Shown here in pieces: positions 1 through 64,000 of a DNA stretch of 64,000 nucleotides. A program made the position numbers and the translations under genes. The notes beneath the pieces were generated by a model. It worked only from the letters and a program-made list of their open reading frames with translations, did not search any database and was not told the DNA's origin. This DNA is from Pedobacter lusitanus. GTDB taxonomy: Bacteria; Bacteroidota; Bacteroidia; Sphingobacteriales; Sphingobacteriaceae. Location: positions 5,022,001 to 5,086,000 of the forward strand of contig NZ_CP157278.1 of assembly GCF_040026395.1 (NCBI RefSeq), given 5' to 3'. Each line of letters begins with the position of its first letter. The first letter of the stretch is position 1.

Positions 1-1
1 T

Positions 2-112
2 GTCGCTTTCAGGGGGCTTCACTTTCCGCTGTCTATTAACCCTTCAGAAGTACAGTCCCATGAATATTTTGATGAGCTGGTAGATATGCTTATCGAGGGT
101 ATTGGGAATTAA
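2..112 (+). CDS. C-terminal end of an upstream CDS (partial)
   Basis: Frame 2 is open from the window edge to a TAA at 110-112 and encodes 36 residues ending in ELVDMLIEGIGN. This acidic/hydrophobic helical tail resembles the end of TetR-type regulators, but it is too short for a family assignment. The stop lies just upstream of the next gene, on the same strand. Confidence 0.45.
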   Translation, partial: VAFRGLHFPLSINPSEVQSHEYFDELVDMLIEGIGN

Positions 113-137
113 TAATTTAAACCACCATATTTATATG

Positions 138-1409
138 ATGAATTACCTGGATATACTAGATCAGGTCAGAGCACATGTCTCGAGCTTGTTTCACACTAAT
201 AAAGACGAGAGATTAATCTATCATAATCTGCTGCATACCGAACAGGTGGTCAAAGCTGCAGTGAAAATTGCTAACCACTATCAGTTATCAGATCATGATT
301 TTTTTGTAGTGAGCATAGCCGCGTGGTTTCATGATATTGGTTATTTGACCAGTTGTGAAAAACATGAAGAACGGGGAGCTGGTCTTGTAAAAGAATTTCT
401 GGAATCTAAAGGAGCAGATCCTGAGTTAACCAGTCTGGTGATGAATTGTATTCTGGCTACCAGAATGCCGCAACGTCCGGTAGGGCTGCTTGAAGAAATT
501 GTATGTGATGCAGATCTCTTTCATCTGGGTAGTGAAGATTTCAGAGAAAGAAATAAACTGATCCGTAAAGAGGCCAGCGCTTTTGCTGGTAAAGATATTG
601 ATAAACACGAATGGCGTCTAAAAACAATTATGCTTTTTGAGTCGCATCATTATCATACGGATTACTGCCGTGATTTACTCAATGAAAAAAAAGAGATGAA
701 TCTGAATGAATTGAAAGAAAAAGTGATCAAAGATGATCATGAAAAGTCAAAAGAAGAGAAAGCAATCAATTCGGTTCTGGAAAATACTGACCATCATCCT
801 GAAATAGCAGCTACCGGATCTAAGGCTCAGCTCATGGAAAAAAAAGAAAATAAAAAGGAAGAGAAGAAAAAAAGTGACCGTCCTGATAAAGGGATAGAAA
901 CGATGTTCAGAATTTCGTCAGGTAACCATCAGCGTTTAAGTGATATGGCAGATAATAAAGCACATATCATGATTTCCACTAACTCTATTATTCTGTCGGT
1001 TACCCTTAGTGTTTTACTGCGAAAGCTGGAAGATAATCCTCATTTGATTATTCCTACTTTAATATTACTGGTTATTTGTGTGGTGACTATGGTGTTTTCT
1101 ATACTGGCCACCAGACCAACAGTTCCTCCGGGAACTTTTACACACGAAGATATTGAGCAAAAAAAGGTGAATCTGCTGTTCTTTGGTAATTTTTACCGGA
1201 TGGCCTTGCCTGATTATGTAGAAGGGATGCAGAATATGATGGAGGACAGAGATTTTCTATATGGAAGTCTGATCCGGGACTTATATTCACAGGGAGTTGT
1301 CTTAGGACGTAAATATCGTCTGTTAAGAGTTGCTTACAATGTATTTATGTTCGGTATTATTGCTTCTGTTCTCGCATTTGTTATTGCCAGTGCGGTAGTA
1401 GCTTTATAG
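138..1409 (+). CDS. HD-domain phosphohydrolase fused to a PycTM (Pycsar effector-type) membrane domain
   Basis: About 423 residues if started at ATG 138 (ATG 135 also possible); the longer frame from TTG 102 overlaps the previous gene and adds no conserved sequence. Residues 25-190 form an HD domain: H33, the H65-D66 pair in WFHDIGY, and D124/D126 are the expected metal ligands, so a nucleotide or phosphate-ester hydrolase is likely. A Lys/Glu-rich linker (about 190-255) leads to a C-terminal module with the pattern DNKAHIMISTN, two hydrophobic hairpin helices, an amphipathic middle and a last membrane helix. This matches the Pycsar effector transmembrane family (formerly DUF5706). No cyclase is adjacent. 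Only 7 bases separate it from ppk1, so the two are probably co-transcribed. Substrate is unknown. Confidence 0.8.
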   Translation: MNYLDILDQVRAHVSSLFHTNKDERLIYHNLLHTEQVVKAAVKIANHYQLSDHDFFVVSIAAWFHDIGYLTSCEKHEERGAGLVKEFLESKGADPELTSLVMNCILATRMPQRPVGLLEEIVCDADLFHLGSEDFRERNKLIRKEASAFAGKDIDKHEWRLKTIMLFESHHYHTDYCRDLLNEKKEMNLNELKEKVIKDDHEKSKEEKAINSVLENTDHHPEIAATGSKAQLMEKKENKKEEKKKSDRPDKGIETMFRISSGNHQRLSDMADNKAHIMISTNSIILSVTLSVLLRKLEDNPHLIIPTLILLVICVVTMVFSILATRPTVPPGTFTHEDIEQKKVNLLFFGNFYRMALPDYVEGMQNMMEDRDFLYGSLIRDLYSQGVVLGRKYRLLRVAYNVFMFGIIASVLAFVIASAVVAL

Positions 1410-1416
1410 AAATACC

Positions 1417-3480
1417 ATGAAAGAATATTCTTTTTTTAATCGCGATCTGAGCTGGTTGAGTTTTAATGAGCGTGTGCTCATGGAGGCCGAAAATGAACAG
1501 GTTCCATTACTGGAACGAATCAGATTTCTATCCATTTATTCTTCCAATCTCGATGAGTTTTACAGAGTGAGGATGCCGGTATTGATGGCTATTGATAATT
1601 TTGATGAGAACACCGGTTTAAATAACAATTATTATAAAGCACAGTTTTTAATCAATCAGCAGCAACAGCGATTTGGGCATCTGCTGGCTAACGAGCTTTT
1701 ACCTGCTTTAAAGGTCAGAAATATACACTGGTTATATAATGAGGCTATTCCTGATCAGATAACAGATGAATTGTCCCGGATTTTCTTTAATGAAGTCCTG
1801 GCGTATATCAGGCTGTATTCAGTAGCGAAGGATGAAGATGGTTTTTTTGCAGAAAACAATAAGCTTTATCAGGCAGTTATATTATCTGATACGGTCGGAA
1901 CAGAGCGCTTAGAGTTGATTACCATCCCATCTGATGATTTGCCAAGGTTATATGCAGTGAATAAAGGGGATCAGAAATATGTGGTTTTCCTGGATGATAT
2001 TATCAGAAGCAATCTCGCTTATCTTTTCCCTGATGAAAAAATAACTGGAGTGTTCAATATCAAGATTACCAGAAATGCAGAATTGAATATCAAAGATGAG
2101 ATTGATGATCTGGAAGAAGACATTACCATTGCTCTTGAAAAAGAATTAAAGAAACGGGACCTGGGCACAGCAACACGATTTTTATGCCAACCTGGAATAC
2201 CACTGAGGTATCTCTATAAGATCATTTATGCCCTTAACCTGACCAATTCATCTGTTGTAGAAGGTGGATATTATCATAATATGAAGGACCTGAGTAATTT
2301 TCCACTCCAGGAAGCCGGGTTAAATTATCCTAAATGGCCGTCACTCCCTAATCTGCTGCTGAAAAAAGAAGATACATTGTTCGAACAGATTCGTAAAAAG
2401 GACCTGATGATTCACGTTCCCTATCAGAATTATGATCCGATATTAAGATTCTTTAATGAAGCTGCAAATGATAGCTATGTAGAAGAAATTTATGTGACCC
2501 TTTACCGGGTGGCTGATAATTCCAGAATTGTTAATGCCTTAATGACGGCAGCAAAAAATGGTAAAAAGGTTTCGGTAATGGTAGAACTGAAAGCAAGATT
2601 TGACGAAGCCAATAATATAAAATGGGCTTCGAGAATGAAAGCTTCGGGAGTAAAAATCATTTATAGTAATAAAGAATTAAAGGTACATGCAAAGGTTGCT
2701 CTGGTTAAGAGAAAGATCAGAGATCAGAGTGAATATCTGGGACTGCTGGCTACAGGAAATCTGAATGAATCAACGGCAAGGTTTTATACAGATCATATTC
2801 TGCTCACTGCTAATCAGGTTATGCTGGCTGAGCTTGAACAGCTTTTTGGTTTCCTCAGAAAGAAAAAGAAGAAACCATTGCAGGAAGATGCAATCAACTT
2901 TGAACATTTACTGGTTGCACAATTCAACCTTCAGGCTAAATTCATTGCACTTATTGATCAGGAAATTGCCAATGCCAGACAAGGGTTACCGGCTGGTATG
3001 GTGATTAAAATGAATAATCTGGAAGAAAGAGTACTGATCTCTAAATTATATGAAGCTTCAAATGCCGGAGTTAAAATACAACTGATTATACGTAGTGTAT
3101 GCTGCCTGATTCCCGGAATAGAGGGGCAAAGTGAGAATATTATCGTGAAACGTATTGTGGACCGGTACCTGGAACACGGAAGAGTTTTTCTTTTCCATAA
3201 CAACGGAGCAGAAGATGTCTTTATGGGATCCGCAGACTGGATGAACAGAAATATTTACGGAAGGATAGAGGTTTGTTTTCCAATCTATGATCAGGAATTA
3301 AAAATAAGACTGATAGAAATCTTAAATTTACAGTTAAAGGATACTGTACAGGCAGTTGAATTGAATGAAGAATTACAAAATAATTACTGTAGTGGAGAAG
3401 TCCAGGTACGTTCCCAGCAAGCTATTTATGATCTGCTGAAAGAAACCACTGTACACACTATTGAAAATAACGCATCATAA
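1417..3480 (+). CDS. ppk1: Polyphosphate kinase 1
   Basis: 687 residues, the usual length for PPK1, which reversibly transfers the ATP gamma-phosphate onto polyphosphate. The N-terminal domain opens with NRDLSWLSFNERVL and SSNLDEFYRVRMP, both typical. Two phospholipase-D-like halves follow. The first carries the HAKVALV motif near residue 425, holding the autophosphorylated His; the second carries HGRVFLFHNNG and the SADWMNRN block near residues 588-610. It lies 7 bases after the HD/PycTM gene, and the following lipoprotein gene starts 40 bases after its stop, so a shared transcript is likely. Nothing looks degraded. Confidence 0.97.
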   Translation: MKEYSFFNRDLSWLSFNERVLMEAENEQVPLLERIRFLSIYSSNLDEFYRVRMPVLMAIDNFDENTGLNNNYYKAQFLINQQQQRFGHLLANELLPALKVRNIHWLYNEAIPDQITDELSRIFFNEVLAYIRLYSVAKDEDGFFAENNKLYQAVILSDTVGTERLELITIPSDDLPRLYAVNKGDQKYVVFLDDIIRSNLAYLFPDEKITGVFNIKITRNAELNIKDEIDDLEEDITIALEKELKKRDLGTATRFLCQPGIPLRYLYKIIYALNLTNSSVVEGGYYHNMKDLSNFPLQEAGLNYPKWPSLPNLLLKKEDTLFEQIRKKDLMIHVPYQNYDPILRFFNEAANDSYVEEIYVTLYRVADNSRIVNALMTAAKNGKKVSVMVELKARFDEANNIKWASRMKASGVKIIYSNKELKVHAKVALVKRKIRDQSEYLGLLATGNLNESTARFYTDHILLTANQVMLAELEQLFGFLRKKKKKPLQEDAINFEHLLVAQFNLQAKFIALIDQEIANARQGLPAGMVIKMNNLEERVLISKLYEASNAGVKIQLIIRSVCCLIPGIEGQSENIIVKRIVDRYLEHGRVFLFHNNGAEDVFMGSADWMNRNIYGRIEVCFPIYDQELKIRLIEILNLQLKDTVQAVELNEELQNNYCSGEVQVRSQQAIYDLLKETTVHTIENNAS

Positions 3481-3520
3481 ACCCGATAGGATTAGGGGGC
3501 ATCTGATAAAAAAAAAACGA

Positions 3521-4390
3521 ATGAAATTACTTCTAAAAAAGCTGAATTATATTTTTCCGGTACTGATCCTTATCGGATTCTATGCTTGTAAACCAGCAAA
3601 ACAGTCTTATACAAGCCCAAAAGGATATGACTTTAACCATCCGGAGAAATTTACTATGCCAGAAAGTCTGCATGAAATTTCCGGTATTGCATTCTATAAA
3701 GGAAAAAGTGATACTGTTTATTCTATACAGGATGAAGAAGGTCGTCTTTTCAGACAAGCCTGGGGTAATAAGAAACAGAAACATGCTGTTTTCGCTAAAA
3801 AAGGTGATTATGAAGATCTGGCAATTTTAAATGAAACTTTCATTATTCTCAGAAGTGATGGTACACTTTATACCTTTCCTTTTAGTGAAGCTACTAAAGA
3901 TAAAGTAGCCAATATTAAAGAATGGAATGACATACTGCCTGATGGAGAATATGAAAGTATTTATGCAGATCAGCAAACGAACCAGGTTTATCTGCTTTGT
4001 AAGAATTGTAAAGAAGATAAAAAGGAAAAAACAATGTCGGGTTCTATTTTTACTTATAATCCGGCAAAGAAAGAGCTGATTGCATCTGGTAATTTTTCTA
4101 TGGATCTCACTCCCCTGATTGATAAGGGACTCATACTGAAAACAGGATTAAAAGCTTCCGCTCTTACCAGAGATCCACATTCAGGAGACTGGTATATTTT
4201 GTCTTCTGTCAATAAATTATTGGTTGTAGCCAGCCCCGACTGGAAAGTTAAAGGTGTACACCGGTTAAATTCTTCTATATTTATACAGCCTGAAGGATTA
4301 GCTTTTGATAATCAGATGAATCTGTATATATCTAATGAAGGTGATGAACTTAGTTCTGGAAATATCCTGAAATTTGCACGTAAACCCTGA
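3521..4390 (+). CDS. SdiA-regulated/YjiK-type beta-propeller lipoprotein
   Basis: 289 residues from ATG 3521. An in-frame ATG at 3461 would overlap ppk1 and put a basic 20-residue tail before the signal peptide, so the later start is chosen. The signal ends in LIGFYAC with Cys23 as likely lipid site; the residue at -3 is Phe, atypical but tolerated in Bacteroidota lipoproteins. The mature part has propeller-like blades: SLHEISGIAF, GDYEDLAIL near residue 95, PEGLAFDNQMNLYISNEGDE near the C terminus. These EDLA/EGLA repeats are typical of the SdiA-regulated family, which is related to Ca-binding phytase-like propellers. An envelope role linked to phosphate or polyphosphate is inferred only from its neighbours. 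Confidence 0.72.
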   Translation: MKLLLKKLNYIFPVLILIGFYACKPAKQSYTSPKGYDFNHPEKFTMPESLHEISGIAFYKGKSDTVYSIQDEEGRLFRQAWGNKKQKHAVFAKKGDYEDLAILNETFIILRSDGTLYTFPFSEATKDKVANIKEWNDILPDGEYESIYADQQTNQVYLLCKNCKEDKKEKTMSGSIFTYNPAKKELIASGNFSMDLTPLIDKGLILKTGLKASALTRDPHSGDWYILSSVNKLLVVASPDWKVKGVHRLNSSIFIQPEGLAFDNQMNLYISNEGDELSSGNILKFARKP

Positions 4391-4404
4391 TGCTAAAATA
4401 ATTA

Positions 4405-4473
4405 TGAATCAATGACTTAGACCCAGTTTTAAATTTTTAAATTTAAGCGGGGTCTTCTAATTGAATCGATGAC
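4405..4473 (+). promoter_or_regulatory. Hairpin flanked by 12-base direct repeats
   Basis: In the 104-base gap before the GAF gene, AGACCC (4419-4424) can pair with GGGTCT (4450-4455) around an AT-rich core with inner TAAAT/ATTTA pairing. The hairpin is flanked by TGAATCAATGAC (4405-4416) and TGAATCGATGAC (4462-4473), which differ at one base. It could be a terminator/attenuator with two operator half-sites. The function is not known. Confidence 0.4.
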
Positions 4474-4494
4474 GCTTATAATTGAAAACACAAA

Positions 4495-6858
4495 ATGCAG
4501 GCAATAACGATTGACTTTAACAAGTACGTTTGCGGGAATGAGGAAAATGGAATGAAAGCTGATATTCGCCTTTCATTAAAACCATTTATTACCTTTCTTA
4601 CTGAAAAGATTAAAGTAGAAAAGACAGCCAAAATAAACTTCTATAACTATTTGCTGGAGCAGTTCTCTGCTTTTCCGGAATTGGCAGACCCTATTCCTGC
4701 AGCAAATGTCAATAAATACAATCATTTATTTGAATTGATCTATACGGCATTGTCGCCGATCATTAATGATGAACGGGAGCAATTATGGGCATTAAGTAAA
4801 CCTATATGTCCTTGCTTTTATTATGGTACAAATGCTTTTTATAAGGTCCTGCTTGATGATAAAAAAGAAGGTTTAAATACCGATCTGGCTTTGCCTTCTC
4901 AAAAAGAACTGCAGAATACTATGCTGACCACTCTGTACAATATGGTTCTGCAAAAGTTTTATAATTTCAGTCTGGGTACAGATCAGCATGTTATTAAATC
5001 TATAGTTGATCATAAAACACAGTTAATCAGGTATTACAGGTTAAATATCGATACCCGTTTTGTTGAGATTACAAGTAATACAACGCTGCCAGAGCTCACA
5101 CTGCAAAATGTAAAAGAGTATATGCAGGATGAAAGCAGCAATCTGGAAACCCTTAATAATTTACTACCCTCTTCCATGTTCCGTGTTGAAGGAATTGCTA
5201 TTGTCACTTTAGTAGATATCACTGCCGAATATGCACTTGAGTCTATTAAAAACGCAATTATTTCACATAACCAGTGTGAGGTAGGCTGGAGTACTTCTTC
5301 AATTTCTTTAGCACTCAAATCCCTGGTTGGAAGTGACCTGATAGATTTTGGATTACTGCCTTATTTAAAACTGAATAATAAAACATTACCTTATTTTCAT
5401 GAGGGTTTTCAAAGTATTATCATTCAGCAGGCGAAACTAAATGGAGTAGATGAAGCAGAATATGCTGAACTGGTAAAATCATTTATAGCAAACCCGCGCA
5501 GACTTATTTTTCCTGAAATTAAAGCTGAAGAATATACTGCCTACCCGATGCTTAAGTTGGTTGCAGATGCAGGTATCAGGTCATATGCTATTTTTCCATT
5601 ATACTACAATGCTAAACTGATCGGTTGCTTAGAGCTTTATACTAAAGACAGTACGGCTTTTAATGGGAATACTTTATCCAGAATTGAAAGCGCTTTCCCT
5701 TTGCTGACTCAGCTGTATCAGAATATCATTACTGATTTTAACAATGAGATCACTGCGATAGTCACTGATAAGTTTACTGCGTTGCAGTCTTCTGTTGAGT
5801 GGCGTTTCAATCAGGCTGCTTACAATTACATGGCTTCAGGCGGGTGGGAAAAAAATCTTCCGATTGAACCGATTTATTTCAAGGATGTACATCCTTTCTA
5901 CGGAGCAATTGATATCAGAAATTCAAGTATTGAGCGGAATCTGATGATCCGGAAAGATTTGTTTGCTCATTTTGAAATTTTGGAAATAACACTGGGAAAC
6001 CTGAAGTCCATAATACCAGAGGTCCTGGAAGATGATTTTCCAAGACAGCAGTCTGCATGGGATCATAAAGGGTTTGACGAAATATCTGATCGGGAGATTA
6101 TGAAAACTGACGATTATCTTCAGCATCAGCTTCCTCCTTACCTGAATATACTTAAAGATATTTATCCTGAGGCTGAAAAGATTATTGATGAATATTTTGA
6201 ACTGACACGTCCGGGAGGGAAGATCTTTGAAAACAGAGATAATTACGAGAATAGTATGCAGACCATTAACCGGGCGGTGAATAAACACCTGGATCAGTTT
6301 AATGCACAATTGCAGCAGGAATATCCTTGTTATTTTGAAAAATTCAGAACCGACGGTGTGGAGTTTGATATTTATCTTGGGCATTCTATTGCACCAGACA
6401 AAGATTTCAGAGATGATTTACTGGCTGATTTCCGGTTAAGGCAGTTGAAAGCAATTGCTGAGATAACCAGGATAACGGCAGACCTGAAGCCTTCACTAGC
6501 TATACCGATGGAAACTACACAGTTGATTTTTGTTTATGAAAAAATCATTGATATTAGTTTCAGGATTGATGAACAAAGATTTGATGTTGAAGGAAGTTAT
6601 AATATCCGGTATCAGATGGTGAAGAAAAGGATAGATAAGGCTCATGTCAAGGATAGTACAGAACGACTTACTCAGCCCGGTAAAATTGCAATTGTTTATT
6701 TCAATAGTTCAGAAGCTGATGAATATATAACATATATCCATAAATTACAGGAACAGCAATTATTAACCGATCAGGTTGAATATCTGGAAGTGGAAGAATT
6801 ACAAGGTGTTGAAGGACTTAAAGCATTGCGGGTAGAAGTCGCAATAAAAACTGATTAA
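4495..6858 (+). CDS. Large GAF-domain protein
   Basis: 787 residues, soluble, no signal peptide. The clearest domain is a GAF fold at about residues 235-425, including RSYAIFPLYYNAKLIGCLELYT, which reads as the last two GAF strands; GAF domains bind small ligands such as cyclic nucleotides. The N-terminal 230 residues and the C-terminal 350 residues are helix-rich and I recognise no named domain. There is no kinase, GGDEF or HTH output module. It is followed after only 3 bases by the outer-membrane protein gene, so the two are surely co-transcribed and plausibly linked in function. It may be the intracellular sensor of the ppk cluster (inference). Confidence 0.7.
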   Translation: MQAITIDFNKYVCGNEENGMKADIRLSLKPFITFLTEKIKVEKTAKINFYNYLLEQFSAFPELADPIPAANVNKYNHLFELIYTALSPIINDEREQLWALSKPICPCFYYGTNAFYKVLLDDKKEGLNTDLALPSQKELQNTMLTTLYNMVLQKFYNFSLGTDQHVIKSIVDHKTQLIRYYRLNIDTRFVEITSNTTLPELTLQNVKEYMQDESSNLETLNNLLPSSMFRVEGIAIVTLVDITAEYALESIKNAIISHNQCEVGWSTSSISLALKSLVGSDLIDFGLLPYLKLNNKTLPYFHEGFQSIIIQQAKLNGVDEAEYAELVKSFIANPRRLIFPEIKAEEYTAYPMLKLVADAGIRSYAIFPLYYNAKLIGCLELYTKDSTAFNGNTLSRIESAFPLLTQLYQNIITDFNNEITAIVTDKFTALQSSVEWRFNQAAYNYMASGGWEKNLPIEPIYFKDVHPFYGAIDIRNSSIERNLMIRKDLFAHFEILEITLGNLKSIIPEVLEDDFPRQQSAWDHKGFDEISDREIMKTDDYLQHQLPPYLNILKDIYPEAEKIIDEYFELTRPGGKIFENRDNYENSMQTINRAVNKHLDQFNAQLQQEYPCYFEKFRTDGVEFDIYLGHSIAPDKDFRDDLLADFRLRQLKAIAEITRITADLKPSLAIPMETTQLIFVYEKIIDISFRIDEQRFDVEGSYNIRYQMVKKRIDKAHVKDSTERLTQPGKIAIVYFNSSEADEYITYIHKLQEQQLLTDQVEYLEVEELQGVEGLKALRVEVAIKTD

Positions 6859-6861
6859 TAA

Positions 6862-9459
6862 ATGCACATAATTTCCAGAAAAAATAAAGTAAACCTTACA
6901 GTATCAGTAACTATTCTGTTCTTTAGTCTTCCGCTATTTACCCATGCACAGCAGAACAGGACTAAGGACTCTATTACAATAGCTATATCTCCTGCCTATG
7001 ATTCCGTTTCCAAAACACATCGTTTCTTTTTAGGTGAAAATTACAGGAAGTTATGGGCTACTCCTGTAAGAATGCGGATTGTTGATCTCCAGAAAGAACG
7101 TGGTGGTATGAAAATATTGCAACTGGGAGGAGGAATGCAGACCAGATCTTTACGCCTGGAAGATGCCTCAGGAAGGGAGTGGGCGCTCAGAACGATTCAG
7201 AAATATCCTGAAAGAGGTTTGCCAGCAAATTTGAGGGCAACAATTGCTAAAGATATCGTACAGGATCAGATTTCAACAGGTCATCCTTTTTCTGCATTAA
7301 TTGTTCCACCATTGGCTGATGCCCTTGAAATTCCTCATGCTAATCCAGAAATTATTTATATCGGTGATGATCCTGCCCTTGGTAAATACCGGAAGGTTTT
7401 TGCCAATGCAGCTTATTTGCTGGAAGAACGTATGCCGGCAGGGTATGAGAAAAGTGATAATACATTGAAAGCTCAGCGAAAAATTGAGGAAGATAATGAT
7501 ACACATATTGAACAAAAATTAGTTTTAAGAGCGAGATTACTTGATTTTGTTGTTGGTGACTGGGATAGACATGAAGATAACTGGCGATGGTTAAAAATAG
7601 ACGATAAGGATAAAGGAGAGAAGACATATATCCCTGTTCCAAGGGATAGGGACAAGGTTTTTTATAAAACCTCAGGTATATTTCCCTGGATACTCTCACA
7701 TCAGTGGTTAAAAGCCAATTTACAGCCTTTTGATGCAGAAATCAGAGCTGTTGATCAGTGGAATTTTAATCAGCGGTATTTTGACAGATACTTTCTGAGC
7801 GGGTTGAGTGAAAAAGACTGGCAGGAGGAAATCAAATATGTGCAGGGAAAATTAACGCCGGCTTTACTTAGAAAATCAATGCAGCTGATGCCAGCTAATA
7901 TTTTTGCTGAAGGAGGAGAAGAGACATTGAATATAATGATTGCCAGAAAAGATAACCTGGAGAAAAGTGCCATGGCCTATTATCGTTTTCTGGCTCATAC
8001 GGTTGAAATTCCTGCTTCCGATAAAAGAGAGTATTTTGAAATCAGACATAAGAAGAACGGGAATATAGAACTGACTGTCAGTAATATTAAAAAGAGTGGT
8101 GAAACGGGCCGGAAATTATATCACCGTACCTTTGATCATAGTTTGACCCATGAAATCAGATTATATGGAATGGGAGGGGATGATATATTTGAAGTGACCG
8201 GAGAAACAAAATCGCCGATTACAGTTCGGATGATTGGCGGAGATGGTAAAGATCGTTTTGAGATTAATAAAGATCTGGGTCATAAATCAAATACTTACAT
8301 CTATGACCGCTCAGATCAGGAAAATGAAATTCCTTCTTCTTCTGTAGCAAAACTTCGGTTATCTGCTGATACAGCTGTTAATCAGTATAATAAAAAAAGC
8401 TACGTATTTGATCAGTTTGGACCATTATTTCATGTTAATTATAATATTGATCAGGGGATACAAGCAGGTGTCGGACTGATTCTGGAGAAACAGGGTTTTA
8501 GAAAAACACCTTATGCATCGCATCAGGAGTTTTGGGTAGATTATTCGACGGGTAGAAAATCTTTTATCCTGAACTATGCCGGAGACTTTAAAAAAGCCAT
8601 TGGGAATACAGATTTTAAGGTCAATGCAAATCTTTTGGGGCCAAATAACCTGAGTAACTTTTTTGGTTTAGGTAATGAAACTGAATTTATCAAAGAGGAA
8701 CCCAAAGACATGTCCTATTACAGAAACCGTTACGATTATCTGACTGCAGATTTTCAACTCTATAAAAAAACCGGCAGATGGACAATAGGTGGAGGGTTAA
8801 CCACAGAGTATTACACCAGCAGCCGTAAAGGAAATGAACATCGGTTTTTGAATGACTTCAATCAGACTAATCCTGAAGAGTCAGTTTTTAATGATCGTGT
8901 TTACGTGGGGCTGATTACCGAAGTAAAATATGATTCCAGAGATAATATTTCCATCCCTAAAAATGGAATGTATTGGAATACCAGGATTACAGCTAGTCAG
9001 CAGCTCAACTCAGATCATGAACGCTATGGGAAAATACAATCAGAATTTCGTTACTATTTGAATCCGGGACATTCTGGCTTCGTGATTGCAAACCGTTTAG
9101 GTGGAGGTACAACTTTAGGAAATCCCGGGTTTTTCCAGCAAATGCAATTAGGTGGAGTACATAATCTTCGCGGTTTCCATACAAATCGGTTTACGGGTAA
9201 ATCCATGCTATATTATAATCTGGATCTTCGCCTTAAGTTATTTGATTTTACCTCTTACATTGTACCCGGATCATTAGGTCTTCTTGGCTTTAATGATGTT
9301 GGCCGTGTATGGATGCCTGGCCAGTCTTCAAATCAGTGGCATCATGGATACGGAGGTGGAATATACATTGTTCCGGCTGATCTGATCCTGATACAGGCAG
9401 CTGTTGGTTTTTCGAAAGAAAGCACAATGCCTTATATTTCTGTAGGATTTAATTTTTAA
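6862..9459 (+). CDS. Outer-membrane BamA/surface-antigen-type barrel with a periplasmic kinase-like domain
   Basis: 865 residues with a cleavable signal peptide (ending THAQ, residue 30). Residues 80-400 contain protein-kinase-like elements in the right order: Gly-rich GGGMQTRS (89-96), WALRTIQK with a candidate beta-3 Lys at 114, LEER at 187-190, GDWDRHEDNW (232-241) resembling a catalytic DxxxxN loop, and PRDRD (260-264) resembling a metal-binding Asp motif. Residues from about 520 to the C-terminal Phe form a 16-strand-like surface-antigen barrel, with RLGGGTTLGNPGF and the GGVHNLRGF motif typical of Omp85 C-terminal parts. Some Bacteroidota relatives, as I recall, carry a metallophosphatase in front; none is present here. 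The kinase assignment is my inference from motif order, not a recognised annotation. Confidence 0.75.
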   Translation: MHIISRKNKVNLTVSVTILFFSLPLFTHAQQNRTKDSITIAISPAYDSVSKTHRFFLGENYRKLWATPVRMRIVDLQKERGGMKILQLGGGMQTRSLRLEDASGREWALRTIQKYPERGLPANLRATIAKDIVQDQISTGHPFSALIVPPLADALEIPHANPEIIYIGDDPALGKYRKVFANAAYLLEERMPAGYEKSDNTLKAQRKIEEDNDTHIEQKLVLRARLLDFVVGDWDRHEDNWRWLKIDDKDKGEKTYIPVPRDRDKVFYKTSGIFPWILSHQWLKANLQPFDAEIRAVDQWNFNQRYFDRYFLSGLSEKDWQEEIKYVQGKLTPALLRKSMQLMPANIFAEGGEETLNIMIARKDNLEKSAMAYYRFLAHTVEIPASDKREYFEIRHKKNGNIELTVSNIKKSGETGRKLYHRTFDHSLTHEIRLYGMGGDDIFEVTGETKSPITVRMIGGDGKDRFEINKDLGHKSNTYIYDRSDQENEIPSSSVAKLRLSADTAVNQYNKKSYVFDQFGPLFHVNYNIDQGIQAGVGLILEKQGFRKTPYASHQEFWVDYSTGRKSFILNYAGDFKKAIGNTDFKVNANLLGPNNLSNFFGLGNETEFIKEEPKDMSYYRNRYDYLTADFQLYKKTGRWTIGGGLTTEYYTSSRKGNEHRFLNDFNQTNPEESVFNDRVYVGLITEVKYDSRDNISIPKNGMYWNTRITASQQLNSDHERYGKIQSEFRYYLNPGHSGFVIANRLGGGTTLGNPGFFQQMQLGGVHNLRGFHTNRFTGKSMLYYNLDLRLKLFDFTSYIVPGSLGLLGFNDVGRVWMPGQSSNQWHHGYGGGIYIVPADLILIQAAVGFSKESTMPYISVGFNF

Positions 9460-9499
9460 TTCGACCGTTCATAATGGCTGTTTATAAATTATAATTCAG

Positions 9500-9526
9500 G
9501 CTGCCGGAACCAATTAAACCGGCAGC
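9500..9526. terminator. Hairpin between convergent genes
   Basis: GCTGCCGG (9500-9507) pairs perfectly with CCGGCAGC (9519-9526) across an 11-base loop, between the ends of two convergent genes. There is no T tract on the plus side, so termination there may be weak or Rho-assisted. Confidence 0.55.
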
Positions 9527-9574
9527 ACTGAACCAACTATGCAAACAAAAAAACAATCTTTAGAATAGCTGAGT

Positions 9575-10366
9575 TCAATTTGTTTTGATTTCCCGGTAAA
9601 TTACCTTCGCTGAGCTCTTTCCTTCCCTGACTGTTGTAGTAATCATATCCGGATAGCCGTCAGTATTGTATTCATAACTGAAATTTTGTTCATCTTCGGG
9701 AGCTGAAGGATTGTTACAAAACCTGATATTATTGACCCCGGAAAGGAAAAGACTGTTATCTTTCTCGATAGTCAGTAGCCACACATATCTGACATGCTTA
9801 AATAAGCCATTTTTCAGATCATAACTGTAGTTTAATGCAGGTCCTGCTATTCCTGCTTTTTCCCCGCTCAGATTGCCGGCCTCATTAAACCATCTTTCCT
9901 GCTCACCAGCCTGATGATTATTGATGTCAAAATTATGAATACCTGTAATCTGATTATCACTATTGTATTTCAATTCATAGTAACCTGTAGAGATATATTC
10001 ATCTTTTTTCACAACAGCTGTTTTACCCTTTTTTACTCGTCCTTTTTCATCCAGAGAATAACTGGTATAAGAAACGAGAACATCGTTCTTATATCGCTGT
10101 AAATCGAAAGGCTTTCCATCTTTGGTGTAAGTCAGTACAATACTTTTTCCATCTCCATACTCAATTTTAGAAACGGCTAATCCTTCGGTATAGCTAATTA
10201 CCATTTTTGATTTTCCGGTTCCCAGCTGAACCGGAACCAATATTTTGGTACCCACATCAATAACAGGCGGAATAACCTCTCCGGTAGTTTCTGCCGGGCT
10301 GTCATTTTTTTTACAACCCATAAAAAGAACAATAGTGACCAGAAACAAATTCTTATAAATTTCCAT
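9575..10366 (-). CDS. Lipoprotein with YD-repeat-like strands
   Basis: 263 residues. The signal peptide ends in LFMGC (Cys18) followed by Lys-Lys. The mature part contains short repeated patterns such as YTKDGKPFDLQRY, YSLDEKGRVKKG and YEYNTDGYPDMI, which resemble the YD-like repeats of many Bacteroidota surface lipoproteins of the DUF4595 kind. It is probably an anchored envelope protein; no enzymatic motif is seen. It is a single gene, convergent to the OM barrel and divergent from glgA. Confidence 0.6.
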   Translation of the reverse strand: MEIYKNLFLVTIVLFMGCKKNDSPAETTGEVIPPVIDVGTKILVPVQLGTGKSKMVISYTEGLAVSKIEYGDGKSIVLTYTKDGKPFDLQRYKNDVLVSYTSYSLDEKGRVKKGKTAVVKKDEYISTGYYELKYNSDNQITGIHNFDINNHQAGEQERWFNEAGNLSGEKAGIAGPALNYSYDLKNGLFKHVRYVWLLTIEKDNSLFLSGVNNIRFCNNPSAPEDEQNFSYEYNTDGYPDMITTTVREGKSSAKVIYREIKTN

Positions 10367-10704
10367 AACAATAATAAATTTTAGATTTAATTAAAACCTA
10401 AAACTACTTCCATTATTGGAAATAATGTTTAAATAATTAAATAAATATCTAAACAATAACAAAATAAGCCCAGAACGGTAATATTTGCTGATTTTAAATC
10501 AATTCAGGTACTGTCATGCTTCATTGCCGGCATCTCTGTAATCATACATTGGCTGAACAGAGGAGGCGCTGAGAAATCAGATAAAAGAAGACCAGAAAAA
10601 AATAATACAATTTAATGAAAAACAATGTGTGTTTATTTGGGTTATAACTCATATTTTAATAGCAAATTACAAATACCACCTTTATCTCAGCACGTCAATA
10701 ATTT
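10367..10704. other. 338-base AT-rich intergenic region before glgA
   Basis: It separates divergent transcription units, so it must hold the promoter of glgA (plus) and of the lipoprotein (minus). No open frame, RNA gene or long inverted repeat was found, and no exact TAnnTTTG element. The nearest is AATATTTG, about 205 bases before glgA, with one mismatch. Confidence 0.4.
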
Positions 10705-12111
10705 ATGGAAATAATTCATCTCAGCGCAGAATGTTATCCGATAGCTAAAGTTGGAGGATTAGGGGATGTTGTAGGCGCATTACCAAAATATCAGCGTAAA
10801 CTGGGGCACTTCTCCAAAGTAGTTATGCCCGCATATAATAATTCATTTATGCTTCAAAACGAATTTGAAGTAGTTTATGATGCATGGGGTAATCTCGGAA
10901 CCCGTCATTTTCCGGTACGGATATTCAGAGAAAAGACAAATAAACTGGGGTTTGATCTTTATCTGGTATACATAGCGGGTTTAACGGATCGTGATCGGGT
11001 ATATGGTTATGAAGATGATACTGAGCGTTTCCTGGCTTATCAGATTGCTACCTTAGACTGGATCAGTCAGTGGGAACACCGTCCTGATGTGATCCATTGT
11101 CATGATCATCATACTGGTCTTGTCCCGTTTATGACCGGTAATTGTGAAAAATATAAGAGTCTTAGAAATATTCCTACCGTGCTTACCATTCATAATGCTC
11201 AGTATCAGGGACAGTTTGGGTGGGATAAACTACATTATCTGCCTGCCTTTGATCTGTGGAGATCTGGTTTGCTGGAATGGAAAAATGATATTAATCCGTT
11301 GGCTTCAGCTATTAAATGTGCCTGGAGGGTAACAACGGTTTCTCCGAGTTATCTGGAGGAAATCAGTTACAACGCCAATGGACTGGAAAGTCTGCTGGCC
11401 AGCGAAAGAGGGAAGTCTGCGGGGATCTTAAATGGAATCGATAATGAGGTCTGGGATCCGCAAAAAGACCCGATGCTCGAGAAGACTTATAGTATAAGAA
11501 CCGTAGAAAATGGTAAAAAGGCAAACAAAGCAGCGCTGTGTGATGTTTTTAATTTAGACCCGGCAAAACCGTTATTCACATTTATCGGCAGGCTGGTTGG
11601 AGAGAAAGGAGCAGATTTATTACCTGAGATTTTTCATAATTCATTAGCTCACAGTCGCGGGAATATTAATATTCTCGTGCTTGGCTCCGGAGATCCTGAA
11701 GTAGAAGGAAAGCTAATCGAGTTGAAGAACTGGTTTTCTGGAAACTATAACGCTTATATTGGCTATAATGAAAAATTGTCCCATCAGATTTATGCAGGGG
11801 CTGATTTTCTATTAATGCCTTCAAGAGTAGAACCTTGTGGATTAAATCAAATGTACGCGTTGCGTTACGGGACTATCCCGGTTGTAAGAAGGATTGGTGG
11901 ATTGAAAGATACAGTGGTGGATATAGGGGATGGTGGATTTGGTATTTGTCATGATCAGACCAGTGTGGGAGATGTTGGACATGCTATCGGAAGGGCTTAT
12001 GACCTTTATCAGAATAAAAAGCATGTTAAAGAAATTCTAAAATATACAATGCAGCTGGACCATTCCTGGGATAAGGCCGCCCAACAATATATAGATCTGT
12101 ACCAAATGTAA
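10705..12111 (+). CDS. glgA: Glycogen synthase (ADP-glucose type)
   Basis: 468 residues, the normal length. The GT5 N terminus carries the KVGGLGDVVGALP motif, whose KxGGL part binds ADP-glucose. FIGRLVGEKGADLLPEIF begins the C-terminal Rossmann half, and the MPSRVEPCGLNQMYALRYG block holds the retaining-enzyme E-x7-E region. It extends alpha-1,4-glucan chains from ADP-glucose in the cytoplasm. The next gene, glgC, starts 9 bases after the stop and makes the donor, so the pair is an operon for glycogen build-up. The branching enzyme glgB is not in the window. Confidence 0.96.
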   Translation: MEIIHLSAECYPIAKVGGLGDVVGALPKYQRKLGHFSKVVMPAYNNSFMLQNEFEVVYDAWGNLGTRHFPVRIFREKTNKLGFDLYLVYIAGLTDRDRVYGYEDDTERFLAYQIATLDWISQWEHRPDVIHCHDHHTGLVPFMTGNCEKYKSLRNIPTVLTIHNAQYQGQFGWDKLHYLPAFDLWRSGLLEWKNDINPLASAIKCAWRVTTVSPSYLEEISYNANGLESLLASERGKSAGILNGIDNEVWDPQKDPMLEKTYSIRTVENGKKANKAALCDVFNLDPAKPLFTFIGRLVGEKGADLLPEIFHNSLAHSRGNINILVLGSGDPEVEGKLIELKNWFSGNYNAYIGYNEKLSHQIYAGADFLLMPSRVEPCGLNQMYALRYGTIPVVRRIGGLKDTVVDIGDGGFGICHDQTSVGDVGHAIGRAYDLYQNKKHVKEILKYTMQLDHSWDKAAQQYIDLYQM

Positions 12112-12120
12112 TTTAACTAT

Positions 12121-13395
12121 ATGACTGAAAAAGTACTAGGAGTTATCCTTGGCGGTGGCCAGGGCTCCAGATTATCACCGCTAACACAGACCCGTTCCAA
12201 GCCAGCTGTTCCAATTGCAGGTAAATATCGTTTGGTAGACATTCCGATCTCTAACTGTCTTAATTCTGGTATTCACCGCATGTTTGTACTTACCCAGTTT
12301 AATTCGGCATCGTTAAATAAACATATTAAAAACACTTATCATTTTAGTCATTTTAGTGATGCCTTTGTAGATATTCTTGCGGCCGAGCAAACGCCTGATA
12401 ACCCAACCTGGTTTCAGGGAACAGCCGATGCTGTCCGTCAGACGATGCATCATTTATTACAGCATGATTTTGAATATGTACTGATATTATCAGGTGATCA
12501 GTTGTACCAGATGGATTTTAATGAGATGTTAAATGCTCATGAAGAAAGTGGTGCCCAGGTCACACTGGCAACAATTCCCAGTACAGCTAAAGATGCAACT
12601 GGTTTTGGTATTTTAAAGGCGAATGAAGAAAATATAATTACTTCTTTTATTGAAAAACCAAGTGCTGATCAGTTAGGTGACTGGGCTTCTGATACCGGAC
12701 CGGAAATGCAGGCTGAAGGCCGTAATTATCTGGCTTCAATGGGTATTTATATCTTTAACCGTGATTTGCTGGTTAGCATATTTGCCGAAAATCCTGATGA
12801 GAAAGATTTCGGAAAGGAAATTATTCCCCGTGTGCTGCAAACGCAAAGAGTGTTAAGTTTTCAATATGAGGGGTACTGGACAGATATTGGGAATATATGT
12901 TCTTTCTTTGAAGCAAATCTGGGCTTAACTGATGATATTCCAAAGTTTAATCTGTTTGATAGTAATCAGAGCATATTCACCAGACCAAGGATGCTTCCGC
13001 CTACCAAGATATTGAGCACTTCGCTGGTTAAAGCTGTGATTGCTGAGGGCTGTATTTTAAATGCTGATCTGATTAAACATTCTGTGATTGGGATAAGATC
13101 AAGAATTGGGAATGGTACTTCTGTCGAAAACACCTATATCATGGGCAGTGACAGGTATCAGACTCTTGCTGAAATTGCTGAAGAAAATGAAGCAGGAAGA
13201 CCATTGATCGGGATCGGTGACCGGTGCAAGATCTTTAATGCAATTGTAGATAAAAACTGCAGAATAGGAAACGATGTGACTATCAACGGAGGAGAACATC
13301 TGGAAGATGGGGATTTTGAGTTTTATGCAGTCAAAGATGGTATTGTGGTTATAAAGAAAGATGCGGTAATTGTCAATGGGACAGTGATCGGATAG
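12121..13395 (+). CDS. glgC: Glucose-1-phosphate adenylyltransferase
   Basis: 424 residues, normal for GlgC. It makes ADP-glucose from glucose-1-phosphate and ATP, the committed step of bacterial glycogen synthesis. The N-terminal nucleotidyltransferase has GVILGGGQGSRLSPLT followed by SKPAVPIAGKYRLVD, and FQGTADAVRQ near residue 100. The C-terminal third is a left-handed beta-helix with hexapeptide-like turns (IAEGCILNADLI, SVIGIRSRIG). It is the second gene of the glgA-glgC operon and ends in front of a very strong hairpin. Confidence 0.96.
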   Translation: MTEKVLGVILGGGQGSRLSPLTQTRSKPAVPIAGKYRLVDIPISNCLNSGIHRMFVLTQFNSASLNKHIKNTYHFSHFSDAFVDILAAEQTPDNPTWFQGTADAVRQTMHHLLQHDFEYVLILSGDQLYQMDFNEMLNAHEESGAQVTLATIPSTAKDATGFGILKANEENIITSFIEKPSADQLGDWASDTGPEMQAEGRNYLASMGIYIFNRDLLVSIFAENPDEKDFGKEIIPRVLQTQRVLSFQYEGYWTDIGNICSFFEANLGLTDDIPKFNLFDSNQSIFTRPRMLPPTKILSTSLVKAVIAEGCILNADLIKHSVIGIRSRIGNGTSVENTYIMGSDRYQTLAEIAEENEAGRPLIGIGDRCKIFNAIVDKNCRIGNDVTINGGEHLEDGDFEFYAVKDGIVVIKKDAVIVNGTVIG

Positions 13396-13401
13396 GGGGA
13401 G

Positions 13402-13487
13402 TAATTAAAAAAGGGATAGGGGTTTACAGGCCGCGTTCATCTGAAGGGATGAACAATGCCTGTAAACCCCTATCCCTTTTTTAATTA
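13402..13487. terminator. 29-bp perfect inverted repeat with a nested hairpin
   Basis: The left arm 13402-13430 and the right arm 13459-13487 are exact reverse complements over 29 bases and end in A/T tracts suited to termination on both strands. The 28-base loop contains a second stem, GTTCATC (13435-13441) with GATGAAC (13448-13454). It starts 6 bases after the glgC stop. It is much longer than an ordinary intrinsic terminator. Confidence 0.8.
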
Positions 13488-13671
13488 GCCGGAGAGTTTT
13501 AGATCCGATTAACTGGCCGCTTAATATTACAGTGTAATCTTTTTTACAAGTTGGGTGTGGGAGGTTGGGAGTTTAGCAGAGCCGATATGCATTCCTTGCT
13601 ACGGATATGATACGGATGGCTGATACGCTGAAAGGGTAACTTATTCTATGGTCTGGATTACATCCTCTTAT

Positions 13672-14724
13672 CTAGATCACGATTTTTGTATGGTTGCTGG
13701 TAGGATGACCTGTGCAAATCAGTACTCTTCCCTGCGCTATCTCCTGGTCTGTTAAAACTTCGTTGTAATCCATTCTTACACCACCCTCAGTGCAGGAGGC
13801 TACGCAAGAGCTGCAAATTCCGGCACCACAACTGTAGGGCACATTAATGTTATGGGAAAGGGCTACTTCCAGGATTCTCTTATACCACGGAACTTCGAGC
13901 TGATAAACATTTTTATTGAACTCCAGGATTACCGTATAAGTATTTTTATCCTTGATGACCTTCTCGGTCATATCATCATCGTCTGCCTCATCTTCAGGAA
14001 TGAAATAGGTTTCTTTTTTGATCTGATCTAGACGGAAACCCATTCCTAAAAGAGAAATACGGCACATCACCATATAATCAATCGGACCACAGGTATAACA
14101 CAGGGCATCGGATTGGTCATACTGAATGTTCGAATTATAGAGATCATGAATCAGGAAACTATTCAGACGGGCAAACTGAAGGTTTTTTGAATCACTGAAC
14201 AGATAGATAAGTTTAAATCTTTCAGGGTATTTTTCCTGCCAGTCATTTAGTTCTTTGTAAAACAGGGTAGTAGTGGCCGAACGGTTACTGTAGATCAGCA
14301 CTATTTTTGAGTTTTCTTCCTTAAGCAGAGCAGTTTTTAAAATAGAATAAACCGGGGTAATCCCGACGCCGGCTGCAAAAAGGAAAACGGTACGCTTAAT
14401 TGCTGTGACCGGAGAATAAGTAAAAATGCCGGCTGGAGGCAGAACCGTCAGGACATCACCCACAGCGGTTTTATGATGCAGATACTTTGATATTTCTCCG
14501 TTCTCTACCAATTTTACGGCGATACTCATGGGCTCATCAATGGCTGGAGAACTGCAAATAGAATAGGAACGCCTGATTTCTTTTTCATTGACCTGGAATA
14601 ATACAGTCAGGAATTGTCCGGATTCATAAGCTGGAATTGTTCCGTCTACAGGTTCAAACTGGATGAAGATATTATCTCCGGGGCGCTTTGAAATTTCAGT
14701 AATTCGTAATTGCAGAGTGGTCAT
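13672..14724 (-). CDS. PaaE-type ferredoxin-NAD(P)H oxidoreductase with C-terminal 2Fe-2S domain
   Basis: 350 residues from ATG 14724; the frame also has a TTG three codons earlier. The order is a FAD-binding barrel (RRSYSICSSP near residue 65 gives the RxYS flavin motif), a NAD(P)-binding half (FAAGVGITPVYSILKTAL; CGPIDYMV) and a plant-type 2Fe-2S ferredoxin with SCGAGICSSC and a final Cys in VLICTGHP. It would pass electrons from NAD(P)H through FAD to an iron-sulfur centre and on to a partner oxygenase or hydroxylase. No paa genes are nearby, so the partner is unknown. An Asp/Glu-rich insert (EDEADDDDMTE) joins the reductase and ferredoxin parts. Confidence 0.88.
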   Translation of the reverse strand: MTTLQLRITEISKRPGDNIFIQFEPVDGTIPAYESGQFLTVLFQVNEKEIRRSYSICSSPAIDEPMSIAVKLVENGEISKYLHHKTAVGDVLTVLPPAGIFTYSPVTAIKRTVFLFAAGVGITPVYSILKTALLKEENSKIVLIYSNRSATTTLFYKELNDWQEKYPERFKLIYLFSDSKNLQFARLNSFLIHDLYNSNIQYDQSDALCYTCGPIDYMVMCRISLLGMGFRLDQIKKETYFIPEDEADDDDMTEKVIKDKNTYTVILEFNKNVYQLEVPWYKRILEVALSHNINVPYSCGAGICSSCVASCTEGGVRMDYNEVLTDQEIAQGRVLICTGHPTSNHTKIVI

Positions 14725-14771
14725 AGGATACAAATCTACCGATTTTTCTCAGAGCCTGTTTAAACAAGGGA

Positions 14772-16127
14772 TTAAACATAATTAAAAACGAGAGAAAAAA
14801 TAGTCTTTTGATAAGGTATGGAACTAACTTCCAGACTACCGTAATGCATTTTCATAATGTTCCGGGTAATGGTCAGACCAATTCCAGAACCGTTTTTGCG
14901 GGTCGTAAAAAACGGGACAAATATTTTCTCTGCCAGCTCCGGTTCAATACCCCTGCCATTGTCAGTTACGTCGAGGAATAACTTATTTTGTTCCAGACGG
15001 TAATCAATTGCTATAAATGGCTGATCTACATCTTCCAAAGCATGAATACTATTGGTCACCAGGTTAATTAAAGCTTGTTCTATAAGTTTTAAATCTACGC
15101 TGATCGTAATTTTTGAAGAGGTCTGTCCTATAGAGAGTTTTACATTTTTTACAGCTGCAAAAGGCTGCATCAGGATCTGGATATGCTGGAGGATTTCGCC
15201 AATGCTATGTGATTCAAGCTCTGGCGTGGGTAATTCAGCAATCAGACGGTAATCCTTTACAAAGTCAAGCAAGCCCACCGATCGTCTTTTGATAGCCTGT
15301 ATAGCTGGCTTAAGGTCTTCCAGCTCCTCTTTGTTTAATGAATCTTTACCTGATACCATACTGTTAACTGTATCAGAAAGGGAGCTGATAGGGGTAATGG
15401 AATTCAGGATCTCATGAGAGATTACACCAATCAGCCTGTTCCAGGCTTCGATTTCTTTCTGCTCAATTTCATCCTTAATGTTCTGGAAAGAAATGATCCT
15501 GTAACTGGTATTATACAGGTTTATCGGGATAACCTCAGTTGATAACTGAATGAGTTTTTCCTGAATTTTAATTTCAAGAAATCTTTTACCACCATTTTGT
15601 ATGCTTTCAATTTCTGTCGTGAAAATCGGCAGATGCTCTTTCAGCCGGTGCCAGTATTTATAAGCTGGTACCTTAAGCAGGAAAGCTGCAGCCTCATTAA
15701 AAAAAGAAATTTCTGCCTGCGCAGGATCAGCATTGTCTTTAAGGACTATGACACCTACCGGTACCTGCTGCAGAATAGTTTTGATCAGCTGAAACATGGC
15801 ATCCTGTTCCAGCTGGATATCTTTATGAGTTTTGATAATCTCATCAAATGATCCGTACAAATCAGGAAAGCTCCCTTTGGTACTTTTATTTTTGAAATTC
15901 AAAGTATGATCGCGGGTTTTAATTGCAAGAATAAAACGCTTAATATCAGATCTGATCTGGTTAATATAACTGTATAAGGAAAAGACAGAGATTATCAGTA
16001 TACAGGAAACGCCGGCTATAGTAAACCATAGCTGAGTTTTTAAAATCAGATAACCCAATAAAACTATCAGTGAATTAATCAGCAGCAGCTTAAAAATCAG
16101 TCTGAAAGTAAAACGTTGATAAAACAT
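14772..16127 (-). CDS. Membrane histidine kinase (NtrY-like) of the export locus
   Basis: 451 residues. Two N-terminal membrane helices (about 10-30 and 34-54) with almost no periplasmic loop suggest sensing within the membrane or cytoplasm. A PAS-like region (about 105-220) is followed by the H-box around His238 in SHEILNSITPI. The ATPase domain has an N-box LINLVTNSIHAL, G1 DVTDNGRGI and G2 GSGIGLTI. It starts 3 bases after the stop of the response regulator, so the two are co-expressed. It likely phosphorylates that regulator and senses envelope or membrane state; the signal is unknown. Confidence 0.93.
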   Translation of the reverse strand: MFYQRFTFRLIFKLLLINSLIVLLGYLILKTQLWFTIAGVSCILIISVFSLYSYINQIRSDIKRFILAIKTRDHTLNFKNKSTKGSFPDLYGSFDEIIKTHKDIQLEQDAMFQLIKTILQQVPVGVIVLKDNADPAQAEISFFNEAAAFLLKVPAYKYWHRLKEHLPIFTTEIESIQNGGKRFLEIKIQEKLIQLSTEVIPINLYNTSYRIISFQNIKDEIEQKEIEAWNRLIGVISHEILNSITPISSLSDTVNSMVSGKDSLNKEELEDLKPAIQAIKRRSVGLLDFVKDYRLIAELPTPELESHSIGEILQHIQILMQPFAAVKNVKLSIGQTSSKITISVDLKLIEQALINLVTNSIHALEDVDQPFIAIDYRLEQNKLFLDVTDNGRGIEPELAEKIFVPFFTTRKNGSGIGLTITRNIMKMHYGSLEVSSIPYQKTIFSLVFNYV

Positions 16128-16130
16128 AGG

Positions 16131-17501
16131 CTATAATCCGAATTTTTCTATTCTGCGGTATAAAGCTGCACGGGTAAGCCCCAGTTCTGCCGCTGCACGC
16201 GAAATATTTCCCTTATGATTCTCTATTGCTTTCTGTACCATCATTTTTTCCATTTCTTCCAGATCCAGAGTCACCGGTAGCGATGCCGATCCGCCAAATC
16301 TTTGCGGGCTTAATTGTAAATCCTGTTCAGTAATCTCATTACCATCAGCCATGATAATAGCTCTTTCAATCACATGCTGTAATTCACGGACATTACCCGG
16401 CCAGTGATAGGCCAGTAAGGTATTACCGGCTTTTTCAGTAATCAGGTTAATGTTCTTATGATATTTGGTACTAAAAGTATGCAAAAAATGATTGGCCAGC
16501 AGTAAGATATCCTCAGCACGCTGATGCAGCGGAGGGAGTTCCAGTTCGACTGTGTTGATCCGGAAAAGTAAATCCTGACGGAAAGTGCCTTTGGCTACCA
16601 TTTCATTCAACGGCATATTGGTTGCAGTGATCAACCTTACATTTATTTTCCGGTCCTTGCTTTCTCCTAAACGGGTGACTGTCCGGTTTTGCAGGACCGT
16701 TAGTAATTTGCCCTGTAATGGCAAAGACAGATTTCCTATCTCATCAAGGAATATTGTTCCGTTATCGGCCAGTTCAAATCTTCCCGGTCTGTCATCGCGG
16801 GCATCCGTAAATGCGCCTTTAGCATAACCAAAAAGTTCACTTTCAAACAGATTCTCATTTAAAGAACCCAGATCGACATGCATGAAAATATGATTTTTTC
16901 TTAGAGAGTGTTTATGCAATTCGTAAGCAAATACCTGTTTACCTGTACCATTTTCGCCTAATATCAATACATTCGCATCAGTAGGCGCTACTTTAATTAG
17001 TGTGTTTTGCAAATGTCTGATGGGAGCCGAAGTCCCGATAATATGCTCAAACTTTCTGGCCTGATCAGTTTGTATAGAGGTGTTTATTTTTTCAAGTTTT
17101 TTAACCTTTTTGTTTGATTGTCTTAGTTTAGAAGCTGCTGAGAGCGTAGCATAAAGTTTCTCATTTTCCCAGGGTTTAAGAATGAAATCTACAGCTCCTT
17201 TTTTTATCGCCTGTACAGCCAGTTCCACATTGCCATAAGCAGTCATGAGAATGACTACATAGTCTTTATCTATTGATAAGATATGCTCTAACCAGTAAAG
17301 TCCCTCACGACCATCACTGGCTCCCTTCTGATAGTTCATATCCAACAGGATAATATCAATCTCATTATGGCTGAGTAATACATTGATCTCTTTGGGTGAT
17401 TTACAAGTGACAACCTGTTTAAAGTGCTGTTTTAAAAAGAGTTTCGCACTTAAAAGAATATCATCATCATCATCAATTACCAAAACGTTTGCTTCTGTCA
17501 T
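16131..17501 (-). CDS. NtrC-family sigma-54-dependent response regulator
   Basis: 456 residues in three domains: receiver (phospho-acceptor Asp54 after the acidic DDDDD start), AAA+ (Walker A GENGTGKQ, sigma-54 contact loop GAFTDA, Walker B GTIFLDEIGN) and a C-terminal Fis-type HTH (NISRAAAELGLTRAALYRRI). The contact loop has Asp in place of the second Gly of GAFTGA, a change I know from other Bacteroidota regulators. It is divergent from the export operon. The intergenic space holds two dyads and a -24/-12-like element, so it should activate that operon and perhaps itself. It is paired with the kinase gene downstream. Confidence 0.94.
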   Translation of the reverse strand: MTEANVLVIDDDDDILLSAKLFLKQHFKQVVTCKSPKEINVLLSHNEIDIILLDMNYQKGASDGREGLYWLEHILSIDKDYVVILMTAYGNVELAVQAIKKGAVDFILKPWENEKLYATLSAASKLRQSNKKVKKLEKINTSIQTDQARKFEHIIGTSAPIRHLQNTLIKVAPTDANVLILGENGTGKQVFAYELHKHSLRKNHIFMHVDLGSLNENLFESELFGYAKGAFTDARDDRPGRFELADNGTIFLDEIGNLSLPLQGKLLTVLQNRTVTRLGESKDRKINVRLITATNMPLNEMVAKGTFRQDLLFRINTVELELPPLHQRAEDILLLANHFLHTFSTKYHKNINLITEKAGNTLLAYHWPGNVRELQHVIERAIIMADGNEITEQDLQLSPQRFGGSASLPVTLDLEEMEKMMVQKAIENHKGNISRAAAELGLTRAALYRRIEKFGL

Positions 17502-17576
17502 TTTATAAGGATTTTATATATAGTTAAGCTTATCAAACGATAAATTTAACTGACTGATGAGCAAAAATAATGGAAT

Positions 17577-17613
17577 TGTCCGTTGCTGTACAACAGCTGT
17601 CCGATAACGAACA
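17577..17613 (+). promoter_or_regulatory. Two tandem 16-bp dyads, candidate upstream activating sites
   Basis: TGTCCGTTGCTGTACA (17577-17592) and TGTCCGATAACGAACA (17598-17613) share TGTCCG at the left and ACA at the right. Their starts are 21 bases apart, two helical turns. The second is an imperfect palindrome CTGTyCGwTAwCGrACAG when extended by one base each side. They lie about 65-100 bases upstream of the -24-like element, the usual place for NtrC-type activator sites. Confidence 0.65.
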
Positions 17614-17677
17614 GTGTTTTTTAGTGTTAATGTGTTAAATTACTGATATGTAGTTGATTAAATATGTTTTTTTGCTT

Positions 17678-17692
17678 TGGCATGCCCTTGGT
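17678..17692 (+). promoter_or_regulatory. Candidate sigma-54 promoter (-24/-12)
   Basis: TGGCAT (17678-17683) and TTGG (17688-17691) resemble TGGCAC/TTGC. The invariant GG is followed 10 bases later by GT rather than GC, so it is an imperfect match. Its position, about 30 bases before ATG 17721 and downstream of two dyads next to an NtrC-type gene, supports it. Confidence 0.5.
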
Positions 17693-17720
17693 ATATGGCT
17701 TCACAGACATTACATTTATC

Positions 17721-18965
17721 ATGGATAAGATCATTGCAAAAAAGAGATTCAGTACAAAAAAGATATTAATGCTTACAGGAGGCCTGTTGCTGGCCGGGCT
17801 GGTAGCTTATGGATATAAACTATCCCTGAATAAGGTATACAAAGCTGATGCAGATAAATTAACGATCAGCAAAGTTCAGTATGGTGACTTTGAGGATGTG
17901 GTATTATTGAATGCAAGCGTAGTACCGCTGACTTCAGTGATCGTGAGTTCATCAGAAGGCGGAACAGTTGCAGAAATTTTTACGGAGAACGGAGCGTCGG
18001 TAGTTAAAGGTACGCCGCTGTTGAGAATTGCTAATCCAAACGCGTTATCAAATTATACATCGAGTGAAACCAGTATTATCGAGCAGATTAATCAATTGCG
18101 TAAAGTACGTTTGGATCTGGAACAAAACCAGCGGATAATGGCTCAGGATATGATGGTCATAGAGAATACACTGAGAACTGCCAGCAGAAAATATAAAATT
18201 GACAGTACCTTGTTTTCAAATAAAGTGATAACCAGAGAGGAATTTAATAACTCAAGCCAGGATTATGAGTATAATAAAGGCAGAAAGAATATATTAAAAC
18301 AGGCTGTAAAACAAGAAAACCAGAGCAGGGCGATGCAGTTGCAGCAGATTGATGTATCTGTAAGCAGAATGAACGAGAGCCTGGAAACTATCAGAAAAAA
18401 TATTGAGAATATGACCATCAAGGCTCCGGTTTCCGGAAGATTATCCTCTTATGATCCCGTTATAGGTAAATCCTATACAGCAAATGAAATGCTGGGCAAG
18501 ATAGATGTACTGCAAGGCTATAAACTGCAGGCAGGCGTAGATGAATACTATATCAACAGAGTAAAAGAAGGACAATCTGCTAACTGTGAGTTTAATGGGA
18601 AGATCTATCATCTTACGGTTAGAAAAGTAATTCCTGAGGTAACTGCAGGTCAGTTCCAGGTGGAGCTTGTTTTTGAAGGGAAATCACCGGATGAGTTGCG
18701 AAGAGGATTATCTTTACAGGTAAAACTTACCCTTTCGGACAACAGTAAATCGTTACTGCTTGCACAGGGGCAATTTTTCCAGAGTACCGGAGGGTCATGG
18801 GTATTTGTACTGAAAGATGGAAAAGCACAGAAAAGAAATGTGAAAATAGGCCGGAAAAACTATTTGTACTATGAGGTTATGGAAGGATTGCAGAAAAATG
18901 AAGAAGTAATTACCTCATCTTACGATCAGTTCAATCAATACGATATTGTAGAAGTAAGCAGGTAA
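17721..18965 (+). CDS. HlyD/MacA-type periplasmic adaptor of the FtsX export system
   Basis: 414 residues from ATG 17721. The frame is open to 17664 but that stretch contains the candidate promoter, so the later ATG is preferred. A basic N terminus and one membrane helix (about 12-32) anchor it. It has the adaptor layout: lipoyl half-motif (VIVSSSEGGTVAEIF), a long coiled-coil hairpin (about 110-225, with QDMMVIENTLRTASRKYK), the second lipoyl half MTIKAPVSGRLSSYDPVIG, then beta-barrel and membrane-proximal domains. It should bridge inner-membrane FtsX permeases to an outer-membrane channel; no TolC gene is in the window. First gene of the operon. Confidence 0.9.
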   Translation: MDKIIAKKRFSTKKILMLTGGLLLAGLVAYGYKLSLNKVYKADADKLTISKVQYGDFEDVVLLNASVVPLTSVIVSSSEGGTVAEIFTENGASVVKGTPLLRIANPNALSNYTSSETSIIEQINQLRKVRLDLEQNQRIMAQDMMVIENTLRTASRKYKIDSTLFSNKVITREEFNNSSQDYEYNKGRKNILKQAVKQENQSRAMQLQQIDVSVSRMNESLETIRKNIENMTIKAPVSGRLSSYDPVIGKSYTANEMLGKIDVLQGYKLQAGVDEYYINRVKEGQSANCEFNGKIYHLTVRKVIPEVTAGQFQVELVFEGKSPDELRRGLSLQVKLTLSDNSKSLLLAQGQFFQSTGGSWVFVLKDGKAQKRNVKIGRKNYLYYEVMEGLQKNEEVITSSYDQFNQYDIVEVSR

Positions 18966-19020
18966 ACGTATAACCTGATAACCGTTATAAAAACTATAAA
19001 AAAATATAAATCATCATATC

Positions 19021-19719
19021 ATGATAAAAATTGAAAACCTGGAAAAAGTATATAAAACAGAAGAGATAGAAACCACTGCATTGAATGGAATTAATATGCA
19101 CGTCAAAGCTGGTGAGTTTGTCTCTATTATGGGCCCCTCAGGGTGCGGAAAGTCAACATTGCTGAACGTGATGGGGCTGCTGGATAAACCTGAAAGCGGC
19201 AGTTATAAATTTCTGGAAACAGAACTGCTGACGCTGAATGATAAAGAAAGGTCAAACTTCCGTAAAAGAAATATGGGTTTTGTTTTCCAGAATTTCAACC
19301 TGATTGATGAGCTGACTGTATTTGAAAATATAGAATTACCCCTGATCTATAACAAAGTTGCTGCACCTGAGCGCAAACGTCTGGTTAATGAAATGATTGA
19401 AAGAATGAATATTGTTAACAGGAGCGGCCATTTCCCTCAACAGTTATCCGGCGGACAGCAGCAGCGTGTTGCTGTGGCAAGAGCACTGGTGACTAAACCT
19501 AAACTGGTACTTGCCGATGAACCTACGGGTAACCTGGACAGCTCCCATGGTAATGAAGTGATGGAACTGCTTTGTGAACTGAATGAGCAGGGAACTACTA
19601 TTGTGATGGTTACCCACTCTTCGCATGATGCAAGTTTTTCCAACAGGATCATCAACCTGAAAGACGGGCATGTAATCTCAGAAAAAGTAAATAAAGCCCG
19701 TACAGAAGAACTCATTTAA
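19021..19719 (+). CDS. ABC transporter ATPase, MacB/LolD type
   Basis: 232 residues, a complete nucleotide-binding domain: Walker A GPSGCGKST, Q-loop FVFQNFNLIDELTVFENIELPL, signature LSGGQQQRVAVARAL, Walker B LVLADEPTGNLDSSHG and the H-loop in VTHSSHDA. It powers the FtsX-type permeases encoded next, which act by mechanotransmission rather than by a classical channel. All catalytic residues are intact, unlike the second ATPase at the end of the operon. It lies between the adaptor and the first permease. Confidence 0.95.
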   Translation: MIKIENLEKVYKTEEIETTALNGINMHVKAGEFVSIMGPSGCGKSTLLNVMGLLDKPESGSYKFLETELLTLNDKERSNFRKRNMGFVFQNFNLIDELTVFENIELPLIYNKVAAPERKRLVNEMIERMNIVNRSGHFPQQLSGGQQQRVAVARALVTKPKLVLADEPTGNLDSSHGNEVMELLCELNEQGTTIVMVTHSSHDASFSNRIINLKDGHVISEKVNKARTEELI

Positions 19720-19786
19720 GCAACGTTTTTATTTAGAAAGCGTCAATTTAATACTGTACCAGCGATCATCAAACAGAACCACAACG

Positions 19787-22156
19787 ATGTTTAAACTGAA
19801 CCTGAAAATAGCCTTAAGAAATCTCTGGAGAAATAAAAGCTTCTCTCTGATCAATATCAGCGGATTAGCTATTGGTCTGGCTTCCTGTTTTTTATTGCTG
19901 CTTTATGTGTCTTATGAATTCAGTTATGACAATCATGGAAAAGATTCGGCCCATGTTTATAAGGTCATGACAAATTTCCTGGATGTAAACAGGAATATTG
20001 AATCGACTGACGGAGCGACGGGGAATATGATCGGGCCGTTTTTGAAAGAAAACTATCCTGCTGTTAAAGCAATGTGCCGTTATGAAAAGGGCAGACCCAA
20101 ATTAATTGCTAACGGAACAACTAAAAGTTTCAAGAAAACAGGACTCTTTGCGGATGCAGGTATCCTGAACATATTCGATTATACATTTATTGCCGGTGAT
20201 CGCAAAACTGCCCTTAATTTACCCGGCAATGTGATCGTTACAGAATCTACGGCTAAAATATTATTTGGTACCATAGATGTGCTGAATAAAGTTGTGCGTT
20301 TTGAAAATAAGATCAGTCTTAAGATTACCGGAGTAATCAGAGATCTTCCGGGTAATAGTTCTGTCTACTTTGATTTTCTGATGCCCTGGTCTCTTTTCGA
20401 AAACCAGTATAGCTGGGTTAAAGAACCTGCCTGGACTAATTTCAGCTGGGCAACGCTGGTCAGACTTGACCTGTCAACTGATATTGCCCGGTTTAATAAA
20501 GAAATCAAAGGGATAGTGGAAAAAAACAGTGCTGGTGCCAGAGTATTTGTATCAGTTTACCCATTAAATAAGCTGCATCTGCACGGTACATTTATCAATG
20601 GCAAAAGTACAGGCGGAAAAATTGAACAAGTACGTTTGTTTATGGGACTTGCAATTGGAATTCTGTTGATTGCCTGCGTCAATTTTATGAACATGGCTAC
20701 AGCAAAGTCAGAGCGCAGAGCTAAAGAAGTCGGTATTAAAAAGACTATTGGTGCAACCCGCAGCAGTCTGATTACTCAGTTCCTGATGGAATCAATCGTA
20801 CTGACTTTTTGCAGTGCGATCCTGGCTGTTATTATCGTTGAATTAGCTTTGCCTTTATTTAACAGTTTGTTGGCTATTGAATTAGGTGTCAGTTATGCTG
20901 ATTTTTATATATGGGCCGGATTGGTTTTCGTGACATTGCTTACAGGACTGATCGCAGGAAGCTATCCCGCGCTCTATTTATCTTCCTTTAATCCGGTACA
21001 GATCCTTAAGAAAAAAGGGGTTAAAAAACAGCTTGTCAGCCTTCGTCAGTTACTGGTGATTGGCCAGTTTGGTTTTGCAGTTGTATTGATTATTGCAACC
21101 ACAGTCATTTATCAGCAGATTCAATTTATCAAAAACAGGCCTGTTGGTTATCAAATCGGCGAACTCGTAGAAATGGAGCAGGATGGTGATTTATATAACA
21201 AATTTGAGTTGTTAAAAACAAGGTTATTACAATCGGGGGCAGTAACAGCTCTGACACAAACCTCATCCAGTATAACCCGGGATGGTTCTAGTTTCATAGG
21301 GATGAAATGGCCGGGATCAAATTATGCAGATCAACTGTTTAGTTTTAATCAGCTGGCTACTACCTACGATTTTATCAAAACTACTGGTGTCAAACTTTTA
21401 GCAGGTAGAGAATTCTCCCCTCATTTTGCTTCTGACAGTGCCGCAGTTATGGTGAGCCGTTCTGCTGCAAAAAGAATGAATCTGGAGAATCCGGTAGGGC
21501 AGACAGTTGTTTATCATGGAGAAAACCGCACTATTGTAGGGGTCTTTGAAGACTTTATCTGGGGCTCACCTTCACAGGTCGAGAGACCTATGGTCGTTGC
21601 ATTTTTCAAGGGCTGGGGAGGTAGAGTTACCATGCGTCTGAATCCCATTAATAGTCCAGCTGCCAATATCGCCTTAATAGAGAAAATTGTAAAAGAAGTT
21701 AACCCGGCTTATCCCGTAGAGATTAATTACACAGATCGCTTATATGCAGATAAGCTGAACACACAAAAGGTACTGGGCATTCTGTCTAACGTATTTGGGG
21801 GGCTTGCCATTTTTATATCCTGTCTTGGTCTATTCGGTTTGGCTGCTTATAGTGCAGAGCAGAGAACCAAGGAGATCGGAGTAAGAAAAGTATTGGGTGC
21901 ATCTGTAGGAAATCTGATACAGCTTCTTTCTTTCAGCTTTTTGAAAATGGTTCTGATTGCTATAGTAATCGGCGTACCGGTAGCCAATTATTTGATGTCC
22001 GGCTGGCTGAAAGGTTTTGAACTGCATACCTCAGTCAATTGGGTGATTATTGCACTGGCTGTGGCCGGAACTTTAGGGATAGCTATGATTACTGTAAGTT
22101 TCCAGGCTTATAAGGCTGCGAAGGCCAATCCTGTACAAGCATTGAAATACGAATAA
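19787..22156 (+). CDS. FtsX-like permease with MacB periplasmic core, paralogue 1
   Basis: 789 residues with the Bacteroidota double architecture: helix 1 (about 20-43), a MacB periplasmic core, three helices (about 285-400), a linker helix with INRAGE-like change (SLRQLLVIGQFGFAVVL), a second periplasmic core, and three final helices with the motif RTKEIGVRKVLGASVGNL. It starts MFKLNLKIALRNLWRNKSFSLINI, the common opening of this family. It likely exports a peptide, lipid or antimicrobial with the adaptor and ATPase. It is clearly less like the next two permeases than they are like each other. Confidence 0.93.
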   Translation: MFKLNLKIALRNLWRNKSFSLINISGLAIGLASCFLLLLYVSYEFSYDNHGKDSAHVYKVMTNFLDVNRNIESTDGATGNMIGPFLKENYPAVKAMCRYEKGRPKLIANGTTKSFKKTGLFADAGILNIFDYTFIAGDRKTALNLPGNVIVTESTAKILFGTIDVLNKVVRFENKISLKITGVIRDLPGNSSVYFDFLMPWSLFENQYSWVKEPAWTNFSWATLVRLDLSTDIARFNKEIKGIVEKNSAGARVFVSVYPLNKLHLHGTFINGKSTGGKIEQVRLFMGLAIGILLIACVNFMNMATAKSERRAKEVGIKKTIGATRSSLITQFLMESIVLTFCSAILAVIIVELALPLFNSLLAIELGVSYADFYIWAGLVFVTLLTGLIAGSYPALYLSSFNPVQILKKKGVKKQLVSLRQLLVIGQFGFAVVLIIATTVIYQQIQFIKNRPVGYQIGELVEMEQDGDLYNKFELLKTRLLQSGAVTALTQTSSSITRDGSSFIGMKWPGSNYADQLFSFNQLATTYDFIKTTGVKLLAGREFSPHFASDSAAVMVSRSAAKRMNLENPVGQTVVYHGENRTIVGVFEDFIWGSPSQVERPMVVAFFKGWGGRVTMRLNPINSPAANIALIEKIVKEVNPAYPVEINYTDRLYADKLNTQKVLGILSNVFGGLAIFISCLGLFGLAAYSAEQRTKEIGVRKVLGASVGNLIQLLSFSFLKMVLIAIVIGVPVANYLMSGWLKGFELHTSVNWVIIALAVAGTLGIAMITVSFQAYKAAKANPVQALKYE

Positions 22157-22168
22157 AATCAATAAGAT

Positions 22169-24568
22169 ATGGATATGTTCAGACTTAACCTAAAAATTGC
22201 ATTCAGAAATCTCTGGAAAAATAAAGGATATACCCTGATGAATATAGTGGGTTTATCAATTGGGATGACCGGCTGTATACTCATATTTTTATTTATCAAT
22301 TATCAGTTAAGTTTTGATCAGCAGTATAAAAATAAGGATCGGATATACCGGGTGGTCAGCCATGCTTATTATGCTGGAGGAGAAGATTTTGATCGTGGAG
22401 TACCAAGGCCATTGGCAGGGGCAATGCGCAATGACTTTGGGATGCTGGAACAGGTGGCTGCAATAGAAGGCAGCTGGGGGATGATTAAGGTGAAAGATGC
22501 CGAAGGAAATCTGAAAATTAAAACTCAGGAAAAGACCTTCTATGTTGAACCTGAATTCTTTAAAATATTTGATTATCAGTGGCTGCTGGGCAATCCCGCT
22601 CAGGCTTTAACAGCACCGGGTACAGTTGCACTCTCACAAAAAACAGCTGAGCGGTATTTTGGAGACTGGCATCTGGCCATCGGCAGAACTATCAATTATG
22701 AAAATGACAAGGATCTTAAAGTTACAGGTGTATTTGCCGATGTTCCGGAGAATAACAGCAATGTGATCAACATTGCAATTTCTTATGCCAGTTTTAAACA
22801 CAGAAATCAAACGCGCTGGGGTTCTGTTTCTTCCAGTTCAGAGTGTTATATTTTACTGAAAGAAGGAGTAGCTGTAACAGATCTGGAAGGACCTAAAAAT
22901 GCTTTCCTGAAAAAATATTATGTTGAAAAAACGAATGTCAGACCTGATCATCTTTTTCAGCCGCTTAAAGACATACATACAAATGAACGCTTTGGTAACT
23001 TTTCTGGTAAGAGAATCAGCAAAAGTGAACTGCTTGGTCTTACAATAATAGGTGCGTTGTTGCTCATTACTGCGTGCATTAACTTCATTAATCTGGCTAC
23101 GGCGCAATCGGTAAGCAGATCTAAAGAGGTTGGTGTGCGCAAGGTAATGGGGAGCGGGAAAAAACAGCTGATAGTTCAGTTTTTAACCGAAACTATGGTA
23201 TTAACGCTGATTGCATTGTTGCTGGCCTGTGTATTCACAGAAGTTGCTTTACCAGGCATGTCAGCCATGTTTCAGGAAAAGATAACCTTTAACCTGGCGG
23301 CACATCCTGTTATTTTTGTTTTTCTGCTTTGCCTGGTTTTGTTTGTCGGCTTTTTATCCGGATTCTACCCTGCACTGGTTATGTCAGGATTTAACCCCGC
23401 GCTGGCAGTTAAAAACAAAGTCAGCATGGGTAATGGCGGTGGTATGATCCGTAAAGTACTGGTTGTTATTCAGTTTGCCATAACTATAGTACTGGTTACC
23501 TGCACACTGGTCATTCTCATGCAGATGAAATTTATGAGAGAAAAACCGCTGGGATTTAACACTTCGGCTATTGCATTGATCAATGTTCCTGCAGATAGTC
23601 TGAGCAGACAAAAATATCAGATTCTAAAGACGAGAATTATGGCAGAACCCGGTGTATTATCCGTTAGTTTTTGTAGTGATGGCCCAAGCTCTGATGACAA
23701 TACCAATAATGCTTTTGCTTTTGATGGAACAAAGACTGCAGATTTTCAGGCCAATACTAAAGTAGTAGATGATGATTATCTGAAGACTTTCGATTTAAAG
23801 CTTCTTGCCGGTAAAAATCTGACTAAAAGTAAAAGTGATACTGCGCGGGAGTATATCGTGAATGAAACTTTATTAAAGAAGTTTGGAATAAGTAATCCTC
23901 AGCAGGCAGTTGGCAAAAAAATCCAGTTTGGAGGGATCACTGGTCCGGTTGTCGGTGTGGTGAAAGATTTTAATAATATGAATCTCAGAGAAGCAGTTTC
24001 GCCAATTATTATGATAACCCGTAATGATCGCTTTGAGCTCATGGCAGTGAAGATGGACGCGCAGCAAATTCCTGCAATCATGAAAAATATAGAAAAAATC
24101 TGGAATGGATATTATGCCGAGCAGGTCTATACTTTTGATTTTATGGACCAGAGAATCAGCAGATATTATGCGAGCGAACAGCTGATGGGGACACTTTTTA
24201 AGATATTTGCGATGGTGATCATCTCTATTTCCTTTATCGGTTTGTTTGGTCTGATCTCATTTGTAGCTGCACAGAGAACCAAAGAGATGGCTATACGTAA
24301 AGTTTTAGGAGCTAGTATTCCGGAGCTGGTAACCATGTTAAATACCTCATTTATCGTGATGATTTTTCTGGCCAATCTGATCGCCTGGCCGGTAGCTTAT
24401 GTGCTGATTCAAAAGTGGTTGTCGGGATATGCTTACCGGATAGAACTCAGTATCTGGCCATTTGCTGTTGCGATGTTTATTTCCATGTCCATTACCCTGA
24501 TAACAGTAAGTTTCCGCTCTTATAAAGCAGCGCGAACTAATCCTATAGACGCATTGAAATACGAATAA
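22169..24568 (+). CDS. FtsX-like permease with MacB periplasmic core, paralogue 2
   Basis: 799 residues, same double MacB-core/FtsX layout. The N terminus (FRLNLKIAFRNLWKNKGYT), periplasmic segment RPLAGAMRNDFGMLE, middle helix region LLLITACINFINLATAQSVSRSKEVGVRKVMG and the end SFRSYKAARTNPIDALKYE all closely match paralogue 3 at equal spacing. It starts 12 bases after the stop of paralogue 1 in the same operon. Met at residue 3 is an alternative start. Tandem duplication with paralogue 3 is inferred from the near-continuous similarity. Confidence 0.93.
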   Translation: MDMFRLNLKIAFRNLWKNKGYTLMNIVGLSIGMTGCILIFLFINYQLSFDQQYKNKDRIYRVVSHAYYAGGEDFDRGVPRPLAGAMRNDFGMLEQVAAIEGSWGMIKVKDAEGNLKIKTQEKTFYVEPEFFKIFDYQWLLGNPAQALTAPGTVALSQKTAERYFGDWHLAIGRTINYENDKDLKVTGVFADVPENNSNVINIAISYASFKHRNQTRWGSVSSSSECYILLKEGVAVTDLEGPKNAFLKKYYVEKTNVRPDHLFQPLKDIHTNERFGNFSGKRISKSELLGLTIIGALLLITACINFINLATAQSVSRSKEVGVRKVMGSGKKQLIVQFLTETMVLTLIALLLACVFTEVALPGMSAMFQEKITFNLAAHPVIFVFLLCLVLFVGFLSGFYPALVMSGFNPALAVKNKVSMGNGGGMIRKVLVVIQFAITIVLVTCTLVILMQMKFMREKPLGFNTSAIALINVPADSLSRQKYQILKTRIMAEPGVLSVSFCSDGPSSDDNTNNAFAFDGTKTADFQANTKVVDDDYLKTFDLKLLAGKNLTKSKSDTAREYIVNETLLKKFGISNPQQAVGKKIQFGGITGPVVGVVKDFNNMNLREAVSPIIMITRNDRFELMAVKMDAQQIPAIMKNIEKIWNGYYAEQVYTFDFMDQRISRYYASEQLMGTLFKIFAMVIISISFIGLFGLISFVAAQRTKEMAIRKVLGASIPELVTMLNTSFIVMIFLANLIAWPVAYVLIQKWLSGYAYRIELSIWPFAVAMFISMSITLITVSFRSYKAARTNPIDALKYE

Positions 24569-24583
24569 TTAAAAACGCTTAAG

Positions 24584-26980
24584 ATGTTTAGACTCAATCT
24601 CAAAATCGCATTAAGAAATCTCTGGAAAAATAAAGGCTATACCTTTATCAATATTGCCGGATTATCCATAGGGATGGCCAGCTGTATCCTCATTTTTATT
24701 TTCATCAGTTATCAGCTCAGTTTTGATCAGCAGTTTGGGAATAAAGACAGGGTTTACAGGGTAGTTTCTTACTGGAAATATAGTGATGGCGAGGAGTTTC
24801 AAAGTGGAGTTCCGAGACCTTTGGCGCCAGCTATGCGTAATGATTTCGGGATGCTGGAAGAAGTTGCAGCCATACAGGGCAGTGGTGGAATTTTTAAAAC
24901 AAAAGATGAATCTGGTAAAGTCAGGCTTAAAACTTCTGAAGAAGCCTTTTTTGTTGAACCTCAGTTTTTTAAAATATTCAATTATAAATGGCTGCAGGGC
25001 GATGCTGAGCAAGCCCTGAAAGAACCAAATACTGTAGCACTTTCAAAAGAAATGGCTGTGAAGTTTTTTGGTGACTGGCGTAAAGCAGTAGGACAAAGCC
25101 TGGAGTTCAGAAATAAAACTACACTCAAGGTGACCGGAGTATTTGCTGATATGCCGGAAAATACCAGTAATCCGGTGAAAATTGCCATTGCCTATGCAGG
25201 ATATGAAAACTCAAAACTAAAGAGCTGGGGAGCAGTTTCTTCCGGTTCCCAGTGTTTTATCCTGCTTAAAAAAGGAGTGGATGTAAAAGATCTGGAAGCA
25301 ACAAAAAAGGCTTTTGTGAAGAAGTATTATACGGAAAAAGGGCCAGGTAAAACAGATCATTTCTTTCAGCCTCTGCTTGAAGTTCATCAGGATGACAGAT
25401 ATGATAATTTTGCGCATAAAATTACCAGTAAAAATGAAATGACGGGTTTGGCAATTATTGGTGTATTTCTGCTCATTACAGCCTGTATTAATTTTGTAAA
25501 TCTGGCAACTGCTCAGGCTGTTAGCAGGTCTAAGGAAATAGGTGTACGTAAAGTAATGGGAAGCAGGCGTCAGCAGCTGATGGCGCAGTTTCTGACAGAA
25601 ACCCTTACGATCACAGTTTTTGCATTGCTTGTCGCCTGTGCGTTAACAGAAGCTGCATTACCCAGTATGACTGCTCTTTTCAGGGAAAAGATTGTATTTA
25701 GCCTGGTTGACCAGCCGGTGATTTTTGTTTTCATGATTGTGTTGGTTTTATTTGTGGGTTTTGTAGCAGGTTTTTACCCCGCTATGGTCATGTCCGGATT
25801 TGATCCGGTACTGGCAATCAAGAACAAAGTCAGTATTGGTAATAGTGGGGGCGGTGTCTTACGCAAAGTGCTGGTTGTGGTGCAATTTGCTATTACTATA
25901 ATTCTGATTACAGGTACGCTTGTCATTCTCAAACAGATGAAATATATCAGAGAGAAGCCATTGGGATTTAATCCTTCGGCTATTGCTTTGGTGGATGTTC
26001 CGAGTGATAGTCTGAGCCAGTTGAAATATAACCTGTTAAAATCGAGAATATTGAGTGAACCGGGAGTGATAGCTGCAAGTTTCTGCAGTGATGCTCCTTC
26101 TTCTTCGGCCAATACTTATAGCAATTTTGCATTTGACGGAACAAAAGATGCCGATTTCCAGATAGGCCACAAGACCGTTGACGCTGATTATCTTAAAACC
26201 TTTGATCTGAAACTGATTGCGGGTAAGATGTACTCCAGAAATGATAGCCTGAATGAATATATCGTCAATGAGACCCTGTTGAAAAAACTAAATATCGTTC
26301 ATCCTGAAGATGCTATCGGGAAAACGATCCGTCTGGGTGGAAATACTGTAGGTGCCCGGATTATCGGAGTAGTGAAGGATTTTAATAATTTAAGTCTCAA
26401 AGATGCAATCGCACCGCTTATGCTGATTAAAAGCAGTAAAACTTCCACAGCTCTCGCGGTGAAAATGGAGAGTAAAAGCATTCCGGGGGTGATGAGTAAG
26501 GTAGAAGCCATCTGGAATTCTGTGTATCCTGAACATGTATATGGTTCTGCTTTTATGGAAGATAATATCAATAAATATTATGAAAGTGAACGTGTCATGG
26601 GAACCCTGTTCAAAGTATTTGCTGCGGTTATCATTTTTATCTCCTTCATCGGGTTATTCGGGCTTATTTCTTTTGTGGCCACGCAAAGAACAAAAGAAGT
26701 AGCTATCCGTAAAGTATTAGGTGCAAGTACGCTGGAATTGGTTAATATGCTGAATTCATCCTTTATGATCCTGGTACTTTTAGCCAATCTGGTAGCCTGG
26801 CCGTTTGCTTATTTATTTATTGATAGATGGCTGTCCCGTTATGCTTACCGTATACAGTTAAGTGTCTGGCCTTTTGCTATAGCGCTGTTTATTTCTTTGA
26901 GTATCGCTTTACTGACGGTGAGTTTCCGGTCTTTTAGGGCTGCCAGAACAAATCCTGTAGATGCACTTAAAGGCGAGTAA
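24584..26980 (+). CDS. FtsX-like permease with MacB periplasmic core, paralogue 3
   Basis: 798 residues. Nearly every landmark of paralogue 2 recurs: FRLNLKIALRNLWKNKGYT, FQSGVPRPLAPAMRNDFGMLE, LLITACINFVNLATAQAVSRSKE, REKPLGFNPSAIAL, EPGVIAASFCSDAPSS and the ending ARTNPVDALKGE. It was therefore probably made by tandem duplication of paralogue 2 or its ancestor. The periplasmic cores differ most, as expected if partner or substrate specificity has diverged. It starts 15 bases after paralogue 2 and is followed by the diverged ATPase. Confidence 0.93.
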   Translation: MFRLNLKIALRNLWKNKGYTFINIAGLSIGMASCILIFIFISYQLSFDQQFGNKDRVYRVVSYWKYSDGEEFQSGVPRPLAPAMRNDFGMLEEVAAIQGSGGIFKTKDESGKVRLKTSEEAFFVEPQFFKIFNYKWLQGDAEQALKEPNTVALSKEMAVKFFGDWRKAVGQSLEFRNKTTLKVTGVFADMPENTSNPVKIAIAYAGYENSKLKSWGAVSSGSQCFILLKKGVDVKDLEATKKAFVKKYYTEKGPGKTDHFFQPLLEVHQDDRYDNFAHKITSKNEMTGLAIIGVFLLITACINFVNLATAQAVSRSKEIGVRKVMGSRRQQLMAQFLTETLTITVFALLVACALTEAALPSMTALFREKIVFSLVDQPVIFVFMIVLVLFVGFVAGFYPAMVMSGFDPVLAIKNKVSIGNSGGGVLRKVLVVVQFAITIILITGTLVILKQMKYIREKPLGFNPSAIALVDVPSDSLSQLKYNLLKSRILSEPGVIAASFCSDAPSSSANTYSNFAFDGTKDADFQIGHKTVDADYLKTFDLKLIAGKMYSRNDSLNEYIVNETLLKKLNIVHPEDAIGKTIRLGGNTVGARIIGVVKDFNNLSLKDAIAPLMLIKSSKTSTALAVKMESKSIPGVMSKVEAIWNSVYPEHVYGSAFMEDNINKYYESERVMGTLFKVFAAVIIFISFIGLFGLISFVATQRTKEVAIRKVLGASTLELVNMLNSSFMILVLLANLVAWPFAYLFIDRWLSRYAYRIQLSVWPFAIALFISLSIALLTVSFRSFRAARTNPVDALKGE

Positions 26981-27021
26981 AGCAAGAGAGTTAACTAATT
27001 AAATCTTATATTTATCAAAAG

Positions 27022-27705
27022 ATGATACAATTACAGAATATAGAAAAATACTATGCGAACAAAGGTCTGAAAAGCTATGTGCTCAGACATGTAACTACAA
27101 CCATCAAACAGGGGGAGTTTGTTTCCATTATGGGCCCCTCGGGAGCCGGAAAATCAACATTGCTGAATATTTTGGGCATGCTCGAAGAACCTACTTATGG
27201 TACCTATGAATTTATGGGTGAAAATGTAGTTTCTCTGAATGAGCGCAAAAGGATAGAGCTTTACAGAAATCATATAGGTTTTGTTTTTCAGGCTTATCAT
27301 CTGATTGATGAAATGACAGTTGCAGAGAACATCGAAGCGCCTTTATTATATAAAAAGATAGGAAGTGCAGAACGTAAAAGCCGGGTTGCTGAAATGCTTG
27401 ACCGTTTCAATATGGTTGCCAAAAAAGATCTTTTTCCAAACCAGTTATCAGGTGGTCAGCAGCAGCTGGTAGGTATTGCAAGAGCTTTAGCTGCACAACC
27501 GCTGATTATACTGGCTGATGAACCTACCGGGAATTTACAATCAGCACAGGCCCTGCAAATCATGGAACTTTTTAAAAAACTCAATGAAGAAGAAAATATC
27601 ACCATTATCCAGGTGACACATTCTGAAGTCAATGCAGGTTATGGTTCGCGGATTTTACATTTGCTTGATGGAGTAATCAGTGAGGATCTGCAGGTGGTAG
27701 TATAA
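27022..27705 (+). CDS. Second ABC ATPase with altered signature and D-loop
   Basis: 227 residues of the MacB/LolD type. Walker A (GPSGAGKST), Walker B (LIILADEPTGN) and the H-loop (VTHSEVNA) are intact. The signature reads LSGGQQQLVGIA, where the first ATPase has LSGGQQQRVAVA, and the D-loop reads NLQSAQ in place of NLDSSH, losing the conserved Asp. A heterodimer with the first ATPase, or a low-activity regulatory subunit, would fit. It is the last gene of the export operon, 41 bases after paralogue 3. Confidence 0.9.
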   Translation: MIQLQNIEKYYANKGLKSYVLRHVTTTIKQGEFVSIMGPSGAGKSTLLNILGMLEEPTYGTYEFMGENVVSLNERKRIELYRNHIGFVFQAYHLIDEMTVAENIEAPLLYKKIGSAERKSRVAEMLDRFNMVAKKDLFPNQLSGGQQQLVGIARALAAQPLIILADEPTGNLQSAQALQIMELFKKLNEEENITIIQVTHSEVNAGYGSRILHLLDGVISEDLQVVV

Positions 27706-27722
27706 AAAACTATCTTTGTTTC

Positions 27723-28520
27723 ATGCGACGTCAGTTTACCGATCAGCTTGATCAGACCATTACCATTAACTATCCGCCAAAGCGGATTATCTCTGTTGTA
27801 CCCTCACAAACTGAATTGCTGTTCGAGCTGGGCCTGAATGAAGAAGTAGTCGGACTCACTAAATTCTGTATACATCCACAGCAGCAGTTTAAGTCTAAAA
27901 CAAAAGTAGGAGGGACAAAAAAGTTAAACATTGAGCTGATCAGGAGTCTGAAGCCGGATTTGATTATCGGAAATAAAGAAGAAAACACGAAAGAAGATAT
28001 CGAGCTGCTGCAAAAAGAGTTTCCGGTCTGGATGAGTGATATATTTACGCTCGAAGATGCGATGCAAACGATAACCCAGATTGCTGAACTGGTAGACCGG
28101 CAGCCTGAGGCTGCTTATCTGAATTATCTGATTAATGCCGGATTTACTGATCTGCAGACTCTGGCCCTGGAGCAGGGGATAGATAAAACAGTGGCTTACC
28201 TGATCTGGAAAGGCCCTTATATGCTTGCCGGAAGAAATACTTTTATTAATGATATACTGGTGAAAAACGGGCTGACTAATATCATCAAGGCTGACCGCTA
28301 CCCGGAAATAGAACTGGAAGAGCTGGCAGCATTAAAACCTGAACTGGTATTATTGTCTTCAGAGCCCTATCCCTTCAGGGAAAAACATATAGAAGAGTTA
28401 AAAACAGCAATTCCCGGAGCTAAAGTGATGCTGGTTGACGGTGAAATGTTCTCGTGGTATGGCAGCAGGCTGGTCAAAGCTGTTCAGTATTTATTTCAAT
28501 TACAAAAAGAATTAAAATAA
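27723..28520 (+). CDS. BtuF/TroA-like helical-backbone metal-receptor family protein, cytoplasmic
   Basis: 265 residues of the periplasmic-binding-protein type that binds cobalamin or metal chelates: PPKRIISVVPSQTELLFELGL opens the first lobe, SLKPDLIIGNKEEN closes it, then a long helix and a second lobe with VLLSSEPYPFREKHIEEL. It has no signal peptide or lipobox and begins directly with MRRQFTDQLDQ, so it should remain in the cytoplasm. It starts 17 bases after the export operon stop and may be read through from it. No BtuCD-type permease is nearby. The ligand is unknown. Confidence 0.8.
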   Translation: MRRQFTDQLDQTITINYPPKRIISVVPSQTELLFELGLNEEVVGLTKFCIHPQQQFKSKTKVGGTKKLNIELIRSLKPDLIIGNKEENTKEDIELLQKEFPVWMSDIFTLEDAMQTITQIAELVDRQPEAAYLNYLINAGFTDLQTLALEQGIDKTVAYLIWKGPYMLAGRNTFINDILVKNGLTNIIKADRYPEIELEELAALKPELVLLSSEPYPFREKHIEELKTAIPGAKVMLVDGEMFSWYGSRLVKAVQYLFQLQKELK

Positions 28521-28575
28521 ATTAGCTTAAAATGAATGCTTTAGCTATTTGGAGGCGAAATAAATGTAAAAGGTT

Positions 28576-28605
28576 TTTGATAATTGATAACAATCTCTAT
28601 CTTTG
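28576..28605 (+). promoter_or_regulatory. Bacteroidota housekeeping promoter of tRNA-Leu(TAG)
   Basis: TTTG (28576-28579), an 18-base spacer and TATCTTTG (28598-28605) match the -33 TTTG / -7 TAnnTTTG consensus. The tRNA begins 28 bases after the -7 element. Confidence 0.8.
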
Positions 28606-28632
28606 CAGTCCAAACAAAAACAATTCCTAACT

Positions 28633-28714
28633 GCGGATGTGGCGTAATTGGTAGCCGCACCAGACTTAGGATCTGGCGCTTCACGGCGTGGGGGTTCGAG
28701 TCCCTTCATCCGCA
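28633..28714 (+). tRNA. tRNA-Leu (anticodon TAG)
   Basis: An 82-base type II tRNA. Acceptor GCGGATG (28633-28639) pairs with CATCCGC (28707-28713), discriminator A at 28714. The anticodon stem CCAGA/TCTGG encloses CTTAGGA (anticodon TAG, CUN family). It has a long variable arm and a TTCGAGT T-loop. CCA is not encoded. Confidence 0.95.
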
Positions 28715-28715
28715 C

Positions 28716-28751
28716 AAAAAAGGTGATAACTGAAAAGTTGTCACCTTTTTT
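28716..28751 (+). terminator. Intrinsic terminator of tRNA-Leu(TAG)
   Basis: GGTGATAACT (28722-28731) pairs with AGTTGTCACC (28736-28745, one G-T pair) around GAAA, flanked by A6 and T6. Confidence 0.85.
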
Positions 28752-28825
28752 ATTTTACCTGTTTCTTTACTTGTATCTAGTCTGATAAATTAGGTTATTT
28801 TTGTAGTTATATAAGACCACACCTT

Positions 28826-29623
28826 ATGGAGGAATTGCTTAAGAAATATGATTCACTGGTATTGGAATACAATAAAACAATTGTTGATAGTTTCAGTATT
28901 GAAGATTTCAGAGAATATAACGAGATTTTATTTTCAGCGCACAACTGCGCAGTAGAAGGCAATACTTTTACAGTTGATGAAACCCGTGAATTAAGAGAAC
29001 AGGGGATCAATTTAAAATTGCAAAACCGGTCGCTTTATGAAGCTTATGAAATTCTTGACCATTTCAAAGCTTATGAATTTCTTTTTAACGATCTGGAGCA
29101 GCCACTTACAGAAGAACTGATCAAACAAACTCAGAAGATATTAACTGAAAACACAATCAGGTTTTCAAAGGGATACGAGCCAGGTGAATATACTGATACC
29201 CAAATGGCAGCCGGAGATACAGTTTTTGGTGATTATAAGGTTAATATCTCACGTATGCCATCGCTAATCAATTCCACGCAAAATGCAATTGAAAAAGCAG
29301 AACTTCACCCATTGGACATTAGTACTAGATTTCACCAGTTTTTTATCTATTTACATCCTTTCCCTGATGGGAATGGCAGAACCGGGCGATTGATCTCAAA
29401 CTTTATACTAGCCAAATTTAATCAGCCTCATGTGATTATTGGCACAGTTGAAAAAGCTGCTTATATTGAAGCTTTAAAACAGTCTGCAAGACATCAGGAT
29501 ACGGATATTCTGACTGTTTTTTTTGCTGAAACGGCTATAAACAGAATGCAAAAGGAAATGGATCAGAAGAAAAACCTGACTCAGAACTTTAACATGAGCT
29601 TTAAACCGAAGAAAAAAGAATAA
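28826..29623 (+). CDS. Fic-domain protein (predicted AMP transferase)
   Basis: 265 residues. The Fic motif HPFPDGNGRTGR (residues 177-188) is fully canonical, so transfer of AMP from ATP to a target protein is expected. Near the N terminus the place of the class II autoinhibitory motif (usually S/TxxxEGN) reads NCAVEGN (residues 40-46). The inhibitory Glu44 is present but the Ser/Thr is replaced by Asn. No antitoxin gene is adjacent, as usual when inhibition is built in. It sits directly downstream of tRNA-Leu(TAG), a common place for acquired genes. The target is unknown. Confidence 0.92.
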   Translation: MEELLKKYDSLVLEYNKTIVDSFSIEDFREYNEILFSAHNCAVEGNTFTVDETRELREQGINLKLQNRSLYEAYEILDHFKAYEFLFNDLEQPLTEELIKQTQKILTENTIRFSKGYEPGEYTDTQMAAGDTVFGDYKVNISRMPSLINSTQNAIEKAELHPLDISTRFHQFFIYLHPFPDGNGRTGRLISNFILAKFNQPHVIIGTVEKAAYIEALKQSARHQDTDILTVFFAETAINRMQKEMDQKKNLTQNFNMSFKPKKKE

Positions 29624-29681
29624 ATGATGTTACCTTAAAATTCCTGCAATTTGTGTGGAACTTGTCTTTTAATTATATTAT

Positions 29682-29704
29682 TAGACTATAAGTCTATACT
29701 TTTG
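29682..29704 (+). promoter_or_regulatory. 15-bp palindrome abutting a -7 promoter element
   Basis: TAGACTATAAGTCTA (29682-29696) is a perfect dyad with a 3-base centre. TACTTTTG (29697-29704), directly next to it, matches TAnnTTTG. A repressor bound here would block initiation. The downstream genes are metal-related, so a metal-responsive regulator is plausible (inference). Confidence 0.55.
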
Positions 29705-29709
29705 TCCTG

Positions 29710-30093
29710 TTGAAAAGATATATCCTCATCGTGTTAATGCTGGTCATTGTTCAGGATCAGCTGCCAGTCCGGGAATTCCTGAAGCTGCCAGTCCTGATTG
29801 TGCATTATCATGAACATCAGTTAAGGAACAATAAAATCAGCTTTTCTGAATTTTTATATCTGCATTACGCATTGGAGGATGATTATGATCATGACCGTTC
29901 CAGGGATATGCAATTACCCTTTAAACATATTCATGTTTCTGGCAGTGCAGTTAATGCCGTGCCGTCATCCTGGAGCTACGAATTTGCAGCAAGAATATAT
30001 GCCTGTTGCGAAAGAATTCAAATCGCAGAAGACTTTCTGTTTATACCTTCCTGTCTGTCAGGAAAGATCTGGCAGCCGCCGAAGTTAGCCTAA
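29710..30093 (+). CDS. Small exported His-rich protein next to a CDF transporter
   Basis: 127 residues from TTG 29710; there is no upstream in-frame ATG and the first residues (KRYILIVLMLVIV) form a signal-like segment. The part after it is rich in His and Asp: VHYHEHQL, LHYALEDDYDHDRSRD, LPFKHIHVSG. I recall similar small proteins beside metal-efflux or receptor genes in Sphingobacteriaceae, without known function. A periplasmic metal-binding or accessory role is inferred from composition and from the CDF gene 150 bases downstream. The -7 element ends only 5 bases before the start, so the mRNA may be almost leaderless. Confidence 0.6.
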   Translation: MKRYILIVLMLVIVQDQLPVREFLKLPVLIVHYHEHQLRNNKISFSEFLYLHYALEDDYDHDRSRDMQLPFKHIHVSGSAVNAVPSSWSYEFAARIYACCERIQIAEDFLFIPSCLSGKIWQPPKLA

Positions 30094-30245
30094 TAACTTA
30101 TTTCATCATTTTAATTTATCATCCGGCTTTTGATATTGATCAGATCAGTAATGATTTGCTGTCGGCTATGCTGTGATAAATTCAATTTTACAAGCTATCA
30201 GTTAAATTTATATCTGATAAATCTGAGTACATATCAATTCAAATC

Positions 30246-31658
30246 ATGATACAGAGTAAACGATTAATCACCACAATCTCCGTTATTTCCAGTGCAGGCT
30301 TATCAGCATTAAAATTTATTGTCGGAATAGCAACAGGAAGTCTGGGCTTAATTGCCGAAGGCGCACATTCCCTGTTAGACCTGTTTTCTACACTAATCAC
30401 TTTTGTGGTTGTCCGTGTTTCTGCCCTTCCGCCAGATGAAAATCATCCTTATGGTCATGAAAGGGCAGAATCTTTAGGTGCTTTGGGCGGGATGGTTCTG
30501 CTTGCGGTAACTGCGATCTGGATCTTATACCACTCCATCTCAAAAATTATCTGGTATCCCGGAGCACCGGAGGTCACTGTCTGGTCTTTTGCCATTATTA
30601 TAATCAGTTTGCTGGTCGATTTCTGGAGGGTCCGAAGTTTAAACGAGGCTGCTGCTCATTATAACAGTCCGTCACTGGCTTCAGATGCCGAGCATTTTAG
30701 TAACGATCTGCTGGGTTCATTAGCCGTGCTGGCAGGACTTTTTGTAATCTTTCTTTCCCGCTATATAGCGCTACCCATCTGGTTGGTAAACCGTATTGAC
30801 GCGATTGCAGCATTGGGTGTCGCATTTGCCGCTTTAAAATCCTTCTGGAACATTGGTTCACAGGCTGTACGTTCTTTGATGGATAATATCCCTAAAGAAC
30901 TTATACCCGGTTTAAATAAGCTGATAGAAGAACAGAAAGGAGTTATACCTGATACGGTGAAAACCAAGATCAGATATGTGGGTAATATTCCCTATGCAGA
31001 AGTGGTCATAGGGATTAACCGTGAACTTAATTTTGAAAAAGTTCATCAGTTGACTGATCAGATTGAAAAAGTGCTTACAAAAGAACTGGGTACTGATGCT
31101 GTTATCATTATACACCCGGAACCCAAAGCTGCTGCAGACGAACCATATGCTGTTACTGTTCATGCCATTGCTGATCGTTTAGGTTTAAAAATACATAATC
31201 TGCATGTATATCTGGTGGAACAAAAAATCTGGCTGGAGCTGGATATGGAGGTTTCCGGTCAGTTAAATCTTGCTCAGGCTCATGTAGCCTCCGAAAAACT
31301 GGAAAAGGCTATCATCAAAGAATTCAAATCACCAGTACATATCAAGGTGCATCTGGAGCCTTTAAATGAGAAACCCTATCCGGCACAGATCGATTATGAA
31401 CTGAAAAATGAAATACAGAAAATCACTCAGTCAATTGATAAAGACGTGATACTGGAAGATGTTTTAACTACCGGCTACGGAATTGTTCTGACCCTGACTT
31501 TACCGCTTCCTGATGAGATGGCTCTGGTTGAAGTCCATTCTGCGATGTCAGCTATTGAACGTAAAATCCGTGCTCAGGTACTGGATGTTGCAAAGATTCA
31601 TATCGATCCGGAACCGATGTCCAGGCAGGTAGCTAAAGGAAGGACCTTTAATCATTAA
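30246..31658 (+). CDS. Cation diffusion facilitator with three C-terminal dimerisation-type repeats
   Basis: 470 residues; ordinary bacterial CDFs have about 300. The N-terminal 210 residues are the six-helix antiporter: AEGAHSLLD gives His41 and Asp45 of the TM2 metal site, NHPYGHERAESLG follows, and SDAEHFSND gives the TM5 His/Asp pair. The cytoplasmic part holds three successive ZT_dimer-like units of about 80-85 residues, ending HPEP, HLEP and DPEP. Efflux of Zn, Co, Fe or Mn into the periplasm by proton exchange is expected; the metal is not readable. It follows the His-rich protein on the same strand. Confidence 0.92.
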   Translation: MIQSKRLITTISVISSAGLSALKFIVGIATGSLGLIAEGAHSLLDLFSTLITFVVVRVSALPPDENHPYGHERAESLGALGGMVLLAVTAIWILYHSISKIIWYPGAPEVTVWSFAIIIISLLVDFWRVRSLNEAAAHYNSPSLASDAEHFSNDLLGSLAVLAGLFVIFLSRYIALPIWLVNRIDAIAALGVAFAALKSFWNIGSQAVRSLMDNIPKELIPGLNKLIEEQKGVIPDTVKTKIRYVGNIPYAEVVIGINRELNFEKVHQLTDQIEKVLTKELGTDAVIIIHPEPKAAADEPYAVTVHAIADRLGLKIHNLHVYLVEQKIWLELDMEVSGQLNLAQAHVASEKLEKAIIKEFKSPVHIKVHLEPLNEKPYPAQIDYELKNEIQKITQSIDKDVILEDVLTTGYGIVLTLTLPLPDEMALVEVHSAMSAIERKIRAQVLDVAKIHIDPEPMSRQVAKGRTFNH

Positions 31659-31666
31659 AAACAAAA

Positions 31667-31692
31667 GAAGCTGTCTCATCAGAGACAGCTTC
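31667..31692. terminator. Bidirectional hairpin between convergent genes
   Basis: GAAGCTGTCTC (31667-31677) pairs perfectly with GAGACAGCTTC (31682-31692) around ATCA, between the CDF gene and the convergent lipoprotein gene. Confidence 0.8.
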
Positions 31693-31719
31693 CTTCTAAC
31701 TCCTGGTGATTATGTTTTA

Positions 31720-33033
31720 TTAATTGATTCCCTGTAAACCGGCTAATTTAGGCCAGTCATAAACCCATTGTTTTTCATATAAGTTCTTTTCAAATAAAGT
31801 AGCTCCGTAAGTAGGGAACGAAAATCCCGGGAGACCCGAACCCACAGCGGCGGTTACTTTGGCCGGAACTGTCAGATTAAAACGGGTTTGTGTATTCAGG
31901 ATATCTGTTGTGGTCACTAACTTAGGGCCGGCTTTTGCCTGTACCTGTGCAAAAACAGTTTTACCATAAATACCAACGCCAACAGTGGCCTGGATACCAA
32001 CTTCTAAAGTTAACGGGACCTCCAGTTTTTCCGCTGCCGGTGCAAATACTGTCGCGGTAAGTTCTGCCGATCCCCCAAAATTAGCTATCCCTTTTTTATA
32101 GGCGCCGAAACTGATGTTTTCGGTAGAATTGATACTGAAGCTGGCCGTGCCTGCTACTGTACCTTCCAGATATGGGAACAAGCTGATATAAGGAGTAATC
32201 ACTATCGGCCCTACTGGTATGGCAACCAGCGGTATATATACATTGTCACCCGCAATCTGCAGGAACTTAAACCCCGCTGTGCCTTCAAAAGTGGCTTTCA
32301 GCTCTTTTACATTTAAATTGGAATTAACTTCCAGCTGAACCCCGTTGACCGGGTCTACCCGGAACCAGTACTGGATTTTTGGGGTAGCCAGAAAATGTAT
32401 CTTAACGGTGGCTTTACTAACATTGTCCTGGTAAACCGGGAAAGTCTGGGTCAGATCTATATCCTTACCAGTAATGGTTTCTGAGCCTTTGATATGAGGA
32501 ATCAGATCGGGAAGGGTGAAAGCACTGGTGTTTGGCAATGCCTGCGCCTGTTTTTTATCCCTGGTGCTGCTGTACATTCTGGCCGGATGCTCCGGATCCA
32601 GTTCAATCTCCCCTCTGATATCAGCTGAGACAATATAATCTTTCAGCTGTGCTTCTTCGATCTGAACGTGAAAACCCTGTGCATCTTCATAATTTCCGGT
32701 CGATCTGAGCAAAAGTCCCAAAGGTGCTTTTTCAGGAATGATGCCACTGGCGATGATAAAATGGGTTCCCATGCTGTCTGCCTGTGCCGGTTTTGATTTA
32801 AAAACAAGCTCTTTGGCATTCACCTGAGTCAGTAATCCGATAGCTTGTGTATTCAGGATAACAGATGAATCCTTTACAATCATACCTGCTACCTGTTTTC
32901 CTTTGGCAGCAAGGTTTGTCTGAACAGGAGCGGGAGATGGATTCTGATCCTTTTTACAGGCAGTAAAGAAAATAGAAACTGTGGTAAAGGCAATAACCGA
33001 TCGCTTTAAGAGTAAAATTTTTTTCGTTTTCAT
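31720..33033 (-). CDS. Large beta-rich lipoprotein of unknown function
   Basis: 437 residues. The signal peptide ends FFTAC with Cys26 followed by Lys-Lys-Asp. The mature part is Gly/Val/Thr-rich with many alternating strands (LEVNSNLNVKELKATFEGTAG, VTAAVGSGLPGFSFP) and almost no Cys, typical of a secreted beta-sandwich or barrel-like surface protein. I recognise no family. It is a single gene, convergent to the CDF gene, with its promoter in the odd 481-base gap upstream. Confidence 0.6.
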   Translation of the reverse strand: MKTKKILLLKRSVIAFTTVSIFFTACKKDQNPSPAPVQTNLAAKGKQVAGMIVKDSSVILNTQAIGLLTQVNAKELVFKSKPAQADSMGTHFIIASGIIPEKAPLGLLLRSTGNYEDAQGFHVQIEEAQLKDYIVSADIRGEIELDPEHPARMYSSTRDKKQAQALPNTSAFTLPDLIPHIKGSETITGKDIDLTQTFPVYQDNVSKATVKIHFLATPKIQYWFRVDPVNGVQLEVNSNLNVKELKATFEGTAGFKFLQIAGDNVYIPLVAIPVGPIVITPYISLFPYLEGTVAGTASFSINSTENISFGAYKKGIANFGGSAELTATVFAPAAEKLEVPLTLEVGIQATVGVGIYGKTVFAQVQAKAGPKLVTTTDILNTQTRFNLTVPAKVTAAVGSGLPGFSFPTYGATLFEKNLYEKQWVYDWPKLAGLQGIN

Positions 33034-33514
33034 AGGCTTTTTGTTTTTACCAGGAGGTAGAAGAATAGATCATGCAATGATATAGCATAAATGTATAGAT
33101 TATTGCTGATGTTACCACCTGGAATGGGGTATACAGGCTGATCAGCATGGTTTTAACCGGTAATGCAGGGGTGACCCGCCAGTCGCTTGCGGGAAACACG
33201 GTGGTCGCACACGGTCTCTTACCTATCACAAACATCCCTGGGATGTCAGTATGCTGGTTTTATCTATTCCGGTGCCCATATTTGTCATGTTTTTTTTAAT
33301 CCGTTAAAGCCTGATTTTATTGGAAAAATGTGGCTTAAAATAACATTCAGGACACAATTTGATAATTAACTAGGTGTTATTCAAGAAAATTAATATTTTT
33401 GGCACCTCTATTGAAGAGGGGCTACGAAGAGATTATATCCTTCTTGCGGATCATCCTCCGGTAACATGAAGAGGATTTCAAGAAAAAGACATTTAAACAC
33501 ATTGATTTAGAAAG
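33034..33514. other. 481-base gap with GC-rich, hairpin-forming segment; possible noncoding RNA
   Basis: 33110-33250 is clearly more GC-rich than the flanks and folds on paper: CCCGC/GCGGG near 33175-33195, ACCACC/GGTGGT pairing across about 85 bases, ACATCC/GGATGT near 33232-33246 and GGTTTTAACC near 33150. It matches no riboswitch, tmRNA, RNase P, 6S or SRP core that I can recognise. Towards tig there is TATTTTTG (33394-33401), a candidate -7 element, and CCTCT/AGAGG pairing at 33405-33419. Short frames here on both strands look spurious. Confidence 0.35.
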
Positions 33515-34870
33515 ATGAATATTACACAGGAAAAGATTGACAACTTAAATGCAGTTGTAAAGGTTAAAATTTCGCCTGAAGATTATACTGAAAAGGTCGA
33601 TAAAACTATTAAAGAACAAGCGAAAAAATCTACCCTTCCAGGATTTCGTAAAGGAATGGTTCCTGCGGCACATATTAAGAAAATGTATGGTAGAAGTATC
33701 CTGGTTGAAACTATAAATACTTTATTGAGTGAAAACCTTAATAAATTTTTAACAGAAAATAAAGTTGAGATCCTTGGTCAGCCAGTTCCGGTTGTAGATA
33801 ACACTAAAGATTTTAAATGGGATGGTACTGATGCTTTTGAGTTTGACTATGAAATTGGTTTAGCTCCGGCAGTTGAAGTTAACATCACCGCTAAAGATAA
33901 ATTTACTCAATATAACGTAAAAGCTGACGATGAAACTTTGGCTTCACGTATCAAAAACATCCGTCGCAGCTATGGCAAAATGACAAACCCGGAAGTTTCG
34001 GCAGATGATGATGTACTTTATGCCGAATTAGCACAACTTTCTCCGGATGGTTCAGTTTTTGAAGGTGGAATTACCAATACTGGTTCTATCCGTTTAGATC
34101 AGGTTAAAGACAAAGCAATTTTAAAATCATTAATCGGTCTTAAAAAAGATGCTGTACTTGAACTGGATTTGCAGAAAGCATTAGGAAACAATGAAGCTGT
34201 TATCGCTAAATTGTTAAATATTGGTGAACCTGAGGCTAAGGAATTAACCTCTAAATTCAGAGTAACGGTTAAAAATATCAACCGTTTGGAAGAATCTGAA
34301 TTGAACCAGGAGTTCTTTGATAAAATATTTGGTGAAGGTATCGTTACTGACGAAGCTGGTTTCACTGCAAAAATCACTGAAGAGATTGAAGGTATGTTCA
34401 AACAGGATGCTGATCGCAAACTGCAGAACGATATGTACACTCAGTTAACTGAAAATGTGAAAATGGATTTGCCGGATGAATTTTTACGTAAATGGTTAAA
34501 AGCTACCAACGAAAAATTATCTGATGCAGAACTGGCAGAAGGTTACAATGATTTTGCAAAAAACCTGAAATGGACTTTAATTGAAAACAAAATCATTAAA
34601 GACAACAGTATCGAAATTAAATACGAAGATGTATTCCAAACGGCTAAACAGCGTTTAGATGCTCAATTCAGAATGTATAGCCCGGCTCCGATGCCAGAAG
34701 ATCAGTTGTCACAATACACAGCTACCTTCTTACAGGAAAAAGACAATGCAAACCGTATCTTCGAAGAAGTTAAAGCAATCAAAGTTTTTGAATACATTCA
34801 ATCGGTTGCAACTTTAGACCAAAAAGATATAGCTTATAATAAATTTCAGGAGTTAGTTGAATCTGTATAA
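33515..34870 (+). CDS. tig: Trigger factor
   Basis: 451 residues. The N-terminal ribosome-docking domain has the signature PGFRKGMVPAAHIK (near residues 42-56, in place of the usual GFRxGKxP). The middle PPIase domain (about 155-245) is weakly conserved, as in many Bacteroidota. The C-terminal chaperone arms are helical and charged. It binds nascent chains at the ribosomal exit. It is followed by a strong terminator and then clpP-clpX, the classic tig-clpP-clpX order. Confidence 0.95.
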   Translation: MNITQEKIDNLNAVVKVKISPEDYTEKVDKTIKEQAKKSTLPGFRKGMVPAAHIKKMYGRSILVETINTLLSENLNKFLTENKVEILGQPVPVVDNTKDFKWDGTDAFEFDYEIGLAPAVEVNITAKDKFTQYNVKADDETLASRIKNIRRSYGKMTNPEVSADDDVLYAELAQLSPDGSVFEGGITNTGSIRLDQVKDKAILKSLIGLKKDAVLELDLQKALGNNEAVIAKLLNIGEPEAKELTSKFRVTVKNINRLEESELNQEFFDKIFGEGIVTDEAGFTAKITEEIEGMFKQDADRKLQNDMYTQLTENVKMDLPDEFLRKWLKATNEKLSDAELAEGYNDFAKNLKWTLIENKIIKDNSIEIKYEDVFQTAKQRLDAQFRMYSPAPMPEDQLSQYTATFLQEKDNANRIFEEVKAIKVFEYIQSVATLDQKDIAYNKFQELVESV

Positions 34871-34900
34871 CAGGTTTCTCCGATTTCTTTAAAATTATCG

Positions 34901-34927
34901 TAAGGCGGCTTTATTAAAGCCGCCTTA
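34901..34927 (+). terminator. Terminator after tig
   Basis: TAAGGCGGCTTT (34901-34912) pairs perfectly with AAAGCCGCCTTA (34916-34927) around ATT, 31 bases after the tig stop. Confidence 0.85.
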
Positions 34928-35106
34928 TTTATAACTGCTATTTCAGAGCCGTTTAAATTGACTAACTAAATTAAACAGGCACTTAATTTTACAATAACCA
35001 AATAAATTGTCAACTTAGTTTGACTAATTTGGATTTGACAGTATGAAAATTCTTAAAAAACTGTCAGACAATTAAAAATAATGTAAACTCGATAAAATAT
35101 ATACAG

Positions 35107-35796
35107 ATGAATATAGATAAAGACGAATTTAGAAAATACGCAGTTAAACATCACCGTATAAACGGCTTAAATGTTGATCGTTATATTGGTCATACAAATA
35201 GTTCACCAAAAAGCATGACACCATATATCATTGAAGAACGTCAGTTAAACGTTGCTCAGATGGATGTGTTCTCCCGCTTGATGATGGACAGAATTATCTT
35301 CCTGGGCGATGCTATCCATGATGGTAATGCAAATATCATTCAGGCACAATTACTGTTTTTACAGTCAACTGATAATAACAGAGATATCCAGATTTATATC
35401 AACTCACCAGGCGGATCTGTTTATGCTGGTTTAGGTATCTATGATACCATGCAGTATATCACTCCTGATGTAGCTACTATCTGTACAGGTATGGCAGCAT
35501 CTATGGGTGCGGTTTTACTGGTTGCGGGTGCTAAAGGTAAACGTGCGGCATTAACTCATTCACGTGTAATGATCCACCAGCCTTCAGGAGGTGCACAGGG
35601 TGTAGCTTCAGATATGGAGATTAATCTGAGAGAAATGCTTAAATTGAAAAAAGAATTATATGACATCATTTCTAATCATTCAGGACAGACTTACGAGTGG
35701 GTTGAAAAAGCATCTGACCGTGACTACTGGATGAAAGCTGATGAAGCTAAAAGCTTTGGAATGATTGATGAGGTATTAGGCTCGAATAAAAAATAG
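35107..35796 (+). CDS. clpP: ATP-dependent Clp protease proteolytic subunit
   Basis: 229 residues. The Ser nucleophile lies in TGMAASMGAVLL, the His in HSRVMIHQPSGGAQG, and the oxyanion region is INSPGGSVYAGLGIYDTM. It forms the tetradecameric protease chamber fed by ClpX, whose gene begins 3 bases after this stop. The N-terminal 20-30 residues (propeptide and axial loop) are longer than in E. coli, as in other Bacteroidota. Confidence 0.97.
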   Translation: MNIDKDEFRKYAVKHHRINGLNVDRYIGHTNSSPKSMTPYIIEERQLNVAQMDVFSRLMMDRIIFLGDAIHDGNANIIQAQLLFLQSTDNNRDIQIYINSPGGSVYAGLGIYDTMQYITPDVATICTGMAASMGAVLLVAGAKGKRAALTHSRVMIHQPSGGAQGVASDMEINLREMLKLKKELYDIISNHSGQTYEWVEKASDRDYWMKADEAKSFGMIDEVLGSNKK

Positions 35797-35799
35797 ATA

Positions 35800-37041
35800 A
35801 TGGCTAAACAAAATAAAGAATCCCGTTGTTCTTTTTGCGGTTCAAGTAAGCAGGATACTTTAATGCTTATTGAAGGGCTTGATGCATACATTTGCGATAA
35901 ATGCGTGACACAGGCTCACCAGCTGGTACTACAGGAATTTGGCAATAAACAAGCTAAATCTCTGGATGCTGCCGGCCCCCTCTTAAAGCCCATGGAGATT
36001 AAAGCACACATTGACCAATATGTTATTGGACAGGATGATGCTAAGAAAGTACTTTCTGTAGCCGTATATAACCACTATAAGCGGTTAGGACAGAAGGTAG
36101 ATGCAGCTGATGAAGTGGAGATTGAAAAATCCAACATTATGCTGGTTGGAGAAACCGGTACAGGTAAAACTTTACTGGCTAAAACAATCGCTAAAATCCT
36201 TCATGTACCATTCTGTATCTGTGATGCTACGGTATTGACAGAAGCAGGATATGTAGGGGAGGATGTGGAAAGTATTCTGACCCGTTTGCTTCAGGCTGCG
36301 GATTATGATGTGGCTTCTGCAGAACGCGGAATTGTATATATCGATGAGGTAGATAAGGTGGCACGTAAAAGTGATAACCCTTCTATTACCAGAGATGTTT
36401 CAGGAGAAGGTGTACAACAGGCGCTGTTAAAGATTCTGGAAGGTACTATTGTGAATGTTCCGCCTCAGGGAGGACGTAAACATCCTGATCAGAAAATGAT
36501 TCCGGTAAACACGAATAATATCCTGTTTATCTGTGGTGGTGCATTTGATGGTATTGAACGTAAAATTGCCAACAGATTACGTACCCAGGCGGTAGGTTAT
36601 AAAGTGAAAAAGGATGAGACTGATCTTGATCTGAACAATTTGTACAAGTATATCACACCTGCTGATTTAAAATCATTTGGTTTGATTCCTGAGCTTATTG
36701 GTCGTGTTCCTGTATTAACTCACCTGAATCCTCTGGATAAACAGGCATTACGTAACATCTTAACGGAACCAAAGAATTCTTTATTCCGTCAATATGTGAA
36801 GTTGTTTGAATTTGAAGGTGTAAATCTTGTATTTGACGATGAAGTTTTAGACTTTATTGTAGACAAGGCTATGGAGTATAAGTTAGGCGCAAGGGGATTA
36901 AGATCTATTTGTGAGGCTATTATGCTGGATGCCATGTTTGATATTCCATCAGACCCGAATATTAAGGAGCTGGTCATCTCGCTCGAATATGCGGTGGAGA
37001 AATTTGAAAAAGCAGATTTTAAGAAGTTAAAGGCTGCCTAA
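35800..37041 (+). CDS. clpX: ATP-dependent Clp protease ATPase subunit
   Basis: 413 residues. The N-terminal zinc finger has CSFCGSS and CDKC (four Cys). The AAA+ core has Walker A GETGTGKT, pore loop GYVGEDVES, Walker [11 protein letters not shown], the RKH loop GGRKHPDQK and sensor 2 GARGLRSI. It unfolds tagged substrates and passes them to ClpP. Operon with clpP; ends at a strong terminator. Confidence 0.97.
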
Positions 37042-37050
37042 AGAATTTAA

Positions 37051-37079
37051 AATCCCCGTTTTAACGGGGATTTTTTTTT
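37051..37079 (+). terminator. Intrinsic terminator after clpX
   Basis: AATCCCCGTT (37051-37060) pairs perfectly with AACGGGGATT (37063-37072) around TT, followed by an uninterrupted T run. Confidence 0.92.
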
Positions 37080-37188
37080 AACTTGTTTAAACAGGATACC
37101 GTTTGACAAAAATACCTGGTCAGGGGGTATATCCTGAAAATTGTCCGCTCTGGCTGCCGGTGGCAGTCAATAATTAATAAATGAAGAT

Positions 37189-38052
37189 ATGAACGAAGAA
37201 AAAGAAGTAAAAAAAGACGAGGCTATTGAAGAAAAATCGAAAAAGAACAAAGAAATAGATTCACCGGTAAAAGGCGGACTGAAATCTAAAGGAGATATAG
37301 TTAAAAACTGGTTACCAAGATATACAGGCCGTCCGCTTGAAGAGTTTGGAGAATATATCTTACTGACCAATTTCAGTAAGTATCTGCAGATGTTTTCAGA
37401 ATGGAATGATAATGCACCTATCGTAGGACTCGATAAACCGATGCAGAGTGTTACTGCAAATGGAATTACCATTATCAATTTTGGTATGGGAAGCCCGATG
37501 GCAGCAACCATGATGGATTTGCTGACTGCAATCATGCCTAAAGCAGTATTGTTTTTGGGAAAATGCGGTGGATTGAAAAAGAAAAATCAATTAGGAGATT
37601 TAATCCTTCCGATTGCTGCAATCAGAGGAGAAGGTACATCGAATGATTATCTGCCGGCTGAAGTGCCTGCATTGCCTTCATTTGCTCTGCAGAAAGCGAT
37701 CTCTACAACCATTCGTGATCATTCACGTGATTACTGGACAGGAACCTGTTATACCACTAACCGCAGAGTTTGGGAACATGATAAATATTTTAAGAAATAT
37801 CTTAAAACATTAAGAGCAATGGCAGTAGATATGGAAACAGCAACAATTTTCACTACTGGTTTTGCCAACAAAATACCTACTGGTGCTTTATTGCTTGTTT
37901 CTGATCAGCCAATGATTCCTGAGGGTGTGAAAACTTCGGAAAGTGACAGCAGTGTAACTACCAATTATGTAGATACACACTTGAAAATCGGTATTGATTC
38001 ACTAAAACAATTAATCAATAACGGACTGACAGTTAAACACCTTAAATTCTAG
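37189..38052 (+). CDS. AMP nucleosidase / nucleoside phosphorylase-fold enzyme
   Basis: 287 residues. The Lys/Glu-rich N-terminal 30 residues are probably disordered. The phosphorylase fold follows: VTANGITIINFGMGSPMAA, LFLGKCGGLKKKNQLGDLILP, and VDMETATIFTTG with LLLVSDQPM near the end supplying the Met-Glu ribose motif and the base-contacting Asp. Bacteroidota proteins of this type are annotated as AMP nucleosidase, which splits AMP into adenine and ribose-5-phosphate. It is flanked by the clpX terminator and a convergent gene, so it has its own promoter. Confidence 0.85.
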   Translation: MNEEKEVKKDEAIEEKSKKNKEIDSPVKGGLKSKGDIVKNWLPRYTGRPLEEFGEYILLTNFSKYLQMFSEWNDNAPIVGLDKPMQSVTANGITIINFGMGSPMAATMMDLLTAIMPKAVLFLGKCGGLKKKNQLGDLILPIAAIRGEGTSNDYLPAEVPALPSFALQKAISTTIRDHSRDYWTGTCYTTNRRVWEHDKYFKKYLKTLRAMAVDMETATIFTTGFANKIPTGALLLVSDQPMIPEGVKTSESDSSVTTNYVDTHLKIGIDSLKQLINNGLTVKHLKF

Positions 38053-38054
38053 GT

Positions 38055-38558
38055 CTAAACTGAATCCGTGTTTTTAGGATAATCAAATAACCATAGACTT
38101 CCTGTATGATGGCTTACCAGAGACCAGTCATCAAATGGGAAATCTATGTATACTACACTTGCTGTAGGCATATTATAAATATGTGCATCGGCAAGATAGT
38201 TTACAAAATCAGTTAATCCCGGGTTATGCCCGAAAAGTGCCACCCTGTTATATTTCGGATCAAATTTATTGACAACTGCCAGTAAGGCTGTTGTATTTGC
38301 TTCATAAACTGAGGGTTCTTTAAGGATGTTTTCCTTAGGCATATTCCATGTTTCAGAAAAATGTTTTGCCGTGGTAATGGCTCTTTTTGCCGGACTGCTG
38401 ACTAAAAGGTCAGGAATAAGATTCCGTCTGCTGATGCGTTCTGCCATCTCAGGGGCATTTTTATTGCCGCGATGGTTTAATGGTCTGTCGAAATCAGACG
38501 TTCCACCCACTGCCCAGTCAGATTTACCATGTCTTACTAATACCAGTTGTTTAGCCAT
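38055..38558 (-). CDS. SixA-type histidine phosphatase
   Basis: 167 residues. LVLVRHGKSDW gives the catalytic RHG motif of the phosphoglycerate-mutase-like superfamily, and LFGHNPGLTDFVNYL carries the second His, as in SixA. Dephosphorylation of a phosphohistidine protein or small phosphoester is likely; the substrate is not readable. It starts 8 bases after the stop of the GT9 gene, so it is the last gene of that minus-strand operon. Confidence 0.85.
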   Translation of the reverse strand: MAKQLVLVRHGKSDWAVGGTSDFDRPLNHRGNKNAPEMAERISRRNLIPDLLVSSPAKRAITTAKHFSETWNMPKENILKEPSVYEANTTALLAVVNKFDPKYNRVALFGHNPGLTDFVNYLADAHIYNMPTASVVYIDFPFDDWSLVSHHTGSLWLFDYPKNTDSV

Positions 38559-38566
38559 ATTTTCTG

Positions 38567-39535
38567 TTATTCGTTTGAGAAATTAACAATTAACTGAGCC
38601 GGAAGTTTTTCCATACAGTCAAAATGTCCGAGAGGGCACTTTTCCAGTCCGAATTTGGAGCAGGGTCTGCAGGATAAATCAACTCCTGCAATTAACGAAT
38701 CTTTTATTTTATAAGGGTAAACACCCAGTAATTCCGGAGTTGTACCACCCCATACCGAGGCTATGGGTTTGTCAAAGGCTTCAGCGATATGGGTTAGTCC
38801 GGTATCAAAACCAATAACTTTATGGGCCTGGGAAACGATGAAAACTGACTGATCCAGATTAGTTAAGCCACAGGTTGAATATATCTTTTCGCCCAATGCC
38901 AGTTTAATCTCATCTGCATTAGCTTTTACATCCTGACCACCTAACAGTACCACCGGCAGACTAATGTCCTTACAGATCTCTATAATCTTATGGTTAGGTA
39001 AACGTTTGGTAAAATGTGTCGCACCAATAATAAAAGCAACAAATTTATGCTGGTGAGATGCAGGGAGCAGTTCTGCCAGCTGATATTCTTTAGCTACATA
39101 ATAGTCAATGGGCCTGTTATCATTTTTTACCCCAAGAAATTTAACGGTTTCCAGATAGCGGTCTACCAGATGGTCTTTAGAGAAAAGTCTGGTCCATCTG
39201 AATTTAAGAGCCAGCCATTTTCTGACCGTATCTTTTTTATAAGTAGAAGAGGGAATTTGTGTGGCTAATTTGATAAGAGTTGTCCGCAGGTTATTATGCA
39301 GGTCAATAATCAGGTCAAATTTCTCTGCTTTAATATCCTTAATCGTTTCTGATAAGGTAGGTTTTAAGAAATGTAATTTAGTTAAATACGGATTCTGCTG
39401 ATAGATATATTTAAACTGTTCTTTGGTGAGAAAGTGCACCTCACAGCCCGGTACCTGCAATTTTAAGCAACGGATGACCGGAGTGGTATAAATAATATCA
39501 CCCATTGAACTGAATCTGATGACCAGTATTTTCAT
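38567..39535 (-). CDS. Glycosyltransferase family 9 (heptosyltransferase-like)
   Basis: 322 residues. MKILVIRFSSMGDIIYTTPVIR is the classic WaaC/WaaF-type opening with the GDxxxxTP motif. The C-terminal Rossmann half has VVLLGGQDV, STCGLTNLDQSVFIVSQA and GFDTGLTHIAEAFDKP for donor binding. It adds a heptose or similar sugar to a lipid-linked glycan on the inner membrane face. ADP-heptose genes lie directly upstream, which supports heptose as donor. Confidence 0.88.
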   Translation of the reverse strand: MKILVIRFSSMGDIIYTTPVIRCLKLQVPGCEVHFLTKEQFKYIYQQNPYLTKLHFLKPTLSETIKDIKAEKFDLIIDLHNNLRTTLIKLATQIPSSTYKKDTVRKWLALKFRWTRLFSKDHLVDRYLETVKFLGVKNDNRPIDYYVAKEYQLAELLPASHQHKFVAFIIGATHFTKRLPNHKIIEICKDISLPVVLLGGQDVKANADEIKLALGEKIYSTCGLTNLDQSVFIVSQAHKVIGFDTGLTHIAEAFDKPIASVWGGTTPELLGVYPYKIKDSLIAGVDLSCRPCSKFGLEKCPLGHFDCMEKLPAQLIVNFSNE

Positions 39536-39590
39536 TTGTTTATGATTGTTTTCAATGGTACTTTCAATAGCCTGATGGTTAATAATCCGC

Positions 39591-40082
39591 TTAGGAATTT
39601 TTTATTTTATCAATAATAGCAGTAGAAGAGTATCCGGGTAAAAAGCTGAGGACCTGTACTGTTCCGCCATTTTCAATGGTTTCTTTTGCTCCTGCTATAT
39701 TTTCAATCTGGTAATCACCACCTTTAACCAGTACATCCGGCAAAACCTGTTTGATCAGTTCCAGCGGCGTATCCTCATTGAAAAATACAACAGCATCTAT
39801 AAAAGACATTGCACCCAGGACAACAGATCTGGTCGTTTCATTATTAACAGGTCTGGCGGGTCCTTTCAGACGGCTTACAGAGTCGTCAGAATTCAGCCCA
39901 ATAATCAGGATATCTCCCAGGCTGGCTGCTTCTGTCAGATAAGTAATATGTCCGGCATGTAATAAGTCAAAACAGCCATTGGTGAATACAATTTTCTTTC
40001 CTTCTCCCTTCCAGTGATTAACCAGTGGAGTCAGTTCGGATAAGGAAACAATTTTATGGCTTGGTGAATGGTTCATCATCAT
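39591..40082 (-). CDS. rfaE2: D-beta-D-heptose 1-phosphate adenylyltransferase (HldE C-terminal half)
   Basis: 163 residues, a stand-alone cytidylyltransferase-fold enzyme with FTNGCFDLLHAGHITYL containing the HxGH nucleotide motif. It converts D-glycero-beta-D-manno-heptose 1-phosphate and ATP to ADP-heptose. In E. coli it is fused to the kinase; here the kinase is a separate gene. Three consecutive ATG codons (MMM) open the frame, so the exact start is uncertain by two codons. It lies in the rfaE1-gmhA-rfaE2 run. Confidence 0.92.
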   Translation of the reverse strand: MMMNHSPSHKIVSLSELTPLVNHWKGEGKKIVFTNGCFDLLHAGHITYLTEAASLGDILIIGLNSDDSVSRLKGPARPVNNETTRSVVLGAMSFIDAVVFFNEDTPLELIKQVLPDVLVKGGDYQIENIAGAKETIENGGTVQVLSFLPGYSSTAIIDKIKNS

Positions 40083-40095
40083 CTGTATTTCTGGA

Positions 40096-40650
40096 TTAGA
40101 ATAAATTATCTACTGCCTTACAGAAGATGTGGCCGATCAGGATATGCATTTCCTGAATACGGGCTGTAACATCATCTGGTACAATAATATTAAGATCGCA
40201 TAAATTATTCATCTGTCCGCCGTCTCTTCCGGAAAGACCAATAGTTTTGCAGCCCAGTTCGCGGGCTGTATGCAAAGCCTGAATAATATTTGGGCTGTTA
40301 CCACTGGTTGATATCGCTATAAACAGGTCATCCGGACCTGCAAAGGCTTCCAGTTGTCTGGCAAATACTCTTTCAAAGCCGTAATCATTACTGATTGCCG
40401 TTAAAGCAGAGGTATCTACAGTCAGGGCTATCGCTGGTAAGGCTTTGCGTTCTTTAACATATCTTCCGGTTAATTCTGCCGCGATATGCTGGGCATCAGC
40501 GGCACTGCCGCCATTACCTGCTACTAATATTTTTCCTCCTGCAAGAACGGTTTCTGTAACTAATTTACATCCGTTTTCTATAGCCGGAACCAATGTTGCA
40601 ATTACCAGGTCTATTGTTTTTTTATGAAGGATAAGTTCTTCTGATACCAT
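40096..40650 (-). CDS. gmhA: Sedoheptulose-7-phosphate isomerase
   Basis: 184 residues, a SIS domain with GNGGSAADAQHIAAEL and ISTSGNSPNIIQAL, the phospho-sugar loops of GmhA. It makes D-glycero-D-manno-heptose 7-phosphate. Its ATG overlaps the rfaE1 stop by one base (TAATG), so the two are translationally coupled. Confidence 0.92.
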   Translation of the reverse strand: MVSEELILHKKTIDLVIATLVPAIENGCKLVTETVLAGGKILVAGNGGSAADAQHIAAELTGRYVKERKALPAIALTVDTSALTAISNDYGFERVFARQLEAFAGPDDLFIAISTSGNSPNIIQALHTARELGCKTIGLSGRDGGQMNNLCDLNIIVPDDVTARIQEMHILIGHIFCKAVDNLF

Positions 40651-41633
40651 TAGTTGTTTGTTTTGATTGCGGCTATAATTTCATCAACCGTTGTAGTTGC
40701 ACTGCCAATATGCTTAATCACAATTGAAGCAGCGTAGTTAGCAACATGACAGGCTTCCTCAACTGTCATGCCTAAAGTGAGGCAATAGGCCAAAGTGGCA
40801 ATAACCGTATCTCCGGCTCCGGTAACGTCATAGACTTCGGTTGCCATAACCGGTAAGATCTGATGATCATCGGGAGTGATGATAGCTATTCCTCCTTCAG
40901 AAAGGGTAACAATTAAATAGGCTGCCTGGGTGGTGTTAAATATAACTTCGGCAGCTTTTACCAACTCCTGCGGGCTATGTATTTTATCTGTCTTTGCTGC
41001 TTCTGCAAGTTCTTTGCGGTTAGGCTTGATGATAAATGAACCTTTGTATTTGGTATAATCCAGTCCCTTGGGATCAACAATTACTCTCTTTTGCAGCTTG
41101 TTGCAGTAGTCAATGATGTCCAGACACAGACTTTTGGTCAGGAGTCCTTTGTTATAATCAGAAAGAATAATGATGTCACTGGCTTCAATATGTGCATAAA
41201 GTGCATTCAGGAAGTCTTTTTCCAGTGCTTCCGGAATATCATGAGTTTCTTCATGATCAATTCTTACAATCTGGTGAGTAGATGCAATTACCCTGGTTTT
41301 TACTGTAGTCGGACGGGACTGATCTGTTAAAATAAGCCGGGTATCTATGTTTTTGGTACGGAGTATGGCTTTGATTTCTTCTCCAAAGCTATCTTGTCCG
41401 GTAACACCAGCCAGTGATACCTGTGCGCCTAAATCAATCAGGTTACTGGCAACGTTTGCTGCACCACCAATTATTTTGTTTTCTTTTTTAACATTGACTA
41501 TAGGTACAGGTGCTTCCGGTGAAAGTCTGGACGCATTGCCAAGGATATAATGATCCAGCATCAGGTCACCTATAACAAGGATTTTAGGCTTTTGAATCTG
41601 ATGGTGTGCATTATATAATTTTTCTGCAAGCAT
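40650..41633 (-). CDS. rfaE1: Heptose 7-phosphate kinase (HldE N-terminal half)
   Basis: 327 residues of the PfkB family: VIGDLMLDHYILGNASRLSPEAP at the N terminus, IIGGAANVASNL, and the anion-hole motif DVTGAGDTVIATLAY. It makes heptose 1,7-bisphosphate. Together with gmhA and rfaE2 it covers all ADP-heptose steps except the GmhB phosphatase, which is not in the window; the SixA-like phosphatase in the same run is an unproven candidate. Confidence 0.92.
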   Translation of the reverse strand: MLAEKLYNAHHQIQKPKILVIGDLMLDHYILGNASRLSPEAPVPIVNVKKENKIIGGAANVASNLIDLGAQVSLAGVTGQDSFGEEIKAILRTKNIDTRLILTDQSRPTTVKTRVIASTHQIVRIDHEETHDIPEALEKDFLNALYAHIEASDIIILSDYNKGLLTKSLCLDIIDYCNKLQKRVIVDPKGLDYTKYKGSFIIKPNRKELAEAAKTDKIHSPQELVKAAEVIFNTTQAAYLIVTLSEGGIAIITPDDHQILPVMATEVYDVTGAGDTVIATLAYCLTLGMTVEEACHVANYAASIVIKHIGSATTTVDEIIAAIKTNN

Positions 41634-41670
41634 GCTAATGGGTTAATTTTCAAAGATAGGTATAAAGGGG

Positions 41671-43356
41671 TTATATGCCGGTTTTTAAACCGTTAAAAAA
41701 AGCAGTAATTTCAGCTAAAGTAGATGCATTAAGACATTGTTTAGCCTGTAATCCTCCTTTTCTGCCAATATAAACTCCATAATGCATATCTCTGAAGCCT
41801 TCCATCCGGTGCGCATCCGGGTTAACCGAAAGCAATACGCCTTTTTCCAGCGCATAGCGATGCCATCTCCAGTCCAGGTCTAAACGCAAAGGGTTAGCAT
41901 TGATCTCAATGACCACCTGGTTTGCGGCGCAGGCGTCAATCACTTTGGCATAGTCTATAGGGTAACCTTTACGGCTTAACAACAGACGTCCGGTTGGGTG
42001 ACCTAAAATGGTGGTATAAGGGTTTTCTATAGCTTTGATTAATCTGGCTGTTGCTTTTTCCTCATCCATCCTTAAATTACTGTGGACAGATGCAACAACA
42101 AAGTCAAAGGTTTTTAAGATGTCGTCACTATAGTCAAGAGATCCATCATTCAGGATATCACTTTCTATTCCTTTAAATATTTTGAATGGTGCCAGCTTTT
42201 CATTGAGGGCATCAATTTCTTTATGCTGGGCAAAAATACGCTGCTCATTTAACCCGTTGGCATAAAAGGCTGATTTAGAGTGGTCACACATACCCAGGTA
42301 TTCCAGGTGGAGTGTGTCTTTACAGTAAACGGCCATTTGTTCAAGGGTGTGTACACCGTCACTCCAGGTCGAGTGATTGTGAAGACTTCCTTTAAGATCA
42401 GTATAGGTAATGAGTTGTGGTAAGCGGTTTGCTTTGGCCAGCCCTATTTCATCAAGACCTTCTCTGAGTTCCGGAGTTACAAATTCAAGACCTGCTTTGG
42501 TATAGATTTCTTCTTCGTTGGCAAATGGACCATTTCCGGAAAGTTTCAGTACTTCCTGTACATGGGCTTCATTACCAGTTAGGGTAAACAGATTCAGATA
42601 GAAGTCTGTTTTAGGGTAGATATGTAATTGTATTTTTAGTCCGAAAGTACTGCTGGCAGTAAACAGGTTGTCTGTTTGCTTTTCAAAGGAGAGGTCTGTA
42701 AATGCACCAAGGCCACTGATGATAGCTGCAGGGTTTTCTGCACCGATCACAAAATCCAGTTCTTCGATGGTTTCCAGATACCTGCGATATTCTCCTGCAA
42801 TATTGAATAAGGTATTCTTTTCAATAGTATCCAGCCATGACTGAAGATCTGCGGAAAGAGTGGCAACCAGTGTTTCTGCCTGTGCATACAGGAATTTACC
42901 TTGTGCAGCCATTTTAAACTCGATAACCTTTTTGATTTCTTCCTGAGTTTTCAGACCAAAACCTTTGGCTTCTATCAGGCGGTTTTCATTACAGGCATAA
43001 TAGAGTTCACCGATATTTTCAATACCAAGGTCTTTCCAGATCACAACGATCTTTTTTGGACCAATCCCTTTGATACCCAGCATCTCCACAATACCTTCCG
43101 GTGTTTCTGCAAGAATCTGCTGGAGTTCTGTCATAGTCCCGGTCTGCAGTAATTCCCAGACTTTCGCTGCAGTACTTTTACCAAGACCATCGATTTTTTC
43201 GATTTCGTCCATGGTTTTGGTACTGATTGCGTAGGGTAGCTTATCTACTTTGAAGGCAGCATTTGCTATTGACTTTATTTTGAAAGGATTCTCGTTATGG
43301 AGCTCCATTAACTGAGAAAGGAGTCTGAGACTGCGGGCTATGGTTTTATTTTCCAT
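41671..43356 (-). CDS. PolX-family protein with PHP domain
   Basis: 561 residues from ATG 43356 (MENKTIARSL). The frame extends upstream to 43437, but those 27 residues are hydrophobic and unlike the family. Helix-hairpin-helix segments lie near residues 45-130 (IDGLGKSTAAKVW, LGIKGIGPKKIVVIWKDLGI). A pol-beta-like palm follows in which the catalytic DxD is not clear: TIEELDFVIGAE has one Asp only. The C-terminal PHP domain is well formed (LHNHSTWSDGVHTLEQM, MCDHSK, EINANPLRLDLDW, VNPDAHR) and should be a metal-dependent nuclease. A base-excision-repair role is inferred. Confidence 0.88.
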   Translation of the reverse strand: MENKTIARSLRLLSQLMELHNENPFKIKSIANAAFKVDKLPYAISTKTMDEIEKIDGLGKSTAAKVWELLQTGTMTELQQILAETPEGIVEMLGIKGIGPKKIVVIWKDLGIENIGELYYACNENRLIEAKGFGLKTQEEIKKVIEFKMAAQGKFLYAQAETLVATLSADLQSWLDTIEKNTLFNIAGEYRRYLETIEELDFVIGAENPAAIISGLGAFTDLSFEKQTDNLFTASSTFGLKIQLHIYPKTDFYLNLFTLTGNEAHVQEVLKLSGNGPFANEEEIYTKAGLEFVTPELREGLDEIGLAKANRLPQLITYTDLKGSLHNHSTWSDGVHTLEQMAVYCKDTLHLEYLGMCDHSKSAFYANGLNEQRIFAQHKEIDALNEKLAPFKIFKGIESDILNDGSLDYSDDILKTFDFVVASVHSNLRMDEEKATARLIKAIENPYTTILGHPTGRLLLSRKGYPIDYAKVIDACAANQVVIEINANPLRLDLDWRWHRYALEKGVLLSVNPDAHRMEGFRDMHYGVYIGRKGGLQAKQCLNASTLAEITAFFNGLKTGI

Positions 43357-43445
43357 TTGATGCAAAAATAAAGAAAAAAAGATGAAGGGTAGATTGCCTG
43401 CTAAAAAAAACATAGCCTGGTTTTTCAGTGCAGGCATCTGCCTGG

Positions 43446-44366
43446 TTATTTCATTTTAGCTCTGATGTTTGTGAGATTGGCCGGTGCATCAGTCAGGACA
43501 GCATCTGCACCAAGTTCTCCGGCTTTTTGATAGTCCTGCTCATTGTTAATCCCAAACAGGATGATTTTTATTTTGCCGGATTTACCTTTAATAGTTCTGA
43601 TCAGTTCTTTGTCCCAGAGATCAATGGTGACAGGGCTGCTGCCTTCACCCAGGGTAAGTGCTTCATTGATGGTGAAGCTGCGTTGTAATTCAAAACCTAT
43701 CCAGGTTACGCTGGTATCAGGAGCCTGGTATTTCCTGTTGATCCGGTAATCCAGCAGCCGCTGACGGGTTAGTTCTCTGGCTTCAAATACCCTGGCTTTT
43801 GGCCATGCTTTCAGCGCATTCAAATGTGCTATACTTGTAGAATAAAAGATGACACGATTCCAGGCATTCAGTTCATCCAATACTCTGGCTATACTGCGTA
43901 CCAGTATCCCCGGAGGCAAGGATTTCATATCCAGTGTAATAGGAATATCAGAAGGAATAGTATTCAGGGCTTCTCTGAGTGTAGGAATATGCAACGGCAG
44001 CTTGCGGTAAGGAAAGCCTTTATCCGGCTGGTAATTCCAGGCTGCATTGAGTTTGTTCAGCTCCTTTAACGTGAAATTTTCGATTTTGCCTTTTCCGTCT
44101 GTCCATACGCTGAGATCATTTGGGTGATATAGCACCGGGACACTGTCTTTACTGACCTGAATGTCCATTTCTACTGCATCGGCTCCTTTTTGCAGTGCAT
44201 TATTGAACGCCAGCAAGGTATTTTCAGGAAAATCATTCTTGCCGCCACGATGGGCAACGATCTGAGGAGATTTAGTTTGGGTTGAGTGCTGGCGAAGTGA
44301 AGCACAGGAGCTGAGGGCAACAGGGATGATGGCCAGTACCGTGATTTTGAGTAGAAAATTTTTCAT
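43446..44366 (-). CDS. Glycerophosphodiester phosphodiesterase lipoprotein
   Basis: 306 residues. Lipobox LSSC with Cys21. The GDPD TIM barrel begins VAHRGGKNDFPENT, continues ADAVEMDIQVSKDSVPVLYHP (Glu/Asp metal ligands and second His) and ends GADAVLTDAP. It releases glycerol-3-phosphate from glycerophosphodiesters in the periplasm. Monocistronic, divergent from the GH144-like lipoprotein gene. Confidence 0.9.
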   Translation of the reverse strand: MKNFLLKITVLAIIPVALSSCASLRQHSTQTKSPQIVAHRGGKNDFPENTLLAFNNALQKGADAVEMDIQVSKDSVPVLYHPNDLSVWTDGKGKIENFTLKELNKLNAAWNYQPDKGFPYRKLPLHIPTLREALNTIPSDIPITLDMKSLPPGILVRSIARVLDELNAWNRVIFYSTSIAHLNALKAWPKARVFEARELTRQRLLDYRINRKYQAPDTSVTWIGFELQRSFTINEALTLGEGSSPVTIDLWDKELIRTIKGKSGKIKIILFGINNEQDYQKAGELGADAVLTDAPANLTNIRAKMK

Positions 44367-44480
44367 ACGAATTGATGGAAGAATCGGAATAATAAACTAA
44401 GAATTGCTTAAATTGTAACGGAATGTTTACCCGCGATATTGTAAATCGGGGTAATAAAAGCAATTATTCCTCTAGTTTTT

Positions 44481-45803
44481 ATGAAAATGATTAAATATCT
44501 GAGAAAAACCGCAATATACATTTTACCTGTATTACTGATTACGGGAATGTTTTCCTGTTCCAAGGATAAAGGGATAACTGATACGCCACCATCAGTAAAG
44601 AAGGATGGGGCTGCTGATACATTAAATACCTTATTCCGGAACGCTTACCGGGTATATGAAATGCAGCGCAATGTGAAAGGAATTTACAGGGATTCAAAAT
44701 TGTTTAACGGGACTGATTATCATCCGTCTTCTGTAGCTAATATCGGAATCGGGCTGGTCTCACTTTGTGTTGCAGACCGGATGAAATGGATTCCTGATGG
44801 CAGCCAGCAGGCGATTACCACGCTGAGAACTATACTGGGATGGGATAAAACTTTCAAACTGGATGTCAATAGTGCTGGTTTTCCCCGTCATTTTGTGAAT
44901 ATGGAAACCGGGGCCCGGGAGTGGAATTCTGAATACAGTACGGTTGATGCAGCGATTATGGTTTCGGGTGCATTGTTCTGCAAGAATTATTTTAGCGGAA
45001 ACCCGACAATTTCCGGACTTGCTGACTCTTTGTATAAATCTATCGACTGGTCTAAGGCTATTGCTGATCCGGTTACCGGTAAATTATTTCTTACCCTGGA
45101 TGCTGATGGTAAAGGAATAGGTACTACTTCGGTATACAATGAATATATGCTGCTTGCCCATCTGGCTTATAAAGCTGAAAATGGTAATACGGGCCCTGCG
45201 ACTTCTTTATGGACTAATTTTTATGCCAATCCGGCTAATTTACCTAAATCGAATTATTCCGGTAAGGAAGTACTGACAGATTATGCCGGTTCATTCCTGT
45301 CTGATTTTATCCCTCAGTTCTGTTATTATTTATGTCAGCCTTATTCGGCTAGTCCGGTTTATATGAATTACATGAAGAATTCGATGCTGGCTGATAAATT
45401 ATGGTGGATCACCGCTGGTGGGACGGCGGTTTATGAATGGGGGCTGGGTGCTGGCAGTGATCCTGCCGGTTATCAAGCCAACAGGATTAATGATAATGCA
45501 GGCAAAGTAGTTTCCCCGCATATCGCAGGTGGCTTTATTCCGGTTAATGCTGAGGCAAAGAATGATCTGGTTAGTTTGTACAGAGCTAATAAAGGGGTTT
45601 ATACACTTCCTGGAACAACTGATCAGATCTTGTGGAGATATAGTGTAAAAGATCCGGCCTGGAGAGCTAATGAGGTTCAGGGGATTGATTATTCAACTAT
45701 GCTTTTTGGACTGGCTACTTTACCTGAGCATTGTGGAAAGGACTTTTTTACCACTTACAATAATTATAAATTCCCGGTTTATTCGTTTGTAAGTGCAAGA
45801 TAA
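44481..45803 (+). CDS. GH144/glucoamylase-domain (PF10091-like) lipoprotein
   Basis: 440 residues. Lipobox GMFSC with Cys26. The fold is an (alpha/alpha)6-like barrel: SSVANIGIGLVSLCVADRM, TTLRTILGW, FPRHFVNMETGAREWNSEYSTVDAAIMVSGALF. These follow the pattern of the Bacteroidota glucoamylase domain, whose characterised members include endo-beta-1,2-glucanases (GH144). The residue pattern near YSTVDAAI is consistent, but I cannot confirm the catalytic acid. No Sus genes are adjacent. It ends at a strong bidirectional hairpin. Confidence 0.75.
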   Translation: MKMIKYLRKTAIYILPVLLITGMFSCSKDKGITDTPPSVKKDGAADTLNTLFRNAYRVYEMQRNVKGIYRDSKLFNGTDYHPSSVANIGIGLVSLCVADRMKWIPDGSQQAITTLRTILGWDKTFKLDVNSAGFPRHFVNMETGAREWNSEYSTVDAAIMVSGALFCKNYFSGNPTISGLADSLYKSIDWSKAIADPVTGKLFLTLDADGKGIGTTSVYNEYMLLAHLAYKAENGNTGPATSLWTNFYANPANLPKSNYSGKEVLTDYAGSFLSDFIPQFCYYLCQPYSASPVYMNYMKNSMLADKLWWITAGGTAVYEWGLGAGSDPAGYQANRINDNAGKVVSPHIAGGFIPVNAEAKNDLVSLYRANKGVYTLPGTTDQILWRYSVKDPAWRANEVQGIDYSTMLFGLATLPEHCGKDFFTTYNNYKFPVYSFVSAR

Positions 45804-45851
45804 TAGCAGAAAACCCTGGATTTTGTTCCTGGTACTGTTCATTTAAATGAA

Positions 45852-45889
45852 AAAGGCCTTTTAACAGATTCAATTGTTAAAAGGCCTTT
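45852..45889. terminator. Bidirectional terminator
   Basis: AAAGGCCTTTTAACA (45852-45866) pairs perfectly with TGTTAAAAGGCCTTT (45875-45889) between convergent genes. Confidence 0.9.
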
Positions 45890-45908
45890 CCTGTTTATGC
45901 TGATCCTG

Positions 45909-47678
45909 TTACTGAATCTTAATCTCAAATGGCATTCTGGCCTGAACACCGCTATTGATAACTACTTTTTTCAATTGCTGATATAGCATGAAGTTATCAC
46001 CGAATTCCTGTTTTGCATAATACATCCTTACGTTATCGCCTGCATCAGACAGGAAAGATTTTAAGGGGTCCATTTTCTCAGGATATTCAACAACTCTGTA
46101 ATTGCTGAGTTTCGCTTTCTTGCCAGCAGCAGCTATAGCATCATTGAAGCTACCTATTCTGTCAGCCAGACCAATTTTAACTGCGTCTGTGCCAACCCAG
46201 ACATGTCCGCCGCCAATGGAGTCTATATAAGCCTTTGATCTCTTACGTCCATCTGCAACACGGGTGATGAAACTGTCGTAGACATGATTAACATCTGTCT
46301 GGATAATTAATCTTTCTCCCGGAGTTAACGGACGGCTGGTACTCATGATATCAGCATACTGACCGGTCTTTACACCGTCGAAAGTAATTCCTATTTTATT
46401 GGTTAACAGATTCTGGAAATTCGGGATAATACCGAATACGCCTATAGAACCGGTAATTGTATTCGGCTGTACAAAAATAGAGTCAGCTGCACAGGCAATA
46501 TAATAACCACCTGAAGCGGCTACATCTCCAAAAGAGGCAATAACCGGTTTTACTTTTTTACTCAGTACAATTTCTCTCCAGATCACATCAGAGGCCAGTG
46601 CACTTCCGCCACCTGAGTTTACACGGAGTACTATAGCTTTAATTTTGTCATCCTGTCTGGCTTTTCTGATCGCACGGGAAATTCTTTCTGAACCAATGGA
46701 TTCATCATTTCCTTCACCACCTGTAATATCGCCATTGGCATAAATGATAGCAATTTTGTTTTTGCTGTCACTATTGTCTTCTTTCTGATTCGCGGCGTAA
46801 TCATTGATAGTCACTGTAGCGATAGTTTCTTTCTGACCTGTTCCACTCAGCGTTTTAAGCTCATCAATCACTTCGTCTTTATATTTCAGTCCATCTACCA
46901 TTTTATAGGTTAGGGCGTCTTTAGGAGCCTGAATCCTGTAAGTATCAGCCATTTTATATAAACTGTCTTTCGGGATGTTTCTGGACAGGGAAATTCCTTC
47001 TAAAAAGGTATTGTAAAGACCACCCAGATAGGCTGTAACCTGCTGACGGTTATAATCACTCATTTTATCATTAGTGAAAGGCTCTACAGCACTTTTATAA
47101 TTACCAACGCGGATAATCTGAGCTTCTACACCCAGTTTTTCCATGGCTCCTTTGAAAAAGGTGAGCTGAGAGCTAAAGCCTTTGAATTCCAGAGCGCCTT
47201 GTGGGTTCAGGTAAACTTTATCAGCTACTGAAGCCAGGTAATAGGCATCCTGAGTATAAATCTCACTGTAAGCAATGATTTTTTTCTTACTTGTTTTAAA
47301 ATCAATTAATGCATCTCTGATTTCTTTTAAAGTTGCTTTTCCAGCTCTTGGTGAGCTAACATTTAAATAGATACATTTAATATTATCATCTGTTTTTGCT
47401 CTTTTTAATGCTCTCATCAGATCATTAAAACCAAGACTTTTGCCTGAATTTGAACCGATGATTGGCAGGTTATCCAGTGTTTTATTCGGAGTACGTTCCT
47501 TAATAGTCTGATCCAGATTAAGGTAGAGTACTGAATTGCTGACCACATCTACAGTTTTTTCTTTGTCTATCGAAGAAACTATAGCAACCACGGTAACTAT
47601 AAAAAGCAGGGCAATAATCACGGTAGAAAGCAGTATTCCTACAACGGTGGCAAAAACATATTTAAAAAATTCTCTCAT
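45909..47678 (-). CDS. sppA: Signal peptide peptidase SppA, 67K type
   Basis: 589 residues, two tandem ClpP-fold halves after one N-terminal membrane helix (about 9-32). The first half has IIAYSEIYTQDAYYLASVADKVYLNP, which should supply the general-base Lys region. The second half has VNSGGGSALASDVIWRE and GDVAASGGYYIACAADS, where the Ser after AA is the nucleophile. It degrades cleaved signal peptides in the membrane, facing the periplasm. It is divergent from folK. Confidence 0.95.
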   Translation of the reverse strand: MREFFKYVFATVVGILLSTVIIALLFIVTVVAIVSSIDKEKTVDVVSNSVLYLNLDQTIKERTPNKTLDNLPIIGSNSGKSLGFNDLMRALKRAKTDDNIKCIYLNVSSPRAGKATLKEIRDALIDFKTSKKKIIAYSEIYTQDAYYLASVADKVYLNPQGALEFKGFSSQLTFFKGAMEKLGVEAQIIRVGNYKSAVEPFTNDKMSDYNRQQVTAYLGGLYNTFLEGISLSRNIPKDSLYKMADTYRIQAPKDALTYKMVDGLKYKDEVIDELKTLSGTGQKETIATVTINDYAANQKEDNSDSKNKIAIIYANGDITGGEGNDESIGSERISRAIRKARQDDKIKAIVLRVNSGGGSALASDVIWREIVLSKKVKPVIASFGDVAASGGYYIACAADSIFVQPNTITGSIGVFGIIPNFQNLLTNKIGITFDGVKTGQYADIMSTSRPLTPGERLIIQTDVNHVYDSFITRVADGRKRSKAYIDSIGGGHVWVGTDAVKIGLADRIGSFNDAIAAAGKKAKLSNYRVVEYPEKMDPLKSFLSDAGDNVRMYYAKQEFGDNFMLYQQLKKVVINSGVQARMPFEIKIQ

Positions 47679-47730
47679 GTAGATGTTTAATATTTAATTT
47701 GTAAATATATTAAATGAATTAGCTTTTTAT

Positions 47731-48228
47731 ATGGGGTTGGAGTGCGAAATAGTTTATTTGTTACTGGGAAGTAACCTGGGAGAAAGAAAAGAGCTGATTC
47801 ATGAGGCAATTTCTAAAATTGGAGAAAGGATAGGAACAGTGGTCTCAAAATCAGCTATGTATGAAACTGCGGCCTGGGGAAATGCAAATCAGCCCTCTTT
47901 TTTGAATGTTGCAGTGGCTGTGGAAACAAAAATGACTGCTCTTGAGGTACTGGATGCTGCTCTGGCTATAGAACAGGAGCTGGGGAGGGTAAGACTGGAG
48001 AGATGGGGAGCCAGACTGATCGATATTGACCTGGTTTTATACGGACAGGAGATTATCGATGAGGGTGAGCGCCTGCAGGTACCTCATCCAAGAATGCACG
48101 AACGTAAATTTGTACTGGTACCTCTTGCCGAAATTGCCGGGGAAGTGGAACATCCGGTTTTCAAACAGCATATTTCAGTTTTGTTAGCGTTATTAAAGGA
48201 TAATTTAAAAGTGTCAAAAATATCATAA
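47731..48228 (+). CDS. folK: 2-amino-4-hydroxy-6-hydroxymethyldihydropteridine diphosphokinase
   Basis: 165 residues. VYLLLGSNLGERKELIHEAI opens the HPPK fold; WGARLIDIDLVLYGQEII carries the paired Asp for Mg-ATP, and VPHPRMHERKFVLVPLAEIA is the family signature. It transfers pyrophosphate to the pterin in folate synthesis. Divergent from sppA; no other folate gene is adjacent. Confidence 0.95.
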   Translation: MGLECEIVYLLLGSNLGERKELIHEAISKIGERIGTVVSKSAMYETAAWGNANQPSFLNVAVAVETKMTALEVLDAALAIEQELGRVRLERWGARLIDIDLVLYGQEIIDEGERLQVPHPRMHERKFVLVPLAEIAGEVEHPVFKQHISVLLALLKDNLKVSKIS

Positions 48229-48322
48229 AATTGTTTTAGGTTCATCTGATGAGGCTATTTATAGCTAAAAAGAAGAAAAAATAAATTATCAGATGAATTT
48301 TAGACAGTTTCTATAAATTTAT

Positions 48323-48330
48323 TAGTTTTG
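48323..48330 (+). promoter_or_regulatory. Candidate -7 element of the Hpt gene
   Basis: TAGTTTTG matches TAnnTTTG and ends 6 bases before ATG 48337. The mRNA would start at or near the start codon. No clear -33 TTTG is present. Confidence 0.45.
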
Positions 48331-48336
48331 TTTCAA

Positions 48337-48714
48337 ATGATTGACAAAGAAAAAAATAATAGCCCCCTTGATTTGTCTTACCTCCGGGACATGTCTGGTG
48401 ACAGTGCCGAGTTTATGATTGAGATGATTGATATGTTTAAGGTACAGACACCTTTATACGTAGCAGATCTGGAACAGTCGTACGAGGCTCAGGACTGGGA
48501 AAAGATGGCGGGTTATGCACATAAAATAAAACCTACACTGTCATATGTAGGTAGAGAAGATGCCCGCGGACATCTTCAGCTGATTGAGAATAATGCCCGT
48601 GATCTGAAAGATCTTTCGGCAATGCCTCAGGCCATCAAAGAACTGAATGATTTTGTACACATCCTGTACAGACAGCTGGATGAAGCAAAGGCTGAACTGG
48701 CCAAAAGACTTTAG
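48337..48714 (+). CDS. Orphan Hpt-domain phosphotransfer protein
   Basis: 125 residues from ATG 48337; a TTG at 48328 lies inside a promoter-like element. A single four-helix Hpt domain: SAEFMIEMIDMFKVQTP, then MAGYAHKIKPTLSYVGRE with the phosphorylatable His in AHKIKP. It would relay phosphate between a hybrid kinase and a response regulator. No kinase or regulator gene is adjacent, so the partners are elsewhere. Confidence 0.9.
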   Translation: MIDKEKNNSPLDLSYLRDMSGDSAEFMIEMIDMFKVQTPLYVADLEQSYEAQDWEKMAGYAHKIKPTLSYVGREDARGHLQLIENNARDLKDLSAMPQAIKELNDFVHILYRQLDEAKAELAKRL

Positions 48715-48720
48715 AAAAAT

Positions 48721-48777
48721 GTATAAAAAGCAGAAAGCTGTAAATAATCATTATTTACAGCTTTCTGCTTTTTATAC
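48721..48777. terminator. 27-bp perfect hairpin with a 3-base loop
   Basis: 48721-48747 and 48751-48777 are exact reverse complements around TCA, 6 bases after the Hpt stop and between convergent genes. The A/T ends give T tracts on both strands. Confidence 0.9.
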
Positions 48778-48794
48778 TATAGGGTATAACCGGT

Positions 48795-49478
48795 TTATAA
48801 TTTGGGTTCGCGTCTGAAATGTAATACCGATAAACTGATATAAAGTACCAGTACAAATGGTATTGCCGCAAATTTCAGAAACCCGATCAGCACTGCTGAC
48901 AGCATAAGGAAGATAAACTTTATTTTGTTATGTTTCCATTCCAGTGAGCCAAATTTCAAAGAGAAGATCCTGATTTCACTGGTGAGCAAAAAGCTCATGA
49001 TTACTGTAATTGCAACCAGCAGAATAGAGGAACTGATCAATCCGGGGTAATCTTTCTGGATAAAAGGCAGAGATACAATAAACAGGGTATTCATTGGTGT
49101 ATTTAAGCCTATGAAATCTTCTGTCTGTCTGGTATCTATATTGAATTTAGCCAGTCTTAATGCCGAAAATATGGTAATCAGAAAACCCAGGTAAGGTAAA
49201 TAAGGCGAAGAGAAATCACTCTGTGCAAGTAACTGGAACATCACTACACCAGGCAGGAATCCGAAACTTACCATATCCGCCAGGGAATCCAGTTCTTTAC
49301 CAATCGGGGATTTAACATTCAGTAATCTGGCTACAAAACCATCAAAGAAGTCACATATGCCGGATATTAACACGGCATATGCTGCAATATTTAAATCACC
49401 TTTAAATGCAAAAACCACGCCTATACATCCCGAAAAGAGATTGGCGCAAGTTAATGCATTGGGAATGTGCCTTTTCAT
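48795..49478 (-). CDS. pssA: CDP-diacylglycerol-serine O-phosphatidyltransferase
   Basis: 227 residues, about seven membrane helices. The CDP-alcohol phosphotransferase motif is complete: DFFDGFVAR, then a Gly and two Asp in SPIGKELDSLAD. It makes phosphatidylserine, the precursor of phosphatidylethanolamine. It starts 6 bases after the rho stop on the same strand, so it is read from the rho transcript. Confidence 0.93.
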   Translation of the reverse strand: MKRHIPNALTCANLFSGCIGVVFAFKGDLNIAAYAVLISGICDFFDGFVARLLNVKSPIGKELDSLADMVSFGFLPGVVMFQLLAQSDFSSPYLPYLGFLITIFSALRLAKFNIDTRQTEDFIGLNTPMNTLFIVSLPFIQKDYPGLISSSILLVAITVIMSFLLTSEIRIFSLKFGSLEWKHNKIKFIFLMLSAVLIGFLKFAAIPFVLVLYISLSVLHFRREPKL

Positions 49479-49484
49479 ATCTGA

Positions 49485-51227
49485 CTAGCTGTTCATGGAA
49501 ATTAAGAACTCTTCGTTGGTTTTTGTGTTCTTTATTTGCGCCTGAACAAACTCCATAGCTTCCTGTGCATTCATATCTGCCAGGTGGTTACGTAGGATCC
49601 ATACTCTTTGTAAGGTATCTCTGTCATGTAATAAGTCGTCTCTGCGGGTACTTGATGCTGTGATATCAATAGCAGGGAAAATACGTTTGTTAGACAGTTT
49701 ACGGTCTAACTGTAATTCCATATTACCTGTTCCTTTGAATTCTTCGAAAATTACCTCGTCCATTTTAGATCCTGTATCTGTTAAAGCAGTTGCTAAAATA
49801 GTTAATGAGCCACCTCTTTCAATATTACGTGCAGCTCCAAAGAAACGTTTTGGTTTGTGTAATGCATTTGCGTCCACACCACCTGATAAGATTTTACCTG
49901 ATGCAGGAGCAGTTGTATTATAAGCACGTGCAAGACGTGTAATTGAGTCCAGCAGGATAACCACATCATGTCCGCATTCTACCAGACGTTTTGCTTTTTC
50001 CAATACGATATTGGCAATTTTAACGTGACGTTCAGCCGGCTCATCGAATGTAGATGCAATTACTTCTGCACGTACGCTTCTTGCCATATCAGTAACCTCT
50101 TCCGGACGTTCATCAATCAGTAAAATGATCAGATATACTTCAGGATGGTTTTTAGCGATTGCATTGGCAACTTCTTTCAGGAGGTTGGTTTTTCCTGTTT
50201 TTGGTTGTGCAACAATCAAACCACGCTGACCTTTACCTATCGGGGTAAACAAATCAATGATACGGGTAGAATAGTTATTGGTTTCTGTGAAAAGATTTAA
50301 TCTTTCCGTAGGGAACAAAGGAGTAAGGTAGTCGAAAGGAACCCTGTCTCTTACATCAGCAGGTAAACGGCCATTGATAGTTTCTACTCTTACCAGCGGG
50401 AAATATTTTTCACCTTCTTTTGGAGGGCGGATACTTCCTTTAACTGTATCTCCGGTTTTTAAACCGAAAAGTTTGATCTGAGACTGTGAAACGTAAATAT
50501 CATCAGGAGAGGAAAGGTAGTTGTAATCTGCCGATCTCAGGAAACCATATCCGTCCGGCATAATTTCCAATACGCCTTCATTGGTAATGGTATTATCGAA
50601 ATCCAGGTTTGAATAACTGTTTTCGTTTTGTTTCTGATTATTATTGTTGCCGTTATTACCGTTATTGTTGTTTTTCTGTCTGTTGTCTTCTCTTACAGGT
50701 TTTGCCTTTTTAATTTCGGTATGTGCTGTAACAGGTTGCTGAACGTTAGATCTTTCTGCCGTTTTTGGTGCAGGAGCAGCATTTTCTGTCTTCACATTTC
50801 CCTCAGTGATAACTGGTGCAGCTTCTGGCTGTGCCTGTTCTTCCTGTTGAGGTGCGTCAAATAAAGAAGCTCTGTTAAAGTTAGCGTTGTTATTTGCCGC
50901 TGGCGCTGCTTCCGCTTCGTCTTTAGCAATACGTGTTCTTTTTCTGAGAGGCTTTTCTGCTGTTGCAGCCGGGGCTGCTGCCGGAGCAACTTTAGGTGCT
51001 TTTGATTTAGCTGCTTTAACAGGATTTTCTCCTGTGGCCTCATCATTAACTGCCGCTGCAGGAGCATCAGTTTGAGGAGTAGCTTCAGCTTGTTGTTCAC
51101 TAATTTGATGAATAACTTCAACCAATTCAGCTTTACGCAAATCATCAGCATTCAAGATCCCCTGAGATTTTGCTAACTCCCGCAATTCTGCAGTAAGTTT
51201 TTCATTTAATTCTGTTTTGTTAAACAT
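49485..51227 (-). CDS. rho: Transcription termination factor Rho with a long disordered insert
   Basis: 580 residues against about 420 in E. coli. Residues 1-45 are the SAP-like Rho N domain ([18 protein letters not shown]). Residues 46-215 are low complexity: Ala/Pro/Lys/Gln-rich, ending in an Asn/Gly run at 186-197. The RNA-binding domain ([17 protein letters not shown]) begins near 216, followed by the ATPase: [12 protein letters not shown] (Walker A near 340-348), [14 protein letters not shown], and the Q/R-loop [21 protein letters not shown]. Hexameric RNA helicase that ends transcription. Bacteroides Rho has a comparable disordered insert reported to drive condensate formation. Confidence 0.96.
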
Positions 51228-51510
51228 TATGTGGGTGTAGAGAAATTTTATATAAACGTATTTATCTGTATATCAAAGCAAAAAAATGCAATTACGAATT
51301 TGAAAATAGAACAAATTATTGTGAGATTTTCTGGAATGATCAGATAAATTGTTGAGAATTATGCTGCAATTGTATGTATTTGTATTCTAATCTCCAAGGA
51401 AAATTTAAAATTGTTATAAATATTTTACTTAATAATGTGTAAAACTCATCTCAAATAGGGACTTAATTGCTGTAGAAATTTTGGCATATTTGCGCATAAT
51501 CTAAGCCCAA

Positions 51511-52341
51511 ATGAATAAGAAGCAACTATTTGAACAAATTCAATCGAAAAAATCATTTTTATGTGTCGGACTTGATCCTGTATTGGAAAATGTTCCAAAA
51601 CACCTGTTGAGTTTTGAAGATCCGATACTTGAATTCAATAAACAGATTATTGATGCCACTAAAGATCTTTGTGTTGCCTATAAACCAAACACAGCATTCT
51701 ATGAATCAAGGGGTTTGAAAGGCTGGGAAACTTTACTGAAAACATGGGCTCATATTCCTGAAGATATTTTTACCATTGCGGATGCAAAAAGAGGAGATAT
51801 CGGAAATACTTCTGCGATGTATGCGGATGCTTTTTTTAGTGAGGAAAAGTCCGGAATGAGTTTCGATGCGGTTACGGTTGCACCTTATATGGGCAGAGAC
51901 TCTGTCGGACCTTTTTTAATGTATGCAGATAAATGGGTGATTTTACTGGCGCTGACTTCAAACGAAAGTCACAGTGATTTCCAGTTATTTGAAAATAAAG
52001 AGGGTAAACTTTATGAAGAGGTAATCAGGGTGTCTTCACAGTGGGGAAACAGTGATCAGCTGATGTATGTGGTAGGAGCTACCAGAGGGACTGAATTTGC
52101 CAATATCAGAAGACTGGCTCCTGATAATTTCTTATTGGTGCCTGGTGTTGGTGCACAGGGGGGAAGTCTGGCTGATGTTTGTGAATTCGGACTGAATGAG
52201 ACCTGCGGGCTACTGGTCAATTCATCAAGAGGTATTATCTATGCTGGTAAAGGGGAAGATTTTGCTGAAAAAGCAAGAGAAGAAGCTTTGAAATTGCAGC
52301 AGGAAATGGAAGTGATTCTGGAAAAAGCAGGATTATTGTAA
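51511..52341 (+). CDS. pyrF: Orotidine-5'-phosphate decarboxylase, type 2
   Basis: 276 residues, the longer class of OMP decarboxylase. [14 protein letters not shown] opens the barrel, [21 protein letters not shown] carries the catalytic Asp-Lys-Asp group, and [14 protein letters not shown] is the phosphate-binding loop. It makes UMP in pyrimidine synthesis. Divergent from rho across 283 bases without another gene. Confidence 0.96.
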
Positions 52342-52486
52342 ATTCTGCTTTTATTCCGGCAGCTTCTTCAGATAAAAAGAAATTTTGTTCTGAGAAAAAA
52401 TGCTTAAATTGCTTTTAGCATTGATGTGTAGTGTTATTCCGATTTGGGGTATGATTATTGCATTTGTATGTTATTAAATAAAAAGC

Positions 52487-52708
52487 ATGTTTCAGAGCAT
52501 CGTTACCTATTTCGAGAAGCAAAGTTTTGGGGTCTGTACTTATATAGCGGATCGTTTTAACATGTCTATCAGTAAAATCAGATTATTCTTTATCTATTCT
52601 TCTTTTCTGGCAGTAGGTTTTCCTATTGTATTCTATATTATGGCTGTACTGATTTTAGATGTACGTCACTATATAAAAAGGATCAGACAACGGATTTGGG
52701 ATTTATAA
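52487..52708 (+). CDS. PspC-domain-like small membrane protein
   Basis: 73 residues. SFGVCTYIADRFNMSISKIRLFFIYSSFLAVGFPIVFYIMAVLIL follows the PspC pattern: amphipathic FGVCxxIAxxF, then RLFF and one long membrane segment. PspC proteins take part in envelope-stress responses. There is no PspA gene nearby. It lies between pyrF and ftsK on the same strand. Confidence 0.75.
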   Translation: MFQSIVTYFEKQSFGVCTYIADRFNMSISKIRLFFIYSSFLAVGFPIVFYIMAVLILDVRHYIKRIRQRIWDL

Positions 52709-52761
52709 ATTTATTATTCTGTTACAAATTATAATAACAGGGGTCATACAACTATATATTT

Positions 52762-52769
52762 TATATTTG
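52762..52769 (+). promoter_or_regulatory. Candidate -7 element upstream of ftsK
   Basis: TATATTTG matches TAnnTTTG and lies 25 bases before ATG 52795. No matching TTTG is found at the -33 distance. Confidence 0.45.
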
Positions 52770-52794
52770 TTGTTTATTAATACAGTTACGAAAA

Positions 52795-55428
52795 ATGTCG
52801 TTAAGGGGAAACCAATTTAAATCTAATTCATTCAAGAACGAATACGGGGAGAAGTCAGGTTCAAAAGCATCATCCAAAGAGCCAAGATTGAGATTTGAAC
52901 GGATGCCCTCACTGAATTTTCAGGATGAAAGGGTTTTGAAAATTGCAGGCTTGTTTTTTCTGATCCTGTCTGTCTACTTCCTGGTGGCTTTCACTTCTTA
53001 TCTTTTTACCTGGCAGGAAGACTACAGTTATGTCATTGATGCAAACGGGGGCTGGAGTAACCTTTTCAAGACCATGGAAGAGTTGCAACAGCATAATATT
53101 CCTGTTGTGGTGCAAAACTGGCTCGGTAAATTCGGAGCGCTGTTATCACATCAGTTTATCTATGAGTGGTTTGGTGTAGCTTCCTTTCTGTTTGTTTTTG
53201 TTTTCTTTGTGATAGGCTATCGCCTATTGTTTAAAGTGAAAATATTTGCGCTGGAAAAAACATTGGGTTACAGTTTGTTCTCCCTTCTTTTTCTGTCACT
53301 GACTTTTGGGTTCCTGCATTCTTTCTTCCTGGATTCTCCGCATTACCTGGAAGGTGAAATAGGGTACTGGGCCAACAAATTGCTGGTTGCACAGATTGGT
53401 GTTACCGGAGTTGGCGGACTAATTGCTTTTCTGGGGCTGACAATTTTAATTATTGCCTATAATATTGACTTTAAATTTCCGGAGAGAGTGCGTAAGGTTG
53501 AAGAAGAAGAGGAAATCATTACCGAAACAGGTAATTCTTTTTCTGGCTTTAATTCTGCGTCAGAGAGAGTTTCTCCTGCTCAGGCAGAACGTCCATCGCC
53601 TGTGGCAGCTCAGGAAAATGAAAGACGTGCTGATCAGGTAGAGTTCACCTTAAATGACAGACTGGCATCAGAGCGTAAAAAAGAACAGCAGAATATCACA
53701 CTTACTCCGAATCGTTTTGAAGAAAAAGAAGAGGAAGAGCCAGAGGTGATTGTACCAAAATCACCGGTGTTGAATGTGATGAATGCGCCGATTATTCTTT
53801 CTCCGACTGTTGAACCGATTAAGGAATTGATTTTTGAAGAAGTGAAACCAGTGCCTCAGCTGACTATTGAGAAAACTGAAGAGGAAAAGAAATCTGATGA
53901 GCTGATTGAACAGTTTGGTAATTATGATCCTACGCTGGAACTTTCCAGTTATGTCTATCCGAATCTTGAGTTATTGGAGAACTATGGGTCGAATAAGATT
54001 TCTGTAAATGCGGATGAGTTAGAGGCAAACAAGAATAAAATTGTTGAGACGCTTAATCACTATAACATAGAGATTGATAAAATCAAAGCTACCATAGGCC
54101 CAACGGTGACACTTTATGAAATTATTCCTGCTCCGGGAATCAGGATTTCAAAAATCAAAAATCTGGAAGATGATATTGCACTGAGTCTGGCTGCTTTGGG
54201 GATTCGTATCATTGCGCCAATGCCTGGAAAAGGGACTATCGGTATTGAGGTTCCGAATCTGCATCCGGAGATGGTTTCTATGAGAAGTATTCTGAGTACT
54301 GAAAAGTTCCAGAAAACGGACATGGATCTGCCAATTGCTTTAGGTAAAACTATTTCGAATGAGGTTTATATCGCCGATCTGGCAAAAATGCCCCATTTGC
54401 TGGTAGCAGGAGCAACCGGACAGGGTAAGTCAGTTGGTATTAATGCTATCCTGGTTTCTCTGCTTTACAAAAAACATCCTTCACAACTGAAATTTGTATT
54501 AGTCGATCCAAAGAAAGTGGAGCTGACCTTATTTAATAAGATTGAAAGACACTTCCTGGCTAAACTTCCCGGAGAGGCTGATGCGATTATTACTGATACT
54601 AAAAAGGTAATTCATACTTTAAATTCACTTTGTATTGAGATGGATCAGCGTTATGATCTGTTAAAAGATGCAATGGTGAGGAATCTGAAAGAATACAATG
54701 ATAAATTTATCAAAAGGAAGCTAAATCCGAATAATTCACATCGTTTCTTACCTTATATCGTATTGATCGTGGACGAGTTTGCGGATTTAATGATGACTGC
54801 AGGTAAAGAGGTGGAAACGCCGATTGCACGTCTGGCACAGCTGGCCCGTGCGGTAGGGATTCACCTGGTGCTGGCTACACAGCGTCCGTCTGTAAATATT
54901 ATTACTGGTACAATTAAGGCGAATTTCCCGGCAAGGCTTGCTTTCAGGGTATTATCTAAAATTGACTCGAGAACTATTCTGGACAGTGGGGGTGCAGATC
55001 AGCTGATCGGACGCGGGGATATGTTATTATCTACTGGAAATGATCTGATCAGGTTACAGTGCGCGTTTGTGGATACACCAGAAGTTGATCGTATTTCTGA
55101 ATTTATTGGTAACCAGAGGGGGTATGCTGAGGCTTATCAGTTACCTGAATATCTTGATGAGGCAGCAGAATCTGCCAAGTCTGATTTTGATCCGGATGAT
55201 CGTGATGCGATGTTTGAGGACGCGGCGAGATTAATTGTCATGCATCAGCAGGGTTCCACTTCTCTGATACAGAGAAAGCTGAAATTAGGCTATAACAGAG
55301 CGGGCAGAATTATTGATCAGCTGGAGGCTTCGGGCGTGGTTGGTCCGTTTGAAGGTAGTAAGGCAAGGGAAGTATTATTGCCTGATGAATATGCTTTGGA
55401 ACAGTTCTTGAACAACCTGAAGAAATAA
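52795..55428 (+). CDS. ftsK: DNA translocase FtsK
   Basis: 877 residues. Four to five N-terminal membrane helices (about 50-225), a charged linker (about 230-380), then the motor: alpha domain with YNIEIDKIKATIGPTVTLYEI, RecA-like domain with Walker A GATGQGKSVGINA and Walker B YIVLIVDEFADLMM, and a C-terminal gamma winged helix (HQQGSTSLIQRKLKLGYNRAGRI) that reads KOPS-type signals. It couples septation to chromosome segregation. lolA follows after 13 bases. Confidence 0.96.
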   Translation: MSLRGNQFKSNSFKNEYGEKSGSKASSKEPRLRFERMPSLNFQDERVLKIAGLFFLILSVYFLVAFTSYLFTWQEDYSYVIDANGGWSNLFKTMEELQQHNIPVVVQNWLGKFGALLSHQFIYEWFGVASFLFVFVFFVIGYRLLFKVKIFALEKTLGYSLFSLLFLSLTFGFLHSFFLDSPHYLEGEIGYWANKLLVAQIGVTGVGGLIAFLGLTILIIAYNIDFKFPERVRKVEEEEEIITETGNSFSGFNSASERVSPAQAERPSPVAAQENERRADQVEFTLNDRLASERKKEQQNITLTPNRFEEKEEEEPEVIVPKSPVLNVMNAPIILSPTVEPIKELIFEEVKPVPQLTIEKTEEEKKSDELIEQFGNYDPTLELSSYVYPNLELLENYGSNKISVNADELEANKNKIVETLNHYNIEIDKIKATIGPTVTLYEIIPAPGIRISKIKNLEDDIALSLAALGIRIIAPMPGKGTIGIEVPNLHPEMVSMRSILSTEKFQKTDMDLPIALGKTISNEVYIADLAKMPHLLVAGATGQGKSVGINAILVSLLYKKHPSQLKFVLVDPKKVELTLFNKIERHFLAKLPGEADAIITDTKKVIHTLNSLCIEMDQRYDLLKDAMVRNLKEYNDKFIKRKLNPNNSHRFLPYIVLIVDEFADLMMTAGKEVETPIARLAQLARAVGIHLVLATQRPSVNIITGTIKANFPARLAFRVLSKIDSRTILDSGGADQLIGRGDMLLSTGNDLIRLQCAFVDTPEVDRISEFIGNQRGYAEAYQLPEYLDEAAESAKSDFDPDDRDAMFEDAARLIVMHQQGSTSLIQRKLKLGYNRAGRIIDQLEASGVVGPFEGSKAREVLLPDEYALEQFLNNLKK

Positions 55429-55441
55429 CATTAAAGAGCAA

Positions 55442-56092
55442 ATGAAGAAGATATTAGTTGCGTTACTGATTTTATCAGGTATAAGTTTTGGGGGTTATGC
55501 TCAGCAGGATGTTAAAGCAAAGGCTATTTTAGCAGAAGTAAGCAAGAAATACAGGTCTTTTGATGTGGTAAAAGCAGAGTTTGCTTTTACGCTGGAGAGT
55601 CCGCAGAATAAGGCAAAGGAAACTCAGCAGGGCACATTGATCGCGAAAGCTGCTGCTAATAAATATAAAGTGATCATGACTGATCAGGATATGATCAGTG
55701 ATGGGAAAAGTCAGTGGACTTACTTGAAAAAGGATAAAGAGGTACAGGTTTCGGCAGCTGATAACAGTGGGGATGCGCTTAATCCTGCAAAGATCTTTAC
55801 ACTTTATGAAAAGGGGTTTAAATATCTTTATACCGGTGATCAGAAAACAGGAGCGAAGGTTTATCAGCTGATAGATTTATCGCCGACAGATACTAAGAAA
55901 TCATATTTCAAGATCAGACTGAGCATTGATAAAGCTGCGAAACAGCTTGCCAGCGTTTTGATTTTTGATAAAAACGGAAATAAGTATACATATGTTATCA
56001 AGTCATTTGCAGCTAATGCAAAGGTTCCTGAATCAACTTTTACGTTTGATGCAAGGAAATATCCTGGTGTAGAAGTAGTTGATTTACGTTAA
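55442..56092 (+). CDS. LolA-like outer-membrane lipoprotein carrier
   Basis: 216 residues with a signal peptide ending GGYAQQ. The mature part has the LolA half-barrel pattern: ILAEVSKKYRSFDVVKAEFAFTL, QQGTLIAKAAANKYKVIM, DGKSQWTYLKKDKEVQVS, and a C-terminal FTFDARKYPGVEVVDLR. It should carry lipoproteins across the periplasm to the outer membrane. It is co-transcribed with ftsK, a common arrangement in Bacteroidota, and ends at a terminator. Confidence 0.88.
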   Translation: MKKILVALLILSGISFGGYAQQDVKAKAILAEVSKKYRSFDVVKAEFAFTLESPQNKAKETQQGTLIAKAAANKYKVIMTDQDMISDGKSQWTYLKKDKEVQVSAADNSGDALNPAKIFTLYEKGFKYLYTGDQKTGAKVYQLIDLSPTDTKKSYFKIRLSIDKAAKQLASVLIFDKNGNKYTYVIKSFAANAKVPESTFTFDARKYPGVEVVDLR

Positions 56093-56110
56093 TTATCCAA
56101 AAAGAAATTT

Positions 56111-56144
56111 GGGGTTTGGACTTCTGTCTAAACCCCTTTTTTTT
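56111..56144 (+). terminator. Intrinsic terminator after lolA
   Basis: GGGGTTTGGAC (56111-56121) pairs with GTCTAAACCCC (56126-56136; one G-T pair) around TTCT, followed by T8. Confidence 0.88.
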
Positions 56145-56201
56145 GTTATTTTTGGTCAACATTGGAGTCTGTTCAGTCAGGCTCATATAAATCAGCTGCT
56201 T

Positions 56202-56963
56202 TTGAAAATTACATTTTTAGGTACTGGCACTTCCCAGGGAATTCCTGTGATTTGCTGCAATTGCGAAGTTTGCCAATCTGACGATCCAAGGGATAATCGT
56301 CTGCGGGTATCTGTATTGATAGAAACGGATGACAAGACAATTGTGATAGATAGCGGACCTGATTTCAGGTATCAGATGCTGCGGGCCCGTGTAAAGGATC
56401 TGGACGCGATTGTATATACGCATGAGCATAAGGACCATGTGGCCGGATTGGATGATATACGTCCATTTAATTATCTGTTACAAAAGAATATTGATGTTTA
56501 TGCAACTGAGCGGGTTCAGGAAGCCCTGAAAAGGGAGTTCTCCTATGTTTTTGCAGAGAAGATATATCCTGGAATCCCGCAGATCAACGTGCATACTATA
56601 ACAACAGAAAACTTTTATATTGGAAAAACGGAACTGATCCCTTTGCCTATTATGCATTATAAGTTGCCGATTCTGGGTTTCCGGATCAATGATTTTACTT
56701 ATATCACAGATGCGAAGACAGTACCGGAAGAAACTATAGCCAAAATAAGAGGAACAAAGGTACTTGTTGTAAATGCTTTGCAGATGGAAGACCATATTTC
56801 TCATTTTACTGTGGCCGAAGCTATTGCTTTTGCACAGGATATTGGTGCAGGGATAACTTATTTTACGCATATCAGTCATAATATGGGGAAACATGAGGAT
56901 GTAGAGAGAGAATTGCCGGCTAATATCAGGCTGGGCTATGACGGATTGGTTATAAACTTATAA
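56202..56963 (+). CDS. MBL-fold metallohydrolase (PhnP-like)
   Basis: 253 residues from TTG 56202 (KITFLGTGTSQGIPV). The frame is open to 56079, but that stretch overlaps lolA and contains its terminator, so translation there is unlikely. TATTTTTG at 56147-56154 is a candidate -7 element. Zinc ligands are YTHEHKDHVAGLDDI, the His in LPIMHYKLPILGFRI, and ITDAK. The CCNCEVCQS Cys cluster near residues 18-25 is typical of the PhnP-like branch and binds an extra zinc. A phosphodiesterase role is likely; the substrate is unknown. Confidence 0.85.
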   Translation: MKITFLGTGTSQGIPVICCNCEVCQSDDPRDNRLRVSVLIETDDKTIVIDSGPDFRYQMLRARVKDLDAIVYTHEHKDHVAGLDDIRPFNYLLQKNIDVYATERVQEALKREFSYVFAEKIYPGIPQINVHTITTENFYIGKTELIPLPIMHYKLPILGFRINDFTYITDAKTVPEETIAKIRGTKVLVVNALQMEDHISHFTVAEAIAFAQDIGAGITYFTHISHNMGKHEDVERELPANIRLGYDGLVINL

Positions 56964-56978
56964 TTTTTAAAATATCTG

Positions 56979-57008
56979 TTTGAAGTAATGCGAATAAATC
57001 TATATTTG
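56979..57008 (+). promoter_or_regulatory. Bacteroidota housekeeping promoter of tRNA-Leu(GAG)
   Basis: TTTG (56979-56982), an 18-base spacer and TATATTTG (57001-57008), the same layout as the other tRNA-Leu promoter. The tRNA starts 14 bases after the -7 element. Confidence 0.85.
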
Positions 57009-57021
57009 CAGCTCTGAAAAT

Positions 57022-57105
57022 ACCCGGGTGGCGAAATTGGTAGACGCACCACCTTGAGGGGGTGGCGCTTGCAAAGGCGTGGCAGTTCGAATCTGCTTCC
57101 GGGTA
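57022..57105 (+). tRNA. tRNA-Leu (anticodon GAG)
   Basis: An 84-base type II tRNA. Acceptor ACCCGGG (57022-57028) pairs with TCCGGGT (57098-57104, last pair G-T), discriminator A at 57105. The anticodon stem CCACC/GGTGG encloses TTGAGGG, anticodon GAG. It has a long variable arm and a TTCGAAT T-loop. CCA is not encoded. Confidence 0.95.
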
Positions 57106-57107
57106 CT

Positions 57108-57141
57108 AGCCGGAATCGAACACATCGATTCCGGCTTTTTT
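57108..57141 (+). terminator. Intrinsic terminator after tRNA-Leu(GAG)
   Basis: AGCCGGAATCGA (57108-57119) pairs perfectly with TCGATTCCGGCT (57125-57136) around ACACA, followed by T5. Confidence 0.92.
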
Positions 57142-57217
57142 ATGAACTTCCGGGCTTTAAACTGTTCTAAATTGTATTCAAAGTATTCCTGCTCGGGGGT
57201 ACTTCAATTAAAAATTT

Positions 57218-58060
57218 ATGAGATTAATTTTTACTGCTATTTTATCACTATGTTTTACTTTAAGTTTTAGTCAAACCAAATCTAAAACAAATGTAGTTTT
57301 GATTGGGGTTTACCATTTTAATAATCCTGGTTTTGATCAGGGTAAAATAAATGAACGTAATATATTGTCAAATGAAAACCAAAATGGCCTTGAGAGAATT
57401 ACCGACAAACTGCTAAAAACATATAAGCCGAGTAAGGTCTTTGTCGAGTATGATTATGACAAGAGAGACAAGCTCAATGAAATGTACCGTTTATACAAAT
57501 TTGCTAAACCCTATTATAAAAAGGACACCTTAAAAGAGGATTATTATAAAAGATTTTATGCAGAAAACGAAATATTCCAGTTTGGATTCAGGCTGTCGAA
57601 AAAGGCAGATAACGATTTGATTTATGCAATGGATTATGACAAAGTCCCTATCAGGTTTGACCTGATCAAATCAAAAATATCCCAAAATTCAGCCTTGCAT
57701 TTTAGCAACTACCAAAATGAGATTGCAGCATTGGAAAATTTTATGAACGATTGTGTAAGCAAAAATTCACTTGAAAATGTTTTGAAGTGTCTGAATTCTG
57801 ATGAACAGTACCGGTTGAACAAAGGGCTCTATATATCCTTTTTGAATAAGCTTAATAAAGATTCTGATTTCTTTGGCTCTGAACTCGTAGCGGGATGGTA
57901 CAAAAGAAACTTGATTATGTATGCAAATATACAAAACCAGGTTTCGGCCTCAGATAAAAATATAGTAATTATTGTGGGTGCTGGCCACGCAGCAATAATG
58001 GAAGACTTTATTAAAGCGGATCCAAAATTTAACCTGATTAGAATTGACAAGATTTTGTAA
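57218..58060 (+). CDS. DUF5694 (TraB/GumN-like) exported protein
   Basis: 280 residues with a signal peptide ending LSFSQ. VVLIGVYHFNNPG at the mature N terminus and IVIIVGAGHAAIMEDF near the C terminus give the paired G-x-x-H / G-A-G-H pattern of the TraB/GumN-like (ChaN-type) superfamily, and KVFVEYDYDKR the acidic strand between them. Such proteins are suspected metalloproteases or haem/metal binders; no activity is established for DUF5694. It is first in an accessory-looking stretch after tRNA-Leu(GAG). Confidence 0.8.
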   Translation: MRLIFTAILSLCFTLSFSQTKSKTNVVLIGVYHFNNPGFDQGKINERNILSNENQNGLERITDKLLKTYKPSKVFVEYDYDKRDKLNEMYRLYKFAKPYYKKDTLKEDYYKRFYAENEIFQFGFRLSKKADNDLIYAMDYDKVPIRFDLIKSKISQNSALHFSNYQNEIAALENFMNDCVSKNSLENVLKCLNSDEQYRLNKGLYISFLNKLNKDSDFFGSELVAGWYKRNLIMYANIQNQVSASDKNIVIIVGAGHAAIMEDFIKADPKFNLIRIDKIL

Positions 58061-58232
58061 CTAAAATAACTAATCAGGCAATTTTTGAGCAAGGGGTCTT
58101 GTTGATGAAAATTGTTTGCTATGAAAATATCCTTTTCATAGCTTAACTTTTGATTTGATGATTTAAAGAAGCCTGAAGAAGATAATCCAACCTTTTTAAT
58201 AACTTGTCCAACGCTATAAGCAACAAATTCAA

Positions 58233-59078
58233 ATGGAAGGAATACCGGTAAGACATCTCACCACTCAGAAAGAACCTGATTTTTCAGGGAGTTTTAGTAT
58301 TCGGAATCTTACTGAATTACTTGCCGGACAGGATATGATCCAGGAACTTCACAGACATGATTTCTTCTATATACTTATTCTGGAAAAAGGAACCGGTAAT
58401 CATGAAATAGATTTTGTCCCCTATACAATTACGGATAATTCAGTTTTTTTTATGCGTCCTGGTCAGGTACATCAGCTTGTGCTTAAAGCAGGAAGCATCG
58501 GTTATCTCATGGGATTCAGAGATGAATCAGGTGATAAAACATCAGGCCAGTTATTACGCAGTGCGGGCAACAGTAACCATTATCAGCTTGATGCAGATGG
58601 GATTCAAAAACTCCTTACGCTATCAACCTCTGTCTTTCATGAATATAATAACAAAAAAGAAAGATATCAGGAGGTTATTAAAGCAAATATGCAGGTTTTC
58701 TTTATTGAACTTATCCGGCAGCACAATAGCAGTCCTTCTGCTCAGGTCAATCTGTACAGGCAGGAACAGCTCGAGAAGTTTCTGGAACTTTTAGAAACGC
58801 ATATTTTCAGCCATAAACAAGTATCTGAATATGCGGACATGCTGAATATTTCCGTTTATCAGCTTAATGCTATCGCTAAGACAACACTAGGGAAAACCAG
58901 CTCAGAACTGATTAACGAATATATTTTACTCGAAGCTAAAAGATGTCTTCTGGCAACTCCCAGTCAGATCAATCAGATCGCCTATCGTTTGGGGTACGAA
59001 GATGTTTCCTACTTTATCCGCTTTTTCAAAAAGCATACGGGCTATTCTCCTGAGTCATTCAGACATAACTTTAGATAA
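58233..59078 (+). CDS. AraC-family transcriptional regulator
   Basis: 281 residues. An N-terminal cupin sensor (QELHRHDFFYILILEKGTGNHEIDF, RPGQVHQL) and a C-terminal double HTH: SEYADMLNISVYQLNAIAKTTLGK and INQIAYRLGYEDVSYFIRFFKKHTGYSPESFR. It probably activates neighbouring genes in response to a small molecule; the 2-TM protein gene 95 bases downstream is the nearest candidate target. Confidence 0.92.
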   Translation: MEGIPVRHLTTQKEPDFSGSFSIRNLTELLAGQDMIQELHRHDFFYILILEKGTGNHEIDFVPYTITDNSVFFMRPGQVHQLVLKAGSIGYLMGFRDESGDKTSGQLLRSAGNSNHYQLDADGIQKLLTLSTSVFHEYNNKKERYQEVIKANMQVFFIELIRQHNSSPSAQVNLYRQEQLEKFLELLETHIFSHKQVSEYADMLNISVYQLNAIAKTTLGKTSSELINEYILLEAKRCLLATPSQINQIAYRLGYEDVSYFIRFFKKHTGYSPESFRHNFR

Positions 59079-59173
59079 ATCCTGTTCAACTGAGTTTTTG
59101 TCCTATCCCTCAGTTTCCCTTCTGAATTACTTTTGTATAAGAAAAAGGAATTCATAAAATTAATTATCAGGGA

Positions 59174-59404
59174 ATGAATACAAAAGCCAAATTAATTACC
59201 TCATTAAAAATATGGATAGTGATTTATCCAGCTATCACGCTGTTCCTGTACCTGTTCGGTAAACCTTTAGCTGCATTTCCATTATATCAGAGAACGCTTT
59301 TGCTGACAGTCTCTCTAGTCCCTTGTATAGTGTTTATTGGCTTACCTCTGATTAATTTTATCATCAGCCTTATCTCGGCTGAGAAGAATGATATGAGTAA
59401 ATAA
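59174..59404 (+). CDS. Small two-helix membrane protein
   Basis: 76 residues. Two membrane helices (about 10-30 and 42-66) separated by KPLAAFPLYQR, with a short polar C-terminal tail. It resembles small DUF2798-like proteins often found beside AraC genes, but similarity by eye is weak. The function is unknown. CAGGGA lies just before the ATG and could act as a weak ribosome site. Confidence 0.55.
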   Translation: MNTKAKLITSLKIWIVIYPAITLFLYLFGKPLAAFPLYQRTLLLTVSLVPCIVFIGLPLINFIISLISAEKNDMSK

Positions 59405-59439
59405 GGACATTATTGCATGAAAATTTTAAACTGGAAAAT

Positions 59440-60078
59440 ATGAGTAAATCTTGGGATGATCTATACAGAAATAGCTGGGATGACCGGTATAAAGAACAGG
59501 AATATGTTTATGGGAAAGGTCCTAATCTGTTTTTTGCAGAATGGCTTCAGAAATTTGAACCAGGATCTATACTGATGCCGGCAGATGGGGAGGGCCGAAA
59601 TGGAGTATTTGCAGCCCGTAATGACTGGAAAGTAACCTCACTGGATCTTAGTACTGAAGGAAGAACAAAAGCGCTGCAACTGGCAAAAGAGAACCAGGTT
59701 ACACTGGATTATATGGTAGGTGATCTGGAGGAGCTGCATTTTGAAAAAGAATCATTTGATGCCATCGGGCTTATCTATGCACATTTTGCTGCCGAAAAAA
59801 AATCTTTATTTCATCAGGAACTGGATAATTATCTCAAACCGGGTGGGGTGATCATTTTTGAAGCTTTCAGTAAAAAGCATCTGGAGTTAAACAAACTTGA
59901 TCCTAAAGTTGGCGGGCCAAAGGATATTGATATGTTATTTTCGAAGGAAGAAATAGCAGCCGATTTTGAAAATTACGAGATACTGCTGCTGGAAGAAGAA
60001 GAAGTCCTTTTAGACGAAGGAAAGTATCATATAGGAAAAAGTTCTGTGATCAGATTTGCAGGCAGAAAAATTTCATAA
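59440..60078 (+). CDS. Class I SAM-dependent methyltransferase
   Basis: 212 residues from ATG 59440 (MSKSWDDLY); a TTG at 59413 gives nine more residues. EFVYGKGPNLFF-like opening (QEYVYGKGPNLF), motif I GSILMPADGEGRNGVFAA, motif II TSLDLSTEGRTKA, and motif IV AIGLIYAHFAA. The layout resembles the TehB/thiopurine methyltransferase group active on small molecules. It lies 35 bases after the 2-TM gene, possibly in the same unit. Confidence 0.85.
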   Translation: MSKSWDDLYRNSWDDRYKEQEYVYGKGPNLFFAEWLQKFEPGSILMPADGEGRNGVFAARNDWKVTSLDLSTEGRTKALQLAKENQVTLDYMVGDLEELHFEKESFDAIGLIYAHFAAEKKSLFHQELDNYLKPGGVIIFEAFSKKHLELNKLDPKVGGPKDIDMLFSKEEIAADFENYEILLLEEEEVLLDEGKYHIGKSSVIRFAGRKIS

Positions 60079-60162
60079 TTACCATACAGTTTCAGAACAA
60101 CTAAATCAGATAGCGGTTCTCTGAACCATTCATTATAAAATAACAAATTTACATTTACACGA

Positions 60163-60759
60163 ATGAAAATAATCATTGTAGGCGCAACAGGAACCATAGG
60201 GAAACATGTTGCAGGTGCTTTAGAAAAAGATCATGAGATCATAAGAGTCGGTTTAAAAAGCGGGGATATTCAAACAGATATTACTTCGCCGGATGCCATA
60301 GAAAATCTATTCAGGCAAACAGGTCCATTTGATGCATTAATATGCACAGCAGGAGATGCATACTTTGGTCCCTGGAAAACGATGACTGATAAAGAGTTCA
60401 GATTAGGCATTGATAGTAAATTAATGGGACAAATCAATCTCGTACTTATCGGACAAAAATATATCAGACCTAAAGGTTCATTTACATTAACCTCTGGTGT
60501 GCTGACAAATGATCCGGTTCTGGGTGGTGCTAATCCAGCTGCTGCCAATGGAGCAATTGAGGCTTTTGTAAGGTCAGCGGCAATTGAGCTGGAAAACGGT
60601 GTGCGTATTAATGCAGTAAGTCCTACGGTAGTGGAAGAATCACCAAAATACTTTTCTTTCTTCCCGGGACATATTCCTGTAACCATGAAACAGGTTATAT
60701 ACGGCTATCTTAAAAGTGTGACTGGCGCAGGTACAGGACAGGTCATAGAAGTTTTATAA
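60163..60759 (+). CDS. Short-chain dehydrogenase/reductase, short form
   Basis: 198 residues, about 50 fewer than usual. MKIIIVGATGTIGKHVAGAL is an NADP-type Gly-rich motif, GDIQTDITSPDAI the adenine-side Asp, and SGVLTNDPVLGGANPAAANGAIEAFVRS carries Ser and, in place of the usual YxxxK, an AxxxA-like stretch, so the catalytic Tyr/Lys are not evident. It may be an NADP-dependent reductase or sensor. It is followed by a strong hairpin and a convergent HxlR gene. Confidence 0.85.
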   Translation: MKIIIVGATGTIGKHVAGALEKDHEIIRVGLKSGDIQTDITSPDAIENLFRQTGPFDALICTAGDAYFGPWKTMTDKEFRLGIDSKLMGQINLVLIGQKYIRPKGSFTLTSGVLTNDPVLGGANPAAANGAIEAFVRSAAIELENGVRINAVSPTVVEESPKYFSFFPGHIPVTMKQVIYGYLKSVTGAGTGQVIEVL

Positions 60760-60774
60760 AACAGAACCTGTATT

Positions 60775-60808
60775 ATCCGCAGATCATTAGGCTTAATGAT
60801 CTGCGGAT
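60775..60808. terminator. Hairpin between convergent genes
   Basis: ATCCGCAGATCATTA (60775-60789) pairs perfectly with TAATGATCTGCGGAT (60794-60808) around GGCT. Confidence 0.8.
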
Positions 60809-60845
60809 AGGTCTCAGACAGAAATTGTCAGATACTGTCCCTGAT

Positions 60846-61202
60846 TTATACTGTTTCAGTTTCCAGTATAGTCTTTAGCTGCGATGCAAAGCCCAAACCC
60901 CACTGGTCAAGAGCAGAAATCAGGGGTAAGATAGATTCACCTGATTCAGTAAGATAGTATTCAACCCGTAAAGGAGTTTCATTATATACTGTTTTGCCTA
61001 GAATCCCATGTAATTCCAGTTCTCTCAACTGGTTTTGTAATACCCGTCTGGTAATTCCATTAACAGCATTAACAAGATCTCTTGGGCGTTTCTTCCCTTT
61101 TGAAATTTCATCCAGTAAACAAAATTTCCATTTAGAACCCACTACTTCCATTGCAACAGTAAGGCCGCAATCATAATCAATTGGAATTTTTCGCTGATAC
61201 AT
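60846..61202 (-). CDS. HxlR-family transcriptional regulator
   Basis: 118 residues, the standard length. CGLTVAMEVVGSKWKFCLLDEI is the family opening with the redox-type Cys, RPRDLVNAVNGITRRVLQNQLRELELHGIL the winged helix, and RVEYYLTESGESILPLI the wing. It is divergent from the oxidoreductase gene and a dyad lies between them, so autoregulation and control of that gene are likely. Relatives respond to electrophiles or hypochlorite. Confidence 0.92.
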   Translation of the reverse strand: MYQRKIPIDYDCGLTVAMEVVGSKWKFCLLDEISKGKKRPRDLVNAVNGITRRVLQNQLRELELHGILGKTVYNETPLRVEYYLTESGESILPLISALDQWGLGFASQLKTILETETV

Positions 61203-61258
61203 ATGTTCAATGCTTTCTTTAGAATTGTAAATTAATAATCCGGGGATATAAAACTGTT

Positions 61259-61276
61259 AGTGATTAATTTATCACT
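61259..61276. promoter_or_regulatory. Candidate HxlR operator
   Basis: AGTGATTAATTTATCACT is an 18-bp dyad with symmetry AGTGATwAATTwATCACT, between the divergent HxlR and oxidoreductase genes. It lies just upstream of a TTG (61298-61300), 20-base, CATCTTTG (61321-61328) promoter-like pair facing the oxidoreductase. Confidence 0.7.
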
Positions 61277-61366
61277 ATATGATTAATCAGACCCGTATTG
61301 TGCGACGAGTTTATGAGTTTCATCTTTGCACAGACAAATTTATTTAATAAACATAAAGATTATACT

Positions 61367-61900
61367 ATGAAAACTCTTGTCATTATTATTCACCCTGATC
61401 CTGAAAATTCAGTAATCAACAAGCGATGGGTTGCAGAATTAAAGAAATACCCCGAAAAGTATGTTATACATGATTTATACAGCGTATATCCGGACGAGAA
61501 AATTGATGTTGAAAAAGAACAAAAACTGATTGAAGCTTATGATAATATTGTATTCCAGTTTCCTTTTTACTGGTTCAATTGCCCTCCTTTATTCAAAAAG
61601 TGGCTGGATCTGGTATTAACTCATGGCTGGGCTTATGGTAAAGGAAGTGAGTATAAGTTAACCGGGAAAAAAATCGGACTGGGTATTACAGCTGGAATCA
61701 ACAAAGAAGATTATGCTCCATCTGGAAGATATAAATATACACTTGAGCAACTGACGTCGCCATTTGAGGTTACTTTTGATTATGTAAGGGCAGATTATAA
61801 ATCATTCTTTGCTTTCTATGGGGCTGAGTACCAAGCTACTGAAGAAATAGTTGAAAAAAGTGTACATGATTATATATTTTTTCTCATGTTTGTGAAATAA
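61367..61900 (+). CDS. Flavodoxin-fold NAD(P)H oxidoreductase (KefF/MdaB-like)
   Basis: 177 residues from ATG 61367 (MKTLVIIIHPDP). The frame is open to a TTG at 61298, but that triplet is the likely -33 element. HPDPENSVINKRW gives the flavin phosphate loop, FQFPFYWFNCPPLFKKWLD the central family signature, and GKKIGLGITAG the second flavin contact. It reduces quinones or electrophiles by two electrons. Its gene is divergent from HxlR with a dyad between, a familiar detoxification pair. Confidence 0.9.
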   Translation: MKTLVIIIHPDPENSVINKRWVAELKKYPEKYVIHDLYSVYPDEKIDVEKEQKLIEAYDNIVFQFPFYWFNCPPLFKKWLDLVLTHGWAYGKGSEYKLTGKKIGLGITAGINKEDYAPSGRYKYTLEQLTSPFEVTFDYVRADYKSFFAFYGAEYQATEEIVEKSVHDYIFFLMFVK

Positions 61901-62241
61901 TAACTCGTAAGTCCTGGTTGTATGCTTAATAAGACTGTTGTGTATATTTAATTTACAGCAGCCTTATTTTTTTTCTTCCATGGGAGAATATAGTTTGAGA
62001 GTGAATTTGAGCAGGAAGCTTAATGATTTGTTCATATCGGGTTAGTTTATATGTGGGCTTTTTTAGCCTAAATTGGTTGTGTAGCAAAGTAAAATTAAAT
62101 CCATAATAATCGTAACTTATAGTACTTCACGTAATTTAATCTATAGTTCCCGTAATAATATAAGCCTGCAAATATTATTGAATTAATTTTCCCCTGACCG
62201 GATTAATAACCAATAATATTTAAACTAAAACAATTTATACA
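61901..62241. other. 341-base AT-rich gap
   Basis: It holds the terminator listed at 61928 and otherwise AT-rich sequence with no frame, RNA gene or clear promoter match. It separates the accessory segment from the 66-residue gene and the SusC gene. Confidence 0.4.
61928..61974 (+). terminator. Terminator after the oxidoreductase gene
   Basis: AATAAG-A-CTGTTGT (61928-61941) pairs with ACAGCAG-C-CTTATT (ending 61968; one mismatch and one G-T pair), followed by T6. Confidence 0.7.
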
Positions 62242-62442
62242 ATGGAATCGAATAATGATTTATTCCTCGATATAGTTGAGTTCAAAGCTAAGTCAGAGTT
62301 TGTCTCGGATGAACTTAATGCAATAATGGTTGAACCGACAGAGGGCATGCCAGCAGAATTTATGAAAAATTTACTGAAGTGCAGGATTCTTGAGCAACAG
62401 CTGATCGAGTTAACCAGGTTGCTGGATAAACACAACAGATAA
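62242..62442 (+). CDS. Small helical protein of unknown function
   Basis: 66 residues, acidic, no signal or membrane segment. Two amphipathic helices are likely (DLFLDIVEFKAKSEFVSDELNAI and EFMKNLLKCRILEQQLIELTRLLDKHN), the second with heptad-like Leu spacing suggesting a coiled coil. I recognise no family. The frame has normal codon use for the region. It lies 205 bases before the SusC gene on the same strand. Confidence 0.5.
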   Translation: MESNNDLFLDIVEFKAKSEFVSDELNAIMVEPTEGMPAEFMKNLLKCRILEQQLIELTRLLDKHNR

Positions 62443-62647
62443 TAGTCCTTTCTTTTTTTATTACCTTATACTTTCTTCATTTTCATAAATCTGTATCGTA
62501 TTTTATTAAGAATTAAAACACCTTCTAATGTTACCATAGTAATAACATCTAGGATTGTTATTAACAATTTGATAACTTCAATGGAGATCCGTATTAAACT
62601 GAGAGCCACATCTTTGTCGGAATTTTAGAGCTTAAATAAAACGATTT

Positions 62648-64000
62648 ATGAGAAAAAACTACAAATTAATTTTCGTGGTTACCCATTATTTTCAGCAGAA
62701 GAATATGCTTTTGCTGTTATTAATGCTGGCCATCTCAGTCTGTACTTATGCACAGCAAAACAAAGTTATTAAAGGAAAAGTAACTGATGAAAGTAATGGC
62801 GGCTTGCCTGGTGTTACGGTCAGAGTTAAAGGAACAAAAACAGCCACATCCACAAACCAGGACGGTGTTTTTTCTATCCAGGTAAGCGGGCCGCAAGATA
62901 TTCTTGTATTTAACATGCTGGGAACAGTAACGCGGGAAATACCTGTTGGCAATAATACGAATTTAACTATTTCACTGGTTACCGATAGCAAACTGCTCAA
63001 GGATGTTGTCGTGATCGGTTATGGTACTTCGAGCAAGAAAGATTTAACCGGTGCGGTAACCTCTGTAAATGCCGAAGAATTTAATCAGGGAGTATTAACC
63101 AGCCCTGCTCAGTTACTGCAGGGTAAAGTTGCAGGATTAAATGTTACTAAAAGTGGTGATCCTAATGCCAAACCATCCACAATTCTAAGAGGACCGTCTA
63201 CTTTACGTGAAGGTGCTGCACAAGAACCATTTTATGTAATTGATGGGGTGCCGGGCGCCTCTATTGATCTTCTGGCACCAGCCGATATAGAAAGTATAGA
63301 TATTTTAAAAGATGCTTCGTCTACTGCGATCTATGGTTCCAGAGCAGCGAATGGGGTAATTATTGTGACCACTAAAAGATCAAAAGGCGGACAGTCCAGA
63401 CTTTCCTATAGTGGTTACGGAGCGATGGAGAGTGTATCAAAAAAATATGATATGCTTACTGCTCCCGAATTACGTCAGTATCTGAAAGATAATAAACAAA
63501 CACTGAATCCTATTGATGATGACGGATCTGATACGAACTGGCAAAAACTGCTGGAAAGAACAGGTTATTCTCAAAATCATAATCTTTCTTATGGCGGTTC
63601 GGGGCAATCCTCAGAATACGGCGCAAGTGTCAATTATTTTGACAATCAGGGTATTCTGAAAAATACTTCCCTGAAAAGAACTATAGTCAGAGCCTATGTA
63701 AATCAGAAGTTTTTCAATGACAGATTGAAGCTGGGATTAACAATTACTAACAGTTCTTCAACCGGAAATGATATTTATCAGACTCAGGCGCTTTCAAATA
63801 TGCTGTTCTATCTGCCAACTGTAAGTCCTTTCAATGCAAACGGGACTTATAAAGAGAATTATGACAGAACAGGAAGCGGAACCAGAAATCCGCTTTCTAT
63901 CGTTGATAATAATGCAGTTAAAAATGTAAATAACAAAACTCTGATCAATGGAATGGCGCAGGTTAACATTTTATCGGGTCTGAAATTCACAGCTAGTTTG
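62648..64000 (+). CDS. SusC/RagA-type TonB-linked outer-membrane protein (5' part, runs off the window)
   Basis: 451 codons are visible without a stop. The signal peptide ends CTYAQQ after a long LLLLLMLA core. A carboxypeptidase-D-like domain follows (VIKGKVTDESNGGLPGVTV, TNQDGVFSIQV), then the linker DVVVIGYGTSSKKDLTGAV, a plug domain with LRGPSTL, FYVIDGVPG and IEILKDAS-like SIDILKDASSTAIYGSRAANGVIIV, and the first barrel strands. It imports a glycan or peptide with a SusD partner, expected just downstream. The substrate is not readable. Confidence 0.95.
   Translation, partial: MRKNYKLIFVVTHYFQQKNMLLLLLMLAISVCTYAQQNKVIKGKVTDESNGGLPGVTVRVKGTKTATSTNQDGVFSIQVSGPQDILVFNMLGTVTREIPVGNNTNLTISLVTDSKLLKDVVVIGYGTSSKKDLTGAVTSVNAEEFNQGVLTSPAQLLQGKVAGLNVTKSGDPNAKPSTILRGPSTLREGAAQEPFYVIDGVPGASIDLLAPADIESIDILKDASSTAIYGSRAANGVIIVTTKRSKGGQSRLSYSGYGAMESVSKKYDMLTAPELRQYLKDNKQTLNPIDDDGSDTNWQKLLERTGYSQNHNLSYGGSGQSSEYGASVNYFDNQGILKNTSLKRTIVRAYVNQKFFNDRLKLGLTITNSSSTGNDIYQTQALSNMLFYLPTVSPFNANGTYKENYDRTGSGTRNPLSIVDNNAVKNVNNKTLINGMAQVNILSGLKFTASL

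Follow-up and report, generated by a model that had tools for sequence, protein, structure and literature searches.

The question raised by this locus is whether a protein with the motifs of a protein kinase, joined to an outer-membrane barrel, could be an enzyme of the periplasm, a compartment in which ATP is not expected. The DNA analysed, hereafter the window, is a stretch of 64,000 nucleotides of the Pedobacter lusitanus genome. An earlier note on it had claimed, at 6862..9459, a kinase-like domain followed by an Omp85-type barrel, and had named polyphosphate, from the ppk1 gene of the same cluster, as a possible phosphate donor. By computation, we found a kinase fold, a set of active-site residues that is kept or lost as a unit, a barrel, and the fusion or adjacency of a phosphatase in many relatives. 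The window protein is most likely a putative outer-membrane-anchored phosphotransferase facing the periplasm; with moderate confidence, we read it as an exported enzyme of an undescribed protein-kinase-like family, anchored at the outer membrane through the Omp85 barrel that it carries and having its kinase-fold domain on the periplasmic side.

The gene at 6862..9459 and the fold of its protein

As claimed, positions 6862..9459 of the forward strand hold an intact open reading frame of 865 amino acids, with exactly these ends in the ORF list. Its parts are as follows, the fractions giving conservation among 139 thinned homologues:

6862..9459, + strand: complete gene for the 865-aa protein of kinase-fold domain and Omp85 barrel (ORF list; homologues similarly long)
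6862..6948, + strand: putative signal peptide, residues 1-29 (sequence inspected by eye)
7069..7995, + strand: kinase-fold domain, residues 70-378 (AF2 model of residues 34-500; best VIA-align rows)
7126..7143, + strand: Gly-rich loop GGGMQT, residues 89-94 (G89 and G90 139/139, Q93 137/139)
7189..7203, + strand: R110 and K114, candidate phosphate-binding basic residues (each 139/139)
7264..7266, + strand: D135, in helix 128-139 at the aC position (138/139; AF2 model)
7423..7425, + strand: E188, at the end of b5, the hinge position (139/139)
7555..7581, + strand: catalytic-loop-like GDWDRHEDN, residues 232-240, with D235 the candidate catalytic Asp (D233, D235 and H237 139/139)
7639..7653, + strand: metal motif PRDRD, residues 260-264, directly past b8 (D262 and D264 139/139)
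7945..7947, + strand: R362, in a helix aligning with the C-terminal part of CotH (137/139; hhalign)
7996..8361, + strand: residues 379-500, all-beta, perhaps a degenerate beta-roll resembling RTX (structure models)
8362..9456, + strand: Omp85-type outer-membrane barrel, residues 501-865 (Pfam Omp85, Omp85_fam)

The AF2 model of residues 34-500 was confident and showed a two-lobed kinase fold, with the motifs in kinase order on predicted elements. In VIA-align, the best rows covered model residues 37-345 and matched kinases; the Foldseek TM-scores were low (at best 0.34 by query and 0.52 by target). Structure prediction and fold search gave kinase matches and no unrelated fold, and the claimed fusion is supported by the confident model, the two structural comparisons and the conservation of the Asp and Lys positions in the close to middle-range family. 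The motifs lie where they had been placed (89-94, E188, 232-240 and 260-264), but the numbering of the aspartates in the catalytic-loop-like motif needed correction, these being D233 and D235, with a Trp at residue 234. The Lys said to follow a strand, K114, sits just past b3 (residues 106-111 in the AF2 model), and the residue within that strand appears to be R110.

The C-terminal barrel is the sole part of the window protein matched in Pfam and NCBIfam. Pfam PF01103 (Omp85) matched residues 611-834 with an E-value of 1.8e-9 (38 bits, the cut-off being 24), and NCBIfam Omp85_fam matched with an E-value of 4e-33 but at 115.5 bits, below its cut-off of 200. Searched as a single sequence against the PDB, the protein gave a barrel match (E 1.2e-4), the remainder being chance matches; its best match in PHROGs (E 0.018) was to a family of unknown function. 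POTRA profiles found no match in the window protein, whose residues 70-378 are modelled as a kinase fold and 379-500 as all-beta. The Omp85 barrel, together with the BamA/TamA family names that several homologues carry from their sources, would suit an insertase, or a pore for secretion, whose N-terminal domain stands in for POTRA and handles client proteins; we consider this quite improbable, as the domain is a kinase fold in the models and is encoded apart from the barrel in a split version of the system (L174, described below). As for location, we infer that the kinase-fold domain is probably periplasmic, because the protein has a signal-peptide-like start and an Omp85 barrel and because the genes of the split version have lipobox-like starts.

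Conservation and loss of the active site

Conservation was assessed in the 356 best-scoring sequences, which were thinned at 70% identity to 139. The alignment revealed that (i) eleven residues, G89, G90, R110, K114, E188, D228, D233, D235, H237, D262 and D264, are invariant (139/139, all below 70% identity), (ii) D135 and R236 each occur in 138 of the 139, and (iii) position 240, five residues past the candidate catalytic Asp, where kinases usually have Asn, is Gln in 122 homologues and Asn in 17. Because 46 of the 139 rows had entered via a pattern scan containing DWDRH, which biases motif conservation, the count was repeated without them; the same eleven residues were invariant (93/93), and position 240 was Gln in 77 and Asn in 16. 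Of the residues that the earlier note had expected to be conserved, the Asp and Lys are so in the close to middle-range family, but N240 is not, and the expectation fails for the most distant relatives. We take the motifs to be beyond chance because they lie in kinase order on predicted elements, the fold matches kinases and the eleven residues are invariant; conservation points to an active site that is predicted to be functional in the window's branch.

In such an enzyme, a metal-bound phosphate donor would be flanked by the Gly loop, R110/K114 and D262/D264, D235 would serve as the catalytic base, and the phosphate would pass to an acceptor in the envelope, be it protein, lipid or glycan. 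Against this reading count the Arg apparently within b3 and the Gln in place of the loop Asn, as well as the low TM-scores, the lack of a Pfam kinase match, the weak link to CotH and the absent one to HipA. ATP not being expected in the periplasm and the window gene having no phosphatase domain count against it too. The b3 Arg and the loop Gln, which deviate from ordinary kinases, would also fit a kinase-fold enzyme with another chemistry than phosphorylation; SelO transfers AMP and SidJ performs ligation, both on a kinase fold. This seems to us rather improbable, since DxHxx(N/Q) and PxDxD resemble motifs of some HipA and CotH relatives, which belong to kinase families.

To follow the site further out, 30 middling-to-weak and 10 weakest relatives were hand-picked from the weaker rows of the whole-genome search. 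The full eleven-residue set was found in 23/30 and 0/10, respectively, and D235, D262 and D264 were jointly present in 24/30 and 0/10; two residues of L205, one of the 30, are missing only through a contig cut, and three of the ten weakest matches span just part of the domain. Broken sets were mostly broken at several positions simultaneously. For instance, L179, L181, L212 and L214 keep GDGDR with the metal aspartates replaced by R..Y, and D235 is Asn in L182, L183, L185, L204, L208, L215 and L218. T429 was kept in all 40. The ten weakest relatives and the seven incomplete members of the 30 (one of them contig-cut), most with barrel-sized ORFs, also weigh against an enzyme. ORFs of 860-1260 aa accompany the degenerate site in L179-L185, L204, L208, L212, L214, L215 and L218, several of which share a pattern, either GDGDR with R..Y or N-W-N-R/D-W-N-R.

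Two arguments follow from these relatives: the joint loss of the motifs points to their forming one catalytic site, and the survival of barrel-sized degenerate proteins points to an additional, non-catalytic job of the protein. The domain might instead be a pseudo-enzyme, binding a ligand or partner and regulating the barrel without catalysis. Its fusion to the barrel speaks for this, as does the erosion of the set in relatives that keep T429 and the rest of the protein. For the window protein we regard it as unlikely, since neither the catalytic nor the metal aspartates vary there or in the 139 thinned homologues, and since motifs that vanish together elsewhere are what one working site would lead us to expect. 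To judge from the sequences, the family likely comprises both enzymes and pseudo-enzymes, the latter being degenerate distant branches.

Phosphatase-like partners, neighbouring genes and the possible phosphate donor

The protein search yielded 1813 homologues at E<=0.001 among 7994 scored candidates, and in the whole-genome search 143 of the 395 genomes sampled from the phylum carried the domain (140 of 371 when only those of good quality are counted); not every domain-bearing genome has the phosphatase or a full active site. The genome of the window has a second copy about 0.5 Mb away, a protein of 1206 aa that shares 41% identity within the domain and begins with a phosphatase domain (G000 C1:4517570-4521190; L172:8571-12191). 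This paralogue is flanked by genes for a TonB-dependent receptor plug, an esterase, a TonB_C protein, an acetyltransferase and a DUF5777 barrel, and not by the ppk1 cluster.

The architecture in relatives is the best clue to function. The best-scoring 80 of at least 593 loci, which lean to close relatives and several of which end at contig edges, contain 86 domain ORFs, of which 44 are phosphatase-domain-barrel and 38 domain-barrel proteins; four have no barrel match (L064 runs off its contig, L050 ends early and two are of 538 aa). The extra N-terminal domain of the long homologues is calcineurin-like (PF00149) and resembles purple acid phosphatases; of 63 such domains, some of which may be a single gene encountered twice, 55-57 carry a given motif of the purple-acid-phosphatase type and 6-8 miss it. 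The reference list of PMC8208144 cites a Riemerella metallophosphoesterase with phosphatase activity, which might be of this kind. On the tree of the 86 rows, the phosphatase label changes 3-4 times. In one lineage (L174:9051-13097), three genes in succession code for a kinase-like protein, a phosphatase and an Omp85 barrel without further domains; the first has a lipobox-like start by pattern, which also matches 5/61 long and 5/50 middle-length proteins, and the second one by eye. L033 and L060 each combine a domain-barrel gene with a separate phosphatase gene in one locus. Where linked, the phosphatase would reverse the mark or recycle the phosphate. Divergent, head-to-head domain genes with ORFs of about 540-590 aa were seen in L175:9038-12182, L176:9513-12851 and L177:7204-12133, the last with three domain copies.

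Upstream of the barrel gene in the window lie:

102..1409, + strand: HD-type/PycTM membrane protein, whose gene opens the same-strand run (PF18967, E 6e-37)
1417..3480, + strand: ppk1, polyphosphate kinase 1 (TIGR03705, E 1.1e-192)
3461..4390, + strand: SdiA-regulated-like protein, presumably of a beta-propeller family (PF06977, E 4.7e-6)
4495..6858, + strand: protein of 787 aa that matches GAF weakly (GAF_2, E 0.0068, below cut-off)

The last of these stops 3 bases short of the barrel gene, and the five same-strand genes, spaced by no more than about 100 bases, are likely one operon. The HD-CE match of the first protein was weak, below its cut-off, and no significant match to it was found in the PDB. 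A scan of positions 1-10800 returned 30 promoter-like sites against 37.5 expected and 11 terminator-like sites against 6.3 expected. In the 6.4 kb preceding the window, neither a tRNA nor an Rfam match was found, and the minus strand has one long open frame.

Within up to about 10 kb on each side of the best-scoring 80 of at least 593 loci, the HD/PycTM gene was the most constant neighbour (46/80), followed by the SdiA-regulated-like gene (30/80), the GAF-like gene (23/80), ppk1 (21/80), and glgA and glgC (1/80 each); nine of the 46 HD/PycTM matches span fewer than 200 residues, two of them at the edge of a locus, and one ppk1 match of the 21, likewise at an edge, is a fragment of 131 residues. 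In 20 further hand-picked loci (L152-L171), the counts were 14 for HD/PycTM, 6 for SdiA-regulated-like, 7 for GAF-like and 3 for ppk1. On the domain tree, the label of a nearby ppk1 changes 11 times. The Mucilaginibacter loci L036:3859-12490 and L038:3570-12490 have the complete neighbour set including ppk1, with a phosphatase-domain-barrel and a domain-barrel gene on either side of the GAF-like gene.

The proposal that polyphosphate made by the neighbouring ppk1 is the donor was not sustained, as gene proximity is all that speaks for it and ppk1 is rarer nearby than HD/PycTM in both sets of loci; polyphosphate is a guess. PPK1 is a cytoplasmic enzyme, and in another system, LpxT, undecaprenyl pyrophosphate is a periplasmic phosphate donor. 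Candidate donors would be exported or environmental ATP, undecaprenyl pyrophosphate and polyphosphate. A wider reading, which we advance tentatively and hold to be doubtful, would be a phylum-wide outer-membrane phosphorylation system made of the kinase-fold enzyme, often a purple-acid-phosphatase-like partner and one Omp85 barrel, with pseudo-enzyme branches that keep the barrel. In that system, the compartment being without ATP, the donor would have to be another, such as undecaprenyl pyrophosphate, polyphosphate or an exported nucleotide.

The conserved site and the frequent phosphatase hint at an undescribed phosphate-transfer system where ATP is normally absent. If the protein is an enzyme, these bacteria would attach phosphate marks to their envelope in a way not yet described, which raises the sharp question of what donates phosphate there; the degenerate branches offer natural controls. 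To our knowledge, few kinase-fold enzymes act outside the bacterial cytosol, and none is fixed to an outer-membrane barrel. A literature search, made mostly without subscription papers and without preprints, found no description of the domain or of the fusion.

Comparison with known kinases and Omp85 proteins

None of 31 diverse homologues matched any kinase family in Pfam, whether CotH (PF08757, at E<=10), HipA_C (PF07804) or the Fam20C and PI3/PI4 kinase profiles; the likeness to Fam20C and PI3/PI4 kinases is structural only. HipA proteins are kinases, and in hhalign the domain had no profile similarity to them (P 0.25 and 0.31). CotH proteins are described as kinases in PMC7821199. The hhalign pairing with CotH was weak (P 0.0034, probability 9.6%; with a larger set, P 0.0066 and 5.8%) and spans the catalytic loop, the metal motif and the C-terminal helix with R362. 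A profile search of the PDB placed CtkA at the catalytic loop with an E-value of 0.58, below an unrelated chain at 0.094. Given the missing Pfam matches and the weak or absent profile similarity, membership of CotH or HipA by sequence was rejected in favour of resemblance; the domain represents a new family with a known fold, and the architecture is new as well.

Motifs were compared with those in ORFs of relatives, 20 for CotH and 19 for HipA, a twentieth HipA locus having no usable ORF. Among the HipA relatives, the N.D.H..N-type loop was present in 3/19 (strict pattern), PxYD in 16/19 and G.Q.K in 5/19, while [WP]D.D occurred in 10/20 CotH relatives. The D-x-H-x-x-N spacing of the window protein's loop is that of some HipA relatives, and its metal motif, P-x-D-x-D, has the form seen in some CotH relatives. 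From the CotH spore-coat kinases (PDB 5jd9), the window domain differs by its DxH catalytic loop and by being joined to an Omp85 barrel, plus a phosphatase in many relatives. From HipA and CtkA (PDB 4pu4, 3akk), it differs by PxDxD in place of the PxYD of most HipA relatives and by its predicted export. With type II PI4-kinase (PDB 9hhm, 4yc4), a eukaryotic lipid kinase, it shares 11-13% identity in the aligned part and no sequence-family match. The motif set of the purple acid phosphatases (PF00149) recurs in the N-terminal domain of the long homologues, which differs from them in its fusion to a kinase-fold domain and a barrel and has no counterpart in the window gene. Finally, Omp85 proteins with an N-terminal enzyme domain exist, for example the patatin-like PlpD/FplA. 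The window protein resembles these in that an enzyme domain would precede the Omp85 barrel, but its domain has a kinase fold where theirs is a lipase, and a POTRA domain was not found in it.
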